DNA from: Acididesulfobacillus acetoxydans
GTDB lineage: Bacteria; Bacillota; Desulfitobacteriia; Desulfitobacteriales; Desulfitobacteriaceae
Length of the DNA: 64,000 nt
Reading direction: 5' to 3'
Assembly (NCBI RefSeq): GCF_902729405.1
Contig: NZ_LR746496.1
Coordinates: 992,001 to 1,056,000 of the forward strand
Made by a program: the position numbers and the translations under genes. Below the pieces are notes generated by a model. It was given only the letters and a program-made list of their open reading frames with translations. It ran no database searches and was not told the origin of the DNA. This document shows positions 1 to 64,000 of this stretch, one piece after another. Position 1 is the first letter of the stretch, and every line of letters begins with the position of its first letter.

Positions 1-1
1 G

Positions 2-430
2 ATTTATCTGGGGCGTCTCGTCAGTGCCTTGCTGGCGGAGGAGGATGATTTGCCCGGGGCGGCGCCGGATTTTGTCGAACTTTCCTTGGCCGGCCTCCAA
101 CTCTTGGATTATATTTCAGGCTACGAGCGCTTGGTGATCATCGATGCCATCCAGACGGCGGACGGAGCGGCGGGGCAATTGTACACTTTTGGTGAAGAAG
201 TCTTGGCCGGCACCGTGCGTCTGACTTCGGTCCATGACATCAACCTGGCCACGGCCCTGCAGCTGGGGCGCAGGTTGGGCATGAAGATCCCGTCTCAAGT
301 GCTCATCTACGCTGTCGAGGCCAAAGATGTCTTTACTTTTCAAGAGAGCTGTACTCAGGAACTGAGCGCCGCCATCCCCGAGTTGGCGGCCAGGATCAGC
401 CGGGATATCCGGGAAAAACTTGCCGGCTGA
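2..430 (+). CDS. Hydrogenase maturation protease, C-terminal part (5' end outside window)
   Basis: The reading frame is already open at base 2 and runs to TGA at 428-430, so the N-terminus lies upstream; a TTG at 29 is internal. The visible 142 residues match the HybD/HycI-type endopeptidase that trims the C-terminus of the [NiFe]-hydrogenase large subunit after nickel insertion. The strand YERLVIIDAIQT carries the expected metal-ligand Asp, and TSVHDINLATALQLG carries the His and the helix after it. The N-terminal GNxxxGDDG-type segment with the other acidic ligand is not in view. A strong hairpin follows at 518-548, so this is probably the last gene of a hydrogenase operon lying upstream. 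The family assignment is good; which hydrogenase it serves cannot be said. Confidence 0.85.
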   Translation: MYLGRLVSALLAEEDDLPGAAPDFVELSLAGLQLLDYISGYERLVIIDAIQTADGAAGQLYTFGEEVLAGTVRLTSVHDINLATALQLGRRLGMKIPSQVLIYAVEAKDVFTFQESCTQELSAAIPELAARISRDIREKLAG

Positions 431-517
431 GGGTGCCCGCCGAATCCGCCGACTTCCTGACAGGCCCTGCTGCAGGCATTGTAAGTGGCATGGCAACGGA
501 CCTGGCAACACGACATC

Positions 518-548
518 AAACCACCTCCGGCATAGCCGGAGGTGGTTT
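518..548 (+). terminator. Rho-independent terminator-like hairpin
   Basis: A perfect 13-bp stem (AAACCACCTCCGG with its complement at 536-548) encloses a 5-base loop, CATAG. It lies 88 bases after the hydrogenase protease gene. The right arm ends in TTT, but the T-run is short, so termination is likely but not certain. Confidence 0.7.
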
Positions 549-619
549 GATCACCAGTGCATACCAAACATACAAGGGGGAAAGCTAAGCCGGAAGAAGC
601 TTAAAGGGAGTAAAAGAGC

Positions 620-1687
620 ATGAATAATCTGGAAGAGATGGCTGACCATGGGGTGGAGCAAGCAAACTACGATGCTGTCCGGCATAATTGGCAAGACATT
701 AGTCTTACTGCGGCGGAGATCGGTGAACTATGGGCCATGTATTTAGCTGAAAGTATGTCCACATGCATGCTTCCTTATTTTGTTGCCAAATCGAAGGACC
801 CGGATATTCACTCCGTGCTGCAATTTTCCTTGGATATCTCGGTCCAACATGTGCAAGCGATCGCCGATATATTCAACGGGGTAAATTTTCCCGTCCCTAA
901 CGGTTTTACGGATCAAGACTTCGACGTGAACGCCAAACCGCTTTACTCTGAACCGTTTATGCTCCTGTATACCACTCTTATGGCCCACTACGGGGTTCTG
1001 GGTTTTGGTCTGGCCTTTACCAGTTCATCCCGCCCGGATATCAGCGAATTCTTCGCGGCCTGTCTTGACCATTCTCAAGAAATGACGCAAAGAGCCCACA
1101 CCGTTCTGTTGGCAAAAGGACTTCTTCCCAGAGCGCCTAATATTCCGATTCCCGATAGAGTAGAATATGTGCATGACGTGTCGAGTTTTTATAAGGGCTT
1201 GATCGGGGACAAGAGACCGCTCAACGCCCTGGAAATAGAACACCTTTTCGTTAACATTGTTTCGAGATCCTTAAGAAACACCTTAATTACGGGCTTCGAG
1301 CAGTGCACAAAATCCAAATTGGTCAAGGATTACTTGAGTCGATATCGGCTCATGAATGACAAAGAGATCGATGTTCTGACGAAGATCTTGGAAGACAACG
1401 ATTTGTCTGGTCCGCCAAATTATGATAATCATGTGACCGAGTCTTTGGAGTCTCCTTTCAGTGACAAGTTAATGATGTTCCACACTACAGTCATGATAGC
1501 CAATGCCATTAGCAGTGGGGGAATGGCTCTGGCGAACTGCACCCGGGGTGACCTCATCCTGACTTTCGGTCGTTTCATGGCTGAACTCGGTGAGTTTGCG
1601 AAGGATGGCGTCAACCTCATGATCAAACAAGGCTGGTTGGAAAGGGTTCCGGAGTCCGCGAATCGTAAAGAATTAAGCACACAATGA
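620..1687 (+). CDS. DUF3231 family protein (spore-coat-related)
   Basis: A 355-residue soluble helical protein built from two similar halves. Each half has a helical-bundle pattern with HNWQDISLTAAEIGELW near the N-terminus and a repeated 'S.S.RNDL/RGDL' type segment (residues ~230 and ~310). This is the DUF3231 architecture found in Bacillales and clostridial sporulators, where it is annotated as hypothetical or coat-like. The start ATG at 620 follows GGGAGTAAAAGAGC, which contains a usable Shine-Dalgarno. It stands alone: a terminator lies before it, and a 176-base spacer with a dispersed repeat remnant separates it from the flavoenzyme gene. The function is unknown. Assignment is from family resemblance only. 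Confidence 0.75.
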   Translation: MNNLEEMADHGVEQANYDAVRHNWQDISLTAAEIGELWAMYLAESMSTCMLPYFVAKSKDPDIHSVLQFSLDISVQHVQAIADIFNGVNFPVPNGFTDQDFDVNAKPLYSEPFMLLYTTLMAHYGVLGFGLAFTSSSRPDISEFFAACLDHSQEMTQRAHTVLLAKGLLPRAPNIPIPDRVEYVHDVSSFYKGLIGDKRPLNALEIEHLFVNIVSRSLRNTLITGFEQCTKSKLVKDYLSRYRLMNDKEIDVLTKILEDNDLSGPPNYDNHVTESLESPFSDKLMMFHTTVMIANAISSGGMALANCTRGDLILTFGRFMAELGEFAKDGVNLMIKQGWLERVPESANRKELSTQ

Positions 1688-1758
1688 GAAAAGCCGGCAG
1701 CGCAGGGACTGTCAGCGCGCTATGGACGCTAGTGCAGTCTCTGTGCATGGGACCCACT

Positions 1759-1798
1759 CCCACTTGTAGAACCGGGAGTCTTACGCTTTGGATAAAGA
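1759..1798 (-). repeat. Dispersed hairpin element, degenerate copy (reverse orientation)
   Basis: Read on the minus strand, this stretch matches the element at 48798-48920: a TTTATCCAAAGCGTAAGACTC-like lead followed by the ACTCCC...GGGAGT hairpin and a GGGTCCCAT segment. The second hairpin and the terminal AACGAGTTCAC box seen in the complete copies are not recognisable here, so it is a truncated or decayed copy. Confidence 0.6.
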
Positions 1799-1863
1799 AA
1801 CGTGAGATCCACCATACTAGGGTCGGCGACTGAATTTCAGAGGATTTAATTGGAGGAGACGAC

Positions 1864-3861
1864 ATGGAAAAACTGTTTCAACCGATCAACATAGGGAAAG
1901 TAGAAATCAAGAATAGAATCGCCATGGTGCCGATGGCTAACCTTGGTTTGGTGACCCCCGAGGGTTCTTGGACGAAGCGAGCGATTGACTATTACCAGGA
2001 AAGGGCCAAAGGTGGAACTGGGCTTATCATTACCGGTGCCGTCAAAGCGGAAAATGAAATCGAGCGTTTGAAGATGCCAAGTTTCCCCTGCATTACCACC
2101 AATCCGGCCCAGTTCCTTCAAACCGCATCTGAACTGGTGGAACATGTCCATGCCTATGGAGCCAAGATCTTTATTCAAATCACGCTGGGACTTGGCCGCG
2201 TGGCGGCCCCGGGATTCTTAGCCGACGAACCGGTTGCCCCGTCGGCTATCCCGAATTACTGGGATCCGACACTGACCTGTCGCGAGCTTACCACCAAAGA
2301 GGTTGAAAAAATGGTCAAGAAAGTGGGTGAAGCGGCACATATTTCTGTCGGAGCAGGCTTTGACGGTATGGAAATCCACGCCGTCCACGAAGGGTATCTC
2401 TTGGACCAATTTACGTTGGCTTTGTTTAACCGCAGGACGGATAAATACGGCGGTGATCTGCGAGGAAGGCTCACCTTTCCCATTGAAATCGTACGGGAAA
2501 TAAAAAGGGAAGCCGGTAAGAATTTCCCCGTCAGTTTAAGATTCAGTATCAAGAGCTATATCAAGGACTGGAGGCAAGGGGGACTGGCCGAAGAGAATTT
2601 CCCGGAAAAAGGACGGGATTTGCCGGAAGGGTTGGAGGCGGCCAACATCTTGGAAGCGGCCGGATATGATGCCTTTAACGCCGACGCCGGCAGCTATGAT
2701 GCTTGGTACTGGGCGCATCCCCCTCTCTACCAAAAACATGGCTGTTACCTCCCGCTCGCGGCAAAACTAAAACAGGTTGTTTCCGTACCGGTAATCGTCG
2801 CCGGGCGCCTGGACGATCCGGAACTCGCCCGGCAGGCTTTGGCCGAGGGCAAATTGGATATAGTGGGTATCGGCCGGGGACTTCTGACCGACCCTGATTG
2901 GCCCAAGAAGGTTCGCGACGGGCAGGTTGCACGGATTCGTCCTTGCATTGGCTGCCATAATGGCTGTATGGGCAGGATGTTTGAAGTCAAACCCGAATGC
3001 TGTACAGTTAACCCGGCTGTCGGCAGGGAGAAGGAGTATGCCTTGCTCCCCGCTCGCCAGAAGAAAAAGATTATGATTATCGGCGGCGGAATCGCCGGCA
3101 TGGAAGCGGCGCGGGTCTGCACAATTCGCGAGCACCGGGTCACGCTCTATGAAAAAAGCGGACGTCTGGGCGGGCATGTCAACGAAGCTTCGACGCCGGA
3201 CTTTAAGGAAGATGACCGCAAGTTGCTTGCTTGGTACAAAAACGAGCTTAAGGTTCTGAAAACGCCTGTCAAGATGGAAACGGAAGTGGATCTTAAACTC
3301 ATCGAAGAGGAAAAACCGGATGTGATTATTGTCGCCACCGGTTCCCAACCGGGAAAACCGGATTTCCCGGGGGCCGATAGCCCGAATGTCGCCTATGCCG
3401 CAGAAGTTCTGGAGGGAATAAAAAAAGTCGGAGAACACGCCGTTGTCGTCGGTGGCGGGCTGGCAGGTTGTGAGACCGCTCTCTTCCTCGCCCAAAAAGG
3501 CAATAAGGTGACCCTGGTCGAAACATTGCCGGAACTCATGGCCGGCGGTCGCACGGTTCCCCATATGAACAAAACCATGCTCATTGACCTTTTAGCCTAT
3601 TACCGTGTCGAGGTTATCCTTAATGCTTATCTTGCCGAATATCGGAACAAAATTGCCGTGGTTGCTCAAGATATGCAAAAAACGCGCGTTCAGGCAGACA
3701 CTTTAGTCCTTGCCGTAGGTTACAAGCCGGACGATCTGCTCTACAAAAAGCTAAACGGCAAATTTGCCGAGCTTTATCTCATTGGCGACGCCAGAGAAGC
3801 CGCCAATATGATGAATGCCATTTGGGATGCCTACGATGTGGCAAAAGAGATCGAAGTATGA
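1864..3861 (+). CDS. Old Yellow Enzyme family NADH:flavin oxidoreductase with FAD/NAD domain (2,4-dienoyl-CoA reductase / BaiCD-like)
   Basis: This 665-residue enzyme probably reduces an activated C=C bond of an enoyl-type substrate. Residues ~1-340 form the FMN-binding TIM barrel, with the family signature HEGYLLDQF followed by NRRTDKYGG (about 179-199). Next comes a Cys cluster, CIGCHNGCMGRMF plus a later CC pair (~360-378), expected to hold a 4Fe-4S cluster. Residues ~388-665 hold two Rossmann motifs, IIGGGIAGMEAA and VVGGGLAGCETA, for FAD and NAD(P)H. Length and domain order equal the 2,4-dienoyl-CoA reductase / BaiCD / enoate reductase group. RBS GGAGGAGACGAC precedes the ATG. The acyl-CoA synthetase gene follows, so the substrate may be a CoA thioester made next door; this is inference. 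The precise substrate is not readable. Confidence 0.88.
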   Translation: MEKLFQPINIGKVEIKNRIAMVPMANLGLVTPEGSWTKRAIDYYQERAKGGTGLIITGAVKAENEIERLKMPSFPCITTNPAQFLQTASELVEHVHAYGAKIFIQITLGLGRVAAPGFLADEPVAPSAIPNYWDPTLTCRELTTKEVEKMVKKVGEAAHISVGAGFDGMEIHAVHEGYLLDQFTLALFNRRTDKYGGDLRGRLTFPIEIVREIKREAGKNFPVSLRFSIKSYIKDWRQGGLAEENFPEKGRDLPEGLEAANILEAAGYDAFNADAGSYDAWYWAHPPLYQKHGCYLPLAAKLKQVVSVPVIVAGRLDDPELARQALAEGKLDIVGIGRGLLTDPDWPKKVRDGQVARIRPCIGCHNGCMGRMFEVKPECCTVNPAVGREKEYALLPARQKKKIMIIGGGIAGMEAARVCTIREHRVTLYEKSGRLGGHVNEASTPDFKEDDRKLLAWYKNELKVLKTPVKMETEVDLKLIEEEKPDVIIVATGSQPGKPDFPGADSPNVAYAAEVLEGIKKVGEHAVVVGGGLAGCETALFLAQKGNKVTLVETLPELMAGGRTVPHMNKTMLIDLLAYYRVEVILNAYLAEYRNKIAVVAQDMQKTRVQADTLVLAVGYKPDDLLYKKLNGKFAELYLIGDAREAANMMNAIWDAYDVAKEIEV

Positions 3862-4049
3862 AGTTAACAAAGTCGCATTAGCCGCCTTATTATTAGGTTA
3901 CTAAGATGTTTGACCATGGGTCTTTGCTTCTTTCATTCGAGTGGAATAAGAGTTTGCCTTTATTAGCAAAAGGGGTGAGGGGGCAAGACGGCGGACAAGC
4001 TCTGGGAAGAGGCGGTCGAGTCAGGCACTGTTTCAAGGGGGTAGAGCAC

Positions 4050-5828
4050 ATGGCAGTAAAAGAAAATGGTTGGAAAGAACGGCAAGCGGCTCTGATGGCC
4101 GCTTATCCTACTTGGCCAAGGCGGACGCTTTCAGACCACATTGACGAGGCTGCCAAGAAATACCTCGAGCGTCCTTATCTAATTACGCGTAAGAAGATAT
4201 ACAGCTACCGCGAAGTCTTGGCAAGGGTTGATCAGGCCGCTAAGGGGCTGATGGCCCTGGGAATCAAGGCAAGGGAACATGTGATTCTGTGGATGGGAAA
4301 TTACGCCGAATCCGTTTTTTTGACCTTGGCTCTAAACAAAATCGGAGCGGTCGTGATTCCTCTGAACTTTATGCTCAAAGAAGTTGAGTTAAAAGAGTTG
4401 TGGCAGGACTCTGATGCGGTGGCCGTAATTTTTAACGATCGTTTAGGCCGTACCGATTATGTCAGAATGGTGGAAAATATCTGCCCGGAGTTAAAAGGAG
4501 CCGGTTCCCCGCCCGATGGCTACGCGGAGTTTCCCAAACTCAGAAATATCATTTGCTATTCGCCGGAGGAAAAGGTTTATCAGGGTTTAGTCAGCCTTAG
4601 TGCACTTTATGACGGCGGCAAGGAAATCAGGAAGGAAGAGTTGCATCAGAGACAAGCCGCGTCAGCTTATCCCGATGAGATCTGCCACATTCTCTACACT
4701 TCCGGAACCGTCGGCGCCCCCAAAGGCGCCATGCTGACGCATGACATGTTACTGCGAAACGCCTACATTAGCGGTTTAGGCCGTTCGGTTGGAGAAGGAC
4801 AGTGTATATACTGCCCGCTGCCGCTGTACCATGTTTTTGCGTTGGTTGAGGGAATATTGACCCCTACCTTTGTCGGTGGATCGGTGGTCGTGGATGAACA
4901 ATTTGCTCCGAGTGAAGCCATTCACTTGATGGAGAAAAATCGGGTTCAAGAGCTCCTTTGTGTACCGTCAATTCTCCTGGCACTTCTTAACTGTCCGGAA
5001 AAGGCAGAGCATCGTTTGGAGAGCTTGCGCACGATTTTCTGTGCGGCCACACCCGCTCCGCGCCCGATCTGGGAGAGAGTGCGGCGGGAATTCGGCTCGC
5101 GGGAGATGTTAACGGGCTACGGCATGACGGAGGTGAGCGCGGCCACCGTGATGACGTCACCGGACGATTCCCTGGAGGTGCTCTCCACGCGAGTCGGACG
5201 GCTTTTGCCGGCTAATTGCAGTGGGTTGCCGGAGTTTGGCGGCCGCAATGTTCAGTACAAGGTAGTGGATCCGGTCACAGGTGAAGAGCTGCCTGCGGGT
5301 TCAAAAGGTGAATTTATTTGCCGAGGTAATATCGTAAGTAAAGGTTATTATAAGCGTCCTTTGGAAACAGGAGCTCTAATTGATAAGGATGGCTGGTTGC
5401 ATACGGGGGATCTGGGGATCATTCACGCCGATGGTTTGTTTGAACTTAGCGGTCGGAGCAAAGAGATCTATCGCGTGTCCGGGGAAAGCGTGATGCCCAA
5501 AGAAGTAGAGGACGTGCTTACAAGTTATCAAAAAGTAAACCAGGCTTATGTGGTAGGAGTTCCGGACTCAGTGAGTACAGAAATTGGGGCTGCCTTTATT
5601 GAACTCAACCCGGGGGAAAAAGCCACCAGAAAAGAGATCCTGGAATTTGCCCGAGCCCGTCTGGCCAAATTTAAGCTGCCGAAATACGTGTTCTTTATTC
5701 GACACGACGATCTGCCTTTTACCAGCACGGGTAAGATCCAGAAGTTTCTCCTGGTTGAAAAGGCTACCGTTCTAAAGAGCAACGGTTTGGGATATGTTGG
5801 CAGCGAAAGTGACGCAGAGATTAGCTAA
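4050..5828 (+). CDS. Acyl-CoA synthetase (AMP-forming, class I adenylate-forming enzyme)
   Basis: A 592-residue ligase that activates a carboxylic acid with ATP to an acyl-adenylate and passes it to CoA. The adenylation motifs are all present: YTSGTVGAPKGAML (phosphate loop), GYGMTE, GWLHTGDLG, and the C-terminal TSTGKIQK with the catalytic Lys. The frame is open from 3906, but I choose ATG 4050 because AAGGGGGTAGAGCAC lies just upstream and the sequence after it (MAVKENGWKERQ) begins normal family homology; the earlier part looks like spacer. It sits 188 bases after the Old-Yellow-Enzyme gene, so a shared pathway for an unsaturated or aromatic acid is plausible. Chain length and substrate cannot be read. 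A recombinase remnant abuts the 3' end on the other strand. Confidence 0.88.
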   Translation: MAVKENGWKERQAALMAAYPTWPRRTLSDHIDEAAKKYLERPYLITRKKIYSYREVLARVDQAAKGLMALGIKAREHVILWMGNYAESVFLTLALNKIGAVVIPLNFMLKEVELKELWQDSDAVAVIFNDRLGRTDYVRMVENICPELKGAGSPPDGYAEFPKLRNIICYSPEEKVYQGLVSLSALYDGGKEIRKEELHQRQAASAYPDEICHILYTSGTVGAPKGAMLTHDMLLRNAYISGLGRSVGEGQCIYCPLPLYHVFALVEGILTPTFVGGSVVVDEQFAPSEAIHLMEKNRVQELLCVPSILLALLNCPEKAEHRLESLRTIFCAATPAPRPIWERVRREFGSREMLTGYGMTEVSAATVMTSPDDSLEVLSTRVGRLLPANCSGLPEFGGRNVQYKVVDPVTGEELPAGSKGEFICRGNIVSKGYYKRPLETGALIDKDGWLHTGDLGIIHADGLFELSGRSKEIYRVSGESVMPKEVEDVLTSYQKVNQAYVVGVPDSVSTEIGAAFIELNPGEKATRKEILEFARARLAKFKLPKYVFFIRHDDLPFTSTGKIQKFLLVEKATVLKSNGLGYVGSESDAEIS

Positions 5829-6263
5829 GTGGTCGGTTCTGAGCATTTTCGGGTTTTCAAGCGACAGGACCGTTAACCGATCTTTGCTGCCCTTGCCACT
5901 ACCCACCCGGATCATCATGTTCTTGGAATCAAGGTCTGCGATACGGAGATTCAGGGTTTCAGAAATACGTAGGCCCGAAGAGTAGGTGGTCAAGAGAATA
6001 ACCCGGTGCTTCGGATTAGCCACGCGATCAAGGATAGAGAGAATCTCGGCCTTAGACAGAACAGAGGGAAGCTTTTTAGGTTTTTTGGGCCGCACGATGA
6101 CGTCGTCCGACCCGCCATAGTGGAGGACCTTGTTGAAAAAGAGTTTAAAAGCGTTGCAGGAGATGTTAATATTACTGTAGCTAAGACTGGTGCGGACATG
6201 GAGGTACGCTTCGAACACCGTCAAACGCAAGGGACTTTCATTCCCTCCATCCCCCCGCTGCAA
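5772..6263 (-). pseudogene. Tyrosine recombinase / integrase remnant
   Basis: On the minus strand a fragment reads as the middle of a lambda-type integrase. It has part of the SAM-like core-binding domain, then LPSVLSKAEILSILDRVANPKHR, then SGLRISETLNL with the first catalytic Arg, then GKGSKDR with the beta-strand Lys. The HxLRH box and the catalytic Tyr are absent: the homology stops near 5830, where the opposite-strand acyl-CoA synthetase ends, and the remaining residues are antisense of that gene. No complete N-terminal SAM domain is seen upstream either. It is therefore a truncated relic of an integrative or IS-type element. It resembles recombinases of the IS91-associated 'phage integrase' kind, but the subfamily is unsure. 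Confidence 0.7.
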
Positions 6264-6566
6264 AAAGCTATGTTTGCGTTTCCCTGCGGCCCATAATCTG
6301 ACCGGGTTATAAAGGCTAGGATGTTCGTAACGTCCCAGCCCTTATTCTTATGGCCTTTGACTGGTTTGATAATAGTGATATCTGCGGTGCCGAATTCAAC
6401 TAATCAAAGGGGTACACATTCCCGTAGTGTTACTCCCTTAAAAAAACTCCGGGTCTTGAAGGAAATCAGAAAGAGTATGTCAAATACTATTGGGGGAGGG
6501 CCACAGTAAAAGGAGAGGCCAGCAAGATGACTCCTATCTCCGGATGGAAGGAGAGGATGGGCAACC

Positions 6567-8954
6567 TTGTTGAGAAAAGTGTCCTTGAGGCGGTCGGCAT
6601 ATTACCTGGCAAGCGCTGTTTTTCTCATGGTCTCCATGATATATCTGGGCGCGATGATTGATCAGGCTTACATAGGGCTGGAACTCGCACATGTCAACGG
6701 GAAATGGATCGTGGCAGCCAGCGACCCGAACGGTGCAGCGTACAAGGCCGGAGTGCGCGTGGGGGACCGGATCTTAGAAATCAATCATAAGGATCCGGGT
6801 GCGTACGACGACGTTCGGAAATGGAACGAAGCTGAAGGATCCGCAACACTCAAGATCCGGGAGCCGGGGCAGTCTGGGTATAGGGTGGTCAAAGTACAAC
6901 GAGGGACAGTAAGGCTGGAGTCTTTAAGTGAGATTTTCTTGATTATTCTGGGATATCTTTTTGCAAATCTGGGACTACTCACCTGGATAAGACGCCCCCT
7001 TTGGAGCCCGGCCCGGCTTTTCTTTTGGCTAAACTGGTGTATCGGTTTGGCGCTCGTCTTGGCCCCCGTCTCAGGTCGCGGTTTGATCTTGGCCAGGGAG
7101 TTGGAGTATGTCACTCTGTCTTTTGTTCCGGTACTTCTCACCAAGTTTTTCTCTGTTTTTCCGGTCGAAAGGAAAACCAGAATTAGCGAGTACGGGGTCC
7201 GGGTCCTCATCAGTGCTTTCATAGCTATCGTGGGCCTGACCGTCCTCCAGTCGGCCGGTGTGCTCGATGCCGCCGCTTGGCTGACGAAATTCGTGCTTGC
7301 CACCGTGGTAGTGGGGATTCTTATCTCGCTTTGGAACTTAGGGGTGCTCATTCGGTCAGAGGGCCGTCAATCGGAAAAAAACCAGGCCGGTATCATGCTT
7401 TTGGGCACAGTCATGGGGTTTCTGCCTTTTGTTTTGTTGACGGCACTGCCTTTGATTTTCAATTCGCAACCTGTAGAAAACACAGAACTGAGCTATCTCT
7501 TTGTGGCCGCGGTTCCCATCACCTGGTCTTACGTGATCGTCAACCGGTATTTGCCGGATGGCCGGCGGCTTTTGAGAAGAGTATGCTCCTTCTTCTTGGC
7601 GGCGGCAATTGCAAGTTCTGCGCTCACTTGCCTCATCTTCTTTACCGGAATATTAAAGGCTTTAGACCTCGAAGCGTTTCTCGCGGTGTTTTCGCTGACC
7701 ACGCTGACGAGCCTGGGTTTCGAGGGACTTCGCTTGATGATAACCAGGCTTTTCGAAAGACTTGGTTTTTTGACTGTGGAGCAGGACTTAGACCAAAGAG
7801 TTTGTCAGTTAAACGAACGCTTGGCTTCACTGCAGGAAGAAGACCTAATCTTGGAAGAGCTGGCAACGAGCCTCGGGGTTGAGGGGGTCTTGTTGATCGT
7901 TCAGAATACGAACGGAGGCTCCATAAAAAAGGCCGTGGGAAGGTTCTTGGCAAAGCCTGATGAACAGACGAGGCTGGAGAGATATTTCCAAGCGGATCAA
8001 GGGGCTAACTCCGGCGCAGCAAGACTTCCCGAGGATTGGCCGGCTGAGATCTGTATTCGGCTAGCCGGCAAGGATTCTCTCGCCGGGGTGTTTCTCGGTC
8101 ACCGTTACTCTCGCATCAAGTTTCGAGGCCAGGAGCTGCCGCTCATAACGATGATCTGCGGTCAAGCGGCGCAACACCTTGTAACCGCACAGGTTATCCG
8201 GGAACTGTCGCAAGACATCCGGAACATGGCGCAAAGATCTCAAGTTTACCAACGTAAAGTTCGGAGACTGCAAGGAATAACGGGCTCTCTGTTCAAAAAC
8301 ATCGAGCAAGAGAGGAAAGCCATGGCTCGTGACCTGCACGATGGTCCCTTGCAGTCAGCGCTGGATCTGTCCCGGTGGCTGGATGAATTGGCTGATAACT
8401 TTGCAAACGCCAAAGACCTTGGTGTCCGCAAGGCAATGGCTCACCTGCGGGAGGTCAGCCGCAACTTGAACTTTGAACTGCGCGCGCTCTGTTCTGACCT
8501 GCGGCCGCCATCATTGACGGATTTGGGACTACTTTATTCCGTCCGGATCCTGTGCGAAGAGAAAATGGAAAGTGATTCATTTGCACTTTCCTTGGCCAGC
8601 GTAGGGATTAGCGAAGGAACACGTCTTAAGGAGGAGGTGGAATTAGTCGCGTATCGCTTTTTTCAGGAAGGGATAACGAATGCCATGAGGCACACTAGTT
8701 CGGGTGAAATAAACTTAAGAATTGAGCTGAAGGAATCTGTGCTTGAATTGGTCGTTGAGGATTCCGGTAAGGGCTTTGATCTTGGCAGAATAGATGACTT
8801 GCCACTGACAAATGAGCATTTGGGTCTGGTTAGTATGAAAGAACGGATCGAAGGCTTGGGCGGTACGCTGCACATTTACTCAATGCCCCTTCAAGGCACT
8901 GTGCTAAAAGCTTCTATTCCAACAAGCGGGAGGGAGAGAAAAAGTGCGGTCTGA
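6567..8954 (+). CDS. PDZ-domain sensor histidine kinase (ComP/NarX-like, HisKA_3)
   Basis: A 795-residue membrane histidine kinase. One N-terminal transmembrane helix (about residues 11-32) leads into a PDZ-like domain (~37-110, DPNGAAYKAGVRVGDRILEI). About six more membrane helices follow (~120-390), then a GAF-like or linker region and the kinase core. Kinase motifs: ARDLHDGPLQSALD (H box, phospho-acceptor His), NAMRHTSSGEI (N box), EDSGKGFDLG (G1) and LGLVSMKERIEGLGG (G2). This is the HisKA_3 class that pairs with LuxR-type regulators. The start is TTG at 6567 behind AGGAGAGG; a second TTG follows immediately. It overlaps its response regulator by 11 bases, so the two are translationally coupled. 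The ComP-like layout with PDZ suggests sensing of an envelope or peptide signal, but no comX/comQ is adjacent. Confidence 0.9.
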   Translation: MLRKVSLRRSAYYLASAVFLMVSMIYLGAMIDQAYIGLELAHVNGKWIVAASDPNGAAYKAGVRVGDRILEINHKDPGAYDDVRKWNEAEGSATLKIREPGQSGYRVVKVQRGTVRLESLSEIFLIILGYLFANLGLLTWIRRPLWSPARLFFWLNWCIGLALVLAPVSGRGLILARELEYVTLSFVPVLLTKFFSVFPVERKTRISEYGVRVLISAFIAIVGLTVLQSAGVLDAAAWLTKFVLATVVVGILISLWNLGVLIRSEGRQSEKNQAGIMLLGTVMGFLPFVLLTALPLIFNSQPVENTELSYLFVAAVPITWSYVIVNRYLPDGRRLLRRVCSFFLAAAIASSALTCLIFFTGILKALDLEAFLAVFSLTTLTSLGFEGLRLMITRLFERLGFLTVEQDLDQRVCQLNERLASLQEEDLILEELATSLGVEGVLLIVQNTNGGSIKKAVGRFLAKPDEQTRLERYFQADQGANSGAARLPEDWPAEICIRLAGKDSLAGVFLGHRYSRIKFRGQELPLITMICGQAAQHLVTAQVIRELSQDIRNMAQRSQVYQRKVRRLQGITGSLFKNIEQERKAMARDLHDGPLQSALDLSRWLDELADNFANAKDLGVRKAMAHLREVSRNLNFELRALCSDLRPPSLTDLGLLYSVRILCEEKMESDSFALSLASVGISEGTRLKEEVELVAYRFFQEGITNAMRHTSSGEINLRIELKESVLELVVEDSGKGFDLGRIDDLPLTNEHLGLVSMKERIEGLGGTLHIYSMPLQGTVLKASIPTSGRERKSAV

Positions 8955-9654
8955 TCAAGAAAAACCGGATAAGACAAAAATATTACTGGTTGATGACCAT
9001 ACCCTTTTCGCGGAAGGGACAGCGGACTTGCTATCGGCGGAAACCGCTCTGGAAGTCGTAGGAATCGCGCACGATGGCAGGGAATGTCTGGCTTTCTTGA
9101 AGTCAGAGACACCGGATGTCATCATGCTTGATATTGCTTTGCCGGACTGCCTGGGCATCGGTCTGATCGATCGGATTAAAGCAAGGCAGCCGTCTGTGAA
9201 GATTATTATGCTTACGGGTCTTAACCCCGGAGACTATCTGAGAGAGGCGTTGCGGAAAGGCGTGCATGGCTTCCTCACGAAGGAATGTAATAAAAGGGAG
9301 CTGATCGAGGCCATATTCTCTGTGAAACATGGGCAAGACTACTTTTCCAAAGGGGTGGTACCTTTTCTCAGGCCGGCTTGTTCAGGCTATGGTGAGCAGG
9401 CGCGGACTTCGGCTGCACAGTCGGACGGCGTGGCCAAGCTGTTGTCCGACAGGGAAGAGGAAGTCATGGATCTTATGGCAAGAGGCTTGAGTGACCGGGA
9501 AATTTCCTCAGCCTTGGGCATTACAATCCGGACTGTAAAATATCACACCGGTAACATTCGTTCTAAACTCGGTGTAAAATCTCGCTCAAAGGCGATAGCT
9601 GTTTGGAGTAATGGGGGGAACAGGGCTTATGAAGGAATGGATATACAGCCGTGA
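8944..9654 (+). CDS. LuxR/NarL-family response regulator
   Basis: A 236-residue two-component regulator. The receiver domain (residues ~12-130) shows the acidic pair in LLVDDHTLFAEG, the phospho-acceptor Asp in VIMLDIALPD, the Thr in MLTGLN and the Lys in FLTKE. A linker leads to a C-terminal LuxR helix-turn-helix (~165-225: LSDREEEVMDLMARGLSDRE, then TVKYHTGNIRSKLGV). It starts with GTG at 8944 inside the 3' end of the kinase gene; GGGAGGGAGAG just upstream serves as RBS. It is certainly the cognate partner of that kinase. A terminator follows at 9658. Targets are unknown; the neighbouring CPBP protease and the fatty-acid genes are possible but unproven candidates. Confidence 0.92.
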   Translation: MRSDQEKPDKTKILLVDDHTLFAEGTADLLSAETALEVVGIAHDGRECLAFLKSETPDVIMLDIALPDCLGIGLIDRIKARQPSVKIIMLTGLNPGDYLREALRKGVHGFLTKECNKRELIEAIFSVKHGQDYFSKGVVPFLRPACSGYGEQARTSAAQSDGVAKLLSDREEEVMDLMARGLSDREISSALGITIRTVKYHTGNIRSKLGVKSRSKAIAVWSNGGNRAYEGMDIQP

Positions 9655-9657
9655 TGC

Positions 9658-9693
9658 CCCAGTCCTGTACTTAGGTGCTGGGATTTTTTTTTT
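9658..9693 (+). terminator. Rho-independent terminator after the two-component operon
   Basis: CCCAG pairs with CTGGG (9678-9682), with an inner CCT/AGG pairing, and is followed by a run of ten T residues (9684-9693). A second, separate palindrome, GTACTTAAGTAC, lies at 9702-9713. Confidence 0.8.
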
Positions 9694-10149
9694 AAACACC
9701 TGTACTTAAGTACGTTGTGGGGGGTTGTCGCGGGTGGTTATAATGTGACTGGGTTCTACTATAAAGACGATGGATTCCATGGAGAAAGACGTGTTCAGTC
9801 AACCATCCTAACACAGGGGGGAAGCCAGGAGCTTCCGCGCGAAGCATTCGGTGATTCTGCTTCAGCATAGATTAGGGTTTTACGGGGTGTGATTTAATGG
9901 CGCGGTCGGCTTTCCAAGCGTAGGGCCATTTCAGGTGTCTAGGAGAAGACTAAGACCTTGTCTCTCATATGATATTTTTGCCCGAGTTCGGATTCCTGAC
10001 TCGCATGGGGAGGAGGGTATTAAGATGTGACCTACTGGAACGAGCGTGCAACCCCCTACTTTAAGGTGGCTTTTGGTTGTGTCTTGTGACCCATCGGTGT
10101 GTTTCTGACAGCTAAGTTGAGAGACTTCTTATGGGCGTCATCATCCAGC
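9694..10149. other. Non-coding stretch between regulator and CPBP genes
   Basis: No credible reading frame is visible on either strand. The last part (from about 10040) still resembles the 5' region of the intact CPBP gene downstream (TTGTGTCTTGTG..., compare TTGTGTTCTGTG at 10348), so it is probably decayed coding sequence of the broken paralogue. No known riboswitch could be assigned. Confidence 0.45.
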
Positions 10150-10278
10150 ATGACTATTGATACTCAAAGAGTGCTGTTCACGGTCATGTGGGAAGGTTTC
10201 TCTGCTTTAATGGGCCTTTTACTATTTCACTATTTGGACAAATTGTCAATGATAGAGGTCAGAAGGATTAACCGGTAA
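10150..10278 (+). pseudogene. Truncated CPBP-protease paralogue
   Basis: Forty-two codons from ATG 10150 to TAA 10276-10278 include EGFSALMGLLLFHYLDK, which lines up with EGSFAALALLLFRYLEK in the intact CPBP protein encoded at 10297. Similarity also persists at the DNA level. The catalytic EExxxR and His motifs are missing because the frame ends here. It is a partial tandem duplicate that has lost its 3' two thirds, or the scar of a duplication and deletion. Confidence 0.65.
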
Positions 10279-10296
10279 CACCTGGGAGGGCTTGGC

Positions 10297-11160
10297 ATGA
10301 TACGCTGGAAAGAGTGGGGTAAACCTTATCTCAGGGTACTCATAGGTTGTGTTCTGTGGTTTGCGTGTGTCTTTTTGGTAGCAAAGCTGGGAGATTTTCT
10401 TGTTACACTCTCGTCAAACGTAAGAGTGATAAATGGCTTGAAAATGGCTTCTGGGGCTATCCTCGAGGGATCTTTTGCGGCTCTGGCGCTTTTGCTATTT
10501 CGCTATTTGGAGAAGCGACCACTAAGGAATTTTGGTTTAAAGTTTTCAAAAGAAGCAAGACGGATTACAGTGTACAGTTCAGTAATTTTGGTAGTTTCAT
10601 TTATTGTCTTCATCGTACTGACTCAGGATGCTTCCTTGGGTCGCTGGCATATTCTCTATGTATACCAGTTAAGCCTGCTCCCCGTTTCTAAAATGTTGAT
10701 CTATACGGGCGTCATGCCGGGTGTTGGTGAAGAGTTCTTCTTCCGTGGATACGTTTTTCGTTCTCTGAGAGACCACAATATTGTGGTAGCTTACGCATTT
10801 TCAGCACTGTTTTTTTCCTTAGCACACTTCATGTTCAACCCATTTGGGTTAATCTACTTTGCCTCTTTGCTGCTCCTTGGGTTTATGCTTTCAGTTCTTT
10901 TCGATGAGACCGGCTCACTGTGGCCTGGAGTTGTTATTCATGGGCTTATAAATTTCATTGCGTCCCTACTTGAAGCTAATTCGATGGGTGTCTCGGTTTT
11001 TTACCTAGAGATTTTAACTACCGTTCACGAATGGGTGAACCTCCTACGGCTCAGCTACATTGGAATGAGCCTTGAAATTATTGCCCTGATAATCATAAGA
11101 GCCTGGCTAAAGAAGAGGGCGGTTTTGACGGCTACAAGTGGCGATCGCCGGGGCCCCTAA
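10297..11160 (+). CDS. CPBP family intramembrane glutamic protease (CAAX-type)
   Basis: A 287-residue polytopic membrane protein with about eight hydrophobic segments. The Abi/CPBP motifs are complete: GVGEEFFFRGYVFRSL (catalytic Glu pair and Arg, residues ~146-161), SLAHFMFNPFG (His) and GVVIHGLINFIAS (His/Asn). Members cleave membrane or prenylated peptides and often act in bacteriocin self-immunity or regulated proteolysis. The start ATG 10297 is preceded by GGGAGGGCTTGGC. It is a monocistronic gene lying just after its own truncated paralogue and near, but not within, the two-component operon. The substrate cannot be deduced. Confidence 0.9.
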   Translation: MIRWKEWGKPYLRVLIGCVLWFACVFLVAKLGDFLVTLSSNVRVINGLKMASGAILEGSFAALALLLFRYLEKRPLRNFGLKFSKEARRITVYSSVILVVSFIVFIVLTQDASLGRWHILYVYQLSLLPVSKMLIYTGVMPGVGEEFFFRGYVFRSLRDHNIVVAYAFSALFFSLAHFMFNPFGLIYFASLLLLGFMLSVLFDETGSLWPGVVIHGLINFIASLLEANSMGVSVFYLEILTTVHEWVNLLRLSYIGMSLEIIALIIIRAWLKKRAVLTATSGDRRGP

Positions 11161-11567
11161 GTTAGAAACTTTGAACATTTTGGAATTCCATCGGGTACCA
11201 GTACGTAAGAGAGCTTTTTGAGGAATCTTTTTAAATAATCAAATCAGTCCCTTGAAGAGGTCGGTTAATTGACGATAAAAACGAGGTGACTTGTAGGTTA
11301 TTATTGCGAGGACCTATATCATGATGGCAAGTAATGGTATGGCATTTCATAAAGATTCGATCTTTCATCCTGGGAAGGAGTGTGGCTAAGGTCCGAGAAG
11401 GTCTACTAAGTACTTTTGTGGCTTAAATTTTGTGGCGGTCCTTCTCGTCAGCGGCGTAATTACGTGCGGATTCCCGACACTTTTTTGATCCATCGGGAAT
11501 AAGCCGCGGAAACTGCTGAAAGGCCACTAAGGCGACCCAAGCAATTATGGCAAGGAGGGGGGATACG
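11161..11567. other. Non-coding leader region before nfeD
   Basis: No gene is recognisable. A stem ATTCCCGA...TCGGGAAT (about 11471-11503, loop containing CTTTTTT) sits about 70 bases before the nfeD start and may be a leader or attenuator structure. I could not match it to a riboswitch class. Confidence 0.35.
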
Positions 11568-11978
11568 ATGATAAATATAGTGTGGTTGGGTATTGTTGCA
11601 TTTTCCATGATCCTTGAATTTTTCACTCGCACATTCTTCACTTTATGGTTTGGGCTAGGGGCGATCGTTGCCTTTGTGCTTTCACTTTTGGGTGTACCCC
11701 TCCCCGTTCAGATCGTCACATTTCTGGTGATTTCCCTGGTCCTCCTGGGAGTGTTTCGTCAATACGCTGTTAAATCGTACAAATACAAGACAAATATTCA
11801 TGAACTGATCGGACAGGAGGCGATTATATGCGGTGAGAATGCCAACGGAAGTCTTCTCAGGCTGAATGGCATCGAATGGACAGCCGAAACCGAAGATGGC
11901 AAGGCCTTGAATATTGGAGACCGGGTCTTGGTCAGGGGTATCCGAGGGATAAAGCTGTTAGTCAAAACGAAGAGTTAG
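11568..11978 (+). CDS. NfeD-like membrane protein
   Basis: A short-form NfeD of 136 residues. It has a hydrophobic N-terminal half with two to three membrane helices (IVWLGIVAFSMILEFF, LWFGLGAIVAFVLSLLGV, IVTFLVISLVLLGVF). A soluble beta-rich OB-fold domain (~75-136) ends in ALNIGDRVLVRGIRGIKLLV. NfeD partners SPFH/stomatin proteins in membrane microdomains, and the SPFH gene begins 17 bases after this stop, so the pair is an operon. ATG 11568 is chosen over the upstream in-frame codon at 11547 because CAAGGAGGGGGGATACG lies directly before it. No protease domain is present, as is usual for the short class. Confidence 0.9.
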   Translation: MINIVWLGIVAFSMILEFFTRTFFTLWFGLGAIVAFVLSLLGVPLPVQIVTFLVISLVLLGVFRQYAVKSYKYKTNIHELIGQEAIICGENANGSLLRLNGIEWTAETEDGKALNIGDRVLVRGIRGIKLLVKTKS

Positions 11979-11995
11979 CAGGGGGATTGATTTAA

Positions 11996-12889
11996 ATGTA
12001 TTTTACAATTATTGTAGTGGTTTTGATCTTAGCCGTACTGGCGGTTATCATTAAGAACATTCAAATTGTGCCTCAAGGGTATGCCTACGTTGTTGAGCGT
12101 CTCGGGGCTTACAAAGAAACCTGGGATGTTGGATTACATATCAAGATGCCTTTCCTGGAGCGGATTGTTCGTAAGGTCTCCATCAAGGAACAAGTCATTG
12201 AGTTTGAGCCCCAAGCGGTCATTACCAAGGACAACGTACTGATCAAAATTGATACCGTGATGTACTATATGATTACGGACACTAAGGATTATGCCTACGG
12301 GGTGGAAAAACCAATCATGGCCATCGAGAAAATGACGGAAACAACCTTGCGGAGCATTGTGGGTGACATGGAATTTGATCATATTCTCACGCTAAGAGAA
12401 CAAATCAATACCCGACTTCGCGAGACCGTTGATATGGCGAGTAATAATTGGGGCATTAAGTTGGTGAGAGCGGAGATCCGGAACGTGATTGCTCCGGACG
12501 AAATTCGCAATGCCCTAGAGAAGCAGATGCAGGCTGAGAGGCAGAAACGGGCGACCATTCTTACGGCAGAAGCAACCAAACAAGCGGCGATCCTCACGGC
12601 GGAGGGGAACAAACAGGCCGTCATTCTGAATGCAGAAGCCGAGCGGGATGCCCAAATTCTTAGAGCCGAGGCTGTAAAGCAGTCCAGAATTATTGAAGCA
12701 CAAGGGCAGGCTGAAGCCATAGCTAAAATTCAGGAAGCTGCGAGCAATGGTTCCAAGGAGTTTCTGGCCATCCGGGGACTTGAGGCCCTGGAACGAGCGG
12801 CTAATGGGCAAGCTACGAAAGTCATTATTCCAGCCGAAATGCAGAACATTGCGGCTATCTCAGCGACGCTCAAGGAGATTGTGTCTTAG
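11996..12889 (+). CDS. SPFH/Band-7 protein (stomatin/QmcA-like)
   Basis: A 297-residue membrane-anchored scaffold protein. An N-terminal membrane helix (residues 1-20) precedes the Band-7 domain, with the family start QIVPQGYAYVVERLG and the conserved MTETTLRSIVGDMEFD and NWGIKLVRAEIRNV. From residue ~175 to 250 a long charged heptad region, rich in repeating AEATKQAAILTAEG-type units, forms the coiled coil. This is the stomatin/prohibitin type that builds large membrane rings and co-occurs with NfeD. It has an RBS-like AGCAGGGGGATTG. The operon ends at the large hairpin at 13021. The role in membrane quality control or microdomain order is inferred from the family. Confidence 0.93.
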   Translation: MYFTIIVVVLILAVLAVIIKNIQIVPQGYAYVVERLGAYKETWDVGLHIKMPFLERIVRKVSIKEQVIEFEPQAVITKDNVLIKIDTVMYYMITDTKDYAYGVEKPIMAIEKMTETTLRSIVGDMEFDHILTLREQINTRLRETVDMASNNWGIKLVRAEIRNVIAPDEIRNALEKQMQAERQKRATILTAEATKQAAILTAEGNKQAVILNAEAERDAQILRAEAVKQSRIIEAQGQAEAIAKIQEAASNGSKEFLAIRGLEALERAANGQATKVIIPAEMQNIAAISATLKEIVS

Positions 12890-13020
12890 CTTCCTCTGCC
12901 CATCCCGGCGGGCGTTGCAGGAGAACCTATCAAGTTACCAATGTCTGCATGAAGGGTATGCCGTCAAGGTACATATAGGTAATTCAGCCGGTGAACGCAG
13001 GTAGGGGAAGGCAGGATCGT

Positions 13021-13072
13021 GTTCCCTGTTAAAGAAGGACTCCCATTGAGGGAGTCCTCCTCTAACAGGGAA
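13021..13072. terminator. Two-part hairpin between convergent genes
   Basis: An outer 11-bp stem (GTTCCCTGTTA at 13021-13031 with TAACAGGGAAC at 13062-13072) encloses an inner 8-bp stem (GGACTCCC at 13037-13044 with GGGAGTCC at 13050-13057). It lies between the SPFH gene and the convergent rubrerythrin gene and probably terminates both. There is no T-run on the plus side. Confidence 0.65.
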
Positions 13073-13119
13073 CCTGCGGAAAATTAAAAGCGACGGACAG
13101 AGGGGAAGTCCTGCTCTTC

Positions 13120-13653
13120 CTAGTAATTTGCCGGCAGGATCTCGTAGAAGGCTTGCGGGTGGCTGCAGACGGGGCAAACGTCGGGAGCTTCCGGGCCTTC
13201 ATGGATGTGGCCGCAGTTGCGGCAGCGCCAATAGACTTTTTCCGGTTTGGCAAAGACTTTCTTTTCCTGAACATTGGCCAAGAGCCGGCGATAGCGTTCC
13301 TCATGGCTTTTTTCAATCCGGGCCACTTCTTCGAAGAGTTGGGCGATGTCCTCGAAACCCTCGGCGCGGGCCTCTTTCGCCATCGTCGGGTACATGTTCG
13401 TCCACTCATAGTGTTCACCGCCGGCAGCCGCCTCAAGGTTGGAGGCGGTGTCGCCGATGCCGTTCAAAAGCTTGAACCAAATTTTGGCATGCTCTTTTTC
13501 GTTGTCAGCCGTCTCCAAAAAAAGGGCAGCCAGCTGCTCATATCCTTCTTTCTTCGCGTGAGACGCGAAATAAGTGTATTTGTTGCGGGCTTGGGATTCC
13601 CCGGCAAAGGCCGCCAACAAATTTTGCTCGGTCTTACTCCCTTTCAAAGCCAT
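13120..13653 (-). CDS. Rubrerythrin
   Basis: A 177-residue peroxide-scavenging diiron protein. The ferritin-like four-helix domain (residues 1-140) shows the iron ligands in [26 protein letters not shown], the E..Y pair in GEHYEW, and IEKSHEERY. The C-terminal rubredoxin domain (~142-177) has CRNCGH and CPVCSH, which bind a single Fe. Length and domain order are typical. The start ATG 13653 has GAGGAGGAATACC upstream on the minus strand. Desulfoferrodoxin is encoded upstream on the same strand, giving an anaerobe's oxidative-stress pair: superoxide reductase makes peroxide and rubrerythrin removes it, both fed by reduced rubredoxin or NAD(P)H. The 227-base gap between them suggests they are separately promoted. 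Confidence 0.96.
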
Positions 13654-13880
13654 TTGGTATTCCTCCTCGAAAGTTTTCTCTTCTCCGGATTACGCATCTT
13701 CCCAGTCTAACTCCGTGGCGGGAGCCGCTAGAGGATGACTGCTGCGGCAGAGTATGGGGGCAGCGCGTTCAAAGCGCTGGGGGTCTGAATCTCCCCATGA
13801 CTAAAGCCGGCTAAAACCGGCTAAAGCCAGGGGCACGCGGCTAAGCCTCTTGGTCAAGGAGCCCGTCAGTTGTCAAAAAG

Positions 13881-14261
13881 CTACCGGTCTTTCCAGAGAC
13901 CGTGGAGGTTGCAATAGGCCCGTACTTCGAGAACAGAGGCCGCTTCGACTGCAAAGACCGCCTCCGGGCTTTGCCCGGGGGTTAATTCGGCGCGTAACAC
14001 TTGATTCGCAGTAAAAACCTCAATGAAGCGGATGAAGTGTTTTTCCTCCATCGGATGGGGAACCGATCCCACCTTAACCAAAAGTCCTGCGTCCGTCTGT
14101 TCGACCACCGGAATGTGCTTCTCCTTAGCTCCCTCCTGCGCCAGAGCGTCGAGCTTGACCATGGGTTGGTGACAGCAGACCAGGGCGGGAGCCCCAGGAT
14201 TGACCACCTCAATCACATTGCCGCAGACGTTGCACTTGTAGAGTTCCCTAACCTTTGTCAT
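13881..14261 (-). CDS. dfx: Desulfoferrodoxin (superoxide reductase, class with desulforedoxin domain)
   Basis: A 126-residue cytosolic protein that reduces superoxide to hydrogen peroxide without releasing oxygen. The N-terminal desulforedoxin domain has CNVCGN and the adjacent Cys pair in LVCCHQPM, forming the FeCys4 centre I. The catalytic centre II ligands are visible: EKHIPV with the Glu and His, then SVPHPMEEKHFI with two more His residues, and CNLHG near the C-terminus with the Cys and last His. The length equals the classic two-iron form. AGGTGCTG precedes ATG 14261. It is functionally linked to the rubrerythrin gene downstream on the same strand. Confidence 0.96.
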   Translation of the reverse strand: MTKVRELYKCNVCGNVIEVVNPGAPALVCCHQPMVKLDALAQEGAKEKHIPVVEQTDAGLLVKVGSVPHPMEEKHFIRFIEVFTANQVLRAELTPGQSPEAVFAVEAASVLEVRAYCNLHGLWKDR

Positions 14262-14343
14262 ACATCAGCACCTCTTTCTCCTCATAATGTCCCGCTCTTA
14301 CCTGTAATGATTACTAAGTAGTTACGGTTCTACATGTTATATT

Positions 14344-14854
14344 CTACGGAAAGTCGCGTTTTCCTCCTGCGACAGCGCCAAAGAAAAAATTATTTTCCAA
14401 GATGAATACCCGCCCGATCTTGTTGTCCAGATAATCCTGTAAAATCAAACGAACGGCTTTGCTTAGGTAGTCGCGGGTAGTCGCGCATGAAGTTTTCCCG
14501 GTTGTAGGCAATGGATGCCAATCTATGAGTCTCCCCCTTAATACTCTGCAAATCTCTGATAGATTGCAGCCGTGCGCGTTCCCCGGCTTTGTACACAAAC
14601 TCCGCTTCCAAGAAGCGGGCGTGGTGGAGGGGGTTTAGGTGTACTTCACAGTACGCGATAGGACGTTGTGCAATGCGCTTTGGTGCACGGATGTTAATCG
14701 TTAAACCGGGATGTTCTTTCGTGAACAGATTGGATATTGGCACCTGAAAATAGCCATCGTAAGCAGTGACCGCATTGGTCAAACAAAGAAGTTGAGAATA
14801 GCTAGTGATCTTGGCACTCTTCGATGTAATGCCGGATGGTTTCTGCGGAGACAT
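14344..14854 (-). pseudogene. tnpB: Degraded IS605-type tnpB (RNA-guided nuclease) fragment
   Basis: On the minus strand, immediately after tnpA, a frame gives INIRAPKRIAQRPIAYCEV, then a segment ending NRENFMRDY. After a frameshift near 14480 another frame gives TTRDYLSKAVRLILQDYLDNKIGRVFILENN. These read as non-contiguous pieces of the central part of an IS605 OrfB/TnpB. The N-terminal region and the RuvC catalytic and zinc-finger parts are missing, so it cannot be active. The order tnpA-tnpB, same strand and slightly overlapping, supports the reading. The exact borders are uncertain. Confidence 0.65.
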
Positions 14855-15203
14855 TCCCGGCGGTCCCCACGTAGTAACTGGGTGCCCAAAGCGTTCCCCT
14901 ACTCGTCTTTTGTGCCAAATTAGGAAACGCCATGAGCACTCTTCTGGCTGACCAACCCTTAAACACTTTCACCAGGTCAGCCGGTGCATACTTGGGCGGT
15001 GCAGATACAAACAGGTGAACATGATCAGGCATCACTTCCAGCGCAATGATCTCCCACCCCTTTTCCTGCGCTGCGGTTCTAAGTGACTCTTCAACCGCCA
15101 GAGCTACGTTACCCGTAAGAATCTTGCGTCTGTATTTGGGTATCCATACCATGTGATAGTTTGTAAGGTAAGTTGCGTGTCGAGTATTCTTGAATTTATC
15201 CAT
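14802..15203 (-). CDS. tnpA: IS200/IS605 family transposase TnpA (HUH Y1)
   Basis: A 133-residue single-strand transposase. It has the family start NTRHATYLTNYHMVWIPKYR, the HUH metal-binding motif HVHLFV (residues ~61-66) and a nucleophile Tyr in ETIRHYIEECQ near the C-terminus. Length and spacing are normal, so the protein may be functional. The frame is open back to 15467, but ATG 15203 is chosen because family homology begins there (MDKFKNTRH). There is no strong RBS. The upstream 15204-15300 region would hold the left end, but no clear left-end hairpin was identified. The partner tnpB is wrecked, so any mobility would be by TnpA alone. It inserted between desulfoferrodoxin and the argC promoter. 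Confidence 0.9.
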   Translation of the reverse strand: MDKFKNTRHATYLTNYHMVWIPKYRRKILTGNVALAVEESLRTAAQEKGWEIIALEVMPDHVHLFVSAPPKYAPADLVKVFKGWSARRVLMAFPNLAQKTSRGTLWAPSYYVGTAGNVSAETIRHYIEECQDH

Positions 15204-15362
15204 AACTTTATTATACCATAAACATTGACCATGTGTATGGATTTTTGAGGGAGGTGCTCTCATCCCCGGAAGCGAATTCCGAGGTTTTCCCGCGCACGTT
15301 CTCCAACAAGTCGGGCCCAGCCCAAAGTCGGCGCAAAGAGAAAGGAAATTAGGTCCCACCCA

Positions 15363-15397
15363 TTGCATAATTATGCGAGTAAATGTATACTTATGAA
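15363..15397 (+). promoter_or_regulatory. argC promoter with tandem ArgR (ARG) boxes
   Basis: A sigma-A core, TTGCAT (15363-15368), 17 bases, TATACT (15386-15391), is overlaid by two ARG-box-like sequences, TGCATAATTATGCG (15364-15377) and TGTATACTTATGAA (15384-15397). The box starts are exactly 20 bp apart. The argF promoter at 26271 has the same geometry. This predicts arginine-dependent repression by ArgR; the argR gene itself is not in the window. Confidence 0.75.
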
Positions 15398-15441
15398 GTA
15401 GCGCGAAGTTTGGACTTCGTTTGAATCCCGGGGGTGAAGAG

Positions 15442-16470
15442 ATGCGTGTGGGTATTTTGGGGGCCACAGGTTACACCGGTCAGGAACTAGTCCGTTTGCT
15501 ATCAAACCATGCGGCGGCGGAAATTATCTATTTGGGTTCATCCAGTATGGCGGGAAAATCTTATGCGGGCATATTTCCGCAGTTCAGCTCAGAGGCTGCC
15601 GTTGAACTGCAGGATGAGACGGTACCTGACGGGGTGGATGTGCTTTTCTGTGCTTTGCCGCATGGAATAACGGCTGCCAGGGCAGGGAATTATCTGGCGC
15701 GCGGTATTAAGGTAATCGATTTGGGAGCGGATTTTCGCCTGCATCGGCCTGAGGTTTATGAAAAATGGTATAAGGTAAAGCATCCGGCACCCGAGCTCCT
15801 GCCGGAGGCGGTCTATGGCCTGCCGGAATTGCACCGGAATGGGATCAACGGGAAGTCCCTGGTAGCCAATCCCGGCTGCTATCCGACGGCGACTCTCTTG
15901 GCTCTGGTTCCCTTGCTGAGAGCCGGTTTGCTGCAGGAGGATTCACTCATCGTGGACGCCAAGTCCGGGGTTTCCGGGGCCGGCAGGGGCGCCTCCCTGG
16001 GAACGCACTTCTCGGAAGTGAATGAGAACTTCAAGCCTTATGGCGTGGCTGAACACCGGCACACGCCGGAGATTGAACAGGAACTTTCAGAGGCCGCCGG
16101 GCGGGAATTGGTCGTGAGTTTTACGCCCCACCTGGTGCCGATGATTCGGGGTATTTTGGTGACGATTTATGCGGGGATAAAAGAGGGAGTGGATGAAGAC
16201 GACCTTAGGGCGGCTTGGCAGGAAAGCTACCGGGACGAAGTTTTTGTCCACGTTCTGCCGGAGGGCGTTTGGCCCCAGACGAAATTTGCTTCCGGTGGGA
16301 ATCACGCTTTTCTCCAACTCATGGTAGACAGGCGAACCGGGAGGGCCGTTATCGCCGCTGCTATCGACAACCTGGTGAAAGGGGCCTCCGGACAGGCAAT
16401 TCAGAATATGAATATACTCTTTGGCCTGCCTGAGGATCTGGGGCTAAAAGGTCGGGGCATGTGGCCCTGA
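15442..16470 (+). CDS. argC: N-acetyl-gamma-glutamyl-phosphate reductase
   Basis: A 342-residue NADPH-dependent enzyme of arginine synthesis that reduces N-acetylglutamyl phosphate to the semialdehyde. It starts with the Rossmann motif MRVGILGATGYTGQE. The catalytic Cys is in SLVANPGCYPTA, and the family segment KSGVSGAGRG and the His-containing AEHRHTPEI are present. ATG 15442 is preferred over the TTG at 15421, given GGGGGTGAAGAG just before it. It is the first gene of argC-J-B-D-carA-carB and is driven by the ArgR-controlled promoter at 15363. The last codons (GRGMWP and stop) are the first unit of a 24-bp tandem repeat, so the C-terminal tail may be recent. Confidence 0.96.
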   Translation: MRVGILGATGYTGQELVRLLSNHAAAEIIYLGSSSMAGKSYAGIFPQFSSEAAVELQDETVPDGVDVLFCALPHGITAARAGNYLARGIKVIDLGADFRLHRPEVYEKWYKVKHPAPELLPEAVYGLPELHRNGINGKSLVANPGCYPTATLLALVPLLRAGLLQEDSLIVDAKSGVSGAGRGASLGTHFSEVNENFKPYGVAEHRHTPEIEQELSEAAGRELVVSFTPHLVPMIRGILVTIYAGIKEGVDEDDLRAAWQESYRDEVFVHVLPEGVWPQTKFASGGNHAFLQLMVDRRTGRAVIAAAIDNLVKGASGQAIQNMNILFGLPEDLGLKGRGMWP

Positions 16471-16515
16471 AAAGGTCCGGACGTGTGGCCCTGAAAGGTT
16501 CAGGGATTTGGCCCT
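16446..16515 (+). repeat. 24-bp tandem repeat seeded at the argC stop
   Basis: Three imperfect units (16446-16469, 16470-16493, 16494-16515) share AAAAGGTC...TGTGGCCCTG. The first contains the end of argC. The units fill the start of the argC-argJ spacer. Confidence 0.8.
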
Positions 16516-16619
16516 AAATTTAACGGCGGGAAAAAAAGAAAGAACTTCGGCCTTGAGGCCATGGAGGGGGCAGTACGAAAGATTTTGCTCTTTGCTCTGC
16601 GGGCCAAGAGACGCGACAT

Positions 16620-18077
16620 ATGAACGGGGTGGAAGACATGAGCGGTATAGACGGTAGAAGTGGTATGCGCAGTGCAAGCCGGGTAAACGGCGTGATCAGT
16701 ATGGGGGGCATGGGCGCTGAGCTGGGCCAAGATGTACCGCAAGGACGTGCTTGGGTGCCTGTCCCCGGCGGCATCGCGGCGCCGTGCGGTTTTTGGGCCG
16801 ACGGGGTGAAAGCGGAGGTTAAATATCCGGACAAATATGATGTGGCGCTGTTGTACTCGTCTCGGCCGGCTCAAACGGCGGGGGTGTTTACACGCAATCT
16901 GGTCAAGGCCCATCCTCTGGTTCTGAACCAGAGACACTTGGCCAATGGCGTGGCGCAGGCGGTCGTCATGAACAGCGGTAATGCCAACGCTTGTGTAGGC
17001 GAAGCCGGGGACTGGGCGGCCTTGGCCATGGCTCGCTTGACGGCGGAAGCGCTGGAGATAGGGGTTGATGATGTTCTCGTCGCCTCCACCGGAGTTATCG
17101 GAGTGGAGATGCCCATGGATCGGGTGGCGGCCGGCATCGAGAAGGCAGCGGCGGAAGTGCGTGTTTTGAGGGAGAGCGGGCCAGCTTTGGCTCCCGAGGA
17201 GAGAAGCGGCGAAGCATCGGACTCCGAGGGGAGAAACGAGGAAGCGTCGAATCCCGCAAGGAGAAACCGGGAAGCATCGGATTCCGAGAAAAAAGTCGAG
17301 GGCGCCCACCGGGCTGCCCTGGCCATCATGACGACGGATACGGTAGCCAAAGAGCTGGCCTGGGAATTTCCCTGCCGGGGGGGTACCATTCGTCTCGGCG
17401 GTATGGCCAAAGGTTCGGGGATGATCCATCCCAACATGGGGACGATGTTGGGGTTCTTGACCACGGACGCTGAAATTCCGGCGGCTGAGCTGCAAAGGCT
17501 GCTGCGGGAAGCAGTCGATGAAAGTTTCAACATGGTAACAGTGGACGGGGATACAAGTACAAACGATATGGTCCTGTTTCTGGCCAACGGGGCTTCGGGT
17601 CTGGCTCCCGTGGCTGAGGACTGGGACGGCTTCGCCCGTATGGTGAAGGCTATGTGCCGGGAACTGGCTCAGGCGATTGCCCGGGACGGGGAAGGAGCCA
17701 GCAAATTTCTGGAAGTTCGGGTTCTGGGGGCCAAGACGCGAGAGGATGCCCGCAAGATCGCCAAAAGCGTCTGTGCTTCCAGCCTGGTTAAGACGGCCAT
17801 GTTCGGTGAAGATGCCAACTGGGGGCGCATCCTCTGTGCGGCCGGGTATGCCGGGGCTTCTTTTAATCCGGCTAAGGCGGATATTCTGATTGGAAACTTG
17901 CCCATGGCTTTGGCGGGACAGGGACTCGCTTTTTCGGAAGAGGAAGCGAAAGAAATCCTGCGGGCAAAGGATATCCGGATCACCGTGAACCTGCATGGGG
18001 GTGTAGAAGAAGCGACGGCTTGGGGGTGTGATTTAACCCACGATTATGTGACGATTAACGGAGACTATCGGACGTAA
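16620..18077 (+). CDS. argJ: Bifunctional glutamate N-acetyltransferase / amino-acid acetyltransferase (ornithine acetyltransferase) with a repeat insert
   Basis: It moves the acetyl group from N-acetylornithine to glutamate, recycling acetyl in the arginine pathway, and may also use acetyl-CoA. The ArgJ core begins at GGIAAPCGFWADGVKAEV and includes VMNSGNANACVGEAG. The self-cleavage site is AIMTTDT, whose Thr becomes the N-terminal nucleophile of the beta chain. MFGEDANWGRILCA lies near the end. The protein is 485 residues, against about 400 normally. The excess is an N-terminal extension of ~45 Gly/Met-rich residues and an insert of ~40 residues (codons ~190-225), built from three 10-residue units, just before the cleavage site. 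The start may be ATG 16638 (GGGGTGGAAGAC before it) or a later one. Second gene of the arg operon. Confidence 0.93.
   Translation: MNGVEDMSGIDGRSGMRSASRVNGVISMGGMGAELGQDVPQGRAWVPVPGGIAAPCGFWADGVKAEVKYPDKYDVALLYSSRPAQTAGVFTRNLVKAHPLVLNQRHLANGVAQAVVMNSGNANACVGEAGDWAALAMARLTAEALEIGVDDVLVASTGVIGVEMPMDRVAAGIEKAAAEVRVLRESGPALAPEERSGEASDSEGRNEEASNPARRNREASDSEKKVEGAHRAALAIMTTDTVAKELAWEFPCRGGTIRLGGMAKGSGMIHPNMGTMLGFLTTDAEIPAAELQRLLREAVDESFNMVTVDGDTSTNDMVLFLANGASGLAPVAEDWDGFARMVKAMCRELAQAIARDGEGASKFLEVRVLGAKTREDARKIAKSVCASSLVKTAMFGEDANWGRILCAAGYAGASFNPAKADILIGNLPMALAGQGLAFSEEEAKEILRAKDIRITVNLHGGVEEATAWGCDLTHDYVTINGDYRT
17196..17285 (+). repeat. 30-bp in-frame triplication inside argJ
   Basis: Units at 17196-17225, 17226-17255 and 17256-17285 encode EERSGEASDS, EGRNEEASNP and ARRNREASDS. 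Each is a whole number of codons, so the frame is kept. They lie in a surface-linker position ahead of the autocleavage Thr. Confidence 0.85.
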
Positions 18078-18432
18078 ATCGGAAGTCGGAAGCCGTAAGT
18101 CGGAAGCCGTAAATCGGAAGTCAGAAGTCGGAAATCGGAAGTCAGAAGTCAGAAATCGGAAGTCAGAAGTCAGAAATCGGAAGTCAGAAGTCAGAAGTCA
18201 GAAGTCAGAAGTCAGAAGTCGGAAATCGGAAGTCAGAAGTCGGAAGTCAGAAGTCAGAAGTCAGAAGTCAGAAGTCAGAAGTCAGAAGTCGGAAGTCAGA
18301 AGTCAGAAGTCGGAAGTCAGAAGTCAGAAGTCGGAAATCGGAAGTCAGAAGTCAGAAGTCAGAAGTCGGAAGTCGGAAGTCAGAAGTCGGAAGTCAGAAG
18401 CCGTAAATCGGAAGTCGGAAGTCAGAAGTCGG
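18078..18432 (+). repeat. 7-bp minisatellite between argJ and argB
   Basis: About fifty head-to-tail 7-base units, mostly AGAAGTC and GGAAGTC with some GGAAATC and a few CCGTAA-containing variants, fill almost the whole 424-base spacer. No gene, hairpin or terminator is visible inside. The unit length is not a multiple of three and the array is not translated. It probably varies in copy number between strains. Confidence 0.9.
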
Positions 18433-18501
18433 GAGCTGGACGTCAGAGGCTGGGAATGGACCGGCTGAAAGAATGAGTTGAACGAAGAAGGAGCGGCTGG
18501 A

Positions 18502-19395
18502 ATGGCTTTTAGAGATGATGGAGCCGAAAAGGCACGCGTATTGGTTGAGGCGCTCCCCTATATTCAAAAGTTCGCCGGCAAAACGATTGTCATCAAGTAC
18601 GGCGGGCACGCTATGGTGGACCCGCTCCTGAAAGAATCAGTCATGTTGGATGTTCTGCTTTTGCATTCGGTCGGGATCCGGCCGGTGCTGGTGCACGGCG
18701 GGGGCCCGGAGATTAACGCCATGTTAAAAAAAGTCGGTAAAGAGAGTCAGTTTGTGCACGGGCTCAGGGTGACCGATGCCGAGACGATGGAGATCGCCGC
18801 TATGGTTCTGGTGGGCAAATTGAATACAGAGATCGTCTCTATAATCAACCGCTTCGGCGGCAAGGCGGTGGGGCTTTCCGGCAAAGACGCCTCTCTGTTT
18901 TTGGCGGAGAAGAAGCCCATGCGGCTGCCGAATAGCCGAGGGGAGATGGAGGAGATTGACCTGGGCTATGTAGGGGAAATTTACCAGGTTGCGCCGGATC
19001 TGATCGAGACGCTTTTGGACCGGGGGTATATTCCGGTCATTTCTCCTCTGGCCGGGGGAGAGGATGGAGAAACATATAATATCAACGCCGACACGGCGGC
19101 CGGAAAAGTGGCGGAGGCCCTGAAGGCCGATAAGTTCCTTCTGCTGACGGATGTGAGAGGAGTCTTGCGTACTCTTGGTGAGCCGGAATCGCTTATCTCC
19201 ACGATCCGGCGGGAGGAAGTGACGGTTCTGATGGAACAAGGAGTTTTCAGCGGAGGGATGATGCCTAAAGTGGAGTGTGCCATAGCGGCTCTGGCGGGCG
19301 GGGTCGGAAGTGTGCATATTTTTGACGGCCGTCTGCCGCATGCCATTTTGTTAGAACTTTTTACAGACGGTGGCATAGGCACTATGTTTACGTAA
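18502..19395 (+). CDS. argB: Acetylglutamate kinase
   Basis: A 297-residue kinase that phosphorylates N-acetylglutamate with ATP, the second step of the pathway. Recognisable motifs are [13 protein letters not shown] near the N-terminus (Lys and Gly-rich loop), [14 protein letters not shown] (substrate binding), [19 protein letters not shown] and LLTDVRGVL. The C-terminal [14 protein letters not shown] is the usual arginine-allosteric class segment. ATG 18502 follows GAAGGAGCGGCTGGA and is preferred over the TTG at 18478. The N-terminal helix before the kinase core ([22 protein letters not shown]) is the one found in arginine-inhibited hexameric enzymes. That predicts feedback control but is not proof. 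Confidence 0.96.
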
Positions 19396-19421
19396 GGAGA
19401 GTATCAAAAGGGCTGGAGAAA

Positions 19422-19491
19422 AAGAGCATCACAGGAAGAGCATTAAGAGCATCACAGGAAGAGCATTAAGAGCAGCAAAAGGAAGGGCATT
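19422..19491 (+). repeat. 23-bp tandem repeat before argD
   Basis: Units at 19422-19444 and 19445-19467 are identical (AAGAGCATCACAGG...CATT). A third, 24-base diverged unit occupies 19468-19491, and a partial unit follows. They fill the argB-argD spacer up to the argD RBS. Confidence 0.85.
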
Positions 19492-19521
19492 ATGAAGAGC
19501 TTATGAAGAGGAGGGGTTTTC

Positions 19522-20730
19522 ATGTTGGAAGGTTTGTCCACTGCCGAGCTCGTGGCCAAAGGCCAGGCCGTGGTCATGAATACTTACGGGCGTTTGCCGC
19601 TGGCCTTGGTGCGCGGTGAAGGGTCCTGGGTCTGGGATGTCGAGGGTACACGCTATCTGGATTTCGTCACCGGCCTAGCCGTCAATTCCTTGGGCTATGG
19701 GCATCCGGCGATTGTCCAGGCGATCCAGAAGCAGGCCAAGGAGATTTTACACACCTCCAATCTCTATTGGATTCCGAATCAAATCGCGTTGGCCGAGCGT
19801 TTGGCGGAGAGTTCCTTTGCCTCCAAGGTTTTTTTCTGCAACAGCGGGGCCGAGGCCAACGAAGCCGCCATCAAACTGGCCCGGAAATATGCCAAGAAAA
19901 AATACGGTGAGGACAAATTCGAGATCATTTCCCTGAAAAACTCTTTCCACGGGCGGACTTTGGCCACCTTGACGGCAACCGGGCAGACCAAATATCAACA
20001 GGGGTTCGCCCCTTTGCCTGAGGGCTTTTCCTATGTGGAGATCAATAACCTTGGGGAACTAAAGGAGCGGGTGAACGAAAAGACAGCCGCGCTCCTGATC
20101 GAGCCTATCCAGGGGGAAGGCGGGGTCTTTCCCGCCTCAGAAGAATTTTTAAGGGCAGCCCGCGAGCTCTGCGATCAGTATGGGGCCCTGCTCATTTTTG
20201 ACGAGGTTCAGGTCGGACTGGGTCGTACCGGGAAACTCTTTGCTCATGAGTGGAGCGGGGTAGCTCCGGATATCATGACTTTAGCCAAAGCCTTGGGTGG
20301 GGGAGTGCCGATTGGGGCCATGCTTGCCGGCGAAGAAGCGGCGGCGGCTTTCCAACCCGGGGACCATGCTTCGACTTTTGGCGGAAATCCCTTGGCGACG
20401 GCGGTCGGATGTGCCGTACTCGACGTCATGCGGCAGCCCGGCTTCCTGGAGGACGTTCGGGAGCGTGCCCTTTATTTCCGGCAGGGTTTGGAGCACTTGG
20501 CCGAAAAATATAAGACAGGTGAAAGTGTCCGGGGGCAGGGGTTTATCCTGGGCTGGCCCCTGCCCAAGCTGGGGGGAGAGGTTGTGCAGCTCTGCCGCGA
20601 GCGGGGGCTTCTCGTCAACTGTATCGGCGGCAAGACTTTGAGATTTCTGCCACCGCTTACGGTGAGCAAAGAAGAAATTGATCAGGCCTTGGGGATTTTG
20701 GATAGGGTTTTGAGCGAGAACTGGAAGTAG
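19522..20730 (+). CDS. argD: Acetylornithine aminotransferase
   Basis: A 402-residue PLP enzyme that converts N-acetylglutamate semialdehyde to N-acetylornithine with glutamate as amino donor. Class-III aminotransferase features are FCNSGAEANEAAIKLARKY, SFHGRTLATL, LIFDEVQVGLGRTGK and the Schiff-base Lys in LAKALGGGVPIGAML. GAGGAGGGGTTTTC gives a strong RBS at the proper spacing to ATG 19522. It is the fourth gene of the operon. carA starts 33 bases after its stop. The same enzyme class can also act in lysine synthesis (DapC), but the context makes arginine its role. Confidence 0.95.
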   Translation: MLEGLSTAELVAKGQAVVMNTYGRLPLALVRGEGSWVWDVEGTRYLDFVTGLAVNSLGYGHPAIVQAIQKQAKEILHTSNLYWIPNQIALAERLAESSFASKVFFCNSGAEANEAAIKLARKYAKKKYGEDKFEIISLKNSFHGRTLATLTATGQTKYQQGFAPLPEGFSYVEINNLGELKERVNEKTAALLIEPIQGEGGVFPASEEFLRAARELCDQYGALLIFDEVQVGLGRTGKLFAHEWSGVAPDIMTLAKALGGGVPIGAMLAGEEAAAAFQPGDHASTFGGNPLATAVGCAVLDVMRQPGFLEDVRERALYFRQGLEHLAEKYKTGESVRGQGFILGWPLPKLGGEVVQLCRERGLLVNCIGGKTLRFLPPLTVSKEEIDQALGILDRVLSENWK

Positions 20731-20763
20731 TACTTTGGCCGGCGGGTGACGGGGGGAATTTGG

Positions 20764-22329
20764 ATGCGAGCGGCGCTGGTTCTTGAGACAGGACAGATCT
20801 TTTTCGGTGAGGCATTGGGCAGCAGCGGCGAAGCTTGGGGAGAAGTGGTCTTCAACACCGGGATGACGGGCTATCAGGAAATTTTGACCGATCCTTCATA
20901 TGCGGGACAGATGGTCTGTATGACCTATCCGCTGGTGGGGAATTACGGAATCAACGCGGGAGACAATCAGTCGGAAAAGATTCAGGTACAAGGCTTCATT
21001 GTCAAGGAAGCGGCTCTCAATCCCAGCCACTGGCAGATGGAAAAAAACCTCTCACGGGCCCTGGCACAGGCGGGAGTGGTCGGGATCAAAGGGCTTGACA
21101 CCCGTTTTCTGACCCGGCTGATTCGAGAGCACGGGACTTTAAAAGGAGCCATCAGTACGGATTTGGCGCAGAGCCTGCCGGTGCTGGCCCGGCGTCTCAA
21201 GGCTTGGGAGCCTCCGCAGGACCTGGTGGCACAGGTGAGTACCCAGAAGATCTTTTCCCTTCCTCCCCTGGTGCCGCCGAGTGCACCGGCTGCGACTGTT
21301 GAGGGATCCGGCGTATCTTCGGGTCTGACCGTGGCCGTGGAGTCAGAAACCTCCGGGGACTCCGGGGCATCCGGGCGATCAACAGTGTCCCGGGAATCAA
21401 CGGTGTCCGAAGAGTCAACTGTGTCTGTGTGGCCGAGGCTGTTCGAGGAGCCAGGGGTGTCCGAGGAGCCAGGGGTGTCCGAGGAGCCAGGGGTGTCCGA
21501 GGAGCCAGGGGTGTTCGGGGAGCCAGGGGTGTCCGGGGAGCCAGGGGTGTCCGAGGAGCCAGGGGTGTACCGGGAGCCAAAGGTGTTCGGAGAGCCAACT
21601 GCATCCGGGGAGTCAGCGCTGCCGCAAGGGTCTAAGGTTCCTTCGGGGCTGGAGAGCTCCCTGGGAGCAATGGCCTCTCTGGGGTCGGAAGCGGGCGACG
21701 ACCGGAAAGCCCCGGACCCTGAGTTAGGCGCTGACCCTGGGGGGGAGCCGTTTCATGTTGTAGTCATGGATTTTGGCATAAAGGGCAATATTTTACGTGC
21801 TATGCAGGAAAAAGGTTTCCGCTTGACGGTTGTTCCTTATTCCACTTCGGCCGAAGAAATCCTCAGCTTCGCGCCGGATGGAATTTTTCTTTCCAATGGC
21901 CCGGGAGATCCCAAGGTCGTGACGCAAGGAATTGCCACGATTCGCCAACTTTGCGGCCAACGTCCTATTTTCGGCATTTGCTTGGGGCACCAACTCCTCA
22001 CCTTGGCTCTGGGGGGAGATACCTATAAACTGAAGTTCGGGCACCGAGGCGGAAACCAGCCGGTGCAGGATTTACTCAGCGAGAAGGTCACCATTACCTC
22101 GCAAAACCATGGATATGCGGTGGCCGGAGAGAGCCTGGGAAGCACGCCTTTGCAGGTGACGCACCGCAATCTGAACGATCAGACGGTGGAAGGGGTCCGA
22201 CACCGCGAACTCCCGCTTTTCTCCGTGCAATTCCATCCCGAAGCGGGTCCGGGCCCGAGCGATTCCCTCTATTTGTTTGACAAATTTGCCGAGTTGATGC
22301 AGCAGAGGAGGGCACAGCATGCCTCTTAA
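20764..22329 (+). CDS. carA: Carbamoyl-phosphate synthase small subunit with a long repeat insert
   Basis: The glutaminase subunit supplies ammonia to CarB. The N-terminal CarA domain ([19 protein letters not shown] to about residue 165) and the C-terminal class-I glutaminase (from ~328) are both intact. The nucleophile Cys is in [15 protein letters not shown], and the catalytic His/Glu pair is in [11 protein letters not shown]. The protein is 521 residues instead of ~360. The extra ~160 residues between the domains are a Ser/Pro/Glu/Gly-rich stretch centred on EEPGVS repeats. ATG 20764 is chosen over the GTG at 20746 because GGGGGGAATTTGG precedes it. The stop overlaps the carB start by 11 bases, indicating coupled translation. 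Confidence 0.95.
21445..21588 (+). repeat. 18-bp in-frame minisatellite inside carA
   Basis: Eight 18-base units of the type GAGGAGCCAGGGGTGTCC run from 21445 to 21588; the first three are identical and the rest have one to six changes. Degenerate units extend to about 21364 upstream and 21624 downstream. Each encodes EEPGVS or a variant. All are multiples of three, so the reading frame survives. Confidence 0.92.
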
Positions 22330-25300
22330 TCCGGCGTGGCACAAGGTTATGGTGATCGGTTCGGGGCCCATCGTCATTGGTCAGGCGGCGGAATTCGACT
22401 ATGCGGGGACCCAGGCCTGTAAAGCTCTGCGTGAGGTCGGCGCGGAAGTTGTGTTAGTGAATTCGAATCCGGCCACGATCATGACGGATGTCCAGATGGC
22501 GGATAAGATATATTTGGAACCTCTCTTGCCCGAAAGGTTGGAAGCCATTTTGGAGAAGGAGAGGCCGGATGCCCTTCTTCCCACCTTGGGCGGGCAAACC
22601 GGTTTGAACTTGGCCATGGATCTGGCAAGTCAGGGTATCCTGCAACGCTGCGGGGTGGAACTTATCGGTTGCGACGCCGGGACTATCTATAAAGCAGAAG
22701 ACCGGGAGGCGTTTAAGGAGACGATGCTCGCCATCGGGGAACCGGTAGCGGACAGCGTCATTGTTACCAGCGTGGCCGAAGGAGAGGAATTTGCCGGGCG
22801 TTCGGGCTATCCTGTCATTGTGCGGCCCGCCTATACCCTGGGAGGAACCGGCGGCGGGATGGCTAAAGGCAAAAAACAACTGGCGGAGATTCTCGGCCGC
22901 GGGCTGCAAGCCAGCCCCATCGGGCAGTGTTTGATCGAGCGGAGTGTGGCGGGCTGGAAAGAAATCGAGTATGAAGTCATGCGGGATGCATCTGACAATT
23001 GCATCACCGTCTGCAATATGGAAAATATTGATCCGGTAGGGGTGCATACGGGTGACAGCATCGTGGTGGCCCCTTCCCAGACCCTGACGGACCGGGAATA
23101 CCAAATGCTGAGGGCGAGTTCGCTGAAGATCATCCGCACTTTGGCTGTGAACGGCGGCTGCAATGTGCAGTTTGCCCTCAATCCCAAGAGCCGGGAGTAT
23201 GTTGTGATCGAAGTGAATCCCAGGGTGAGCCGGTCCAGCGCTCTGGCGTCTAAAGCGACGGGTTATCCCATTGCTAAGATGGCGGCTCTGCTGGCGGTTG
23301 GCTTTACTCTGCCGGAATTGACCAATCCGGTAACCGGGCATACGAGCGCTTGTTTTGAGCCGGCTTTGGACTACGTGGTGCTTAAGTTTCCGCGCTGGCC
23401 TTTTGATAAATTCCCCGCGGCGGATAACCGCCTGGGAACTCAGATGAAAGCGACGGGGGAAGTCATGGCTTTGGAGCGCACGTTTGAAGCTTCTCTGCTT
23501 AAGGCGGTCCGTTCTTTAGAAATTGGGGCGGTGGGCCTGAGAATTCCGGAGTCGGGCCGCTGGACTGAAATGGAGATCGAAGACAAGCTGGCTGAAGCGG
23601 ACCACGAACGGTTTTTTGCGATTGCCGAGGCGTTTCGCCGGGACTGGACGATCACGGAAGTGGAAGCTCTCACGAAGATCGATTCTTTTTTCCTGTACAA
23701 AATCAAAGGGCTCGTCGACCTGGAAAGGCGGCTGGCCGAGGGGCCTGTGGGCGGGGAGCTTTTGCGCCTGGCCAAAAGCATGGGATTTTCCGATCTGGCT
23801 ATTGCCAGGCTGACCCGGCGCAAAGAAGAGGAGATCCGGCAGCAACGCCGGAGAGAAGGGATTACCCCGGTTTACAAGACGGTTGACACCTGTGCGGCGG
23901 AATTTGCCGCCTCCACCCCTTATTATTATTCCAGTTATGAAGAGGAGGATGAAGTCAGGGCGTTTCCCGGGCCCAAGGCGGTGGTTTTGGGCTCCGGGCC
24001 GATCCGGATCGGCCAGGGGATTGAATTCGACTACTGTTCGGTTCATGCTCTTAGGGCCCTGCAAGAGGCCCGGGTGGAGTCCATCATGATCAATAACAAC
24101 CCCGAGACCGTGTCCACCGACTTCGACACGGGGGACAAACTGTATTTCGAACCTTTGACGGCGGAAGATGTCCTGCATGTGGTGGAAAAAGAAAACGCGG
24201 ACGGGGTCTTTGTTCAGTTCGGCGGCCAGACCGCGATCAATATGGCCGGTCCTCTGAGCAAAGCCGGAGTGAGGATCCTGGGGACTTCGGTGGATTCGAT
24301 CGATATGGCGGAGGACCGGGAACGTTTTGCCCTTCTTTTAAGCCGTTTGGGTATTCCGCAAAGCGAAGGCCGGGCTGCCACTTCCGTTGAACAGGCTAAA
24401 GAGATCGCGGAACAACTGGTTTTTCCGGTCTTGGTCCGCCCTTCCTATGTCATCGGCGGGCGTGCCATGCAAGTCGTAGACAATCTGGACGAGTTGGAAG
24501 AATACCTGAGGCGGGCTCTCCACCTTTCGCCCGAGCACCCGATTCTGGTCGACAAATATCTGGAGGGCCGCGAGGTGGAAGTAGACGCCGTTTCGGACGG
24601 TGAGACGACAGTGATCCCGGGCATTATGGAGCATATCGAGCGGGCTGGGGTCCATTCGGGCGACAGTCTGGCGGTTTATCCGCCCCAGAACCTGACGCCC
24701 AATGAAATTCAGCAAATAGAAGACTATACGTGTACAATAGCGACAGAAATGCAGGTCCGAGGTCTGATAAATATTCAGTATGTGGTGGTCCACGGTAAGG
24801 TTTACGTCCTGGAAGTCAATCCCCGGGCCAGCCGTACGGTACCCATTCTTTCAAAGGTGACTGGAATTCCCTTAGTGAATCTGGCGGTTCGGGTGGCTTT
24901 AGGGAAAACCCTGAAGGATTTGGGCTATAGACAGGGTTTGGCCCCAGCGGTGCCTTTCGTCGTGGTCAAAGCGCCGGTCTTCTCTTTTGAAAAGCTGACC
25001 AAAGTTGAGACTTCCTTGGGTCCGGAGATGAAATCAACCGGTGAGGTTTTGGGAATGGATCGAAATTTCGGGCATGCCCTGGCCAAAGCCTTTGCCTCGG
25101 CCCAAGTGGCGCTGCCTGAAAAAGGCGCCATTTTGGTCACAGTAGCGGAGAAAGACCGTCCGGAAGCCTTAGCCCTGAGCAGGGATCTGGCCAAACTGGG
25201 CTTTAGAGTCAAGGCCACCGGTGACACGGCCAAGGCCTTGCGACTCTGCGGGGTTGAGGCGGAGGAAGTGGCCGAGGAGAGCGAAAAGTTGAAAGAGGCC

Positions 25301-25516
25301 ATTCGCGAACGCGAGTTTTCTTTTATCTTGAGCACCCCCAGTAAAGGAAAAACCCCGGAGCATACCGGCTACCTCTTGCGCCGGCTGGCCGCGGAGCATC
25401 ATGTTCCCTGTCTGACCTCGATGGATACGGCTCGGGCTGTGGTCAGGGCGCTGTTGGAAATGCGGAGCAGCACAGAACCCCAGACTTTGGCGCTCCAGGA
25501 ATACTTGGAAGTCTAA
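22319..25516 (+). CDS. carB: Carbamoyl-phosphate synthase large subunit
   Basis: A 1065-residue synthetase that makes carbamoyl phosphate from bicarbonate, ammonia and two ATP for arginine and pyrimidines. Order: carboxyphosphate ATP-grasp half ([20 protein letters not shown] at the start, [13 protein letters not shown]), oligomerisation domain, second ATP-grasp half ([32 protein letters not shown]) and C-terminal MGS-like allosteric domain (from ~930). The length is standard and no repeat insert is seen, unlike its partner CarA. ATG 22319 lies within the carA 3' end. The last gene of the operon: a hairpin-bearing repeat element follows directly at 25562. Confidence 0.97.
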
Positions 25517-25561
25517 AGGTGCCTGCGGGCGCAACTCGGCGTTCATCCTCTTTTCGAGGTG

Positions 25562-25636
25562 TGAGCTCCCGCTTCTGCAAGCGGGAGCGGTTTCCCCGTG
25601 CCTTCCTTCGTGGGGCAGACTCGAACGGGTTCAGTG
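25562..25636 (+). repeat. Dispersed hairpin element, short copy after carB
   Basis: Contains the 22-base hairpin CTCCCGCTTCTGCAAGCGGG(AG) at 25566-25587, then TTCCCCGTGCC...GTGGGGCAGACTCG and ACGGGTTCAGT. It follows the order of the complete copies at 28776 and 48798 but is diverged. Here it may also serve as the carB terminator. Confidence 0.7.
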
Positions 25637-25647
25637 ACGTTCCGGGT

Positions 25648-26127
25648 TTAATGGCGTTCTCCCCGGATAATGACGGCTGCCCCAAGGATAATCAGCACCA
25701 AGGGCCACATCTTATTAAAGTTGAACCAGAGGGGGAACCAACGGTCGAGAAAAAAGAGGAGACCGAGGACGATGAGGACGATGCCCGCCCACTTGGAACC
25801 TTCTCTGGGGGTTACTTGATGGCTGAAATTGCGGGCGGCATCCTCAATATCGGTGCGTACGTCTTGCACATTGGCATGGATGTCGTTGGAAAAGCCGCCA
25901 TCGCGGGTATTCCGGCCGAGATAAGGCCGGTCGTTGGGATTCATCGGGATGATGATCCAGCAGGCAATATAGGCCACAAAGCCCGCACCGATGGCAAATA
26001 TGGTAACGATGGCAATCAGGCGGATCAAAGTGGGGTCGATGTTAAAGTATTCTGCCAGCCCTCCGCATACCCCTCCCAAGATCTTGTTGCGTCCCGAACG
26101 GTATAGACGTTCAGTGGTGACTGTCAT
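25648..26127 (-). CDS. PspC-domain membrane protein
   Basis: A 159-residue inner-membrane protein. The PspC domain occupies residues ~5-65: RLYRSGRNKILGGVCGGLAEYFNIDPTLIR followed by the membrane helix AIVTIFAIGAGFVAYIACWIIIP. A charged linker with a possible helix follows, then a second pair of membrane segments (WAGIVLIVLGLLFFLDRWF and MWPLVLIILGAAVIIRG) of the LiaF/DUF5668 type. The start ATG 26127 has AGGAAAGGAGCAGAC upstream; the longer open frame to 26331 runs through the argF promoter and is rejected. Such proteins belong to envelope-stress systems. It interrupts the arginine cluster on the opposite strand and is divergent from argF. Confidence 0.9.
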   Translation of the reverse strand: MTVTTERLYRSGRNKILGGVCGGLAEYFNIDPTLIRLIAIVTIFAIGAGFVAYIACWIIIPMNPNDRPYLGRNTRDGGFSNDIHANVQDVRTDIEDAARNFSHQVTPREGSKWAGIVLIVLGLLFFLDRWFPLWFNFNKMWPLVLIILGAAVIIRGERH

Positions 26128-26270
26128 TTTTGTCTGCTCCTTTCCTTGCTGTCTGAGGGAATCAGGACGCGGTTTTTCCGGAAAGGCCGGACGGCGCAGC
26201 CGGGAAAAAGAAGCCCTGTTTTTTTCACCCCTGATACGCCTGAGGGGGGAAAAAAGTTTCATATTTGAGG

Positions 26271-26305
26271 TTGAATGTTTATACAATGTAATGTATAATA
26301 ATACA
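26271..26305 (+). promoter_or_regulatory. argF promoter with tandem ArgR (ARG) boxes
   Basis: The core promoter is TTGAAT (26271-26276), 17 bases, TATAAT (26294-26299). Two ARG-box-like palindromes, TGAATGTTTATACA (26272-26285) and TGTATAATAATACA (26292-26305), start 20 bp apart and cover both hexamers. The arrangement is the same as upstream of argC. Confidence 0.8.
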
Positions 26306-26323
26306 CAGAAAAGAGAGGTGCGG

Positions 26324-27274
26324 ATGGACATGGAAACGTTAGAGAAGGTAGGATTGCGCGGCAGAGATTTTATCTCTTTGCATGACTTTTCACAAGGCGA
26401 ACTTCTGGAAATGATTCATTTGGCCTTGGCCTTAAAAGCCGAAAGGAAAGCGGGGGTTTCCCACCCACTCCTCCAAGGCAAGACTTTGGGCATGATTTTC
26501 ACCAAGTCCTCCACCCGGACGCGGGTGTCCTTTGAGGTAGGCATGTTTCAGCTGGGAGGGCACGCCTTGTTTCTGAGCGGCAGGGATATTCAGCTGGGCC
26601 GGGGGGAGACGATCCCGGATACGGCCCGAGTGCTCTCACGCATGGTGGACGGAATCATGATCCGTACCTTCAGTCACCGGGAAGTCTTGGAATTGGCTGA
26701 ATACGCGACGGTGCCCGTGATCAACGCTTTGACCGACCACTTGCATCCGACCCAGGTTCTGGCCGACCTTTTGACGATTCAGGAGCACAAAGGCCGCCTC
26801 AAGGGGCTTAAGCTGGCCTACATCGGAGACGGAAACAATATGGCGCATTCCCTGATGTACGGGTGCGGGAAAATGGGACTTCAGGTCGTGATTGCCTCTC
26901 CTCAAGGCTACCGGCCGGATGCGGAAGTGACAGCCCAGGCCCAGGCGGACGCCCGGGCGAACGGAGGCTCTGTGGAAGTCGTCGAGGACCCATGGCTGGC
27001 GGCTGCGGGCGCGGATGTGCTCTACACGGATGTTTGGGCCAGTATGGGCCAAGAAGGTGAAGCGGAAATCCGCAAACAGGCCTTTGCGGGCTATCAGATA
27101 AATGCGGAATTGTTGCGCGCAGCCGCCAAGAAGGCGATCGTCCTGCACTGCCTGCCGGCTCACCGGGGCGAAGAGATCAGCGCCGAAGTGCTGGAAGGAG
27201 AGCAATCCGTCGTTTTCGACGAAGCCGAAAACAGACTGCATGCCCAAAAAGCGATTTTAGCTTCCTTGCTTTAA
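26324..27274 (+). CDS. argF: Ornithine carbamoyltransferase
   Basis: A 316-residue transferase joining carbamoyl phosphate to ornithine to give citrulline. Motifs: carbamoyl-phosphate loop [15 protein letters not shown] (residues ~62-76), [15 protein letters not shown], and the ornithine-site region [11 protein letters not shown]. Near the end is [14 protein letters not shown], the HCLP motif with the catalytic Cys. ATG 26324 follows AGAGAGGTGCGG. The open frame extends upstream to 25991, but only through the promoter and antisense to pspC. It heads the argF-argG pair under its own ArgR-type promoter, and the carbamoyl phosphate comes from carAB just upstream. Confidence 0.97.
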
Positions 27275-27468
27275 AAAAATCCGGGGTAGCGAACACTGTG
27301 GGGCCAGCCTGGGGGAGCCTTGGCGGGACCTCCCGCGAGGGCGCCTGGGGACATGAAACGGGGATTCGTGCAACGGATGGGTTTCGGAGTTTACTGAATC
27401 CCGCGGCTGCGGCCGGTGGGAAGTTTGAGGCTTTTGGTGCCTTATGCCATTTTGAGGAGGAAAGACCT

Positions 27469-28674
27469 GTGAAAAAGGTAGTGCTGGCATATTCGGGGGG
27501 ACTGGATACTTCCGTTATTATTCCCTGGCTTAAAGAAAACTACGGCTGCGAGGTTATCGCCATGGCGGCTGATTTGGGCCAGGGTGAGGAATTGGCTCCG
27601 CTGAAGGAAAAGGCGATTAAAACCGGAGCGAGCAAAATATACATTGAAAATCTCCAAGAAGAGTTTGTCACGGACTTCATTTATCCGACTTTAAAGGCAG
27701 GTGCCGTATATGAAGGGAAATACCTCCTCGGCACATCTTTTGCCCGGCCGCTGATTGCCCGCCGTCTGGTGGAAATTGCCGAAAAAGAAGGAGCAGTGGC
27801 CATTGCTCATGGGGCCACGGGCAAAGGAAATGACCAGGTGCGTTTCGAGCTCAGTGTCAAGGCACTCAATCCCGACCTGGAAATCATAGCGCCTTGGCGG
27901 CTTTGGGATATCAAATCCCGGGAAGACGCCATCGATTACGCGGCGGCGAGGGGGATTGCCATTCCCGTGAACAAGGAACGCCCCTACAGCATGGATCGTA
28001 ATCTTTGGCATCTCAGCCATGAGGGCGGAGATCTGGAGGATCCCTGGAATGAGCCGAAACGGGACCTGTATCTGCTGGGCGCGGCGCCCGAGGACGCGCC
28101 GGATGAACCCACCCATTTGGAGCTGGGTTTCAAAGAGGGCATTCCCCGGACTTTGAACGGGGAAGAAACAGCCCCGGTCGCCTTGCTCGCCGCACTTAAT
28201 GAGATGGGCGGCAAGAACGGGGTGGGTATTGTGGATATGGTGGAAAACCGCCTGGTTGGGATGAAGTCGCGCGGGGTTTATGAGACGCCGGGCGGGACCA
28301 TTCTCTATCAAGCACATCAAGCCCTGGAACAGTTGACCCTGGACCGGACCACTTATCACTACAAAGAACAAGTCGCTCTTCGCTACGCCGAGCTGGTTTA
28401 CGACGGGCTTTGGTATTCTCCGCTGCGGGAGGCCCTGGCCGCTTTTGTGGACGCGACGCAGAAAAACGTCAGCGGAACGGTGCGCCTCAAACTCTACAAA
28501 GGAAGTTGCACGGTTACGGGTGTCAAGTCCCCCTATTCCCTGTATGACGAAGAATTCGCAACTTTTGGCCGGGATGGGGTCTATAATCAAAAAGATGCCG
28601 AAGGGTTCATCAATCTTTTTGGACTTCCCCTGAAAGTGAAGGCGCTAATGGAGAAAAAGACCGGTTTGCGTTGA
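27469..28674 (+). CDS. argG: Argininosuccinate synthase
   Basis: A 401-residue ATP-dependent ligase condensing citrulline and aspartate. It begins with the PP-loop motif [20 protein letters not shown], followed by the typical [35 protein letters not shown] and the C-terminal YSPLREAL. The start is GTG at 27469 behind TTTTGAGGAGGAAAGACC; the upstream part of the open frame (from 27298) has no homology and is rejected. It is 194 bases after argF, probably in the same transcript. A terminator follows at 28731. Confidence 0.97.
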
Positions 28675-28730
28675 TTTTTCGGGAGTTTGTTTGACATGTG
28701 CCAGTCAATCGGGCTTGTGTCGCCCCTGTG

Positions 28731-28754
28731 AAAAGCATCCGTGAGGATGCTTTT
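28731..28754 (+). terminator. Terminator after argG
   Basis: AAAAGCATCC and GGATGCTTTT form a 10-bp stem with a GTGA loop, followed by CTTACTTTTT. This ends the argF-argG transcript. Confidence 0.85.
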
Positions 28755-28775
28755 CTTACTTTTTACCCAATCGTT

Positions 28776-28926
28776 GGACTCCCACTTCTGCAAGTGGGAG
28801 CGGCGCCCCGTACTCCGCTGCGCTGGGGGTAGACTCAGCCTTGGGGCGTCATTGTCCACCGGACAATGACGCCTTCGCCGCGAAGTATAATTTGGGGATA
28901 GGCGGCTTCGGCGAAACGAGTTCACT
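28776..28926 (+). repeat. Dispersed multi-hairpin element, most complete copy
   Basis: In order: the perfect hairpin CTCCCACTT-CTGC-AAGTGGGAG (28779-28800); a second stem in CCCCGTACTCCGCTGCGCTGGGGG ending GTAGACTC; a 13-bp perfect stem GGCGTCATTGTCC/GGACAATGACGCC (28845-28873); a TTCGCCG...CGGCGAA stem; and the terminal box AACGAGTTCAC at 28916-28926. The layout resembles an IS605-superfamily right end or omega-RNA scaffold, but no tnpB or iscB lies upstream; argG does. Confidence 0.8.
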
Positions 28927-29016
28927 CAACAGACCGTTCACCTGCGCCTCTCGAAGCCGGTTGCGCTCTTGGAGTGACCGGGTGTACGACACTGACGTGG
29001 GTTGGCCGGCTCCTAT

Positions 29017-29045
29017 TTGACAGGGGTTTCGCCCCTGGTTAGAAT
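29017..29045 (+). promoter_or_regulatory. argH promoter
   Basis: TTGACA (29017-29022), 17 bases, TAGAAT (29040-29045). The spacer itself is a hairpin, CAGGGG-TTTCG-CCCCTG. No ARG box like those at argC and argF is seen over it, so argH may be regulated differently. Confidence 0.7.
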
Positions 29046-29135
29046 TAAAACAACGCGCGGTCTTTTTCCCCTGCGGGTTAAAAGAGGAAGGAGGAAGGGT
29101 CTGGATCTGAGGTAAGGATACCGGCCCTGACGATT

Positions 29136-30518
29136 ATGAAATTATGGGGTGGCCGTTTCGAAAAAGACACGGATGCTTTGGTGGAGGATTTTCATTCTTC
29201 CATAGCCTTTGACCGGCGGCTTTACAAGCAGGATATCCAGGGCAGCATGGCCCACGCGCGCATGCTGGGCAGGATAGGGGTTTTGTCCCGGCAAGAGGCG
29301 GAGATTCTGCTTCGGGGTTTGGACGGGCTTCTGGCAGACATTGAGGCCGGCCGGGTGGAGTTTGAAACAGGGGCCGAAGACATCCACATGAATATTGAAA
29401 AGCTGCTGACGGAACGGGTCGGAACGGTGGGAAAAAAGCTGCATACGGCCCGCAGCCGCAATGACCAGGTGGCTCTGGATTTGCGTCTTTTTCTGAGAGA
29501 AGAAATCGACGCAACGAAGGACTTGCTGGTACGCCTATTGCGCACGCTCTTGGAATTGGCGGAAAAGCACAAGGAGACCTGGATGCCCGGTTACACGCAT
29601 TTGCAAAAAGCCCAACCCATCAGTTTCGGACATCATTTAACAGCCTATGTGCAAATGTTTTTGCGCGATTTGGGGCGCCTAAGAGATACGCGCCGGCGGC
29701 TGAACTTTTCTCCGCTTGGCTCGGGGGCTTTGGCCGGAACTACTTTTCCCTTACAACGTGAAGCTGTGGCGGAGGAACTCGGTTTTGCAGGGGTAACTTT
29801 GAACAGTCTGGACGGGGTGAGCGACCGGGACTTTGCCCTGGAGTTTCTCGGCGCGGCATCCATTTTAATGATGCATCTGAGCCGCTTGTGCGAGGAGCTT
29901 GTCCTCTGGTCGAGCGGGGAATTTCGTTTTGTGGTGATGGATGACGGTTACAGCACCGGCTCGAGTATTATGCCGCAAAAGAAAAACCCCGACGTGGCGG
30001 AACTGGTCCGGGGGAAAACGGGCCGGGTTTATGGTGACTTGATGGCCCTGCTGACTGTGATGAAAGGCTTGCCTTTGGCCTACAACAAAGACATGCAGGA
30101 AGATAAAGAAAGTGTGTTTGATGCTGTAGATACCGTGAAGAAATCCCTCTCGGTCGTCGAACCGATGCTCGGCACGATGCAGGTCGACAAGCAAGCCATG
30201 GCCCGGGCAGCGAGACAGGGCTTTACCAATGCCACGGATCTGGCCGATTATTTGGCCAAGAAAGGGGTGCCCTTTCGGCAAGCCCATGAATTGGTCGGCA
30301 GGATCGTCCTTTATTGCAGCAAGCGCGGGCTCGCTCTGGAGGATCTGACGGCGGCGCAGTTCCGGGAATTCTCGGAGGTGTTCGAGCCGGATTTGTTTCA
30401 AACCATCGGTATCGAGCACTGTGTGCGCGCCCGAGGTCTCACCGGAGGACCCGCTCCCGAAGCCGTGGCCGCGGGAATTGCCCGAAGCCGGGAGATCCTG
30501 GCCGAATTGCTCCGGTAA
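29136..30518 (+). CDS. argH: Argininosuccinate lyase
   Basis: A 460-residue enzyme of the fumarase/aspartase superfamily that splits argininosuccinate into arginine and fumarate, the last step. It shows the typical start KLWGGRFEKDTD, then SRNDQVALDLRL, PGYTHLQKAQPISFGHH (catalytic His region), and the mobile signature loop GSSIMPQKKNPDVAEL with the catalytic Ser. ATG 29136 is fixed by the family N-terminus, although the RBS is weak (AAGGATACC lies about 20 bases away). It has its own promoter at 29017 and is followed by a DnaA-box cluster, then pncB. Confidence 0.97.
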   Translation: MKLWGGRFEKDTDALVEDFHSSIAFDRRLYKQDIQGSMAHARMLGRIGVLSRQEAEILLRGLDGLLADIEAGRVEFETGAEDIHMNIEKLLTERVGTVGKKLHTARSRNDQVALDLRLFLREEIDATKDLLVRLLRTLLELAEKHKETWMPGYTHLQKAQPISFGHHLTAYVQMFLRDLGRLRDTRRRLNFSPLGSGALAGTTFPLQREAVAEELGFAGVTLNSLDGVSDRDFALEFLGAASILMMHLSRLCEELVLWSSGEFRFVVMDDGYSTGSSIMPQKKNPDVAELVRGKTGRVYGDLMALLTVMKGLPLAYNKDMQEDKESVFDAVDTVKKSLSVVEPMLGTMQVDKQAMARAARQGFTNATDLADYLAKKGVPFRQAHELVGRIVLYCSKRGLALEDLTAAQFREFSEVFEPDLFQTIGIEHCVRARGLTGGPAPEAVAAGIARSREILAELLR

Positions 30519-30529
30519 TTCCGGCTTCC

Positions 30530-30570
30530 TGTGGAATACCTGTGCATAATGTGGATAAGTTTGTGGATAA
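30530..30570 (-). other. DnaA-box cluster downstream of argH
   Basis: Two perfect DnaA boxes (TTATCCACA read on the minus strand) occupy 30550-30558 and 30562-30570. A one-mismatch box (TGTGCATAA) abuts them at 30541-30549, and a weaker TGTGGAATA lies at 30530-30538. All have the same orientation. No replication gene is nearby, so this is not an obvious oriC. Confidence 0.7.
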
Positions 30571-30661
30571 CAGGGGAGAACGGTGAATAGCGGCGGATAG
30601 CAGTATATAATATCACAGAGAACGGCAGTGAATAACACTCAGATGGAAATGGGGCTCGAAT

Positions 30662-32107
30662 GTGCGGAACTTGACGATGTTGACGGATCTTTATCAATTG
30701 ACAATGATGCAGGGGTATCGGGCCAACGGCTGCTGGGAGAAGGAGGCAGTATTTGATCTCTTTTTCCGTACCCTTCCGCCGGGAAGCGGTTATGCACTGG
30801 CAGCCGGGTTGGAGCAAGTTGTCGGCTATATAGAAAACTTGCATTTTGACGAGGACGACCTTAAATACTTGAGCAGTTTGAATTTGTTTCAGAAAGATTT
30901 TCTGGCTGAACTGCGGCAGTTTCGTTTTACGGGGGATATAGACGCGGTGCCGGAAGGAAGTGTGGTCTTCCCTTACGAACCGCTGGTCCGGGTTAAAGGC
31001 CGGATTTTCGAAGCCCAGCTCTTAGAGACGGCTCTTCTGAACCTCGTCAATTTTGAAACCCTTATTGCCACCAAAGCGTCCAGGGTTGTGGCAGCGACGC
31101 AAGGGGGGGCGGTGATGGAGTTCGGCCTGCGCCGCGCTCAGGGTCCCGATGCCGGCACTTTTGGTGCCCGGGCCGCTTTTATCGGCGGAGTGAAGTCAAC
31201 GTCCAATGTGCTGGCCGGTGAACGTTACGGAATTCCCGTTTCCGGTACTCAGGCGCACAGTTGGATTCAATGCTTTTCTTCGGAATTGGAGGCTTTTCGG
31301 GCCTATGCCAAGACGTTCCCGGACCAATGCCTGCTACTGGTGGACACCTACAATGTCCTTAAGTCCGGTGTGCCCAATGCGATTAAAGTGGGATTGGAAT
31401 TGGAAAAGGAAGGCCACCGTTTTCTGGGCATCAGGATCGACAGCGGGGACCTGGCCTACTTGTCACGGCAAGCCAGGAGAATGCTGGATGAGGCGGGGCT
31501 TAAACAGGCCATCATCGTGGGTTCCAACGATTTGGATGAGGAAACAATCTGGGCCATCCGGGGCCAAGGAGCGGCCATCGATGCTTGGGGCGTCGGAACC
31601 CATCTCATTACCTCCAAGGATGCGCCTTCTTTGGGTGGGGTTTATAAACTGGCGGCAGAAGGGGAGAAGGGAATTTTCACTCCCCGACTGAAAGTATCTG
31701 AAAACACAGCCAAGATTACTAACCCGGGGATCAAGAAAGTGGTTCGTTTCTATAACCGGGAGGGAAAAGCCCTGGCCGACCTTATCGCTTTGGAGGAGGA
31801 GGAGTTTAACAGCCCCGCCTTAACCATCTTTGACCCGGTTCAAACTTGGAAGCGGAAGACCCTGGAGGATTTTCGGACGCGGGAGCTCCTGGTCCCCGTA
31901 TTTCGCGGCGGCCGGCGGGTTTATTCCCTGCCGGAGCTGACGGAGATTCAGAAATATGCCGCAAGGGAATTGGATACACTTTGGGGGGAAGTCAAACGGC
32001 TGGCCAATCCCCACCGCTATATCGTCGATCTCTCGGCCGGGCTTTACGATTTGAAACAGAAGCTCTTGCGCGAGGTTAATTTAGGGCTGGAGGAACGCGA
32101 GGGTTAA
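30662..32107 (+). CDS. pncB: Nicotinate phosphoribosyltransferase
   Basis: A 481-residue enzyme making nicotinate mononucleotide from nicotinate and PRPP in NAD salvage. Family features: MLTDLYQLTMMQGY at the N-terminus, EFGLRRAQGPDAG, GTQAHSWIQCF (with the phosphorylatable His), VDTYNVLKSG, RIDSGDLAYLS and WGVGTHLITS. The translation start is GTG 30662 or possibly ATG 30677, which gives the usual N-terminus directly. It is followed 88 bases later by nadE, so the two form an NAD salvage operon, with a nucleotidase as third gene. Confidence 0.95.
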   Translation: MRNLTMLTDLYQLTMMQGYRANGCWEKEAVFDLFFRTLPPGSGYALAAGLEQVVGYIENLHFDEDDLKYLSSLNLFQKDFLAELRQFRFTGDIDAVPEGSVVFPYEPLVRVKGRIFEAQLLETALLNLVNFETLIATKASRVVAATQGGAVMEFGLRRAQGPDAGTFGARAAFIGGVKSTSNVLAGERYGIPVSGTQAHSWIQCFSSELEAFRAYAKTFPDQCLLLVDTYNVLKSGVPNAIKVGLELEKEGHRFLGIRIDSGDLAYLSRQARRMLDEAGLKQAIIVGSNDLDEETIWAIRGQGAAIDAWGVGTHLITSKDAPSLGGVYKLAAEGEKGIFTPRLKVSENTAKITNPGIKKVVRFYNREGKALADLIALEEEEFNSPALTIFDPVQTWKRKTLEDFRTRELLVPVFRGGRRVYSLPELTEIQKYAARELDTLWGEVKRLANPHRYIVDLSAGLYDLKQKLLREVNLGLEEREG

Positions 32108-32195
32108 AGCGCCGGCAGGAATGTCGTGACAGTAAGCACCGGAGCCAATATTCGGGAACTAAGTTTCAGTGAACAAAGGGAGGGATTTTTTAGCA

Positions 32196-32969
32196 ATGTG
32201 GACAGACGAAGAAATCCAAAGCCGCATTCAGAGGGCAGTGGAGTGGCTGCGGGAGCAGGCCCTGCTAGCCGGAGCGCAAGGGCTGCTCGTCGGAGTATCC
32301 GGCGGTGTTGATTCGGCCGTCGTAGCCGGGTTGTGCAAAAGGGCTTTTCCTGAGCATTCCTTGGCGGTAATTATGCCGGCCCAGTCTAATCCCCGGGACC
32401 GCGAGGATGCCTTGCTTGTGGCCAAAACTCATGGCCTGCGCACTGCAGAGGTCGAATTGGATGAGGCCCACCGGCTGATTATGACCCAGGTCGAGGCAAG
32501 TCTGACTGGGACGGGTTTGGAGGCACGGGGTCTCCGTATCAGTCAAGGAAACTTAAAGGCGCGCCTGCGCATGTCCACTCTCTACGCGGTGGCTAATGCT
32601 TTAAACTATTTGGTAGTCGGAACAGACAATGCTCCGGAAAGCTATACCGGGTACTTTACCAAGTACGGGGACGGAGGGGTGGACATTCTGCCCATCAGTT
32701 CCTTGACAAAAAGTGAGGTGCGGGTCTGGGCGCGAGCTTTGGGACTTCCGGACGAAATCTGCGCAAGGACACCCACCGCGGGACTTTGGGCCGGGCAAAC
32801 AGATGAAAAGGAAATGGGCCTTACTTACGACGAGCTTGACCGTTATTTGTTGGGGGGAGAGGTTAAGGCGGAAGTACGGGAGCGTATCGAAGCCCTGCAC
32901 CGGGCGAGTGAGCATAAGCGCCGCCTGCCGCCCGGCCTGGAGCTGCCCCGACTGGAGAGGCTGGTTTAG
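32196..32969 (+). CDS. nadE: NH3-dependent NAD+ synthetase
   Basis: A 257-residue synthetase that amidates nicotinate adenine dinucleotide to NAD. The PP-loop GVSGGVDSAVVAGL is at residues ~33-46, and VGTDNAPESYTGYFTKYGDGG and LPISSLTKSEVR are family-specific. There is no glutaminase (nitrilase) domain, so it uses free ammonia. ATG 32196 is chosen because GGGAGGG sits 11 bases upstream; the frame is open to a GTG at 32169. It forms an operon with pncB and the nucleotidase gene 2 bases downstream. nadD is not in this window. Confidence 0.95.
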   Translation: MWTDEEIQSRIQRAVEWLREQALLAGAQGLLVGVSGGVDSAVVAGLCKRAFPEHSLAVIMPAQSNPRDREDALLVAKTHGLRTAEVELDEAHRLIMTQVEASLTGTGLEARGLRISQGNLKARLRMSTLYAVANALNYLVVGTDNAPESYTGYFTKYGDGGVDILPISSLTKSEVRVWARALGLPDEICARTPTAGLWAGQTDEKEMGLTYDELDRYLLGGEVKAEVRERIEALHRASEHKRRLPPGLELPRLERLV

Positions 32970-32971
32970 GG

Positions 32972-33529
32972 ATGCGTATAGGGGTGGATATTGACGGAGT
33001 GGTGTCAGACAGTTATCCTGCTTGGTTGCAGGAGCTGAACCGCCATTATGGCAAAAATATTACAGTCTTGGAAGACTATGAGATGCACTTAGTGTTTGAC
33101 GTTCCCTGGGATGACATGAATGATTTCTTCGTTGAAAATGTCGATCATCTTCTCAGCATGCCAAAACCTGTGCCGGGTGCCAGAGAGGGGATCGAAAGCC
33201 TGCGCCGGGAAGGGCATGAAGTAATCTTCGTCACGGCGCGGCGTCCGGAAGAAGAGAAAGTGACCCTCAAGTGGCTGGAGAAATATGAGATACCTCATGA
33301 GACCGTTCTTTTCAGCGGCTTCAAAAGCAAGGTGGATTTGGTCAAGCAGTGGCAACTGGAGGCTTTTGTCGAAGACCACCTGGCCAACGCTCGGGGAATC
33401 TCCGCACTGGGCGTGCCGGTGCTCCTGCTGACGACCAGTTACAACCGGGGGAAACTCCCGGCGGGGGTTACCCGTTGTGCGACCTGGACGGAGATGGTGA
33501 CGGTGCTGAGGCAACTGGCTTCCGGCTAA
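32972..33529 (+). CDS. HAD-superfamily 5'-nucleotidase, NT5C type
   Basis: A 185-residue HAD phosphatase. The nucleophile motif is GVDIDGVVSDS, motif II lies in VIFVTARRP, a Lys lies in GFKSKVDLVK, and motif III is FVEDHLANA. This equals the NT5C/deoxyribonucleotidase-like family, which dephosphorylates nucleoside monophosphates. It starts 2 bases after the nadE stop and so is translationally coupled. A role in NMN or nucleotide turnover beside NAD synthesis is inferred. Its stop codon overlaps the convergent murC stop. The substrate is unverified. Confidence 0.82.
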   Translation: MRIGVDIDGVVSDSYPAWLQELNRHYGKNITVLEDYEMHLVFDVPWDDMNDFFVENVDHLLSMPKPVPGAREGIESLRREGHEVIFVTARRPEEEKVTLKWLEKYEIPHETVLFSGFKSKVDLVKQWQLEAFVEDHLANARGISALGVPVLLLTTSYNRGKLPAGVTRCATWTEMVTVLRQLASG

Positions 33530-34914
33530 CAGACCAGACCTTGGCCAACCTTGTAAATGTCTCCCGCTCCCAAAGTGAGGACGAGGTCCTCGGGGGAAAG
33601 GGTCTGGGAAAGATAATTCTTGATGTCTTCCAAGGTTCCGATGTACCGGGCTTGTTTTCCCTGTTGTTGAATCAGGTCAGCCAAAGACGCGGCCGAGATT
33701 GTGTGCAGATCCTGTTCCCTGGCGGAGGCGAAGATTTCGGCGACCACCACTTCATCGGCTGCTTGAAAGGCTTCTGAGAACTCCCGCAGCAATTTTTCCG
33801 TGCGGCTGAACGTATGGGGCTGGAAAATTGCCCGGATACGGCGGTCGGGGAAGGAAAGACGAGCCCCTTCCAGGGTGCTGCGGATCTCGGTGGGGTGATG
33901 GGCATAGTCATCCATGATTAAGGCCCCGTCGCGGATACCCAGTTGCTCAAACCGACGTTTGGTGCCGGTGAAAGTGCTCAGGCCGGTGAATATTTCCGCT
34001 GCGGGAACGCCAATCTCCTGACAGAAGGCAATGGCGGCCAGGGCATTGAGAATGTTATGCCGGCCCGACACGTGCAGGTCGAGATCCCCGGCGTATTGAC
34101 CGTGAATAAAGATTCTCATGGAACTTCCCTGGTTTTTGAAAGTGATATCGGTGGCCTTGACATCCGCTTCCGGCGTGAAGCCGAAGGTCGTGACGGGGGC
34201 CTGACCGTGAATCAGCGCACGGTTGGGGTCCTCGTCCAGAACAAAAATATGCCCGTAAGGGGGGACTTTGGCGGCGAAGGTGGCAAAAGCCTGCACGACG
34301 TCGGCCAAATCCGTGAAATAATCGGGATGGTCGAATTCCATATTGGTGATAATCAAGAACTCGGGGGAATAATTCAAGAAGTGGCGGCGGTATTCACAAG
34401 ACTCCGCCAGAAAAAGATCTCCGTGCCCGGCGCGGGCGTTGCCGCCGATGCCGGGAACATCGCTGCCGACGATGACGGTGGGATCTAAGCCCGCTTGAAT
34501 GAGTACCAAGGCTATCATGGCGGTTGTGGTCGTCTTGCCGTGAGTACCGGAGACGGCGATACCGCGTTTTTTAGTCATCAAACGCCCAAGATATTGCGGA
34601 TAGGTGAGGACGGGAATATTGAGTTCCCGTGCTCGGGCAATTTCAGGGTGTTTTTCCGTATAAGCCGCGGAGGCGACGAGGAGATCGGCCTTTTCCACAT
34701 TTTCGGGGGCGAAAGGCAATACGGAAATATGAGCCCTTTCCAAGACACTGTCCGTAAAAAACCTTTCCGACACATCTGAACCGGTGACGGTTGCTCCGTC
34801 CACTTTTTCGGCAACTTGGGCCAAGGCACTCATGCCGGTTCCCTTGACCCCCACAAAATGGATATGTAATGACAAAGTTTCATCTTCCTTCCCAGTCGTT
34901 AAGTCATTCATCAA
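33526..34914 (-). CDS. murC: UDP-N-acetylmuramate--L-alanine ligase
   Basis: A 462-residue Mur ligase that adds L-Ala to UDP-MurNAc, the first peptide step of peptidoglycan synthesis, in the cytosol. Motifs: HFVGVKGTGMSALAQV (N-terminal UDP-binding Rossmann domain), the ATP-binding P-loop GTHGKTTTTAMIA, and DDYAHHPTEI in the C-terminal domain. Translation may begin at ATG 34914 or, more likely, at TTG 34875 (TTGTCATTACATATC), which follows GGGAAGGAAGATGAAAC. Typical murC proteins start just before the Rossmann strand, which favours the TTG. It is convergent with the nucleotidase gene and divergent from the AMP-domain gene at 35273. No other mur genes are next to it. Confidence 0.95.
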   Translation of the reverse strand: MMNDLTTGKEDETLSLHIHFVGVKGTGMSALAQVAEKVDGATVTGSDVSERFFTDSVLERAHISVLPFAPENVEKADLLVASAAYTEKHPEIARARELNIPVLTYPQYLGRLMTKKRGIAVSGTHGKTTTTAMIALVLIQAGLDPTVIVGSDVPGIGGNARAGHGDLFLAESCEYRRHFLNYSPEFLIITNMEFDHPDYFTDLADVVQAFATFAAKVPPYGHIFVLDEDPNRALIHGQAPVTTFGFTPEADVKATDITFKNQGSSMRIFIHGQYAGDLDLHVSGRHNILNALAAIAFCQEIGVPAAEIFTGLSTFTGTKRRFEQLGIRDGALIMDDYAHHPTEIRSTLEGARLSFPDRRIRAIFQPHTFSRTEKLLREFSEAFQAADEVVVAEIFASAREQDLHTISAASLADLIQQQGKQARYIGTLEDIKNYLSQTLSPEDLVLTLGAGDIYKVGQGLVC

Positions 34915-35085
34915 AGCGAATATCCCTGCATCATATCCTCGAACCGAAAAGACATGGGGTGAACCCCAGCCTGATACGAATCAATACGGGTTAATAACCA
35001 AAGGTAAGATTACACTATAACACTGCGACATTTGAAACCTACCTTACATTATACCCAATCTGCTCGGAAAAGGTATCATGGGTTT

Positions 35086-35211
35086 AAAGGAAATTTTCCC
35101 CTTGAGCGGTCTTTCCGAAGGGAAGGGTGAGCACTGAGGATTGTGAAACATTTAGCGACGGAAAATCGACCGTTGGAGGTTCGATTTTCGCAATTGAGGG
35201 AAAATTCCTTT
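35086..35211 (+). other. Nested inverted repeats in the murC / AMP-domain intergenic region
   Basis: An outer imperfect stem (AAAGGAAATTTTCCCCTTGA at 35086-35105 against TTGAGGGAAAATTCCTTT at 35194-35211, two bulges) encloses a perfect 9-bp stem, GAAAATCGA/TCGATTTTC (35161-35169, 35181-35189). It lies just ahead of a TATAAT at 35232-35237. It could be an operator region or the footprint of a small lost element. Confidence 0.5.
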
Positions 35212-35272
35212 GGCCCATGAGAGGCCGGCGCTATAATGATGTCAGAAAATAAAATCTAAGGTGGGGTGTAAG

Positions 35273-35656
35273 ATGGGAGTGTGTTCTTTAAGGGCTGTAC
35301 AGGAGGAGATGGGCTTAATTGACGGTCGGCAAAGGGATGGGATTGTTGTGGACCGTCAATTTGTCAGCTATTTTCTCATCGAATCTGCTCTTCTGGAGTA
35401 CCCCGGTGTGGTCGAAGCGGGTGCCGTTTCCGACTGTGTCGACCGGCAGGATCCTGCGGCAAGCCAGGTGTTGAGGATCTTCCTTTCCTTAGATGACAGT
35501 GTGAAAGTGGATTTTGAGACCCTGCAAGAAGGGGTCAAGGAATATATTCGCCGCAAGTTTGACTTTAAAGGCCCGATCGTCGTCCGGGAACGTGAGAAGT
35601 TGCCCATGACGCGATCCGGCAAGATTATGCGCACGATTCTTAAGGAATGGAGTTAG
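35273..35656 (+). CDS. Stand-alone C-terminal domain of an AMP-forming acyl-CoA synthetase
   Basis: A 127-residue protein equal to the C-terminal lid domain of acetyl/acyl-CoA synthetases: FLIESALLEYPGVVEAGAVS at its start, a VKEYIRRKFDFKGP segment, and LPMTRSGKIMRTILKEW at the end. That last segment includes the Lys that catalyses adenylation and is acetylated in Acs. The large adenylation domain is absent, and no fragment of it is visible upstream: the frame begins with its own RBS, AAGGTGGGG, and its own -10 box (35232). A terminator follows at 35696. It may be a regulator or acetylation target, or a complementing subunit; this is unknown. It is not a simple frameshift product. Confidence 0.8.
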   Translation: MGVCSLRAVQEEMGLIDGRQRDGIVVDRQFVSYFLIESALLEYPGVVEAGAVSDCVDRQDPAASQVLRIFLSLDDSVKVDFETLQEGVKEYIRRKFDFKGPIVVREREKLPMTRSGKIMRTILKEWS

Positions 35657-35695
35657 GCGAGGGCTTTCTGGAACGTGAATACGTGATGCCGGTAC

Positions 35696-35721
35696 AGGCA
35701 GGGTCGATGGCCCTGCCTTTT
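35696..35721 (+). terminator. Terminator after the AMP-domain gene
   Basis: AGGCAGGG (35696-35703) pairs with CCCTGCCT (35711-35718), followed by TTTT. Confidence 0.85.
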
Positions 35722-36314
35722 GGTTTGAAGGTGCAGGCAGCGGCTCCGGGGGGGTGGCGGGCCTTGAAGGCAGATCCAAACGTTGTTTCAAAACGGTGCC
35801 GGCGCAGAACTGAAACTATCGCCACCAGTTGCAGGCGGAATTATCTTTCCTTGACTGGGGCAGAATAAGAACCGTTCACGAGCCGGCCACATCCCACTGG
35901 TCCCCTGCGGCTATTCACGATAACTTTACGCTGCCATCGATATCCGCACTCTGTCACGCTGCGCGCTTTCTGGATAGGGAGAAAGTGCGTGACCGCGTTT
36001 CCCTGCCGGTTCGGCCAACCCCGCGAAGATTCATCGCCTCTTCAAATACCGGTTAGCCTTTGACCCCGTTGTTAACTTTTGCCTTTTCTCCGACGCAACC
36101 CGGCGGCAGCAAGCAGGAATGGGGAGAAATCCCAAGCAAACTATTGACTTTTAGGTACGCAGTTCGGTTGTAGTTTCCCGCGGGTTTAAGGTAAAATATA
36201 AGGGGAAACAGGGGAACTTCACGTCCTCTTCGGCGGTCCGGGGGAGCGGTCTATGGGCAGTCGGAGGGGCGTCGGGAATTACCGAAGGCTTTTTACCGTT
36301 GGGGAGGGTGGTCG
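35722..36314 (+). other. Intergenic region with candidate promoter of the cyclophilin gene
   Basis: No gene is recognised. A possible sigma-A promoter, TTGTAG (36168-36173), 18 bases, TAAAAT (36192-36197), lies about 120 bases ahead of the cyclophilin start. The rest shows no structure I can name. Confidence 0.35.
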
Positions 36315-36986
36315 ATGAGGTATTCCAGGATTCTGGGCTTGATGCTCGCTTCTTTAGTTCTGACGACCGGGCTCGGCGGCTGTGGACAACAATTCCCCGG
36401 GGCGGCAGCAGGGCAGACGGTTAAAAAAACGGAAAGCGGTGGTACCAAAGTGGAAAGCAGCCAGACCAAAGATCCGATCGTAACGATTGAAATGGAGAAT
36501 GGGGGTATTATCAAAATCGAACTCTATCCTAAGACCGCCCCGAACACGGTTAAGAATTTTATTTCCCTGGTTCAGAAAGGCTTTTACGACGGTTTGATCT
36601 TTCACCGGGTCATTCCGGGATTTATGATTCAGGGAGGAGACCCGAAAGGAAATGGTATGGGTGGCCCCGGGTACTCGATCAAGGGGGAATTTGCCGCCAA
36701 TGGTTTTGACAACCCCCTTAAACATACGCGCGGTGTGATTTCCATGGCCAGGAGCAACAATCCCAACAGTGCGGGTTCGCAGTTCTTTATTATGGTGGGG
36801 GATGCCCCGTACTTAGACGGACAATATGCGGCTTTCGGCAAAGTGATTGAAGGGATGAATGTGGTGGACCAGATTGCCAATGTGCCCCGGGACGGATCGG
36901 ATAAGCCCTTGCAGCCGCAAACAATGAAGACGGTGACGGTCGACACTTTCGGCGTTAACTATGGGCCCCCGGAGATCATTAAATAG
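36315..36986 (+). CDS. Lipoprotein peptidyl-prolyl cis-trans isomerase (cyclophilin)
   Basis: A 223-residue secreted foldase. A lipoprotein signal (residues 1-23, hydrophobic LGLMLASLVLTTGLG then the lipobox LGGC) is followed by a ~35-residue linker and the cyclophilin domain. The domain includes FHRVIPGFMIQGGDP with the catalytic Arg, RGVISMARSNNPNSAGSQFF and GKVIEGMNVVDQIA. It would be tethered to the outer face of the membrane and catalyse proline isomerisation in exported proteins. ATG 36315 follows GGGGAGGGTGGTCG. An 11-bp tandem repeat begins 4 bases after its stop. Single gene. Confidence 0.95.
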   Translation: MRYSRILGLMLASLVLTTGLGGCGQQFPGAAAGQTVKKTESGGTKVESSQTKDPIVTIEMENGGIIKIELYPKTAPNTVKNFISLVQKGFYDGLIFHRVIPGFMIQGGDPKGNGMGGPGYSIKGEFAANGFDNPLKHTRGVISMARSNNPNSAGSQFFIMVGDAPYLDGQYAAFGKVIEGMNVVDQIANVPRDGSDKPLQPQTMKTVTVDTFGVNYGPPEIIK

Positions 36987-36990
36987 ACGC

Positions 36991-37045
36991 GAGATAGTTT
37001 CGAGATGGTTTCGAGATGGTTTCGAGATGGTTTCGAGATGGTTGC
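36991..37045 (+). repeat. 11-bp tandem repeat after the cyclophilin gene
   Basis: Five units of GAGATGGTTTC (the first has GAGATAGTTTC, the last GAGATGGTTGC) run without gaps from 36991 to 37045. Confidence 0.9.
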
Positions 37046-37226
37046 GGAGACGCGGCGAACTTAACGGCCGACCTGTAAAATGTTAGGGTCGGCCGTTTTC
37101 TGGAAGGTCGCATACCTCGGCAAGTCTCTGAACAAAGGGGTGAATTTGTTGATGACTCGTTGCTCGGCCGACGGACTCCCGGGCAAACAAAACGGGCGCG
37201 AAAAACGGCCGAAATGTGCATATGTA

Positions 37227-37289
37227 TGTGGATAAGCTGTCAATTCTGTGGATAAAACTGTGAGAATAATGTGCGGGCCCTGTGGATAA
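37227..37289 (-). other. Second DnaA-box cluster
   Basis: Three perfect DnaA boxes (TTATCCACA on the minus strand) lie at 37227-37235, 37247-37255 and 37281-37289, all in the same orientation. They sit between the cyclophilin and a hypothetical gene. The first two are spaced 20 bp apart, the third 34 bp further on. Confidence 0.75.
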
Positions 37290-37327
37290 CCAGCGGAAAA
37301 AGCCGTTTGAGGAACGAGCACAGCCGC

Positions 37328-37606
37328 TCACTCCAGTGTGCCACGCATTTCGGAAACCAGGCGAATGGGGATCTGACGCTTGGCCGCTTCTTCAAAGGCA
37401 GCGACCAGAAACATCTGGGCGATACGAAAGCTCTCGAATAGGCCGAGAGGTTCCTGCGGATCTTGGTCAATCCAAGCCAGCCAACCTTTGGGAGTCTGGG
37501 TGACATAGTAATTAACCCCATGGTCATAAATGACCGAAGTGCTGGCGTCTTTCATTTCTTCCAAAGAATCGAAGCCGTAGTCCGACGGCCAAAAGTTTTC
37601 TACCAC
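37328..37606 (-). CDS. Hypothetical protein, 92 residues
   Basis: A small acidic, soluble protein with a Trp/Tyr-rich middle (DYGFDSLEEMKD, GVNYYVTQTPKGWLAWIDQD) and a C-terminal helix, FRIAQMFLVAAFEEAAKR. The start at 37606 has GGGAGATGAGCAAGTGGT upstream. The codon use looks real and no paralogue is in the window. I do not recognise the family. Its 3' end faces the DnaA-box cluster. Confidence 0.6.
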   Translation of the reverse strand: MVENFWPSDYGFDSLEEMKDASTSVIYDHGVNYYVTQTPKGWLAWIDQDPQEPLGLFESFRIAQMFLVAAFEEAAKRQIPIRLVSEMRGTLE

Positions 37607-37720
37607 TTGCTCATCTCCCTTTTACAGCTAGTTTTCCCAGAATCAGCGAAAGTTTTCACGCTTCGGGGAAAAAGCCAAAGTCTTGGCGAAGAACGAGACC
37701 CGTATACAACAGTAAAGGCC

Positions 37721-37822
37721 GGGATATTATGAGCATCCCAGCCCGCATAACTGGGTCGCTGTGAGCGACCGCAAAGGGTTTCCGAAAAAGTAGCTTTTCC
37801 CGCCAGGGGGGCTGTTTTTATT
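37721..37822. other. Structured, GC-rich non-coding element of unknown class
   Basis: It contains GGGAT/ATCCC (37721-37725, 37735-37739), CCCAG/CTGGG (37737-37741, 37751-37755) and GGTCGC-TGTGA-GCGACC (37754-37770), with shared strands that allow alternative pairings. An A-rich stretch and CAGGGGGGCTGTTTTTATTT follow. It looks like a riboswitch or cis-RNA, but I cannot assign a class or a strand. Confidence 0.4.
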
Positions 37823-37884
37823 TGGCGCTTATCATGAGCAAACTTGAGTATCGCAACGACAAGTGTTCGCAAATGCAATGCGAG

Positions 37885-38175
37885 CTAGTAGTTGGGATTT
37901 AGCCAAAACCGCACGAAGCGGATCAATATTTCGCCTTCGGGTGTGAGCAGCTTGCCGCGGCCGTGGCATTCTTGGCAGAGGAAAAACATCGGTTCGGAGG
38001 GCTCCGGCGGTAGCATCTCCGCGGCAATGTCTAACGGCTCGTCCGCATTCCGGGTGCGGAACGAGTTCTTCATATTTTCCTGCACCCGCCAGAACTGGGC
38101 CCAATTAGGGTTCTCCATACGGCCCTGGCCTTTGCAGACTGGGCATTGGCGCTCTAAACGGCCGAGTTCCAACAT
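37885..38175 (-). CDS. Small protein with two CxxCxGxG zinc motifs (DnaJ-type zinc-finger-like)
   Basis: A 96-residue protein with CPVCKGQG near residue 10 and CQECHGRG near residue 66. These are two copies of the DnaJ cysteine-rich motif and probably fold together to bind one zinc. Between them is a helix-rich Asn/Arg segment. ATG 38175 follows CGAGGAGGGATCGT, a strong RBS; the longer open frame to 38217 is rejected. There is no J domain, so it is not DnaJ itself. The role is unknown. Monocistronic as far as can be seen. Confidence 0.7.
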   Translation of the reverse strand: MLELGRLERQCPVCKGQGRMENPNWAQFWRVQENMKNSFRTRNADEPLDIAAEMLPPEPSEPMFFLCQECHGRGKLLTPEGEILIRFVRFWLNPNY

Positions 38176-38617
38176 ACGATCCCTCCTCGATTTTCGGGGC
38201 GAACCGGACAGTATCATGGCTTCTCGGATACGTCAATCGGGTGTCCCGCTTGCACCCGGCAGCGGAGTACATGACTGTTTTCTAAAGCATACGCGAAAAG
38301 GCAACATAAAATTCTGGGTCTTTCGGGCATTTTGCTGACTTTTAAGCGGCAGAGGCCAAAATATCACGGTGGTTTGTACCGGTTATAGATCCATACTGGC
38401 ATACCGAGAAAGTGAATTCCCTCAGAAAACACCGGGTGACTGCCGGGTTCGGGCTGCCGGGACGGGCATTGTAACGCTAGGGCTTTCGGATTTTTTAGGT
38501 TCATGAATCTCTCTTAAAGCAGGAAGTGAAAGAAGACATGTCGAATGGTCGAGTGAAAAAGGACGCATCAAGTCGGACAGGAAATCAAAGTGAGAAAGTG
38601 AGGGAGGGGTATGGGAA
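38176..38617. other. Intergenic region without recognised features
   Basis: I see no gene, terminator or known RNA. Open frames here are antisense or short. The last ~15 bases carry the GGGAGGGG RBS of the next gene. Confidence 0.5.
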
Positions 38618-39022
38618 ATGAAAGAGGAAGACGGGAGCAAGGGGGAAATGAGGAAGGGGGGCTTGGCTAATAAAATTGCCTGGGTCAACGACCTTGTGGC
38701 CGAACGGTCGACTTTGATTTTCGGTACAATGTGGATGTTCTACGCTTTTTTTGTTTACGGGCTGCTGCCACTTATTCCGGCACTTAAACCGTATGAATAT
38801 TCGTTCTTCTATTGGTCCGGCTGGGTGCAACTTTGGGCTTTGCCTCTGCTGATGGTCGGACAAAATGTCATCGGCCGGGCCGCACAAGCAAGAGACCAGG
38901 AAACCCATGATGCTGTGATGGCGGAATTGGGCATTGTTAAAGAAGAACTCGCTCTGGCACGGGAAGAGCGGGAAGAACTGAAGATCTTGCTGGCAGAACT
39001 TCACGCCAAGATCCCCGGCTGA
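38618..39022 (+). CDS. Two-helix membrane protein with C-terminal coiled coil
   Basis: A 134-residue protein. Two membrane helices (about residues 33-55, FGTMWMFYAFFVYGLLPLIPAL, and 67-85, WSGWVQLWALPLLMVGQNVI) follow a charged N-terminus. A long helix rich in Glu/Leu (VMAELGIVKEELALAREERE) probably forms a coiled coil. The pattern recalls small proteins of the low-affinity iron permease-like type, but the identity is too weak to name. ATG 38618 follows GGGAGGGGTATGGGA. The last 12 bases, including the stop, form the first unit of a 16-bp tandem repeat. Confidence 0.65.
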   Translation: MKEEDGSKGEMRKGGLANKIAWVNDLVAERSTLIFGTMWMFYAFFVYGLLPLIPALKPYEYSFFYWSGWVQLWALPLLMVGQNVIGRAAQARDQETHDAVMAELGIVKEELALAREEREELKILLAELHAKIPG

Positions 39023-39138
39023 CGACATCCCCGGCTGACGACATCCCCGGCTGACGACATCCCCGGCTGACGACATCCCCGGCTGACGACATCCCCGGCT
39101 GACGATATCCCCGGCTGACGATATCCCCGGCTGATGAC
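39011..39138 (+). repeat. 16-bp tandem repeat seeded at a stop codon
   Basis: Eight units of ATCCCCGGCTGACGAC start at 39011, 39027 and so on to 39123; the last three differ by one or two bases. The first unit contains the final codons and TGA of the membrane-protein gene, so the repeat arose from its 3' end. Confidence 0.92.
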
Positions 39139-39340
39139 CGAGCGTCTTAGTCGCATGCCCCTGGCTTTAGCCGCTTTAGCCACGGGGAGATTCAGAACAT
39201 GCCAGCCTGTTGGCTGCCGCACAAACCGATTTCACTCCCCAATTGGCATCGCAGGTTTTCGGCTGCGTTTCTGTAACGGTTTAGGGATACTGCCGGAGAT
39301 ACACGAAAAAGCGTGACAGGGTCGCCGCCGGCAACCCTGC

Positions 39341-39667
39341 TTATTTTTTGCGTTTTCTCAGTTCCATGGCTAAGTTATATCTTGTCTCAAGCTCTCGGAG
39401 TTTCTGGCGGATGCGCTTTTTCTCGTCGTGATCGGGACAAACGGTTAACTGCTCGCGCAATTCTGCGATTTCCTTTAACAGTTGCACTTCTTCAGGCGCA
39501 TACCCGGTATTCTTTAACAACGTGTAGCCGAGGCGTATCTCCACCGGAAGGCTGGCCCAGTCGTCAAGGTTGATGGGTTTACCCCGTGCCGGCAAATTGT
39601 CAAATTCGCCGTTTCTAATGGCCTCCCGAATTTTCTCCTCGGCAATTTTAGCAAAGATGCCAGACAT
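39341..39667 (-). CDS. DUF1992 family protein (DnaJ-homologue C-like)
   Basis: A 108-residue protein with the DUF1992 signature near the N-terminus: IAEEKIREAIRNGEFDNLP followed by GKPINLDD. The conserved helical segment (LKEIAELREQL) leads to a charged tail, LRELETRYNLAMELRKRKK. Members are small soluble proteins related to eukaryotic DNAJC28; their function is unknown. ATG 39667 follows GAGGAGCTGACGCCGG. It stands alone on the minus strand. Confidence 0.88.
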   Translation of the reverse strand: MSGIFAKIAEEKIREAIRNGEFDNLPARGKPINLDDWASLPVEIRLGYTLLKNTGYAPEEVQLLKEIAELREQLTVCPDHDEKKRIRQKLRELETRYNLAMELRKRKK

Positions 39668-39804
39668 CCGGCGTCAGCTCCTCAATGGGTAATCCGGCAA
39701 AGGACACACGGTCCAATCCGATATCATTTTACCACAGGGAGAGCGGAAAGGGGACGGTCGTTCGAGGAAAGCTCGCAAGGTGACGGTTCAGTTGGCGGGG
39801 GCCT

Positions 39805-40119
39805 TCACTGCATCGGGGATTGGAAGTTTTGTGATTGCTGTTGCTGCACAGCTTGTTTTCCTTTTTCCGTAAACTCGGCGTCTTTGGGGCTCAAGATAGA
39901 GAGCAATTGTTGTAACTCTCCCACATGTTGTCTTTCTTCGTCCGCGATATGGCAGAGAATTTTCTTGGCCCTTTCGTCAGTGGTGGCTAGAGCGTGTGCT
40001 TCATAACCGATGATGGCCTCGTATTCCCCGGCAATGTCTACGCGCAGAGCCTGAGCCAATTCGTCGGCGGATAACTGTTTGGGCATGTTGGCAAGGTAAG
40101 GGTTACCGAGCAAAGCCAT
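39805..40119 (-). CDS. Ferritin-like domain protein (encapsulated-ferritin / rubrerythrin-like, single domain)
   Basis: A 104-residue helical protein. The ligand pattern ALRVDIAGEYEAIIGYEAHA and, 25 residues on, CHIADEERQHVGELQQLL provides the Glu and ExxH ligands for a dimeric diiron site. Half-ferritins of this size, such as the EncFtn type, assemble as decamers and are often packed in encapsulins. No encapsulin gene is adjacent and no clear C-terminal targeting peptide is seen: the tail is Gln-rich, QQQQSQNFQSPMQ. AAGGAAGTGATTTT serves as RBS. Iron oxidation is inferred from the motif; the precise subfamily is uncertain. Confidence 0.75.
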   Translation of the reverse strand: MALLGNPYLANMPKQLSADELAQALRVDIAGEYEAIIGYEAHALATTDERAKKILCHIADEERQHVGELQQLLSILSPKDAEFTEKGKQAVQQQQSQNFQSPMQ

Positions 40120-40305
40120 AAAATCACTTCCTTAGTAAAGTTTTGATTTCTTTTACCCCTCCATTAGGCATGAGATTTCCTTTACTCCATAAGGCTAACC
40201 TGGCTGACTTCGTTAACTTCGTTAACTTCACTTCGGATTTACTCACTCTGGATTCGTGACTTATTCTTTGACGAAAAAAGGTTTGGTATTCATATGCGGG
40301 ATGGG

Positions 40306-42243
40306 TCAGGGTGCGTGAAGTAACTTTTGCTGCAAATCGTGCTGAAAAATCAAATCTGTATTATTAAGATAGGTGTTATAGAGTTTCAGGGCCGGGTTGG
40401 AATCCGACCAGGGAAGGACTTTCCCGGTTCCCATTTGATACACCGTCCGGCCGTAAACATTGTAGAGTTTCCCCTTTTCGTAGACAACCCCGTTGCGGGA
40501 GATGGCCAACCCGGCCAGCGGAGAATGAAAAAGGTCATGGCCGATGAGGGGGTAATGGCTGGCATCCTGACCGAAAAGGCCGAGAAGAGTGGGAAAGAGG
40601 TCGACCGGTCCGCCGACCGTATGCTCGATTCCATGGTCGACGCCCACCGGAAGGTGAATGATAAGGGGGATTTTTTGCATCTCCTGCCAGTGATAGTCGT
40701 CTATTCCTTTGGCGCCATAGCCGAGAAAGCTGCTCAGCTGGGTGTCGTGGCGCGGGAGCGGGGCGGGGTGATCGCCGTAGATCACTACGACGGAATTGGC
40801 CAGTAAACCGTCTTTTTGCAGACGATCCAGAAAAGAGCCGATGGCTTGATCCGTATAATGGACGGCTTGCAGATAATGCCCGAACAGGGTGTGCCGATAA
40901 GGAGCTACTTGGAGGGTGCGATCTTTTGGCGGAAGCTCAAAAGGATAATGGCTGGAGAGGGTGACAAAGAAGGAGTAGAAGGGCTGTTTCAGTTGTTCAA
41001 GCCTTGCCGCGCCTTGTTGAAACATATCCGGGTCGGCTAAGCCGAGACCGATATTCCGGCCGGGCTTAAAGTCGTCGGAGTCCATGACTTGCTGAAATCC
41101 CAGGGCGGGAGCCATTAAATCCATACCCCAAAATCCGGGCAGGTTAGCCTCGATCGCGGTTGTGGTATACCCTGCGGCGGCGAAGGTGGAACCAATACTC
41201 GTGTAATGGTTCATGGGATAGTCAATGAAAGCACTTCCTTTGGAGACCGGATATTGAGACACATTGGCCATGAACTCCGCGTCGGCGGTACCGCCGTTCC
41301 AAGTTTCGCCATAATAGTGGTCAAAGTAGTAGCTGTTCTTGATAAGACGATTGAGATTGGGGGTGATCTCCTTGCCGTCAATTTTCTTGCCGATGACGAA
41401 TTGTTGCAAAGACTCGACCTGAATGATGATCAAGTTTTTTCCTTTTGCTACGCCCAAGGCCGGGGGCACGTTGTTATGTTGGGACGGAGGATGGGTCGCT
41501 TTGAACCACTGCTGCAGGGCCAGACCCTTTTGGGGCGTGAGAGGGGGTGTGTGCAGACGGATTTGCCAAGCGCGCCGAGCGTCCAGGACGTGGAAGTCCA
41601 GATTGCCGATGCTTTGGGCGATGTAGAGCTTGGAATAGAGGGTGCGGGCGATCCCGGGCTGATCTTTTTCCAGCATGGTTGAAGCCCGGTTTAAAGCCAG
41701 TAAGCCGAGACCTAAGGCCAGCACAAAACCTCCTGCCCTGTAGAACAAGGCCCGGTGTTTGGAGGACGGCCGGGAGTCAGCGGGGTGGGCAGCGGGTTCG
41801 CGGGAGGAGCGGAAGCGGAGTGCGGCCGGGACCAGAAAGAAAAAGTCGACGATGAGGAAAATGTCTTGCGGTCGCAGCAGAGACCACCAAGCGGTTGTCC
41901 CGGTGAGGTCCTGCCAGGCGGTCACAAAGGTGCACAGAGTGATAATATCGTCGAAATGTCTCAAGAAGAGCAAATCGAAGAAGGAGACGACGGTGACCAG
42001 GAGGTCTGCGGCCAAAAGATAGAGCCCGCGGCCCCGGCCCTTAAGCAAGAAAGCAACAGAGCAAAGGATGAGGAGCACACCGGCCGTACCGAAGAAACGG
42101 CTTTGGGCTTGAAGTCGCGTGATCAAGCCAAAAGCACTTAGAACGACATAGATTTTGGTCAGGAAAAGGACAAAGGCCAGGGCTCCCAGAATGAAGGGGG
42201 TTGGTTTATTCGATTTGGCAGATAGGGGCCTGGCGAAACTCAT
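40306..42243 (-). CDS. LtaS-type sulfatase-fold membrane phosphotransferase (lipoteichoic acid synthase family)
   Basis: A 645-residue polytopic enzyme. Five membrane helices lie in residues ~15-210, then a linker, then an extracellular alkaline-phosphatase/sulfatase domain (~255-640). The nucleophile Thr is in NGGTADAEFM, and metal-binding segments are NLIIIQVESLQ (Glu), YGDHPAPLP (Asp-His) and SSHYPFELP (His). This is the family that polymerises glycerol phosphate from phosphatidylglycerol or adds phosphoethanolamine or primer units. ATG 42243 follows TTAGGAGGAGCAAACCTT; the longer frame to 42276 runs through the RBS. It lies just after, on the same strand as, the CWB2 lytic transglycosylase gene, suggesting a cell-wall pair. 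Whether it makes true LTA is unknown. Confidence 0.9.
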   Translation of the reverse strand: MSFARPLSAKSNKPTPFILGALAFVLFLTKIYVVLSAFGLITRLQAQSRFFGTAGVLLILCSVAFLLKGRGRGLYLLAADLLVTVVSFFDLLFLRHFDDIITLCTFVTAWQDLTGTTAWWSLLRPQDIFLIVDFFFLVPAALRFRSSREPAAHPADSRPSSKHRALFYRAGGFVLALGLGLLALNRASTMLEKDQPGIARTLYSKLYIAQSIGNLDFHVLDARRAWQIRLHTPPLTPQKGLALQQWFKATHPPSQHNNVPPALGVAKGKNLIIIQVESLQQFVIGKKIDGKEITPNLNRLIKNSYYFDHYYGETWNGGTADAEFMANVSQYPVSKGSAFIDYPMNHYTSIGSTFAAAGYTTTAIEANLPGFWGMDLMAPALGFQQVMDSDDFKPGRNIGLGLADPDMFQQGAARLEQLKQPFYSFFVTLSSHYPFELPPKDRTLQVAPYRHTLFGHYLQAVHYTDQAIGSFLDRLQKDGLLANSVVVIYGDHPAPLPRHDTQLSSFLGYGAKGIDDYHWQEMQKIPLIIHLPVGVDHGIEHTVGGPVDLFPTLLGLFGQDASHYPLIGHDLFHSPLAGLAISRNGVVYEKGKLYNVYGRTVYQMGTGKVLPWSDSNPALKLYNTYLNNTDLIFQHDLQQKLLHAP

Positions 42244-42320
42244 AAGGTTTGCTCCTCCTAACTCAAACGGCCTCACTGTCGTATTTTATCATAGTGTGGG
42301 GGTTTAATGCGAATAGGCCC

Positions 42321-44207
42321 TTAGGGCATCTCATTTAATTCACTTTCGACTTGAGGAGAAAGGGCCCGTACGTTGCCGAACAGATAGGGCCGGAGCCGAC
42401 AGGAGGACAAATGTCGGGCAATGAAATCCTTCAGCCCGGGGTAGTTATCCAATGAGGAATCTGGTACCAGGACCAGGGTTTCATTCATATGTGCGGCCAA
42501 GGCGGCTCCGGTCAAAGCATTGGGGAAATCTTCGCCGGTGGCAAAAGAAAGGCCTTGAATATTTTGGCCAAAGGCATTTCCCACGGCTGCCATCGTGTCA
42601 TAGCGGGAGGGCCCGGCCAGACGTGTGATGCGGACGGCCGCAGGCTTTAGCGCAGCGGCGATTTCCTCGCTGACCGCAGGGGAGATGACACCGCTCCCGC
42701 CGATGAGATAAATGAGGGAAGGTTTCAGCGCACGCAGAGCCTGCAATGTCTCGGCGGGGATGTGCGAGGTTTCGGTCAGCAGAACCGGCATTTTTTGCTG
42801 CCCGGCTACGGAAGCGATGCTCAGAGCATCGGGAAAGTTTTCGCCGGTGGCGAGGGCGACCGCATGGGGTTGCTCCGCGCCCATGAGGTTCTGGGCGACG
42901 ATGGCGGCCGTCGCATAGCGGTTTACGCCGCCCAGCCGGACTTGTTTTGTCTTATTCCAACCGAGAGCGGTGAGGTCGGTGCTGACTTGAGGGCTTAAGG
43001 CTCCTTCTCCTCCCAAGAGATATACTGTGTTCGGATGCAAGGTTTTGAGAGCGGTTTGCACCCGCTTATCCAGTCCCTTAGGGGCGGTGAGGAGAATCGG
43101 TGCATCCAGCTTGGCGGCTAAAGGAACCCCTGCCAGGGCATCCGGATAGTCGTCGGAGCGGGCCAGGACGACGGCCGGGGCCCCTTGCGGCCAGCCTAAG
43201 AGAGCTTGATTGACCGCGGTGGCCACGCGATCCGAACCGGCTATACGAACCAGGGACGTACGTGTAGGCGGTGCCGGAGCCGGCGTCCCCAAATCGCCCA
43301 GGTGAAAAGGCTGCGGAGTTGGCCAAACAACCGAGGCGGAAGGGATCCCGTCTTGGGGCAGAGCAGACGAAGGAACGGGCGTAACGTCCACGGGTTGTAT
43401 ATATTGGCTCAGCCAGCCGGGCGGATGAGCCAGAAGATTGAGAATCCTATCCTGGTAGACCGGGAGAGTTGGGCCCTGCGAGGAGGGGGGAGGAGAGGGC
43501 GGGCCCGAAGGAGCGGAAGACGAGTCCGAGGGAGTGGGGGATGAGTCGGAGAATGAAGAGGGAGAGGATGATCCCGAAGTTGAAGAGGATGCCCCCGAAG
43601 TTGAGGAGGTCGCGGGGGAGGAGGAGGATGGAGAGGGGTTCGAGGGTGGGGTGGAAGAAGGGACCGGGCCGGGAAGAGGGGCCGGAAGCAGTGCCTCGTT
43701 GGGATTGTTTTTTCCGGTCCAGCAGTTATAGGCCCAGAGAGCAAAATACCAATTCTCCAGCTTGTTGCGATCCCCATCTCCTATTTTAGGGACCATTTCC
43801 CACTTTTGATTGAGGATATCGGCACCCATTTCTATATTGAAGTCTATATCGTATTTCAGCTTGTTAATCGTCGCCTGATCCGAGCCATTGTAACTGGCTA
43901 CCTGCATCAATCCGATGGCGGGATGGTCCGCCGGACCGGCGAGGAGGGGATTTCCCTGACTGTCGAACTGGCGCCAGGAGCTCTCCTCAAAAGCGATTGC
44001 TTTAAGGATGACGCTCGGTATCCCCTTTTCTCTGGCGACGGTGTCCAGTTTTTGATTGATAACCGCTAAAGGGGGATTGAAATTTGCCGGTGCGGGTGAC
44101 GCCAGGGCGAAGCTGGGTTCTGACAACATCTGCAACAGTAAGGCAAGGCTCAAAAGCGTTCCCCAGAAGGCCTTTATCCGTTTACGCGGGTTTACGTTCT
44201 TTTTCAC
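42321..44207 (-). CDS. Secreted lytic transglycosylase with three CWB2 cell-wall-binding repeats
   Basis: A ~628-residue exported protein. A signal peptide (RIKAFWGTLLSLALLLQML, cut near ALAS) precedes an SLT-type domain with the catalytic Glu in ILKAIAFEESSWRQFD and the motif GLMQVASYNG. A ~90-residue Ser/Pro linker follows, then three CWB2 (PF04122) repeats: RIAGSDRVATAVNQAL, RLGGVNRYATAAIVAQ and RLAGPSRYDTMAAVG, each followed by the PDALA/PNALT segment. CWB2 triples bind anionic wall polymers. The likely start is GTG 44207, two codons before the Lys-rich signal; TTG 44246 is in frame but has no RBS. Its neighbour, an LtaS-like enzyme that could make such polymers, fits this role. Confidence 0.92.
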   Translation of the reverse strand: MKKNVNPRKRIKAFWGTLLSLALLLQMLSEPSFALASPAPANFNPPLAVINQKLDTVAREKGIPSVILKAIAFEESSWRQFDSQGNPLLAGPADHPAIGLMQVASYNGSDQATINKLKYDIDFNIEMGADILNQKWEMVPKIGDGDRNKLENWYFALWAYNCWTGKNNPNEALLPAPLPGPVPSSTPPSNPSPSSSSPATSSTSGASSSTSGSSSPSSFSDSSPTPSDSSSAPSGPPSPPPSSQGPTLPVYQDRILNLLAHPPGWLSQYIQPVDVTPVPSSALPQDGIPSASVVWPTPQPFHLGDLGTPAPAPPTRTSLVRIAGSDRVATAVNQALLGWPQGAPAVVLARSDDYPDALAGVPLAAKLDAPILLTAPKGLDKRVQTALKTLHPNTVYLLGGEGALSPQVSTDLTALGWNKTKQVRLGGVNRYATAAIVAQNLMGAEQPHAVALATGENFPDALSIASVAGQQKMPVLLTETSHIPAETLQALRALKPSLIYLIGGSGVISPAVSEEIAAALKPAAVRITRLAGPSRYDTMAAVGNAFGQNIQGLSFATGEDFPNALTGAALAAHMNETLVLVPDSSLDNYPGLKDFIARHLSSCRLRPYLFGNVRALSPQVESELNEMP

Positions 44208-44305
44208 AAGCTCTTTTTCCCCTCTCCATTCCCGACTTTGTTGCAAGCGCGAGTAGCCGGATAGGATTTATTTTAGGCAGCTGCCTATGACGAAAGGGCC
44301 ATTTT

Positions 44306-47300
44306 TCAGCCTGATTCAACCGCTTCTTTAGCCACCGTCAGCATCAGCTTGATCCGGTTGAACTGGTTGACGGCACTGGCTCCCGAGTCGTAATCGATAA
44401 ACGATATATTGGCCCCCGGATAGTGCTTTTTCAACTCCCGGAGCATTCCCCGGCCTATGACATGATTGGGCAAGCAGGCAAAGGGCTGTATGCAGAGGAT
44501 ATTGTTGGTTCCGCTGTGGAGAAGTTCCTCCATTTCCCCGGTCAGGAACCAGCCCTCTCCGGTTTGATTGGCCAGGGACAGGTGTTTCTGGGCAGCCTGG
44601 GCAAATTCCCCGATGGCAAGCGGGGGTTGAAAGCGCCGGCTGTGCCGCAAGGCTTTTTTCATGGCCCGCCGGTACCATTCAATAATTCCCACGGCCAGGC
44701 GGGACGAGAGGACGCCGGAAAGAGGGCCGGCCAGAAACTGGTATTGATATTGGCTGTCCATGGCATTGTAGAGAAGAAAATCTATGAGGTCCGGGACGAT
44801 CACTTCCGCTCCCTCTTCTTCCAACATCTGGACGAGATTGTTGTTAGCGGCCGGGTAGTATTTCACCATAATCTCGCCCACAATTCCCACCCTCGGTTTC
44901 GCCTTGGTTTCATCCAGGGGCAGCCGGTCAAACTGCCGGACGATCCCTTCAACGTTCCGGTTAAAGGCTTTTCGGTCCCGTTTTTGCAGAGAGTTTTGGC
45001 ACTCTTCCACCCAATAGTCATACAGGGTGTCGGCGGATCCGGGCACTTGTTCATAAGGCCGTACCCGGTGCAGAACGCGCATCAAGAGGTCGCCGTAGAC
45101 TAAGGCCTGCATGATCTCGTCAAACAGAGAACGGGTTAATTGAAAGCCGGGATTCGGTTCCAGACCGGCCGTATTCAATGAAATCACCGGTATATGCCCC
45201 AGGCCGGCGTCGCGCAAGGCCTTGCGCAAATAGGCAATATAATTGGTGGCCCGGCAGCCGCCACCGGTCTGACTGACGATGACCGATGTCTGTTCCGGAT
45301 CATAGCTGCCGCTGCGCAAGGCTTTCATGACCTGGCCGACGACCAAAATGGCCGGATAACAAGCGTCATTGTTGACAAAACGCAGCCCTTCATCCACTGC
45401 GGCTTGATCGGCATCAGGCAGCAGTTCGATCCGGTACCCGGCATTGGTGAAGGCGGTTTTTAGGAACTGGAAGTGGACTGGGGACATCTGGGGGGCGAGG
45501 ATGGTGTGCTGTTCCTTCATGGCGGTCGTGAAGAGCACCCGGCCCGGACTCTGATATTTTCGCCGGGGAATAAACCCTTTTTTGTCCCGCTCATAGATCG
45601 AGGCGATGAGAGAACGAACCCGGATCCGGGCCCCGCCCAAGTTATTGATGTCGTCGATTTTTATGGTCGTATAAATCTTCCCGTAACGGCGCAGGATTTC
45701 CCGCACTTGCTCAGAAGTGATGGAATCAAGGCCGCAACCGAAAGAGTTTAACTGGATCAGTTCCAAATCCGGCTCTTGCGCCACTAAAGTGGCCGCCGCA
45801 TAAAGACGGGAGTCATAAACCCACTGGTCGATCATCTGCAGGGGCCTTTCCACAACCGCCAAATCCCGCACGGAGTCCTCCGAGAGCACGGCAAACCCGT
45901 AGGATTGCAGCATATCCGGGATACCGTGATGAAGTTCCGGATCGATGTGATAAGGCCGGCCCGCCAGGACAATTCCCCTCCGGTGATGTTCGCGCATGAA
46001 GCGCAAGGCCTCTTTTCCTTGTTTTCGCACATCTTCCCGATAACGGGACAGTTCAGCATAGGCTTTTTGCACCGCCGGCCGGATCTCCGCCAAGGGCAGC
46101 CCCTCCGGAGCCAGGGCTGCGGCCAGCCGTTTCGCCATATGGTGGGGGCTGTCCAGAGGCAAAAAAGGATGATAGAATTTAACGCCCTGCTCCCCGAGGA
46201 TTTCCATGTTGGCCCCGATGGTTTCCGGATAAGAGGTGACAATCGGGCAATTATAATGGTTGCCGGCCTGAGGGTCCTCCGCAATATTGAAAGGGATGGA
46301 AGGGTAGAAGATGGTTTTGAGACCCTTCTGAACCAGGTCCGCGATATGCCCGTGTACCAGTTTGGCCGGATAACAGACGGAATCGGACGAAATACTTTCC
46401 ATTCCCAGCGCATACAGTGTCTGGCTGGAGCGGCCGGAGAGGATAACGCGATAGCCCAATTCCGTAAAGAGCGTAAACCAGAAAGGATAATCGTCATACA
46501 TGTTCAAAGCCCTGGGCAAGCCGATGCTGCCGCGACGGGCGTCTTCTTCTTTCAGAGGCCGATAATTGAAAACGCGCCGATATTTATAGGCATAGAGATT
46601 GGGAAGGGGGTTGTTTTCTTTTTGCAGCCCTAATCCTCTTTCGCAGCGGTTACCGGAAATGAAGGAGCGGCCATCGTTAAAGTGATGCACTGTAAGCCGG
46701 CAATGGTTGCCGCAGAACTCGCAGCGGCGGAACTCGGTTTCGTTATGCAGGTGTTCCAAGGCATCCGCCGGGAGGAGGGTGCTGCTGTGGCCCTCTTGAT
46801 CATGTTCCCTGGCGATGAGGGCCGCTCCGAACGCTCCCATGATCCCGGAAATGTCCGGGCGGACGACCTCCCGGCCTGTAATCATTTCCAAGGCCCGGAG
46901 TACCGCATCGTTATAGAAGGTCCCCCCCTGGGCAACGATCTTTTGCCCCAGGTCATCCGCGCTGCGGAAACGGATAATTTTAAAGAGGGCGTTTTTGATT
47001 ACCGATAGGGCCAGACCGGCCGAGATATCCTCGACTTCGGCCCCTTCTTTTTGCACCTGCCTCACTTTCGAATTCATAAAGACAGTACAGCGGGTTCCCA
47101 GATCGACGGGTCGTTGGGCCCGAATTCCTTTGCCGGCGAAATCGTTCACCTCCAGCTGCAAGGAGGTGGCGAAGGTTTCGATGAAGGAACCGCAGCCTGA
47201 GGAACAGGCTTCATTAAGGAGAATGGAATCGATCACTCCCTCTTTGATGACCAGGCACTTCATGTCCTGACCGCCTATGTCCAGGACAAAGTCCACTCCG

Positions 47301-48532
47301 GGCAGGAAGAAATTGGCCGCTTTGTAATGGGCAACGGTTTCGATTTCCCCCAGGTCGACTTTTAAGGCGGCTTGAATGTACGGTTCTCCGTATCCTGTTA
47401 CCACTGAATTCGCTATCCAGGCCTTTGGGGGTAGTTTGGCGTATAACTCTTGCAGGGCCTCAACCGTGGTTTCCAAGGGCTTGCCTTTATTGTTCCCGTA
47501 ATAGGAATAGAGAAGCCGTCCCTCATCATCGATCAAAGCCACTTTTGTCGTGGTTGAGCCGGCGTCAATGCCCAGAAAAGTTTTTCCCTGATGAAGAGTA
47601 AGGTCGCGTTTGGGCACCGTGTGCCTGGCATGCCGTGCCCGGAAGCGGGCATAGTCCTCTGCGCCCGTGAACAAAGGCGTGAGGGGGGCGTCACCCTGGC
47701 GTTCCATATGAGGAAGAAGAACGGCCCTTTCATAAAGTGCCGGCCCTGAGAGAGGGCTTTCTTTGACGGAGGATAAAGCGGCTCCCAAAGCGACAAAGAA
47801 CTGGGAGTCCTCCGGATGGAGGTATTGCTCAGGCTCAAGAACGAGTGTTTGGCGAAATCTTTGGCGCAGTTCAGGCAGAAAATGCAGCGGCCCTCCCAAG
47901 AAAGCGACTTTACCCTTGATCGGCCGCCCTTGGGCTAACCCTCCTATGGTTTGGTTGACAACTGCCTGAAAAACAGAGGCGGCAATATCTTCGGGAGCCG
48001 CGCCTTCGTTTAACAGAGGCTGGATATCGGTCTTGGCAAAGACGCCGCAGCGGGAGGCAATGGGATAGAGAGTTTTATAGTGCCGGGCCAGTTCATTCAG
48101 CCCGGCGGCATCCGTTTGCAATAAGGCGGCCATCTGGTCGATAAAGGCACCGGTTCCGCCGGCACACGTGCCGTTCATCCTCTGCTCCAGGGACTGATCA
48201 AAATAAGTGATTTTGGCGTCTTCCCCGCCTAATTCAATGGCTACATCGGTTTCCGGTATGTATTGCTTGACAGCCTCGGTACAGGCAATCACCTCCTGGA
48301 CGAAGGGAACGTTTAAAGTCTGAGCAAAGGGTAATCCTCCGGAACCTGTAACCGTCATGGTGAGGAGCCGGTCGGCCAGTAACGGCCGGCATTCTTCGAG
48401 CAAGGCGATGACCGCCTCTTTCAAACCGGACAAATGCCTGAGATACTTTTTGTGGGTGATGCGACCGTCCGCCAAAACGACCAGTTTGGCCGTTGTCGAA
48501 CCCACATCAAGCCCAACGTTAAGAAGCTCCAT
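44306..48532 (-). CDS. Giant 2-hydroxyacyl-CoA dehydratase activase-related protein (two ASKHA domains plus C-terminal DUF2229-type region)
   Basis: A ~1408-residue protein. Two tandem BadF/HgdC-type ATPase domains are followed by dehydratase-like modules. Domain 1 (~5-260) has GLDVGSTTAKLVVL and NGTCAGGTGAFIDQMA. Domain 2 (~320-570) has GIDAGSTTTKVALID, DIGGQDMKCLVI and NEACSSGCGSFIETFA, whose Cys would hold the bridging 4Fe-4S cluster. The remaining ~800 residues (COG3580/COG3581 type, with CYPAKLVHGH, FYPSIPFN and NDACYPAILVVGQ) resemble dehydratase subunits. Such giants are common in clostridia, and their substrates are unknown. ATG 48532 is chosen (GGGAGCGAG before it) over 48610. ATP-driven low-potential electron transfer is inferred. 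No dehydratase subunits hgdAB are adjacent. Confidence 0.9.
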   Translation of the reverse strand: MELLNVGLDVGSTTAKLVVLADGRITHKKYLRHLSGLKEAVIALLEECRPLLADRLLTMTVTGSGGLPFAQTLNVPFVQEVIACTEAVKQYIPETDVAIELGGEDAKITYFDQSLEQRMNGTCAGGTGAFIDQMAALLQTDAAGLNELARHYKTLYPIASRCGVFAKTDIQPLLNEGAAPEDIAASVFQAVVNQTIGGLAQGRPIKGKVAFLGGPLHFLPELRQRFRQTLVLEPEQYLHPEDSQFFVALGAALSSVKESPLSGPALYERAVLLPHMERQGDAPLTPLFTGAEDYARFRARHARHTVPKRDLTLHQGKTFLGIDAGSTTTKVALIDDEGRLLYSYYGNNKGKPLETTVEALQELYAKLPPKAWIANSVVTGYGEPYIQAALKVDLGEIETVAHYKAANFFLPGVDFVLDIGGQDMKCLVIKEGVIDSILLNEACSSGCGSFIETFATSLQLEVNDFAGKGIRAQRPVDLGTRCTVFMNSKVRQVQKEGAEVEDISAGLALSVIKNALFKIIRFRSADDLGQKIVAQGGTFYNDAVLRALEMITGREVVRPDISGIMGAFGAALIAREHDQEGHSSTLLPADALEHLHNETEFRRCEFCGNHCRLTVHHFNDGRSFISGNRCERGLGLQKENNPLPNLYAYKYRRVFNYRPLKEEDARRGSIGLPRALNMYDDYPFWFTLFTELGYRVILSGRSSQTLYALGMESISSDSVCYPAKLVHGHIADLVQKGLKTIFYPSIPFNIAEDPQAGNHYNCPIVTSYPETIGANMEILGEQGVKFYHPFLPLDSPHHMAKRLAAALAPEGLPLAEIRPAVQKAYAELSRYREDVRKQGKEALRFMREHHRRGIVLAGRPYHIDPELHHGIPDMLQSYGFAVLSEDSVRDLAVVERPLQMIDQWVYDSRLYAAATLVAQEPDLELIQLNSFGCGLDSITSEQVREILRRYGKIYTTIKIDDINNLGGARIRVRSLIASIYERDKKGFIPRRKYQSPGRVLFTTAMKEQHTILAPQMSPVHFQFLKTAFTNAGYRIELLPDADQAAVDEGLRFVNNDACYPAILVVGQVMKALRSGSYDPEQTSVIVSQTGGGCRATNYIAYLRKALRDAGLGHIPVISLNTAGLEPNPGFQLTRSLFDEIMQALVYGDLLMRVLHRVRPYEQVPGSADTLYDYWVEECQNSLQKRDRKAFNRNVEGIVRQFDRLPLDETKAKPRVGIVGEIMVKYYPAANNNLVQMLEEEGAEVIVPDLIDFLLYNAMDSQYQYQFLAGPLSGVLSSRLAVGIIEWYRRAMKKALRHSRRFQPPLAIGEFAQAAQKHLSLANQTGEGWFLTGEMEELLHSGTNNILCIQPFACLPNHVIGRGMLRELKKHYPGANISFIDYDSGASAVNQFNRIKLMLTVAKEAVESG

Positions 48533-48797
48533 GATCTCGCTCCCATCTTCCGAGTGACATAAATATTGCGGCCGAAGTGCCCGAACATGCCCAGGCAGGC
48601 CTGTTTCCAAACCGGCGCACGGGATTGGCGGTTTTGCCGGAAAACCCCGTCTCAGCCCATAGTTTCCGGTGTGCCGTAACCGCGCCCCTGTGGCCCAACC
48701 GAGTCTCTTCTTCGATCTATTTTACCAGCTCAAGAAAATCTTGCAAGAATCGGGGGAATTGTGGGTGGAAATTTCCTGCCGGCGACAACGTATATCC

Positions 48798-48920
48798 GGT
48801 TTATCCAAAACGCAAGACTCCTACTTCTCCAAGTGGGAGTGGGCCCCACGTACCCCGCTTCGGTGGGGGTAGACTCCCCCGCCGAAGTCTCGATATTCAG
48901 CTTTAACCAAACGAGTTCAC
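48798..48920 (+). repeat. Dispersed multi-hairpin element, near-complete copy
   Basis: It has the lead GGTTTATCCAAAACGCAAG, hairpin CTCCTACTT-CTCC-AAGTGGGAG (48818-48839), second stem CCCCACGTACCCCGCTTCGGTGGGGG with GTAGACTC, a shortened third part, and the terminal box AACGAGTTCAC (48910-48920). It lies in the 811-base gap between the activase start and cbiM. Apart from this element and the cbiM leader, nothing was recognised in that gap (48533-49343). Confidence 0.8.
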
Positions 48921-49072
48921 TATTGGTTTTGCCGAGTAACGCCGGAACTACAGCCATGGATGCGTCAAAAATATTCTTAATATCAAGATATCAAGAAGGT
49001 ATTTTTATTTCCGTGTCGAATAGCTAATTAAAGAAACGTAAGGATACCTGAAGAAAACTTGGCTCGTGCCAC

Positions 49073-49257
49073 GATACAGTCCGGTGGACTGTATCACCGA
49101 GGCCGAAACTCTGAAACATAGCTTGCCGGCCGACAATGCCTTGGGCGAAGGCTAAAAATCTGGCTCAAAGTCAGCTGGTTTCCAGAATTAAAAGATCGGA
49201 AAAAGGCCATGGAGGTCTGACCTAATCACGGGTCACTCTATGGTCTTTTCCTTTTTT
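49073..49257 (+). promoter_or_regulatory. Leader with terminator upstream of cbiM (candidate metal or cofactor attenuator)
   Basis: A 10-bp stem, GATACAGTCC/GGACTGTATC (49073-49095), is followed about 100 bases on by a long terminator. That terminator is built from GGAAAAAGGCCATGGAG...TGACC (49198 on) and its complement GGGTCA...CTATGGTCTTTTCC, ending in TTTTTT (49252-49257). The gene start is 87 bases further. Such layout suits a cobalamin or Ni/Co riboswitch, but I could not confirm the consensus of either class. Confidence 0.55.
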
Positions 49258-49343
49258 AGGGAGGGAAAGATATGGGTAATTTCTATTGAAGACACGATTC
49301 GGCAGCAAGAAAATTGGTTAACCAATAAAGGAGGGACTAATCA

Positions 49344-50393
49344 ATGCATATTCCGGACGGATACTTGAGTCCGCAAACAGACGCGCTGATGGGGATTGTG
49401 AGCGCCTCTGTCCTGGGTATCGCGGCTAAGAAGACCTCTAAAACACTGAGTGCCAGGAACATTCCCCTGCTGTCTGTGGGCGCGGCCTTTTGCTTCACGC
49501 TGATGATGTTCAATGTTCCTATACCCGATGGGACGACAGCACACGCGGTGGGGGGCTCATTGCTGGCCGTTCTGTTCGGCCCTTGGACAGCGGCCATCGG
49601 CGTATCTATCGCCTTGGTGATACAGGCGATCTTTTTTGGGGACGGGGGCATTTTGGCTTTGGGGGCAAACATATTTAACATGGCCATTGTGCTGCCGTTC
49701 CTGAGTTACGCCATTTACAGTTTAATCGCCGGTAAGAGCGTGATTTCCTCAAAACGCCGTTTAGTGGGTGCCGCCATCGGCGGCTATATTGGCCTGTGCG
49801 TCGCGGCTGTTAGTGCCGGAACAGAATTTGGCTTGCAACCGCTTCTTTTCCATACCGCCAACGGGACTCCTCTTTATAGCCCTTATGGCTTGAATGTGGC
49901 CGTACCGGCCATGCTTTTTGCGCATGCGACGATAGCCGGGCCGGTGGAGGCTGTGGTTACCACTTTGGTCCTTGCCTATTTGCAGCGTTCTAATCCGGCC
50001 TTGTTGGAGCTGAGAAATAATCGGGAAAGCACAAGCCCGGCATTACGGGTGCGGAAGTATGTTATTGGCTTGCTGGTCATCGCCGTCTTCACTCCTCTGG
50101 GGCTTTTGGCTTCGGGAACTGCCTGGGGAGAAGGGAGTTTGGAAGACATCAAGTCCACATTAGGATTTGTTCCCGCCGGGATGCAAAAATTCGGTGATTT
50201 CTGGAGACACGCCTTACTCAAAGACTACGGTATTGCCGGATATGACCATACGTTCTGGCAGCAAGCTTTGGGTTACCTTTTGTCCGCCTTTGTGGGTTTG
50301 CTCCTGATTGGGCTGATCGCCTTGGCCATTCAGCGTTTAGTCCGTAGCCGTAAGTCCGGGCAGAGGCAAGTAAGTGCAAATAAGTGCAAATAG
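49344..50393 (+). CDS. cbiM: CbiM/NikM-type ECF transporter substrate component with fused PDGLE (CbiN-like) domain
   Basis: A 349-residue membrane protein that binds Co2+ or Ni2+ for energy-coupling-factor uptake. The N-terminus MHIPDGYLSPQTD supplies the metal site (Met1 amine, His2). FFGDGGILALGANIFNMA and AHATIAGPVEAVVT are CbiM signatures. From residue ~235 a PDGLE-type domain with two membrane helices (VIGLLVIAVFTPLGLLA, LLSAFVGLLLIGLIALAIQ) replaces a separate cbiN. AAAGGAGGGACTAATCA is a strong RBS. No cbiQ or cbiO follows: the next genes are unrelated. Its ATPase and T components must be elsewhere, or the operon was broken. The leader at 49073 suggests metal or B12 control. Confidence 0.9.
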   Translation: MHIPDGYLSPQTDALMGIVSASVLGIAAKKTSKTLSARNIPLLSVGAAFCFTLMMFNVPIPDGTTAHAVGGSLLAVLFGPWTAAIGVSIALVIQAIFFGDGGILALGANIFNMAIVLPFLSYAIYSLIAGKSVISSKRRLVGAAIGGYIGLCVAAVSAGTEFGLQPLLFHTANGTPLYSPYGLNVAVPAMLFAHATIAGPVEAVVTTLVLAYLQRSNPALLELRNNRESTSPALRVRKYVIGLLVIAVFTPLGLLASGTAWGEGSLEDIKSTLGFVPAGMQKFGDFWRHALLKDYGIAGYDHTFWQQALGYLLSAFVGLLLIGLIALAIQRLVRSRKSGQRQVSANKCK

Positions 50394-50591
50394 TGGTCAT
50401 GGCGGCTGGGGTAATTGCCAATTGCCAATTTGGCTGACGGGGTTACTCCCGCGCCGAGATATGGCGAAGTAGAAGCAATTGATGTCAGAGGAAAGTATGT
50501 TGTACCGGGCTTGACGCTATTTTGAGCGATGGGGCTGCTGTTTCCTCCCCCTGGTTCGAATTTTTGTGCAACTTTCGAAGACAGAAGAAAC

Positions 50592-51179
50592 TTAAATCTC
50601 CAGAGGAAACACTTCATGTAAGTCCATGGTCAGATCGGGAAAGATACCGACCGTCAGTGAATCTGTTTCGGCGTAGATTTCCGGCCTGCCGTATCTACCC
50701 TCAGGGCTAAGGCGAAAGACGCTGATGGTTTTCGGGTCTGGATAGACAATCCAATATTCGCGTACGCCGACTCTTTCATAAAGGTTAAACTTGGCCTTAA
50801 CGTCTTTCTGAAATGTTGACGGGGACACGATTTCAACGACGAGGTCAGGGCTTCCCTTGCAGCCGAGGTTATCCAGTTTAGCCTTATCACAGATCACTGC
50901 GATATCGGGTTGGACTACGGTAGAAGTCTGGTTATCGCTTTCTTGCGGTTGAGGCAGGCGCACGTCAAAAGGTGCATGGTAAACTTCGCACGGTTTACCC
51001 GCAAGATAATTGTTGAAAAGTGTAAGCAGCTGGCGGGAGATGAGTTGATGCAAACGTGTCGGGGCTGGGGTCATGTTGTAGGCCAATCCGTCGATGAGTT
51101 CCCAGCGTTCTTCTTCAGGCCATCTCAGATATTCCTGATACGTAACTTTTTGCTCCCCACGTTCTGCGGTTTTACTCAT
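50592..51179 (-). CDS. Uma2 family (DUF820) PD-(D/E)XK nuclease-like protein
   Basis: A 195-residue protein of the Uma2/DUF820 family, which has the restriction-endonuclease-like fold. Visible landmarks: TYQEYLRWPEEERWELIDGLAYNM at the N-terminus, DVRLPQPQ, VVQPDIAVICD with the Asp, and the catalytic core DLVVEIVSPSTFQKDVKAKF (DxnExxS..K-type). It ends with REYWIVYPDPKTISVF. ATG 51179 follows GGCAGAGGGAGGCTTTTT. Such genes are abundant in cyanobacteria and Firmicutes and often sit in accessory regions. Its role is unknown; it is not linked to a methylase here except a dead dam fragment 900 bases away. Confidence 0.88.
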   Translation of the reverse strand: MSKTAERGEQKVTYQEYLRWPEEERWELIDGLAYNMTPAPTRLHQLISRQLLTLFNNYLAGKPCEVYHAPFDVRLPQPQESDNQTSTVVQPDIAVICDKAKLDNLGCKGSPDLVVEIVSPSTFQKDVKAKFNLYERVGVREYWIVYPDPKTISVFRLSPEGRYGRPEIYAETDSLTVGIFPDLTMDLHEVFPLEI

Positions 51180-51390
51180 AAAAAGCCTCCCTCTGCCAAT
51201 AAATCCCTGTTTACATGGTAACATATTGCCTGAATCAGTACAAGCTTAACCCTTTCGTCGTCGTACGAAAGGATTAGCTTTTTCGCAACGGCCCTGCGGA
51301 CTGTCGAAAGCGAGGATTTGATAATTTCCGAAATAGACCATATAATTAAAAGAATTATGACCTGATTAAGCTAAAAATGAGGATACGAAA

Positions 51391-52029
51391 ATGACGGTTA
51401 ACGAACCAGAGAAAATTGAATGGCGAGGCACGATAGTGTCTATCCAGCCGCGTACGACCGTGTGGCGGTATAGATTGGATAATCGCACCCACTATCATTG
51501 CGGCTACAATCTTTTCCTTGACGGCGAAGCGCAGGGGATTAAGGCCCGGTTTTCTGTGGCCATCTCGGAAAAGCAACAGAAAAAACTTGTCTTTCGCATT
51601 GGCGATGAGGCCCAAGGTACAGCGTGGACGAAAATGTATGATGTGAGCGACTATGCCGATTACTACCGCGCCGGGGGCCTGAAAATCACAAAGAAGGCAG
51701 AACAAGCCGAAACCACACCGCCGCCGTATGTGATAGAGCCACCCGACCTGGCAACCTATGAATGGCGTGGCGCAAGAATGCTGAGTGCCGGCAGTTACAA
51801 AGGCAAATGCTTTCAATGTGCTTGGGCAACGATGTCGGCGGTCGAGATTGAATATGACTGGGGTGTGAGCAAGAAGTACCGATTCGAGAGCTTTTGCTAC
51901 GGGCCCAAGTCGTGCAAACTATATAAAATGGGCAAACCTCGTGCCGTGCCATACAAGGGCGCCGGATCAAGCTATGACGAGGGCTGGATGGATGACCTCT
52001 GCACAGAGAACCGGGGACGGGATGATTAA
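51391..52029 (+). CDS. Hypothetical protein, 212 residues, Cys-rich C-terminal part
   Basis: A soluble protein in two parts. Residues ~1-95 are beta-rich (WRGTIVSIQPRTTVWRYRLD, HYHCGYNLFLDGEAQG). Residues ~120-205 contain KCFQCAWATMS and FCYGPKSCKLYKMGKP, so four Cys residues may bind a metal. AATGAGGATACGAAA gives a moderate RBS. Base use and the neighbouring dead genes suggest an accessory or horizontally acquired patch. I do not recognise the family and assign no function. Confidence 0.6.
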   Translation: MTVNEPEKIEWRGTIVSIQPRTTVWRYRLDNRTHYHCGYNLFLDGEAQGIKARFSVAISEKQQKKLVFRIGDEAQGTAWTKMYDVSDYADYYRAGGLKITKKAEQAETTPPPYVIEPPDLATYEWRGARMLSAGSYKGKCFQCAWATMSAVEIEYDWGVSKKYRFESFCYGPKSCKLYKMGKPRAVPYKGAGSSYDEGWMDDLCTENRGRDD

Positions 52030-52067
52030 CAGGAGCGTAGAATTCGTTGGCCTTTGAATTCTTTACG

Positions 52068-52505
52068 TCACTGATAACTTCTTACCAGCACTTCGTCGAT
52101 TTCTCCTCTTTTGTCAGGTTTCGAGTTGACGGCTCGTTTGGCCTGAATAATTTCAAGATGATAATCTTTGTACAGATCCTTAATAAAGTCAGTCGCCGAA
52201 TTGGAGAGGAGAAATTTGACACCTTTTTTATGTTAATTGTCACACGTTTCTTTAAGACGGAGCTGCTCGTTTCGATCGAAGCCGCCTTTATCATATCCGG
52301 TGAAACTTGCCGTCTGAGAAACGGGATCATAGGGAGGGTCGAAATAGACAAAGGAATCTTGGCGTGTACCTTTCAGGGCTTCTGCAAAGTCAGTACAAAG
52401 TATAGTTACACGAGCTTTGTTAAGGTAGTTGCTCACAGCCCGCAGAGTGTATTCATTGACAATGTTAGGATTTTGTAAATGTTCAGTGAACCATTCAATA
52501 AACAT
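52068..52505 (-). pseudogene. DNA adenine methyltransferase (Dam/D12 class) remnant with an in-frame stop
   Basis: On the minus strand the frame reads NIVNEYTLRAVSNYLNKARV, then the catalytic motif SFVYFDPPYDPVSQTA and GYDKGGFDRNEQLRL. It is broken by TAA after ETCDN (about 52231-52236) and resumes in the same frame with HKKGVKFLLSNSATDFIKDL and NSKPDKRGEIDEVLVR to the stop at 52068-52070. The N-terminal third, including the AdoMet-binding FxGxG motif, is missing. One nonsense change plus 5' truncation makes it non-functional. It resembles phage or type-II modification N6-adenine methylases. Confidence 0.8.
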
Positions 52506-52587
52506 TTAAAAGTTAACAAAACGGGCCGGACTTAGTCCGACCCGGCGAGAATGTGACGAAAGTTCTTATGGATGGGATAGTAGTAAT

Positions 52588-52914
52588 ATGGACTTCTCTC
52601 CACCCCACAACAGAAAATCCCTGCTACTCCCAGCAGCCCTGGCCGTTCCCACCCTTCTTGACGGTGTGCTAACACTCTGGGGGCTTCGTCTTGGCGCAAT
52701 CGAGGAGGACAATCCCTTGATGCGATGGTTGATCGACCAAAACGCCGTCGCGTTCACGGCGGTCAAGCTGGCACTGCCGGTCCTCCTGGGGGTCCTGCTG
52801 TGTCGGATAGGAAACAGGCCGCACGCATTAGTTTCTCGGCTGCTGGTTGTTGCGGTGCCGGCATATGACGTGGTCCTCGTGACTCATGCCCAGTGGATTC
52901 TGCGCGGGCGATAA
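52588..52914 (+). CDS. DUF5658 family membrane protein
   Basis: A 108-residue protein with three hydrophobic segments: LLLPAALAVPTLLDGVLTLWGL, FTAVKLALPVLLGVLLCRIG and LVSRLLVVAVPAYDVVLVTHA. The pattern LDGVLTLWGLRLGAIEEDNPLMRWL (split here by its first loop) is the signature of DUF5658: an Asp/Thr helix followed by E.NPLM. ATG 52588 lacks a strong RBS. The family is small and uncharacterised. It lies between two decaying genes but is itself intact. Confidence 0.75.
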   Translation: MDFSPPHNRKSLLLPAALAVPTLLDGVLTLWGLRLGAIEEDNPLMRWLIDQNAVAFTAVKLALPVLLGVLLCRIGNRPHALVSRLLVVAVPAYDVVLVTHAQWILRGR

Positions 52915-52945
52915 TAGAACATCGGGGAAGGAATCCAAGAAGCTT

Positions 52946-53162
52946 ATGGACAGCGTCGGTCAATTATTGGCACGACTACGTGGGGAGAAGGGCCTTTCCT
53001 AGGCAGAACTGGCTAAACTGGTCGGGACAACCGCGAATCACATCTGTGATCTGGAGCGCGGGAAGCCGGGCAGTATTGCATTTCTCGCGAAGCTGGCAGT
53101 GGTGCCCGACGTGCCTCTGGAAGAAGTGTACAAGAAAGAGAAGGGGAGGGGAGGCAACCGCA
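52946..53162 (+). pseudogene. XRE-family HTH regulator interrupted by an amber codon
   Basis: Translated from ATG 52946, the sequence reads MDSVGQLLARLRGEKGLS, then TAG at 53000-53002, then AELAKLVGTTANHICDLERG and SIAFLAKLAVVPDVPLEEVY in the same frame. The amber codon stands exactly where XRE proteins have Gln (GLSQAELA), so a single CAG to TAG change broke it. The open frame then continues into the small gene at 53165. It could only be functional with readthrough. Confidence 0.8.
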
Positions 53163-53164
53163 AA

Positions 53165-53332
53165 ATGAAAAAACAAACGCTCATCGAGATTAACGGCTGC
53201 GTGGAAACCGACCTGAGCCATGATCAATGGCTCGACGACTTCATCGACTGGCTGGAATCACGTGGCGAATATTTTGGCGGTGGCACGAAGGACGTGACGA
53301 GCGAAGCGGTAACATACGAAGAGGATGAGTAA
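53165..53332 (+). CDS. Small acidic protein, 55 residues
   Basis: ATG 53165 lies behind GGGGAGGGGAGGCAACCGC, a strong RBS. The product (MKKQTLIEINGCVETDLSHD at its start, then DWLESRGEYFGGG and an acidic tail) is short and soluble. The frame is continuous with the upstream HTH pseudogene, so it may have been the C-terminal part of one protein or a coupled small gene. Proteins of this look often accompany XRE regulators in mobile elements; no function is assigned. Confidence 0.55.
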   Translation: MKKQTLIEINGCVETDLSHDQWLDDFIDWLESRGEYFGGGTKDVTSEAVTYEEDE

Positions 53333-53692
53333 CCGTATATACCTGTTCTCCGCAAAAAGAGGAGACCTCGAAAGCACAACGGGAAGCCAAGATCGGCATT
53401 TGGGTGAACAACTTCTGGGCTTGCGGCGGGTTACGATTCTGTCACCCCGGCCAGCTAGCATAGCACTAGCACCGTTGGGCACAGGGCGCAGAAAGGCATC
53501 TTGTCTGGACCGAGTTAAGCGGGAACTCCTGGTGGGTACGTAAAATAGGTACCTGCCACATTTTTGTGTCTTGACGGAAAAAGTAGACGGAAATTGGGAG
53601 AATCCCATTTAGGGTAGAAAGATTTTCGCAAAACGTAGGCGGGACTCAGAAATTCGTCTGCGTGTACCACCACCCCGAGGGACATTTGGAGC

Positions 53693-53725
53693 AGCGTTGC
53701 AACTAAAAAGTCGGGTTGCAACGCT
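53693..53725. repeat. Perfect 11-bp inverted repeat in the accessory-region spacer
   Basis: AGCGTTGCAAC (53693-53703) and GTTGCAACGCT (53715-53725) are separated by 11 bases, and TGTTGCAACG repeats the arm once more. It lies in a 437-base stretch (53333-53769) in which I see no gene. There is no T-run, so an operator or element end is as likely as a terminator. Confidence 0.55.
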
Positions 53726-53769
53726 GTTGCAACGTTCACCCCAAAAGCGCCTTCTGCTACATAAACCAA

Positions 53770-53795
53770 AAGCACCGCAAACCCTTGCGGTGCTT
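53770..53795 (-). terminator. Terminator after tRNA-Thr
   Basis: AAGCACCGCAA and TTGCGGTGCTT form a perfect 11-bp stem. On the minus strand the hairpin is followed by TTGGTTTAT, downstream of the tRNA. Confidence 0.8.
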
Positions 53796-53804
53796 GATTT
53801 CTTA

Positions 53805-53879
53805 TGGAGCCGATGGTCAGAATCGAACTGACGACCTGCTCATTACGAGTGAGCTGCTCTACCGCTGAGCCACATCGGC
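53805..53879 (-). tRNA. tRNA-Thr (anticodon CGT)
   Basis: Read on the minus strand: acceptor stem GCCGATG pairs with CATCGGC, the D arm contains GCTCAGCGGTAGAGC, and the anticodon stem GCTCA/TGAGC carries the loop CTCGTAA, giving anticodon CGT (reads ACG). The T arm has GTTCGATTC, and CCA is encoded at the 3' end. The 75-base length and cloverleaf are normal. It borders the decaying accessory patch, a usual site for integration. Confidence 0.95.
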
Positions 53880-53979
53880 GTTTACCGGACGAATGTTATT
53901 TTACTTCATTTTCCGGTCCTCGTCAACCATCGGATTTGTGAACTATAACTATAATGCCCGGAACCGTGAGCGCCCGTTC

Positions 53980-54198
53980 CTAACTGTCTTTATCTTTTTT
54001 CTTGGGGGGTTTAGACGGATTCTTCGAGGACCTGTCGCTTATATCCGGATCAGGGAAATCCCGCATCGCCACATTCAGTTCACTTTCGACCAACGCCCTA
54101 CGAAACCACTCCTCTACTTTGAGATTTAGGGAAGAACAGGCTTTCTGAAACCTGCGCTTTTCCTCGGGAGTAACTGGAAAGCATAAGAATTCCTCCAT
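53980..54198 (-). CDS. Small basic-acidic protein, 72 residues, hypothetical
   Basis: The product begins MEEFLCFPVTPEEKRRFQKA, has a helix LNLKVEEWFRRALVESEL, and ends in a Lys/Pro/Ser-rich tail (SSKNPSKPPKKKDKDS). The first 45 residues look like a short strand followed by two helices, as in ribbon-helix-helix or Arc-like small DNA-binding proteins, but this is a guess. ATG 54198 is chosen because GGAGGTGATC, a near-perfect anti-SD sequence, lies just before it; that RBS overlaps the alternative ATG at 54213. Confidence 0.6.
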   Translation of the reverse strand: MEEFLCFPVTPEEKRRFQKACSSLNLKVEEWFRRALVESELNVAMRDFPDPDISDRSSKNPSKPPKKKDKDS

Positions 54199-54467
54199 AA
54201 CGATCACCTCCATACTAATTAATTAGGCAAAAAACCGTAAAATCCTTCTTGGAAATTTTTAAGAGCGAGATTGTTCAGGGATTTGGCTGGACGGGGCATA
54301 ATATCCGCCCGTTTGTGGTACCACTAACATGATTACGGAAGCCGGGGACGTCCGACGGCAGGAACGAAATCCCGAGGGAGCCGGGAGGGGATAAGGATTG
54401 AGCAGGGTCTGGGGGGTGGATACCTCTATACGCTATGCGGGGTAGACTCAGATAGGGGGTGGACTCA

Positions 54468-55658
54468 ATGTCTTCGCTGGTCCTGAGGGACGCTTTGGTG
54501 GTAGATGTCACTTCCGGACGAATTGAAGAGAAGGATATATGGGTCAGGGAAGGCAAGCTTGTGTCGGCCCCCGCTCCGGGGGAGACGGCGCCAGGGGGTA
54601 CCTATATAGACCTGGGAGGGGCTTATGTCCTGCCGGGGCTCATTGATTGCCACACCCATTTGGGAATTATCGAGGAAGCCACCGGAAAAATAGGGGTTGA
54701 CAATAACGAGATATCGAACCCGGTTACTCCCGGGCTAAGAGGCATCGACGCGGTGAATCCGGTCGACATCGCGTTTCAGGACGCGGTCAAATCCGGGATA
54801 ACGACAGTGATGAGCGGGCCGGGGAGTGACAATGTCGTGGGCGGTCAGAGTTTGGCCCTCAAGACTTATGGGACGATCATTGACAAAATGCTTTTACGCC
54901 ATCCGGTTGGGCTAAAGATCGCTTTGGGGGAAAATCCCATTACTACTTACGGACAGGACAAAAGATGCCCTGTAACCCGGATGGCTACGGCGGCCTTGGT
55001 ACGTGAACTCTTTCTCCGCACTCAGGATTACATGGAGCTAAAAGCGAGAGGGAGGATCAGAAGACGCGAGATGCAGCTCGAGGCTGTCATTCCGGTATTG
55101 ACCGGAGAAATTTCTTTAAGGGCGCATGCTCACCGGGCAGACGATATAGTAACGGCGATCCGCATCGCCGAAGAGTTCGGTATTAAAAAGCTGGTCATTG
55201 AACACGGCACAGAGGCGGACATCGTCAAAGAGTACTTGAAAGAAAGGAATATCCCGGTGGCTTTCGGACCGATGCTGACACCCCGTATCAAAATGGAACT
55301 GCGCAAGCGCAACTACGGTTCCGTAGTGAGATTGGCGGAAGCAGGCATCAAGGTCGCACTTATTACGGACCATCCTTATAACTCGATCGACCAGCTAAGG
55401 ACTATCGCGGCTTTGGCCGTTGCGGAGGGACTATCTCCCCTCGAGGCGATGAGGAGTGTGACCATACACCCGGCGGAAATCCTGGAGTGTGATCACAGGG
55501 TGGGAAAAATTGAACCCGGTCTGGACGCGGACCTGGTTGTCTTTGACGGGCCTCCCCTGGATATTAACTCAAAGGTGCTCCTGACAATGATCGACGGGAC
55601 CATTGTCTATCGCAAGCCGGTGAACAGCACAGGTGCGCGGCACGAAACAGCCCGCTGA
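54468..55658 (+). CDS. Amidohydrolase family protein (imidazolonepropionase-related, COG1228)
   Basis: A 396-residue TIM-barrel metal hydrolase. The metal motif LPGLIDCHTHLGI is at residues ~56-68. A Lys candidate, a second His pair (ISLRAHAHRADD), IEHGTEAD, and the distal Asp in ALITDHPYNS provide the remaining ligands. The C-terminal VGKIEPGLDADLVVFDG closes the composite beta-sandwich as in imidazolonepropionases, adenine deaminases and prolidase-like enzymes. ATG 54468 follows AGGGGGTGGACTCA; an upstream in-frame GTG at 54459 is within the RBS. The substrate cannot be decided. It is monocistronic. A remnant of the dispersed repeat (GGGGTAGACTCAG, 54438-54450) lies immediately before the RBS. 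Confidence 0.88.
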   Translation: MSSLVLRDALVVDVTSGRIEEKDIWVREGKLVSAPAPGETAPGGTYIDLGGAYVLPGLIDCHTHLGIIEEATGKIGVDNNEISNPVTPGLRGIDAVNPVDIAFQDAVKSGITTVMSGPGSDNVVGGQSLALKTYGTIIDKMLLRHPVGLKIALGENPITTYGQDKRCPVTRMATAALVRELFLRTQDYMELKARGRIRRREMQLEAVIPVLTGEISLRAHAHRADDIVTAIRIAEEFGIKKLVIEHGTEADIVKEYLKERNIPVAFGPMLTPRIKMELRKRNYGSVVRLAEAGIKVALITDHPYNSIDQLRTIAALAVAEGLSPLEAMRSVTIHPAEILECDHRVGKIEPGLDADLVVFDGPPLDINSKVLLTMIDGTIVYRKPVNSTGARHETAR

Positions 55659-55740
55659 ACCGGTTGTGCGGATGACAGTAGGGTAAAGGGCTGTCGGTGT
55701 CCGGTCGTTCGACTCGACCCCCGTAGAAAGCCTAATCTAA

Positions 55741-55828
55741 TCGTAAGATTCCCACTTGTGCAAGTGGGAGTGGTTCCCCATACTCTGCTTCGGTGGGGGC
55801 GGACTCAGCCTTTGGCCGTCATTGGATA
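55741..55828 (+). repeat. Dispersed hairpin element, 5' half copy
   Basis: TCGTAAGATTCCCACTTGTG begins the element, with arms CCCACTT/AAGTGGG; then TTCCCCATACTCTGCTTCGGTGGGGGCGGACTCAGCC and the start of the GGCCGTCATTG part. The terminal box is lost. The remaining sequence to 56105 has no feature I can name. Confidence 0.75.
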
Positions 55829-56105
55829 CTGTAATTATCTTTGCTCCAATACGAATAAAAAGGCCGGGGGCGGAGGCCCCTGACCGGATTGCGGCACTCG
55901 ACAGAGGATCGAGAGCAGTGGGTGGCTTCGCGGCCCACACATAGAGGCTGAAGAATCGAGAAGTCAGAAATGCCGCAACTCACTAAGAGAATATGAGGTT
56001 AGGATTTGTCTCGTGACAGGGTTCGGGTGCGCCAATAGTTGGAAGTACTGCAATCCCAAGGTTGAAGGTTCGCATTCTTATTTAGCGTGAAGCATGCAAA
56101 TGGCT

Positions 56106-56375
56106 TTACGACGTCAGGCTTTGGGATTCCGTCAGGTCCTGTTTCAGCAGATCCAAAGGAGCAAGGTTTGGTTGGGCATACCAGCCTTTGTTTACGGCGA
56201 TGTCGGCTAATCTGAAGTGGCGGTCGACAGAGGCATTCAGCACATTGATCAGGGTTTCGCGCAGGAGCGGATTGGTGGATTCGGCCAGCGCCATGGTCAA
56301 CGAATGCAAGGCGAGCTTTGAGTCCTTCAACATATCCAGCGCATAATCCTTGTCCATCATGGGCGTATTCGGCAT
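56106..56375 (-). CDS. CotF-like spore coat protein, C-terminal-half type (copy 1)
   Basis: An 89-residue helical protein. The motif DKDYALDMLKDSKLALHSLTMALAES, the middle LRETLINVLNASVDRHFRLADIAVNKGWY and the end PLDLLKQDL match the second half of the coat F domain (PF07875). ATG 56375 follows AGTAGGGGGTAAACACA. It lies 12 bases after its N-half partner at 56388. The protein next door at 56606 is its paralogue (CALDML..., HFRLSDLCINNDWYEPNLSP). Likely made in the mother cell late in sporulation and placed in the coat. Confidence 0.85.
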   Translation of the reverse strand: MPNTPMMDKDYALDMLKDSKLALHSLTMALAESTNPLLRETLINVLNASVDRHFRLADIAVNKGWYAQPNLAPLDLLKQDLTESQSLTS

Positions 56376-56387
56376 TGTGTTTACCCC

Positions 56388-56600
56388 CTACTGGATGATC
56401 TGATTGGAATTTACGAACTGTTGGATGTCCCGTATTTGCTGCTTTTTGGCATTGACCGTGTCCTGGACAAAAGCGGAGAGTTCCTGATCCTGAATGGCGC
56501 TCAAACCGGACTCCATTTTTTTGGTGCAAATCATCTCTGAACCCAAGATTTCGTGAAGCTCCAATATTTCATGGGGCGCCAGTGTTGACTGCTGTCTCAC
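56388..56600 (-). CDS. CotF-like spore coat protein, N-terminal-half type (copy 1)
   Basis: A 70-residue helical protein that starts with LAPHEILELHEILGSEMICTKKM. This is the first helix pair of coat F proteins (TxHExLELHE). It continues SAIQDQELSAFVQDTVNAKKQQIRDIQQFV. It pairs with the C-half gene 12 bases downstream; together they would equal one ~160-residue CotF. ATG 56600 is 5 bases after the previous stop, so all four genes are one transcript. Confidence 0.82.
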   Translation of the reverse strand: MRQQSTLAPHEILELHEILGSEMICTKKMESGLSAIQDQELSAFVQDTVNAKKQQIRDIQQFVNSNQIIQ

Positions 56601-56605
56601 TTCTT

Positions 56606-56914
56606 TTAGCCTCCCTGATGTTGATGAGTCAGATGGGTCGAATTCGTGTAATCCCTTTTTAACTGTTCTGCGGGACTTAGGTTGGGCTCATACCAATCAT
56701 TATTGATGCAGAGGTCGCTGAGGCGAAAGTGCATTTTAAGGGCTGCGGTTAAGTCGTTTTTTAAAATCTGCCTCAATTCCGGAGTGCCGGCTTCCGCAAT
56801 GGCGCCGGCCAAAGCCCCTAACGCGCACTTGGAGTCTTTGAGCATATCAAGCGCGACATCCGAATCCGTGAATTTTGTGCCTTCGTCGCCGAAGAGTTCA
56901 TTAAACCAACCCAT
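56606..56914 (-). CDS. CotF-like spore coat protein, C-terminal-half type (copy 2)
   Basis: A 102-residue protein with FTDSDVALDMLKDSKCALGALAGAIAEA, LRQILKNDLTAALKMHFRLSDL and AEQLKRDY. It is a clear paralogue of the product at 56106 (shared ALDMLKDSK and HFRL.D.). A short extra N-terminus, MGWFNELFGDEG, is not in the other copy. GATAAGGGGGCAAAATT is its RBS. It is second in the four-gene operon. Confidence 0.85.
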   Translation of the reverse strand: MGWFNELFGDEGTKFTDSDVALDMLKDSKCALGALAGAIAEAGTPELRQILKNDLTAALKMHFRLSDLCINNDWYEPNLSPAEQLKRDYTNSTHLTHQHQGG

Positions 56915-56931
56915 AATTTTGCCCCCTTATC

Positions 56932-57153
56932 TTACTGCATTGTGTCCGGGGAGCGTTTGTCCAAGAAGTCCTGGATTTCCCGGATCTCCACGGTTTTCCG
57001 GTCGATGGCATCATCGATAAAACCGGTTAAGGCTGAATTGCGAACGCTTGTCTTGCTGACATTGAGCTTTTTCAACATGGTAATCCTATTTCCCAAGAGC
57101 TCGTGCAGTTCAAGTGTCTCATGAGGTGTGAGGCGAAATTCTGTTTCCGGCAC
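56932..57153 (-). CDS. CotF-like spore coat protein, N-terminal-half type (copy 2)
   Basis: A ~73-residue protein that starts PETEFRLTPHETLELHELLGNRI and continues to EIREIQDFLDKRSPD. It is a paralogue of the protein at 56388 and the first gene of the four-gene coat operon. GTG 57153 is chosen because AAGGAGG is 9 bases upstream; a TTG at 57159 would be only 3 bases from it. Confidence 0.82.
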   Translation of the reverse strand: MPETEFRLTPHETLELHELLGNRITMLKKLNVSKTSVRNSALTGFIDDAIDRKTVEIREIQDFLDKRSPDTMQ

Positions 57154-57381
57154 AGGCAAGGACCTCCTTCGGTATTGCTGAAATTAGTATGCAGAATGGC
57201 GTAAGAATTATTCACGGCACCAGCGAATGACTGGCTTTTTACCCGCCGCGCACCGGCCGAGGGCAGGATCTGGCCCCTTCGTGTCGAATCTCTAGGAAAA
57301 TACGGACCGGAGACAGATAGAGGCGCAAATTCTCGGCACTGTGGCCGGTATACTTTGGGTACGATTAAAGAGGGGGATGAA

Positions 57382-58083
57382 TTGTCAGTGCCTACTAAGG
57401 AACCAAGGCCGGCCATGTACGCGCAAAGCGTAACTTGTCCGCTCTGCGACCATCGATTTAAAACAATGAAGGTGCGTTCCCGCCGCGCGACCCCACAGAC
57501 TATCGACAGTGATTTTTGCCCACATTACGAAGCGGGGGGTTTGAACCCAAATCATTATCATATCAGCGTTTGCCCCGAGTGCGGGTTTGCTTTCAGCCAA
57601 GATTTCACGGACGATTTCCCGCCGCAAGCCAAGGAAGAAATCAGAAAACAGATCAGCGCTAAATGGGAGCGCCGCGATTTTGGTCGGATAAGGGACCTCA
57701 AACAAGTGATTGAGTCCTACAAGCTGGCGATCTATTCCGCGGCCCTTAAAGGTGAAAAGCATGCGATTCAAGGGGAGATCTGTCTGCGCCTGGCTTGGCT
57801 CTACCGGGAGGAGAGGAGTGAGGAGGAGGTAAGGTTCTTGCGTTTAGCTTTGGCGCAACTGGAGGATTCTTACAGGCACTCTGATTTTGGCGGAACGCCT
57901 CTGTCGGAAATGAAGGTTTTGTATTTGGCGGGGGAACTGCACCGCCGTTTGGGGCAATATCCGCAAGCCATAGCCTATTTTGCCAAAATCGCCGAGCATC
58001 CCAATCGTTCCCATGAGAGGGGAATCCTGAATTTGGCTCGTCAGCAGTGGAGAGCTACCGCCGAGGCTAACAGGGCCCAATAG
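57382..58083 (+). CDS. DUF2225 family protein
   Basis: A 233-residue soluble protein. The N-terminal zinc-binding part has SVTCPLCDHRFKTMKVR and, ~55 residues later, SVCPECGFAFSQ. The rest is a helical tetratricopeptide-like region (AIQGEICLRLAWLYREERS, VLYLAGELHRRLGQYPQAIAYF). This equals DUF2225 (PF09986), common in Firmicutes and spirochaetes, with unknown role. The start is TTG 57382 or GTG 57388 behind AGAGGGGGAT; the TTG at 57355 is rejected. It is divergent from the coat operon. Confidence 0.85.
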   Translation: MSVPTKEPRPAMYAQSVTCPLCDHRFKTMKVRSRRATPQTIDSDFCPHYEAGGLNPNHYHISVCPECGFAFSQDFTDDFPPQAKEEIRKQISAKWERRDFGRIRDLKQVIESYKLAIYSAALKGEKHAIQGEICLRLAWLYREERSEEEVRFLRLALAQLEDSYRHSDFGGTPLSEMKVLYLAGELHRRLGQYPQAIAYFAKIAEHPNRSHERGILNLARQQWRATAEANRAQ

Positions 58084-58369
58084 GAATACCCCACGCGGTG
58101 TCTTTTGCCGATCCCGGGATGGAGAAATATACCGACAGGTCCCAGCAGGAACACTCCACACCCGCTGCCGGCAACATCGCCAGGGCGGCCGTTGTGACAA
58201 GAGGATCCGATGGAGACACTTTTACCCGGCGTGATAGCCATTGCTCAAAAGCACGCTAAAAATTTGTTTAAGGCCCTTTGCATCCCGCTGGATATAAACC
58301 TGAAAACATTGTATACTAACCCGGTAGGGGGGGTTACTATTCTGAGTTGAGAAAAAGGAGGAAAAAGTT

Positions 58370-58747
58370 ATGCCAACTGTGAGAGCTATTCCCGACGCGG
58401 AAGCCACTCCGGAGGTCCGGCAGATGTTTGCCCAACTCAAGGAGCAGTTAGGGGATGTTCCGCTTCCCATGCGCGCCATGGCCAATCATCCCGCTTACTT
58501 GAAGATGGTTCTGGGGAAAATGCAAACCGTCATGGGGTCCGAGGTATTGGATCAAAAGACGAAATTAGCGGTTGCCTTCGCCGTATCCGTCCTCAACAAT
58601 TGTGAGATGTGCATTACCCAATACGGCAATCAACTGCATGAAGCGGGCTTCACGGATGAACAAATCGTGGAGATTGCAGCCGTAATTGACCTTGTGGGTT
58701 CCATGAATCATTTCAATAACGGCATGCTGATTAAACCCGGGAAATAG
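58370..58747 (+). CDS. Carboxymuconolactone decarboxylase / AhpD-like family protein
   Basis: A 125-residue helical protein. The AhpD-type active-site pair lies in LNNCEMCITQYGNQLHEAGF (CxxC with a following His). The N-terminal VRAIPDAEATPEVRQMFAQL is typical of CMD proteins, which make hexamers or trimers with alkylhydroperoxidase-type dithiol activity. GAGAAAAAGGAGGAAAAAGTT is a strong RBS. It has its own terminator at 58790. An antioxidant or thiol-reductase role fits the rubrerythrin-bearing genome, but no substrate is shown. Confidence 0.9.
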   Translation: MPTVRAIPDAEATPEVRQMFAQLKEQLGDVPLPMRAMANHPAYLKMVLGKMQTVMGSEVLDQKTKLAVAFAVSVLNNCEMCITQYGNQLHEAGFTDEQIVEIAAVIDLVGSMNHFNNGMLIKPGK

Positions 58748-58789
58748 GCTCCATCCGGAAGCAATCCTTCCAGTCCGGCCGGCGAAGAA

Positions 58790-58822
58790 AAGAACCGCGC
58801 ACCTTTGCCGGTTCTTTTTTTG
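58790..58822 (+). terminator. Terminator after the CMD gene
   Basis: AAGAACCG (58790-58797) pairs with CGGTTCTT (58809-58816), followed by a T-run. Confidence 0.9.
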
Positions 58823-58983
58823 TCCTGCCGCAAAGATAAAGCTTACGCGGGATGGGAAAACTTGCGTCAGCCCTGATTTATCCGATGACTCAAACCCTGA
58901 TTTAACCTAAGCCCTGATTCAACCGGAAGCTCGCTTGACGATCAAGGCACCGGCTCAGTTTTCTTGACCGCAGTTTGCGTGCT

Positions 58984-59054
58984 CAAAAAAAGAACTCCCG
59001 CGTCCGGGAGTTTAAAGAGTGTTGCGCAATTGCCTTAATTCCAAAGGTGCTTTT
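58984..59054 (-). ncRNA. Candidate small RNA A (paralogue of B)
   Basis: On the minus strand a promoter, TTGACC (59089-59084), 17 bases, TAAATT (59066-59061), is followed by about 70 bases ending in the terminator AACTCCCG-GACG-CGGGAGTT plus CTTTTTTT (59012-58985). There is no start codon with an RBS in between, so it should be an untranslated RNA. The shared parts with copy B are the promoter, the GCGCAA segment, TCTTT/TTTTT and the terminator. This is a prediction from sequence alone; no RNA family is recognised. Confidence 0.55.
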
Positions 59055-59214
59055 GAAATCAATTTACCATGAACAAGCCTCAGGGTCAATAGAAGAAAAT
59101 CCTGGAAAGAGAACCAATCGGGCGCCAGACTTCGCTGAAGGCGGATTTTCGGCCTAATTTGGTATATGTCAGAAATTTTGTCGGGGTGGGGCTCTTCCCG
59201 CAGATGATTAAGGT

Positions 59215-59284
59215 AAAAAAGTAATCCCCGCGTCCGGGGATCAAAAAAGATTGCGCTAATGTCGGAAAAACAAATTCTTTGTAT
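59215..59284 (-). ncRNA. Candidate small RNA B (paralogue of A)
   Basis: The promoter on the minus strand is TTGACC (59320-59315), 18 bases, TAAATT (59296-59291). The terminator is ATCCCCG-GACG-CGGGGAT followed by TACTTTTTT (59241-59215). The body contains TTAGCGCAATC, like ATTGCGCAAC in RNA A. It is placed 230 bases from A in the same orientation. No other gene is seen in 58823-59407. Confidence 0.55.
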
Positions 59285-59407
59285 AAAAGAAATTTACCAT
59301 GGAAGGCCATGGTTGGTCAATACATCTCGCGAGTAAATTTATGGTAGGGAACGATAAATTGAGCCAAACCCGACATTTACCGGGCGTGAAGCTCGGGGGA
59401 GACCGCC

Positions 59408-59788
59408 TTAAAGTTCTCTGAAGATCTCTTGAATCCAAGCGAGAAGAGGTTCGCCGTCCCAGTCCCCGGCGGCCGTAAGAATGGCTCTGACCTTGTCCCG
59501 GCCCGGGAGTGTCCGGTTCAGCGCGAAAAGTTCTTCAATATAGCGTATTCCGTTGGGTGTCAATTTTACCACGTCTAAGACAACCCCTAAAGGTATGGAT
59601 CTGTCTTCTCCCCAGATGAGGTGGGCGTTCTCTATGAACTCTTCGTCGAGGAGCTTTTTCAGCGCATAATTGAACACATCCCGGGAAAGTCCGAGAGCCT
59701 CGTGATCGAGGCGGGTAAACTCGGGAAGATCCTTTTGATATTCCGTATAGAGAGCCAAGAGGACCTTTTGTTTGCTGTCCGGTCGCAT
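59408..59788 (-). CDS. YjcQ family protein
   Basis: A 126-residue protein with a winged-helix-like fold: KQKVLLALYTEYQKDLPEFT, then LGLSRDVFNYALKKLLDEEFIEN, then VKLTPNGIRYIEELFAL. It matches the YjcQ family (PF09639) of prophage and chromosomal Firmicutes proteins. ATG 59788 follows TTAGGGGGGTAGAT; the frame upstream to 59854 is rejected. A DNA-binding role is inferred from the fold only. It reads toward the candidate small RNAs, which are on the same strand 124 bases downstream. Confidence 0.8.
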   Translation of the reverse strand: MRPDSKQKVLLALYTEYQKDLPEFTRLDHEALGLSRDVFNYALKKLLDEEFIENAHLIWGEDRSIPLGVVLDVVKLTPNGIRYIEELFALNRTLPGRDKVRAILTAAGDWDGEPLLAWIQEIFREL

Positions 59789-60102
59789 ATCTACCCCCCT
59801 AAGTACTCCTGCCGCCGTGCCTGTCTTTTTCCGGCTGAATGTCCTTAGCGCCAAATCTCAATCCCAACCCGGGCAAGCTTTAATTCGACGCGCCTGTCCG
59901 CTTTCCCTTCTTGGCAAAAGAGAAAGTAAGGGTTAGCAAAGTATCGGGCGAAGTTCAGGGCTCACGGGTACCGGGGTCAGCCGGCCCCAATCCGGCGGCT
60001 GTTTTCCATAGTCTCGGGCCTTACTCCTGCCGGGATCAGCCTTCTCAGAGCAGCGGTTTGCGCGGAAAGAAGATGACACGTTTACGCGAAGAGTATATGC
60101 GT
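59789..60102. other. Intergenic region without recognised features
   Basis: No gene, tRNA or known RNA is visible. A loose inverted repeat (CTTTCCCTTCTT...AAGAGAAAGTAAG near 59900-59930) is the only structure noted. Confidence 0.4.
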
Positions 60103-60366
60103 TCACTTTAGGAGTCTGAAAGATATCAACCGTTGCATCCACCCGGCCAGGGGGCCGGGGTTCCAACTTTGCAGGCCCACGATGACAGTGGCCAAAACCA
60201 GAAGGATGATCAGGCTGACCAAGGTTAAGGTCACCTTAGTGTATCTGATCCAGTCAAAGCCGGCCGGCGCCGGCTCGCACCACTGCATGGCAGGGATGGC
60301 ATCCTCTTCGGCCAAGGGATCCTTCCCTTCCTCATTGACTGTGCCGGGGGTATCTGTTTCACTCAA
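60103..60366 (-). CDS. Small single-pass membrane protein, hypothetical
   Basis: An 87-residue protein: an acidic N-terminal half (SETDTPGTVNEEGKDPLAEE, then PAMQWCEPAPAGFDW), one membrane helix (LTLVSLIILLVLATVIVGL) and a short tail. TTG 60366 is chosen because GGAAAGGAGGGGTTCACC is directly upstream; ATG codons farther up overlap that RBS. The family is not recognised. It is divergent from the U32-related gene at 60580. Confidence 0.55.
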   Translation of the reverse strand: MSETDTPGTVNEEGKDPLAEEDAIPAMQWCEPAPAGFDWIRYTKVTLTLVSLIILLVLATVIVGLQSWNPGPLAGWMQRLISFRLLK

Positions 60367-60579
60367 GGTGAACCCCTCCTTTCCGGTTGACATCATACCT
60401 ATTGTATTTATATTCAAGCAGCGAACGAATTGGCTGCTTTTTGACAGGCAAACAGGGAAAAGTCCGGTAACGGAGAAACCGCTTTCAAGCAGTCGGCATA
60501 AGATATTGCGAAGCCGCGGCGGGCCCGGCGAACTCGCCGGCCCTGATCGGCGGCTTGCACCGAAAGCGAGGTGTGGGCG

Positions 60580-61479
60580 GTGGAATGGGCTCTGGCTATA
60601 CCGCAGGGAATAAACCTGAAGCGGCTGGATGATCCGTGGGCTGAGAGTGCCTTGACGCCCGTGGCCCATGTGCGGGCGGTCATGGAAAAGGTGCTGGGTC
60701 CGGTGCGTTTTTCCCGTTTGTATTTTGGCCAAGAGTTTTGCGAGAAGGCCCTCCCGGCGGCTGGGGAACTGGAAGAGGTGCTGGCGGCGGCGCATGCTGC
60801 CGGTCTGGCCTTTACACTGGTGACCCCTTATGTGACGGAAACGGCGTTGGCCCGCAGCGAAGAACTTTTGGAGAGGCTGGTCCGGCTCGCTCCCCGAGCG
60901 GAAGTGGTGGTGAACGACTGGGGCCTCCTCTACCTGTTAAGCCGGAAATTCCCGACTTTGGTTCCGGTGTTGGGCCGACTTATGAACAAAATCCTGCGTG
61001 ACCCACGCCTGAGCGGTTACCGGCTGGGCAAAGGGGAAGTTTCAACTCCTTTTCAAATGAGTTACTTAGCCGGTCCGGCTATGCAAACTCTGCTTGAAGA
61101 ATTTAAAGTCAGGCGGATAGAGCTGGACTATCCCCCTCAAGGACTGGATCCGCATCTGCCGGATTGGGGCTACCGCTCCTCACTCTACGTGCCCCTGGCA
61201 GTGATCACGACGGGGCGAATTTGCCTGATGAATGCTTGGGGGATGGAGAAGGAGGAGAAATTTAAGACTTCCAGGCAAGCCTGCGACCGCAAATGCCGTT
61301 TCTACTGGCTGGAAATGTCCGATCCTTCCGGCCAGGTACGCAAGAGCAGGGATTGGCGTATTGTTCAAAAAGGGAACACAGTTTTTTATTTGCAGAGAGA
61401 GGATTTTTTGGCCAAAGGGTTGGAAGAGGCGGCAAGAACAGGTGTTAATCGCATTGTCTTCCAGCCGGAGCCGATTTAG
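60580..61479 (+). CDS. U32-related protein (UbiV-like partner)
   Basis: A 299-residue TIM-barrel-like protein. SRLYFGQEFCEKALPAA and VVVNDWGLLYLLSR resemble the barrel strands of U32 proteins. ITTGRICLMNAWGMEK with RQACDRKCRFYW gives three or four Cys residues in the positions where U32 family members (UbiU, UbiV, TrhP) hold a 4Fe-4S cluster. GTG 60580 follows GCGAGGTGTGGGCG. It precedes a full U32 protein gene on the same strand, so they may form a heterodimer like UbiU-UbiV. Family placement is by motif only. The substrate, possibly O2-independent hydroxylation or RNA modification, is unknown. Confidence 0.7.
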   Translation: MEWALAIPQGINLKRLDDPWAESALTPVAHVRAVMEKVLGPVRFSRLYFGQEFCEKALPAAGELEEVLAAAHAAGLAFTLVTPYVTETALARSEELLERLVRLAPRAEVVVNDWGLLYLLSRKFPTLVPVLGRLMNKILRDPRLSGYRLGKGEVSTPFQMSYLAGPAMQTLLEEFKVRRIELDYPPQGLDPHLPDWGYRSSLYVPLAVITTGRICLMNAWGMEKEEKFKTSRQACDRKCRFYWLEMSDPSGQVRKSRDWRIVQKGNTVFYLQREDFLAKGLEEAARTGVNRIVFQPEPI

Positions 61480-61769
61480 CAAGGGCCGGCCCCCAGCGGT
61501 GGGGGGCAATGATCTCGGTGCAATAGTCCTGTTGCGGGTGGTAACGGCTCCGGATACCTGCGGCGGGGAGATAGTGGTTACGGTGAAAAGATGAACGCTG
61601 CCTGCTTGACGGAAAAGAAATGGCGGCAGAGGGGACGGTTGGGCGATGAAATGACAGAGCTCAGGGGGCAAGGATAGTTGGGATAGGCGGCAGGGGGACG
61701 GTGGTTGCGGTGAAATCTGCGGATGGGGTACGGTGACTTTAAGGGGAACGGAGTAAAGGGGGAACTCAT

Positions 61770-62780
61770 GTGAAGATCCTGGCACCTGTCAGTTCATTGT
61801 CCGAGGCTCTTCCCTTAATTGAAAGCGGTGCCCGGGAATTGTACTGCGGCCTGAGTCCGGCAGCCTGGGGCAAAGAACATGGTGAGAATATTTGGCTTAA
61901 CCGGCGCGGTCCGGGCAAGGCTAACCTGGCTGACTCGGAAGAGTTGGAGAAAATTGTGGCCCTAGCCCACCGCAAGGAAACCAAGGTCTTTTTGACTATG
62001 AACCAACCCGGATACGTGAAAGCGCTCTACCCTGACCTTATTTCCTTTGTCCGGGATACCCTGTCGATCGGCGTGGACGCGTTGATTATGGCAGATCCGG
62101 GCTTGATAAGGAGAGTGAAAGAAAAAGAACCCGCAGCCGTGATCCATGTCAGCAGCTTGGCGTCCGTGCTTAATAGCTCCTCCATCGGTTTCTTTCGTTC
62201 TCTCGGGGCGCAACGAATTATCTTTCCCCGTTATCTGGATTTACAGGTCCTGCACAAGATGATTGAAGCTTCTGAGAGGGATTTGGAATTTGAAGTGTTT
62301 ATTCTCAATGACGGCTGCGTTTTTGAAGAAGGGTTTTGTCATGTCAGTCACGCTTTCGGCGGAGCCTTCTGCCACAATCCCGCCTGGTCCTATAAGCTGC
62401 GGGAAATTTCAGCGGGCGGGAACAAAGTGTCCCGGCTGCCGGCCGGCGGGGAGACTTTCCAACAAAATGTTGACGAATACAAGAGGTGGCTTTGGCTGGG
62501 AATTAAGAACTTCGGGGGCTTTCCGGGACCGGGGGGTTATCCTCTGGGAATGTGCGGGCTTTGTGCCTTACCCGCACTCCAGGCGTTGGGGATCGCCTCC
62601 CTGAAAATTGTCGGGAGGGAGGCCTCTTTGCGGAAAAAGGCCGCCGGCGTCAAACTGGTGAGGAAGACCCTGGACTTGTTGGAGGCCGGGTGTTCCGAGA
62701 GTGAGCTGAGAGAAAGGGCCAAGGAGCTTAAAGGAGTGCCTGGACTTTGCCGGAGCGGGTACATGTGTTATTACCGGTGA
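61770..62780 (+). CDS. Peptidase U32 family protein
   Basis: A 336-residue U32 protein. It starts KILAPVSSLSEALPLIESGARELYCGLSP, the classic U32 N-terminus, and has DALIMADPGLIRRVK, HVSSLASVLNSSSIGFF and LGAQRIIFPRYL. Cysteines for an Fe-S cluster are in NDGCVFEEGFCHVSH, GAFCHNPAW and the C-terminal GMCGLCALPAL. It starts at GTG 61770 behind AAAGGGGGAACTCAT. It is 290 bases after the U32-related gene, with GC-rich spacer between. Despite the peptidase name, characterised members are oxygen-independent hydroxylases or tRNA/rRNA-modifying enzymes; which applies here is unknown. Confidence 0.85.
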   Translation: MKILAPVSSLSEALPLIESGARELYCGLSPAAWGKEHGENIWLNRRGPGKANLADSEELEKIVALAHRKETKVFLTMNQPGYVKALYPDLISFVRDTLSIGVDALIMADPGLIRRVKEKEPAAVIHVSSLASVLNSSSIGFFRSLGAQRIIFPRYLDLQVLHKMIEASERDLEFEVFILNDGCVFEEGFCHVSHAFGGAFCHNPAWSYKLREISAGGNKVSRLPAGGETFQQNVDEYKRWLWLGIKNFGGFPGPGGYPLGMCGLCALPALQALGIASLKIVGREASLRKKAAGVKLVRKTLDLLEAGCSESELRERAKELKGVPGLCRSGYMCYYR

Positions 62781-63171
62781 CGGTGGGGCGCGGCTGAGGC
62801 AGGGGAAAGACCAGCCGTCCGGCGGCGCGGGGCTGCAGCGGTGTCTGCGGCGTTCGGCATAAAAGCCGCAACGGCGTACACGGCGGACGACATAGGGACC
62901 GGGGGCAGGCAGCCTGTGTCTGTGGGGGCCGCCACAGGGGCAGTGGCGGCAGATGCTGCGGTCGGCGCGGGGAGCATAGCGGTGCCTGCCACGGTTGGTT
63001 TAGGGGCTGTAGAGGTACCGGCTGCCTTCGGGAGCGGCCGCGCCCCGGCGAGGCGCAGAGGGACCGGCGCGGGGACAGCGGCCGCCACGGGTTATGGCGG
63101 GCAGGGACGTTAAGGTTCGCGACCGGGGCGGATGGGTGACGGCGAGAGTGTCCGGGTAGGGTGGGGTTGCT
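62781..63171. other. Very GC-rich spacer with doubtful Ala/Gly-rich frames
   Basis: Open frames exist on both strands because of high GC. The plus-strand one (62841-63113) gives a low-complexity Ala/Gly/Thr-rich product and lacks an RBS, so I do not call it a gene. The end of the stretch holds GGGTAGGGTGGGG, the RBS of the following gene. Confidence 0.4.
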
Positions 63172-64000
63172 ATGGATTTGGTAAACCAGGTGTATAATGG
63201 AGATTTTCTCCTGGCGGGGGAAAATTATACGGATTTTCCGGACGGCTGGCGAAGAACGGGTGGAGACACGTCCACATCCTGGACTTGGACGGGGTCCCCT
63301 CAGGGTCCCCGTGCCGTCGTCATCAGTCACCCCTGCGGCACCAGGGCGGCCGGAATAGAGCAGGGTTTCGATGTTCCTGTGCAGGCCGGAGATTCCCAGC
63401 GCTGGGAGCTGCAGGTGCAGCTGCAGACGTCTCCGCCGGGGGTGCCCTGCTATGCTAAGATCTATCTGGGGGCGCGGGGGGTAAAAGTCTTTCCTCTGAG
63501 CCCGGGGGAAAAGCCTCAGGTCTTCACGAAGGTCTTCGCGACAGAGGCGGGAATCGGAGGTTTGCGTTTGGAAATCGCTATCTTGGGCGAGGGGGACCTC
63601 ATCATCCACCAAGTCGCGGCCTTCCGCCTTTATCCTCTGCGGGCCTTGAAGTTGGATGAGAAAGGCCAGATTTACGTTCGGCATGTGGAGAGCATCGGGC
63701 AGATTCAAAAACCGGTCCCGGTGCGGATGGTCAGTCCTGTGCCGATCCCGGTGGAGGTTGAAGCCACCATTACCGGTGACATTCGGGCCTTGACCCCTTC
63801 CCGTGACGGTGTGCGCATATATGGCAGCAGCGGCGGGGCTCTCAACGGAACGCCCGACGGTTCGCTGCAAGTTCAACTGGCGGAGCACAGATTCCGGCAA
63901 AGTCTGCAGAGTCTGTCGGCTCAGGCCGGTCCCCAGGTGAGCGCCGCCCAGGACATATCGCCGTTCAGTGTTTTCAGTTTTGCCGTGACCAATGACGGCC
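63172..64000 (+). CDS. DUF6385-domain protein (3' end outside window)
   Basis: A frame opens at ATG 63172 (RBS GGTGGGGTTGCT) and runs off the window after 276 codons. The N-terminal ~160 residues look like a carbohydrate-binding-type beta sandwich (NQVYNGDFLLAGENYTDFPD, WRRTGGDTSTSW, IEQGFDVPVQAGDS). A linker leads to TPSRDGVRIYGSSGGALNGT and SAAQDISPFSVFSFAVTN, the signature of DUF6385, known from Desulfotomaculum-type clostridia and often present in several copies. The role, possibly spore- or envelope-surface structural, is unknown. Confidence 0.8.
   Translation, partial: MDLVNQVYNGDFLLAGENYTDFPDGWRRTGGDTSTSWTWTGSPQGPRAVVISHPCGTRAAGIEQGFDVPVQAGDSQRWELQVQLQTSPPGVPCYAKIYLGARGVKVFPLSPGEKPQVFTKVFATEAGIGGLRLEIAILGEGDLIIHQVAAFRLYPLRALKLDEKGQIYVRHVESIGQIQKPVPVRMVSPVPIPVEVEATITGDIRALTPSRDGVRIYGSSGGALNGTPDGSLQVQLAEHRFRQSLQSLSAQAGPQVSAAQDISPFSVFSFAVTNDG

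Follow-up and report, generated by a model that had tools for sequence, protein, structure and literature searches.

Two tandem cassettes on the minus strand of the window (the whole 64,000-nucleotide stretch of Acididesulfobacillus acetoxydans DNA analysed here) are best explained as genes for sibling trans-acting small RNAs (sRNAs) of an order-wide family, whose core would base-pair with the leader of an S-layer mRNA. We assign this reading a probability of roughly 60%. Our computations established the anatomy of the genes, the family and its covariation, its restriction to one order, a conserved complementary mRNA leader and the co-distribution of the two partners; beyond these, we infer from sequence that the RNAs pair in the cell, that a protein partner takes part and that the message is regulated, with a sign that could be either. 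It is very likely, on sequence grounds, that the cassettes are small-RNA genes of an apparently undescribed family confined to one order of anaerobic bacteria, and both are predicted to be transcribed. Processing of the Acididesulfobacillus RNA-seq set PRJEB64595 kept reads of length 100 or more (PMC10949509).

Each copy has a TTGACC -35 and an extended -10 (TGG-TAAATT), spaced by 18 nt in copy B (promoter at 59291..59320, minus strand) and by 17 nt in copy A (59061..59089, minus strand). The predicted RNAs, each of about 70 nt, span 59284-59214 (-) for copy B, with the start placed 6-7 nt past the -10, and 59054-58986 (-) for copy A, whose start is likewise an estimate. GCGCAA is found in both bodies. 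The core linker of copy B, GACATTAGCGCAA (59251..59263, minus strand), is complementary to UUGCGC-AAUGUC in the mRNA leader described below, with one bulged A, and that of copy A, GGCAATTGCGCAA (59022..59034, minus strand), forms only 9 contiguous pairs with the same leader (AUUGCGCAA with UUGCGCAAU). Terminators of one design (CCCG-GACG-CGGG plus a T-run) follow, with 9 pairs in copy B (59222..59243, minus strand) and 8 in copy A (58993..59012, minus strand), each with a GACG tetraloop and then a U-run. These promoters, the GCGCAA, the strong terminators and the 230-base distance between the copies had all been described in the initial annotation, and each was recovered here, the distance again measuring 230. 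Its further statement that neither copy contains a reading frame held in part: open reading frames of 60-74 aa do overlap the cassettes, but they are mechanical and are not conserved, since 124 nt separate the two units here and a dissimilar 47 nt separate them in genus g3. Immediately downstream of copy A (58869-58925 of the window) lie three imperfect 16-nt direct repeats (AGCCCTGATTTATCCG).

In genus g3, both cassettes aligned by blastn (E 1e-12 to 1e-15) while the spacer did not, which argues against a chance resemblance, and the tandem pair recurs there with its copies in unchanged order and the same DUF2225 gene nearby. The relatives belong to a single Desulfitobacterium/Desulfosporosinus-like order rather than to clostridia at large. 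Body identity was 61% for A-A and 74% for B-B between genera g1 and g3, and 53% for A against B, and the split of A and B is therefore probably older than that of the two genera. Copy B is similar to the type II members of Desulfosporosinus (GACATTAGCGCAA). In more distant blastn matches only the terminator was covered, and reading these matches revealed a common 3' module made up of GAC and (A)UUGCGCAA, followed by a short linker, a GACG-loop hairpin and a U-tail. A pattern scan of 84,980 species returned 16 loci, 13 of which were in Peptococcaceae, Gracilibacter, Paradesulfitobacterium, Desulfosporosinus, Dichloromethanomonas or unclassified Bacillota; those in Pseudoxanthomonas, Achromobacter and one Lachnospiraceae MAG look like chance matches.

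A covariance model of the module (the GACA-UUGCGCAA core, then the terminator hairpin with its GACG loop) detected the family in 58 of the 73 genomes of the order, at 1-5 copies per genome. With the broader model R2 the count in the order was again 58/73, against 0/9 in the sister order and 0/386 genomes in a phylum sample outside the order; weak extra members, close to or under threshold, came from genera g2, g5 and g16. All nine stem pairs were changed on both sides in the 66-match alignment (9/9), 98.7% of cells pair, and covariation was 0.678 compared with 0.297 in shuffles. The loop-closing pair is G-C, A-U or C-G, and the loop is constant (GACG, with one GATG); the same DNA contains 23 further terminators whose loop is 4 nt long, and none of these has GACG. 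A promoter of the form TTGA[CT]-N14-16-TGnTA was present upstream of 44 of the 69 distinct members (0.38 in shuffles), at an almost fixed distance inside each type. The 5' domains of the subfamilies are unrelated, type I having its own hairpin and types II-VII being distinguished by eye, and each subfamily occupies its own conserved locus, so these are stand-alone genes. At the sequence level, then, we found what sibling trans-acting sRNAs call for, at least two related stand-alone genes with their own promoters and terminators. The view of the cassettes as duplicated sRNA genes thus stands, with promoters, terminators, the tandem pair in g3 and the covariance family behind it.

Two further features accompany particular types. 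Upstream of type III-like modules (L104, L126, L133, L136), a recurring stretch of approximately CTTTCTCATGTAGTG follows a GAAAGAC/GTCTTTC-like stem and could be a longer structured RNA. In family f3 (L034, L035, L115 and relatives), a conserved CCAAAACTTAACT precedes the type I -35 by ~25-45 nt and is a possible operator.

Terminator-like hairpins recur, and some family members have no recognisable promoter, as might be expected if the cassettes were not sRNA genes at all but mobile-element ends, REP-like repeats or the plain terminators of neighbouring genes. We consider this very improbable in view of the two copies here and their orthologous positions across genera, the conserved promoter with its promoter-to-core distance fixed per type, and the covariation around a conserved loop. 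A transposon end or REP element in particular was rejected, as the 4.52 Mb genome, a single contig, contains the two cassettes and no third, and these are syntenic between genera. Searches of Rfam 15 at gathering and relaxed cut-offs gave no match for the window copies, their relatives or the leaders, supporting the independence from known RNA families on which the initial annotation had reserved judgement, and nothing matching the family or the leader was found in Rfam or in the literature searched, which lay mostly outside subscription titles.

A candidate target came from searching seven genomes for the complement of the core, TTGCGCAATGTC. This sequence encodes Leu-Arg-Asn-Val (LRNV), which explains most of the many coding matches, and raw match counts were therefore not taken as evidence. 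All seven genomes (7/7) also contained at least one noncoding site, which is orthologous and in each genome precedes the start codon for a secreted protein, by ~150-160 nt in the three genomes measured. Both of the downstream gene products tested have CWB2 repeats (PF04122, 9e-40 and 2e-37). The complement, UUGCGCAAUGUC, belongs to the 5' leader of CWB2 (S-layer type) genes, a strongly conserved stretch of ~300 nt, and so constitutes a conserved complementary site in the candidate target mRNA, with predicted pairing; it was first made out here and is new relative to the initial annotation. Other elements of the leader are GUCUAAAGG, a stem CCACCC/GGGUGG whose two arms change together (CCACAG/CUGUGG), a hairpin GGGGGGACGCCCCC whose loop is again GACG (64/67 leaders) and CCUUUAGAUAUUGCGCAAUGUCUAAAG. 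The SD-like element AAGGRGGUGAG is located ~100 nt before the start codon, with no start codon near it. By eye, a sigma-H-like promoter (AGGAATATT-GAATA) apparently lies upstream. A short upstream ORF behind AAGGGGGUGAG was rejected by inspection, its frame and length varying between genomes. In one genome, two leaders of equal score lie 4.4 kb apart (L276; G014:C3:1182088 and 1186501); this is a recent duplication of the leader, and its gene was probably duplicated too.

The leader of the window's own genome (L220, G000:C1:280237-280362) is outside the window and far from the sRNAs. At E<=1e-3, the leader model detected 53 of the 73 genomes of the order and none of nine in the sister order. 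Both parts occurred in 46 genomes, the sRNA only in 12, which are mostly incomplete assemblies, the leader only in 7 and neither in 17; genus g14 is without both. Fisher tests of this co-distribution gave p=3e-5 over the class and 0.02 within the order, values that overstate the strength of the sRNA-leader link because the genomes are not independent. The sRNA lies ~2.4 kb from the leader gene in G027, G023 and G033. On one contig (G039:C38), a leader gene (L273) was observed between two family sRNA genes (771 and 12190).

Predicted duplexes with the leader site reached -17.1 kcal/mol for the copy A linker (shuffled mean -9) and -16.6 kcal/mol for that of copy B (shuffled mean about -7), and all 69 sRNA linkers fell between -14.8 and about -22 kcal/mol (shuffled mean -7.8), although these energies are not independent evidence, because the leader was found through the complement of the core. 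Moreover, the site is near-palindromic, so that resemblance to the sRNA core and complementarity to it coincide in the leader and are hard to tell apart. The sRNAs might act as decoys that mimic the leader and titrate a protein reading UUGCGCAA and the GACG-tetraloop hairpin, as CsrB does for CsrA. In agreement with this, AUUGCGCAA and a G-C-closed GACG loop are common to sRNA and leader (64/67 leaders; nearly all family terminators), and the two elements stand in different order in the two RNAs, as expected of independent binding sites. The shared GACG hairpin also counts against pairing alone, because it cannot self-pair. Nevertheless, we consider such mimicry unlikely, with several observations favouring pairing. 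The conserved side of the leader is the complementary one: the target-side arm UGCGCAAUGUCUAA is nearly invariant in 67 leaders, whereas one base of the opposite, sense-like arm varies (T53/C7/A7, giving UAUU/UACU/UAAU before GCGC), which breaks its own leader pair, in 14 cases. Where an sRNA type ends with GCGCUU or GCGCC, the shared AA is gone but complementarity to AAUGUC is kept, and type IV, L067 and L013, which have lost the 3' AA, retain GRCAUU, so that pairing length is held; sRNAs with a shortened GACA, in turn, retain UUGCGCAA. In a number of sRNAs the complementarity runs on upstream (UUAGAC to GUCUAA), past the pattern used in the search. Finally, no candidate protein for a decoy was identified. 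A matching change on both sides was seen in a single weak case, G037 (leader AAUAUC, sRNA GAUAUU); elsewhere the U-G intermediate is frequent.

A different division of labour would make the 3' module a scaffold only, serving as terminator and as a dock for a chaperone or RNase, with the variable 5' bodies as the real seeds and the S-layer match secondary. The bodies do differ between subfamilies while being kept within each, with the type I 5' end GAAGAGUCUCUAGAU invariant in 14 sequences, and those of A and B diverge. Hfq is nearly universal, being encoded in the window's genome and across the order (72 of 73 genomes), and together with the U-tailed terminators this would be compatible with Hfq-dependent sRNAs; the GACG loop is not, to our knowledge, a known Hfq motif. 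This arrangement leaves unexplained, however, why an mRNA leader confined to the same order would carry, as a fixed site, the module's exact complement over 11-12 nt, and the complement of the type I 5' end gave about as many matches as a reversed-pattern control, with no conserved site. We regard it as more improbable still than the decoy. The type-II-specific core complement (TTGCGCTAATGTC) similarly matched at about the level of its reversed-pattern control and showed no conserved site. A homodimer through the UUGCGCAA palindrome was set aside, the palindrome not being kept in type II (UUAGCGCAA), as was an anti-terminator in the linker, which is present in some members only.

Under the preferred reading of pairing siblings, each RNA would begin with a 5' part that varies, continue with a linker carrying the GACA-UUGCGCAA core and end in the GACG-tetraloop terminator hairpin. 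In the CWB2 mRNA, whose 5' leader is long and structured, the core would pair with the leader's UUGCGCAAUGUC(UAA), competing with and excluding the leader hairpins built from the same strand. Seen as a switch, coverage of UUGCGCAAUGUCUAA by the sRNA would shift the leader between two folds, the GUCUAAAGG/CCUUUAGAU stem on one side and the downstream hairpin on the other. Blocking the site in constrained folding favoured the upstream GUCUAAAGG/CCUUUAGAU stem (0.71 to 0.83) and changed the accessibility of the SD-like element little (0.27 to 0.31); a leader switch acting on that element was dropped for want of a clear effect. The outcome would be an altered stability or translation of the presumably abundant CWB2 message, in either direction. 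Different promoters and 5' domains would let the siblings bring different signals, or additional targets, to bear on one output and link several conditions to one surface protein, a use of sibling sRNAs of the kind discussed in PMC4211561. The initial annotation had proposed duplicated RNAs with diverged targets. The 5' bodies indeed differ (A-B 53%), but both copies keep a linker core complementary to the same leader, so that their main target is probably shared, while extra targets are possible. The presence of the GACG hairpin in both sRNA and leader suggests a common partner, perhaps a chaperone, and a partner reading this loop in both RNAs would explain the shared hairpin. More tentatively, and with doubts outweighing our confidence, one may envisage an order-wide S-layer riboregulation in which several sRNAs with a two-part 3' module and a switch-like leader are joined by a dedicated tetraloop-reading RNA-binding protein.

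An sRNA and its target can usually be followed no further than close relatives. In the present case both are traceable across the order (22 genera sampled), so that the target, the seed and the evolution of sibling sRNAs become directly testable. The order includes organohalide respirers, sulfate reducers and acidophiles, and we know of little on post-transcriptional regulation in these members. S-layer expression is costly, and the complementary leader suggests how the coat protein is regulated; no description of sRNA control of a CWB2 leader was found in the literature searched, mostly outside subscription titles.

Several known systems invite comparison. In CsrB/CsrA-type RNAs an sRNA titrates a protein, and the hairpin-loop motif is also present in the mRNA leader; here, too, a hairpin-loop motif that a protein could read is common to sRNA and leader. 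CsrB and RsmZ, however, have many GGA loops, whereas the present motif is GACG, with one hairpin per RNA, which places the family outside that class; in type II, GACG is closed by C-G (loop C-GACG-G) and GGA is thereby lost. The CiaR site of csRNAs is a TTTAAG direct repeat, and inspection upstream of either -35 showed none. The csRNAs of streptococci (PMC3091779, PMC8186281) are likewise several related RNAs per genome, some in tandem, with their own promoter and terminator, but their core sequence differs from that of the present family. The sporulation sRNA CsfG was set aside as a lead, the promoters here reading as TTGAC plus an extended -10. LhrC1-5 of Listeria (PMC4132741) is a multicopy Gram-positive sRNA that binds Hfq and the mRNA of a cell-wall-associated protein; it uses three redundant CU-rich sites, in contrast to the single GACA-UUGCGCAA core found here, the site ~150 nt upstream of the start codon and the structured leader. 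The STAB-SD of cry3A in Bacillus thuringiensis (PMC4113751) is also a strong SD-like element far upstream, like AAGGRGGUGAG in the CWB2 leader, but is without structured elements or an sRNA site, and a stabilising role for the CWB2 leader is a guess. OmrA and OmrB of E. coli (PMC4211561) belong to another phylum and share their first 21 nt as well, whereas the common part here, without an Rfam match, is the 3' linker and terminator; as in the two cassettes, they are tandem siblings, of 80-90 nt, with shared ends and a different middle.
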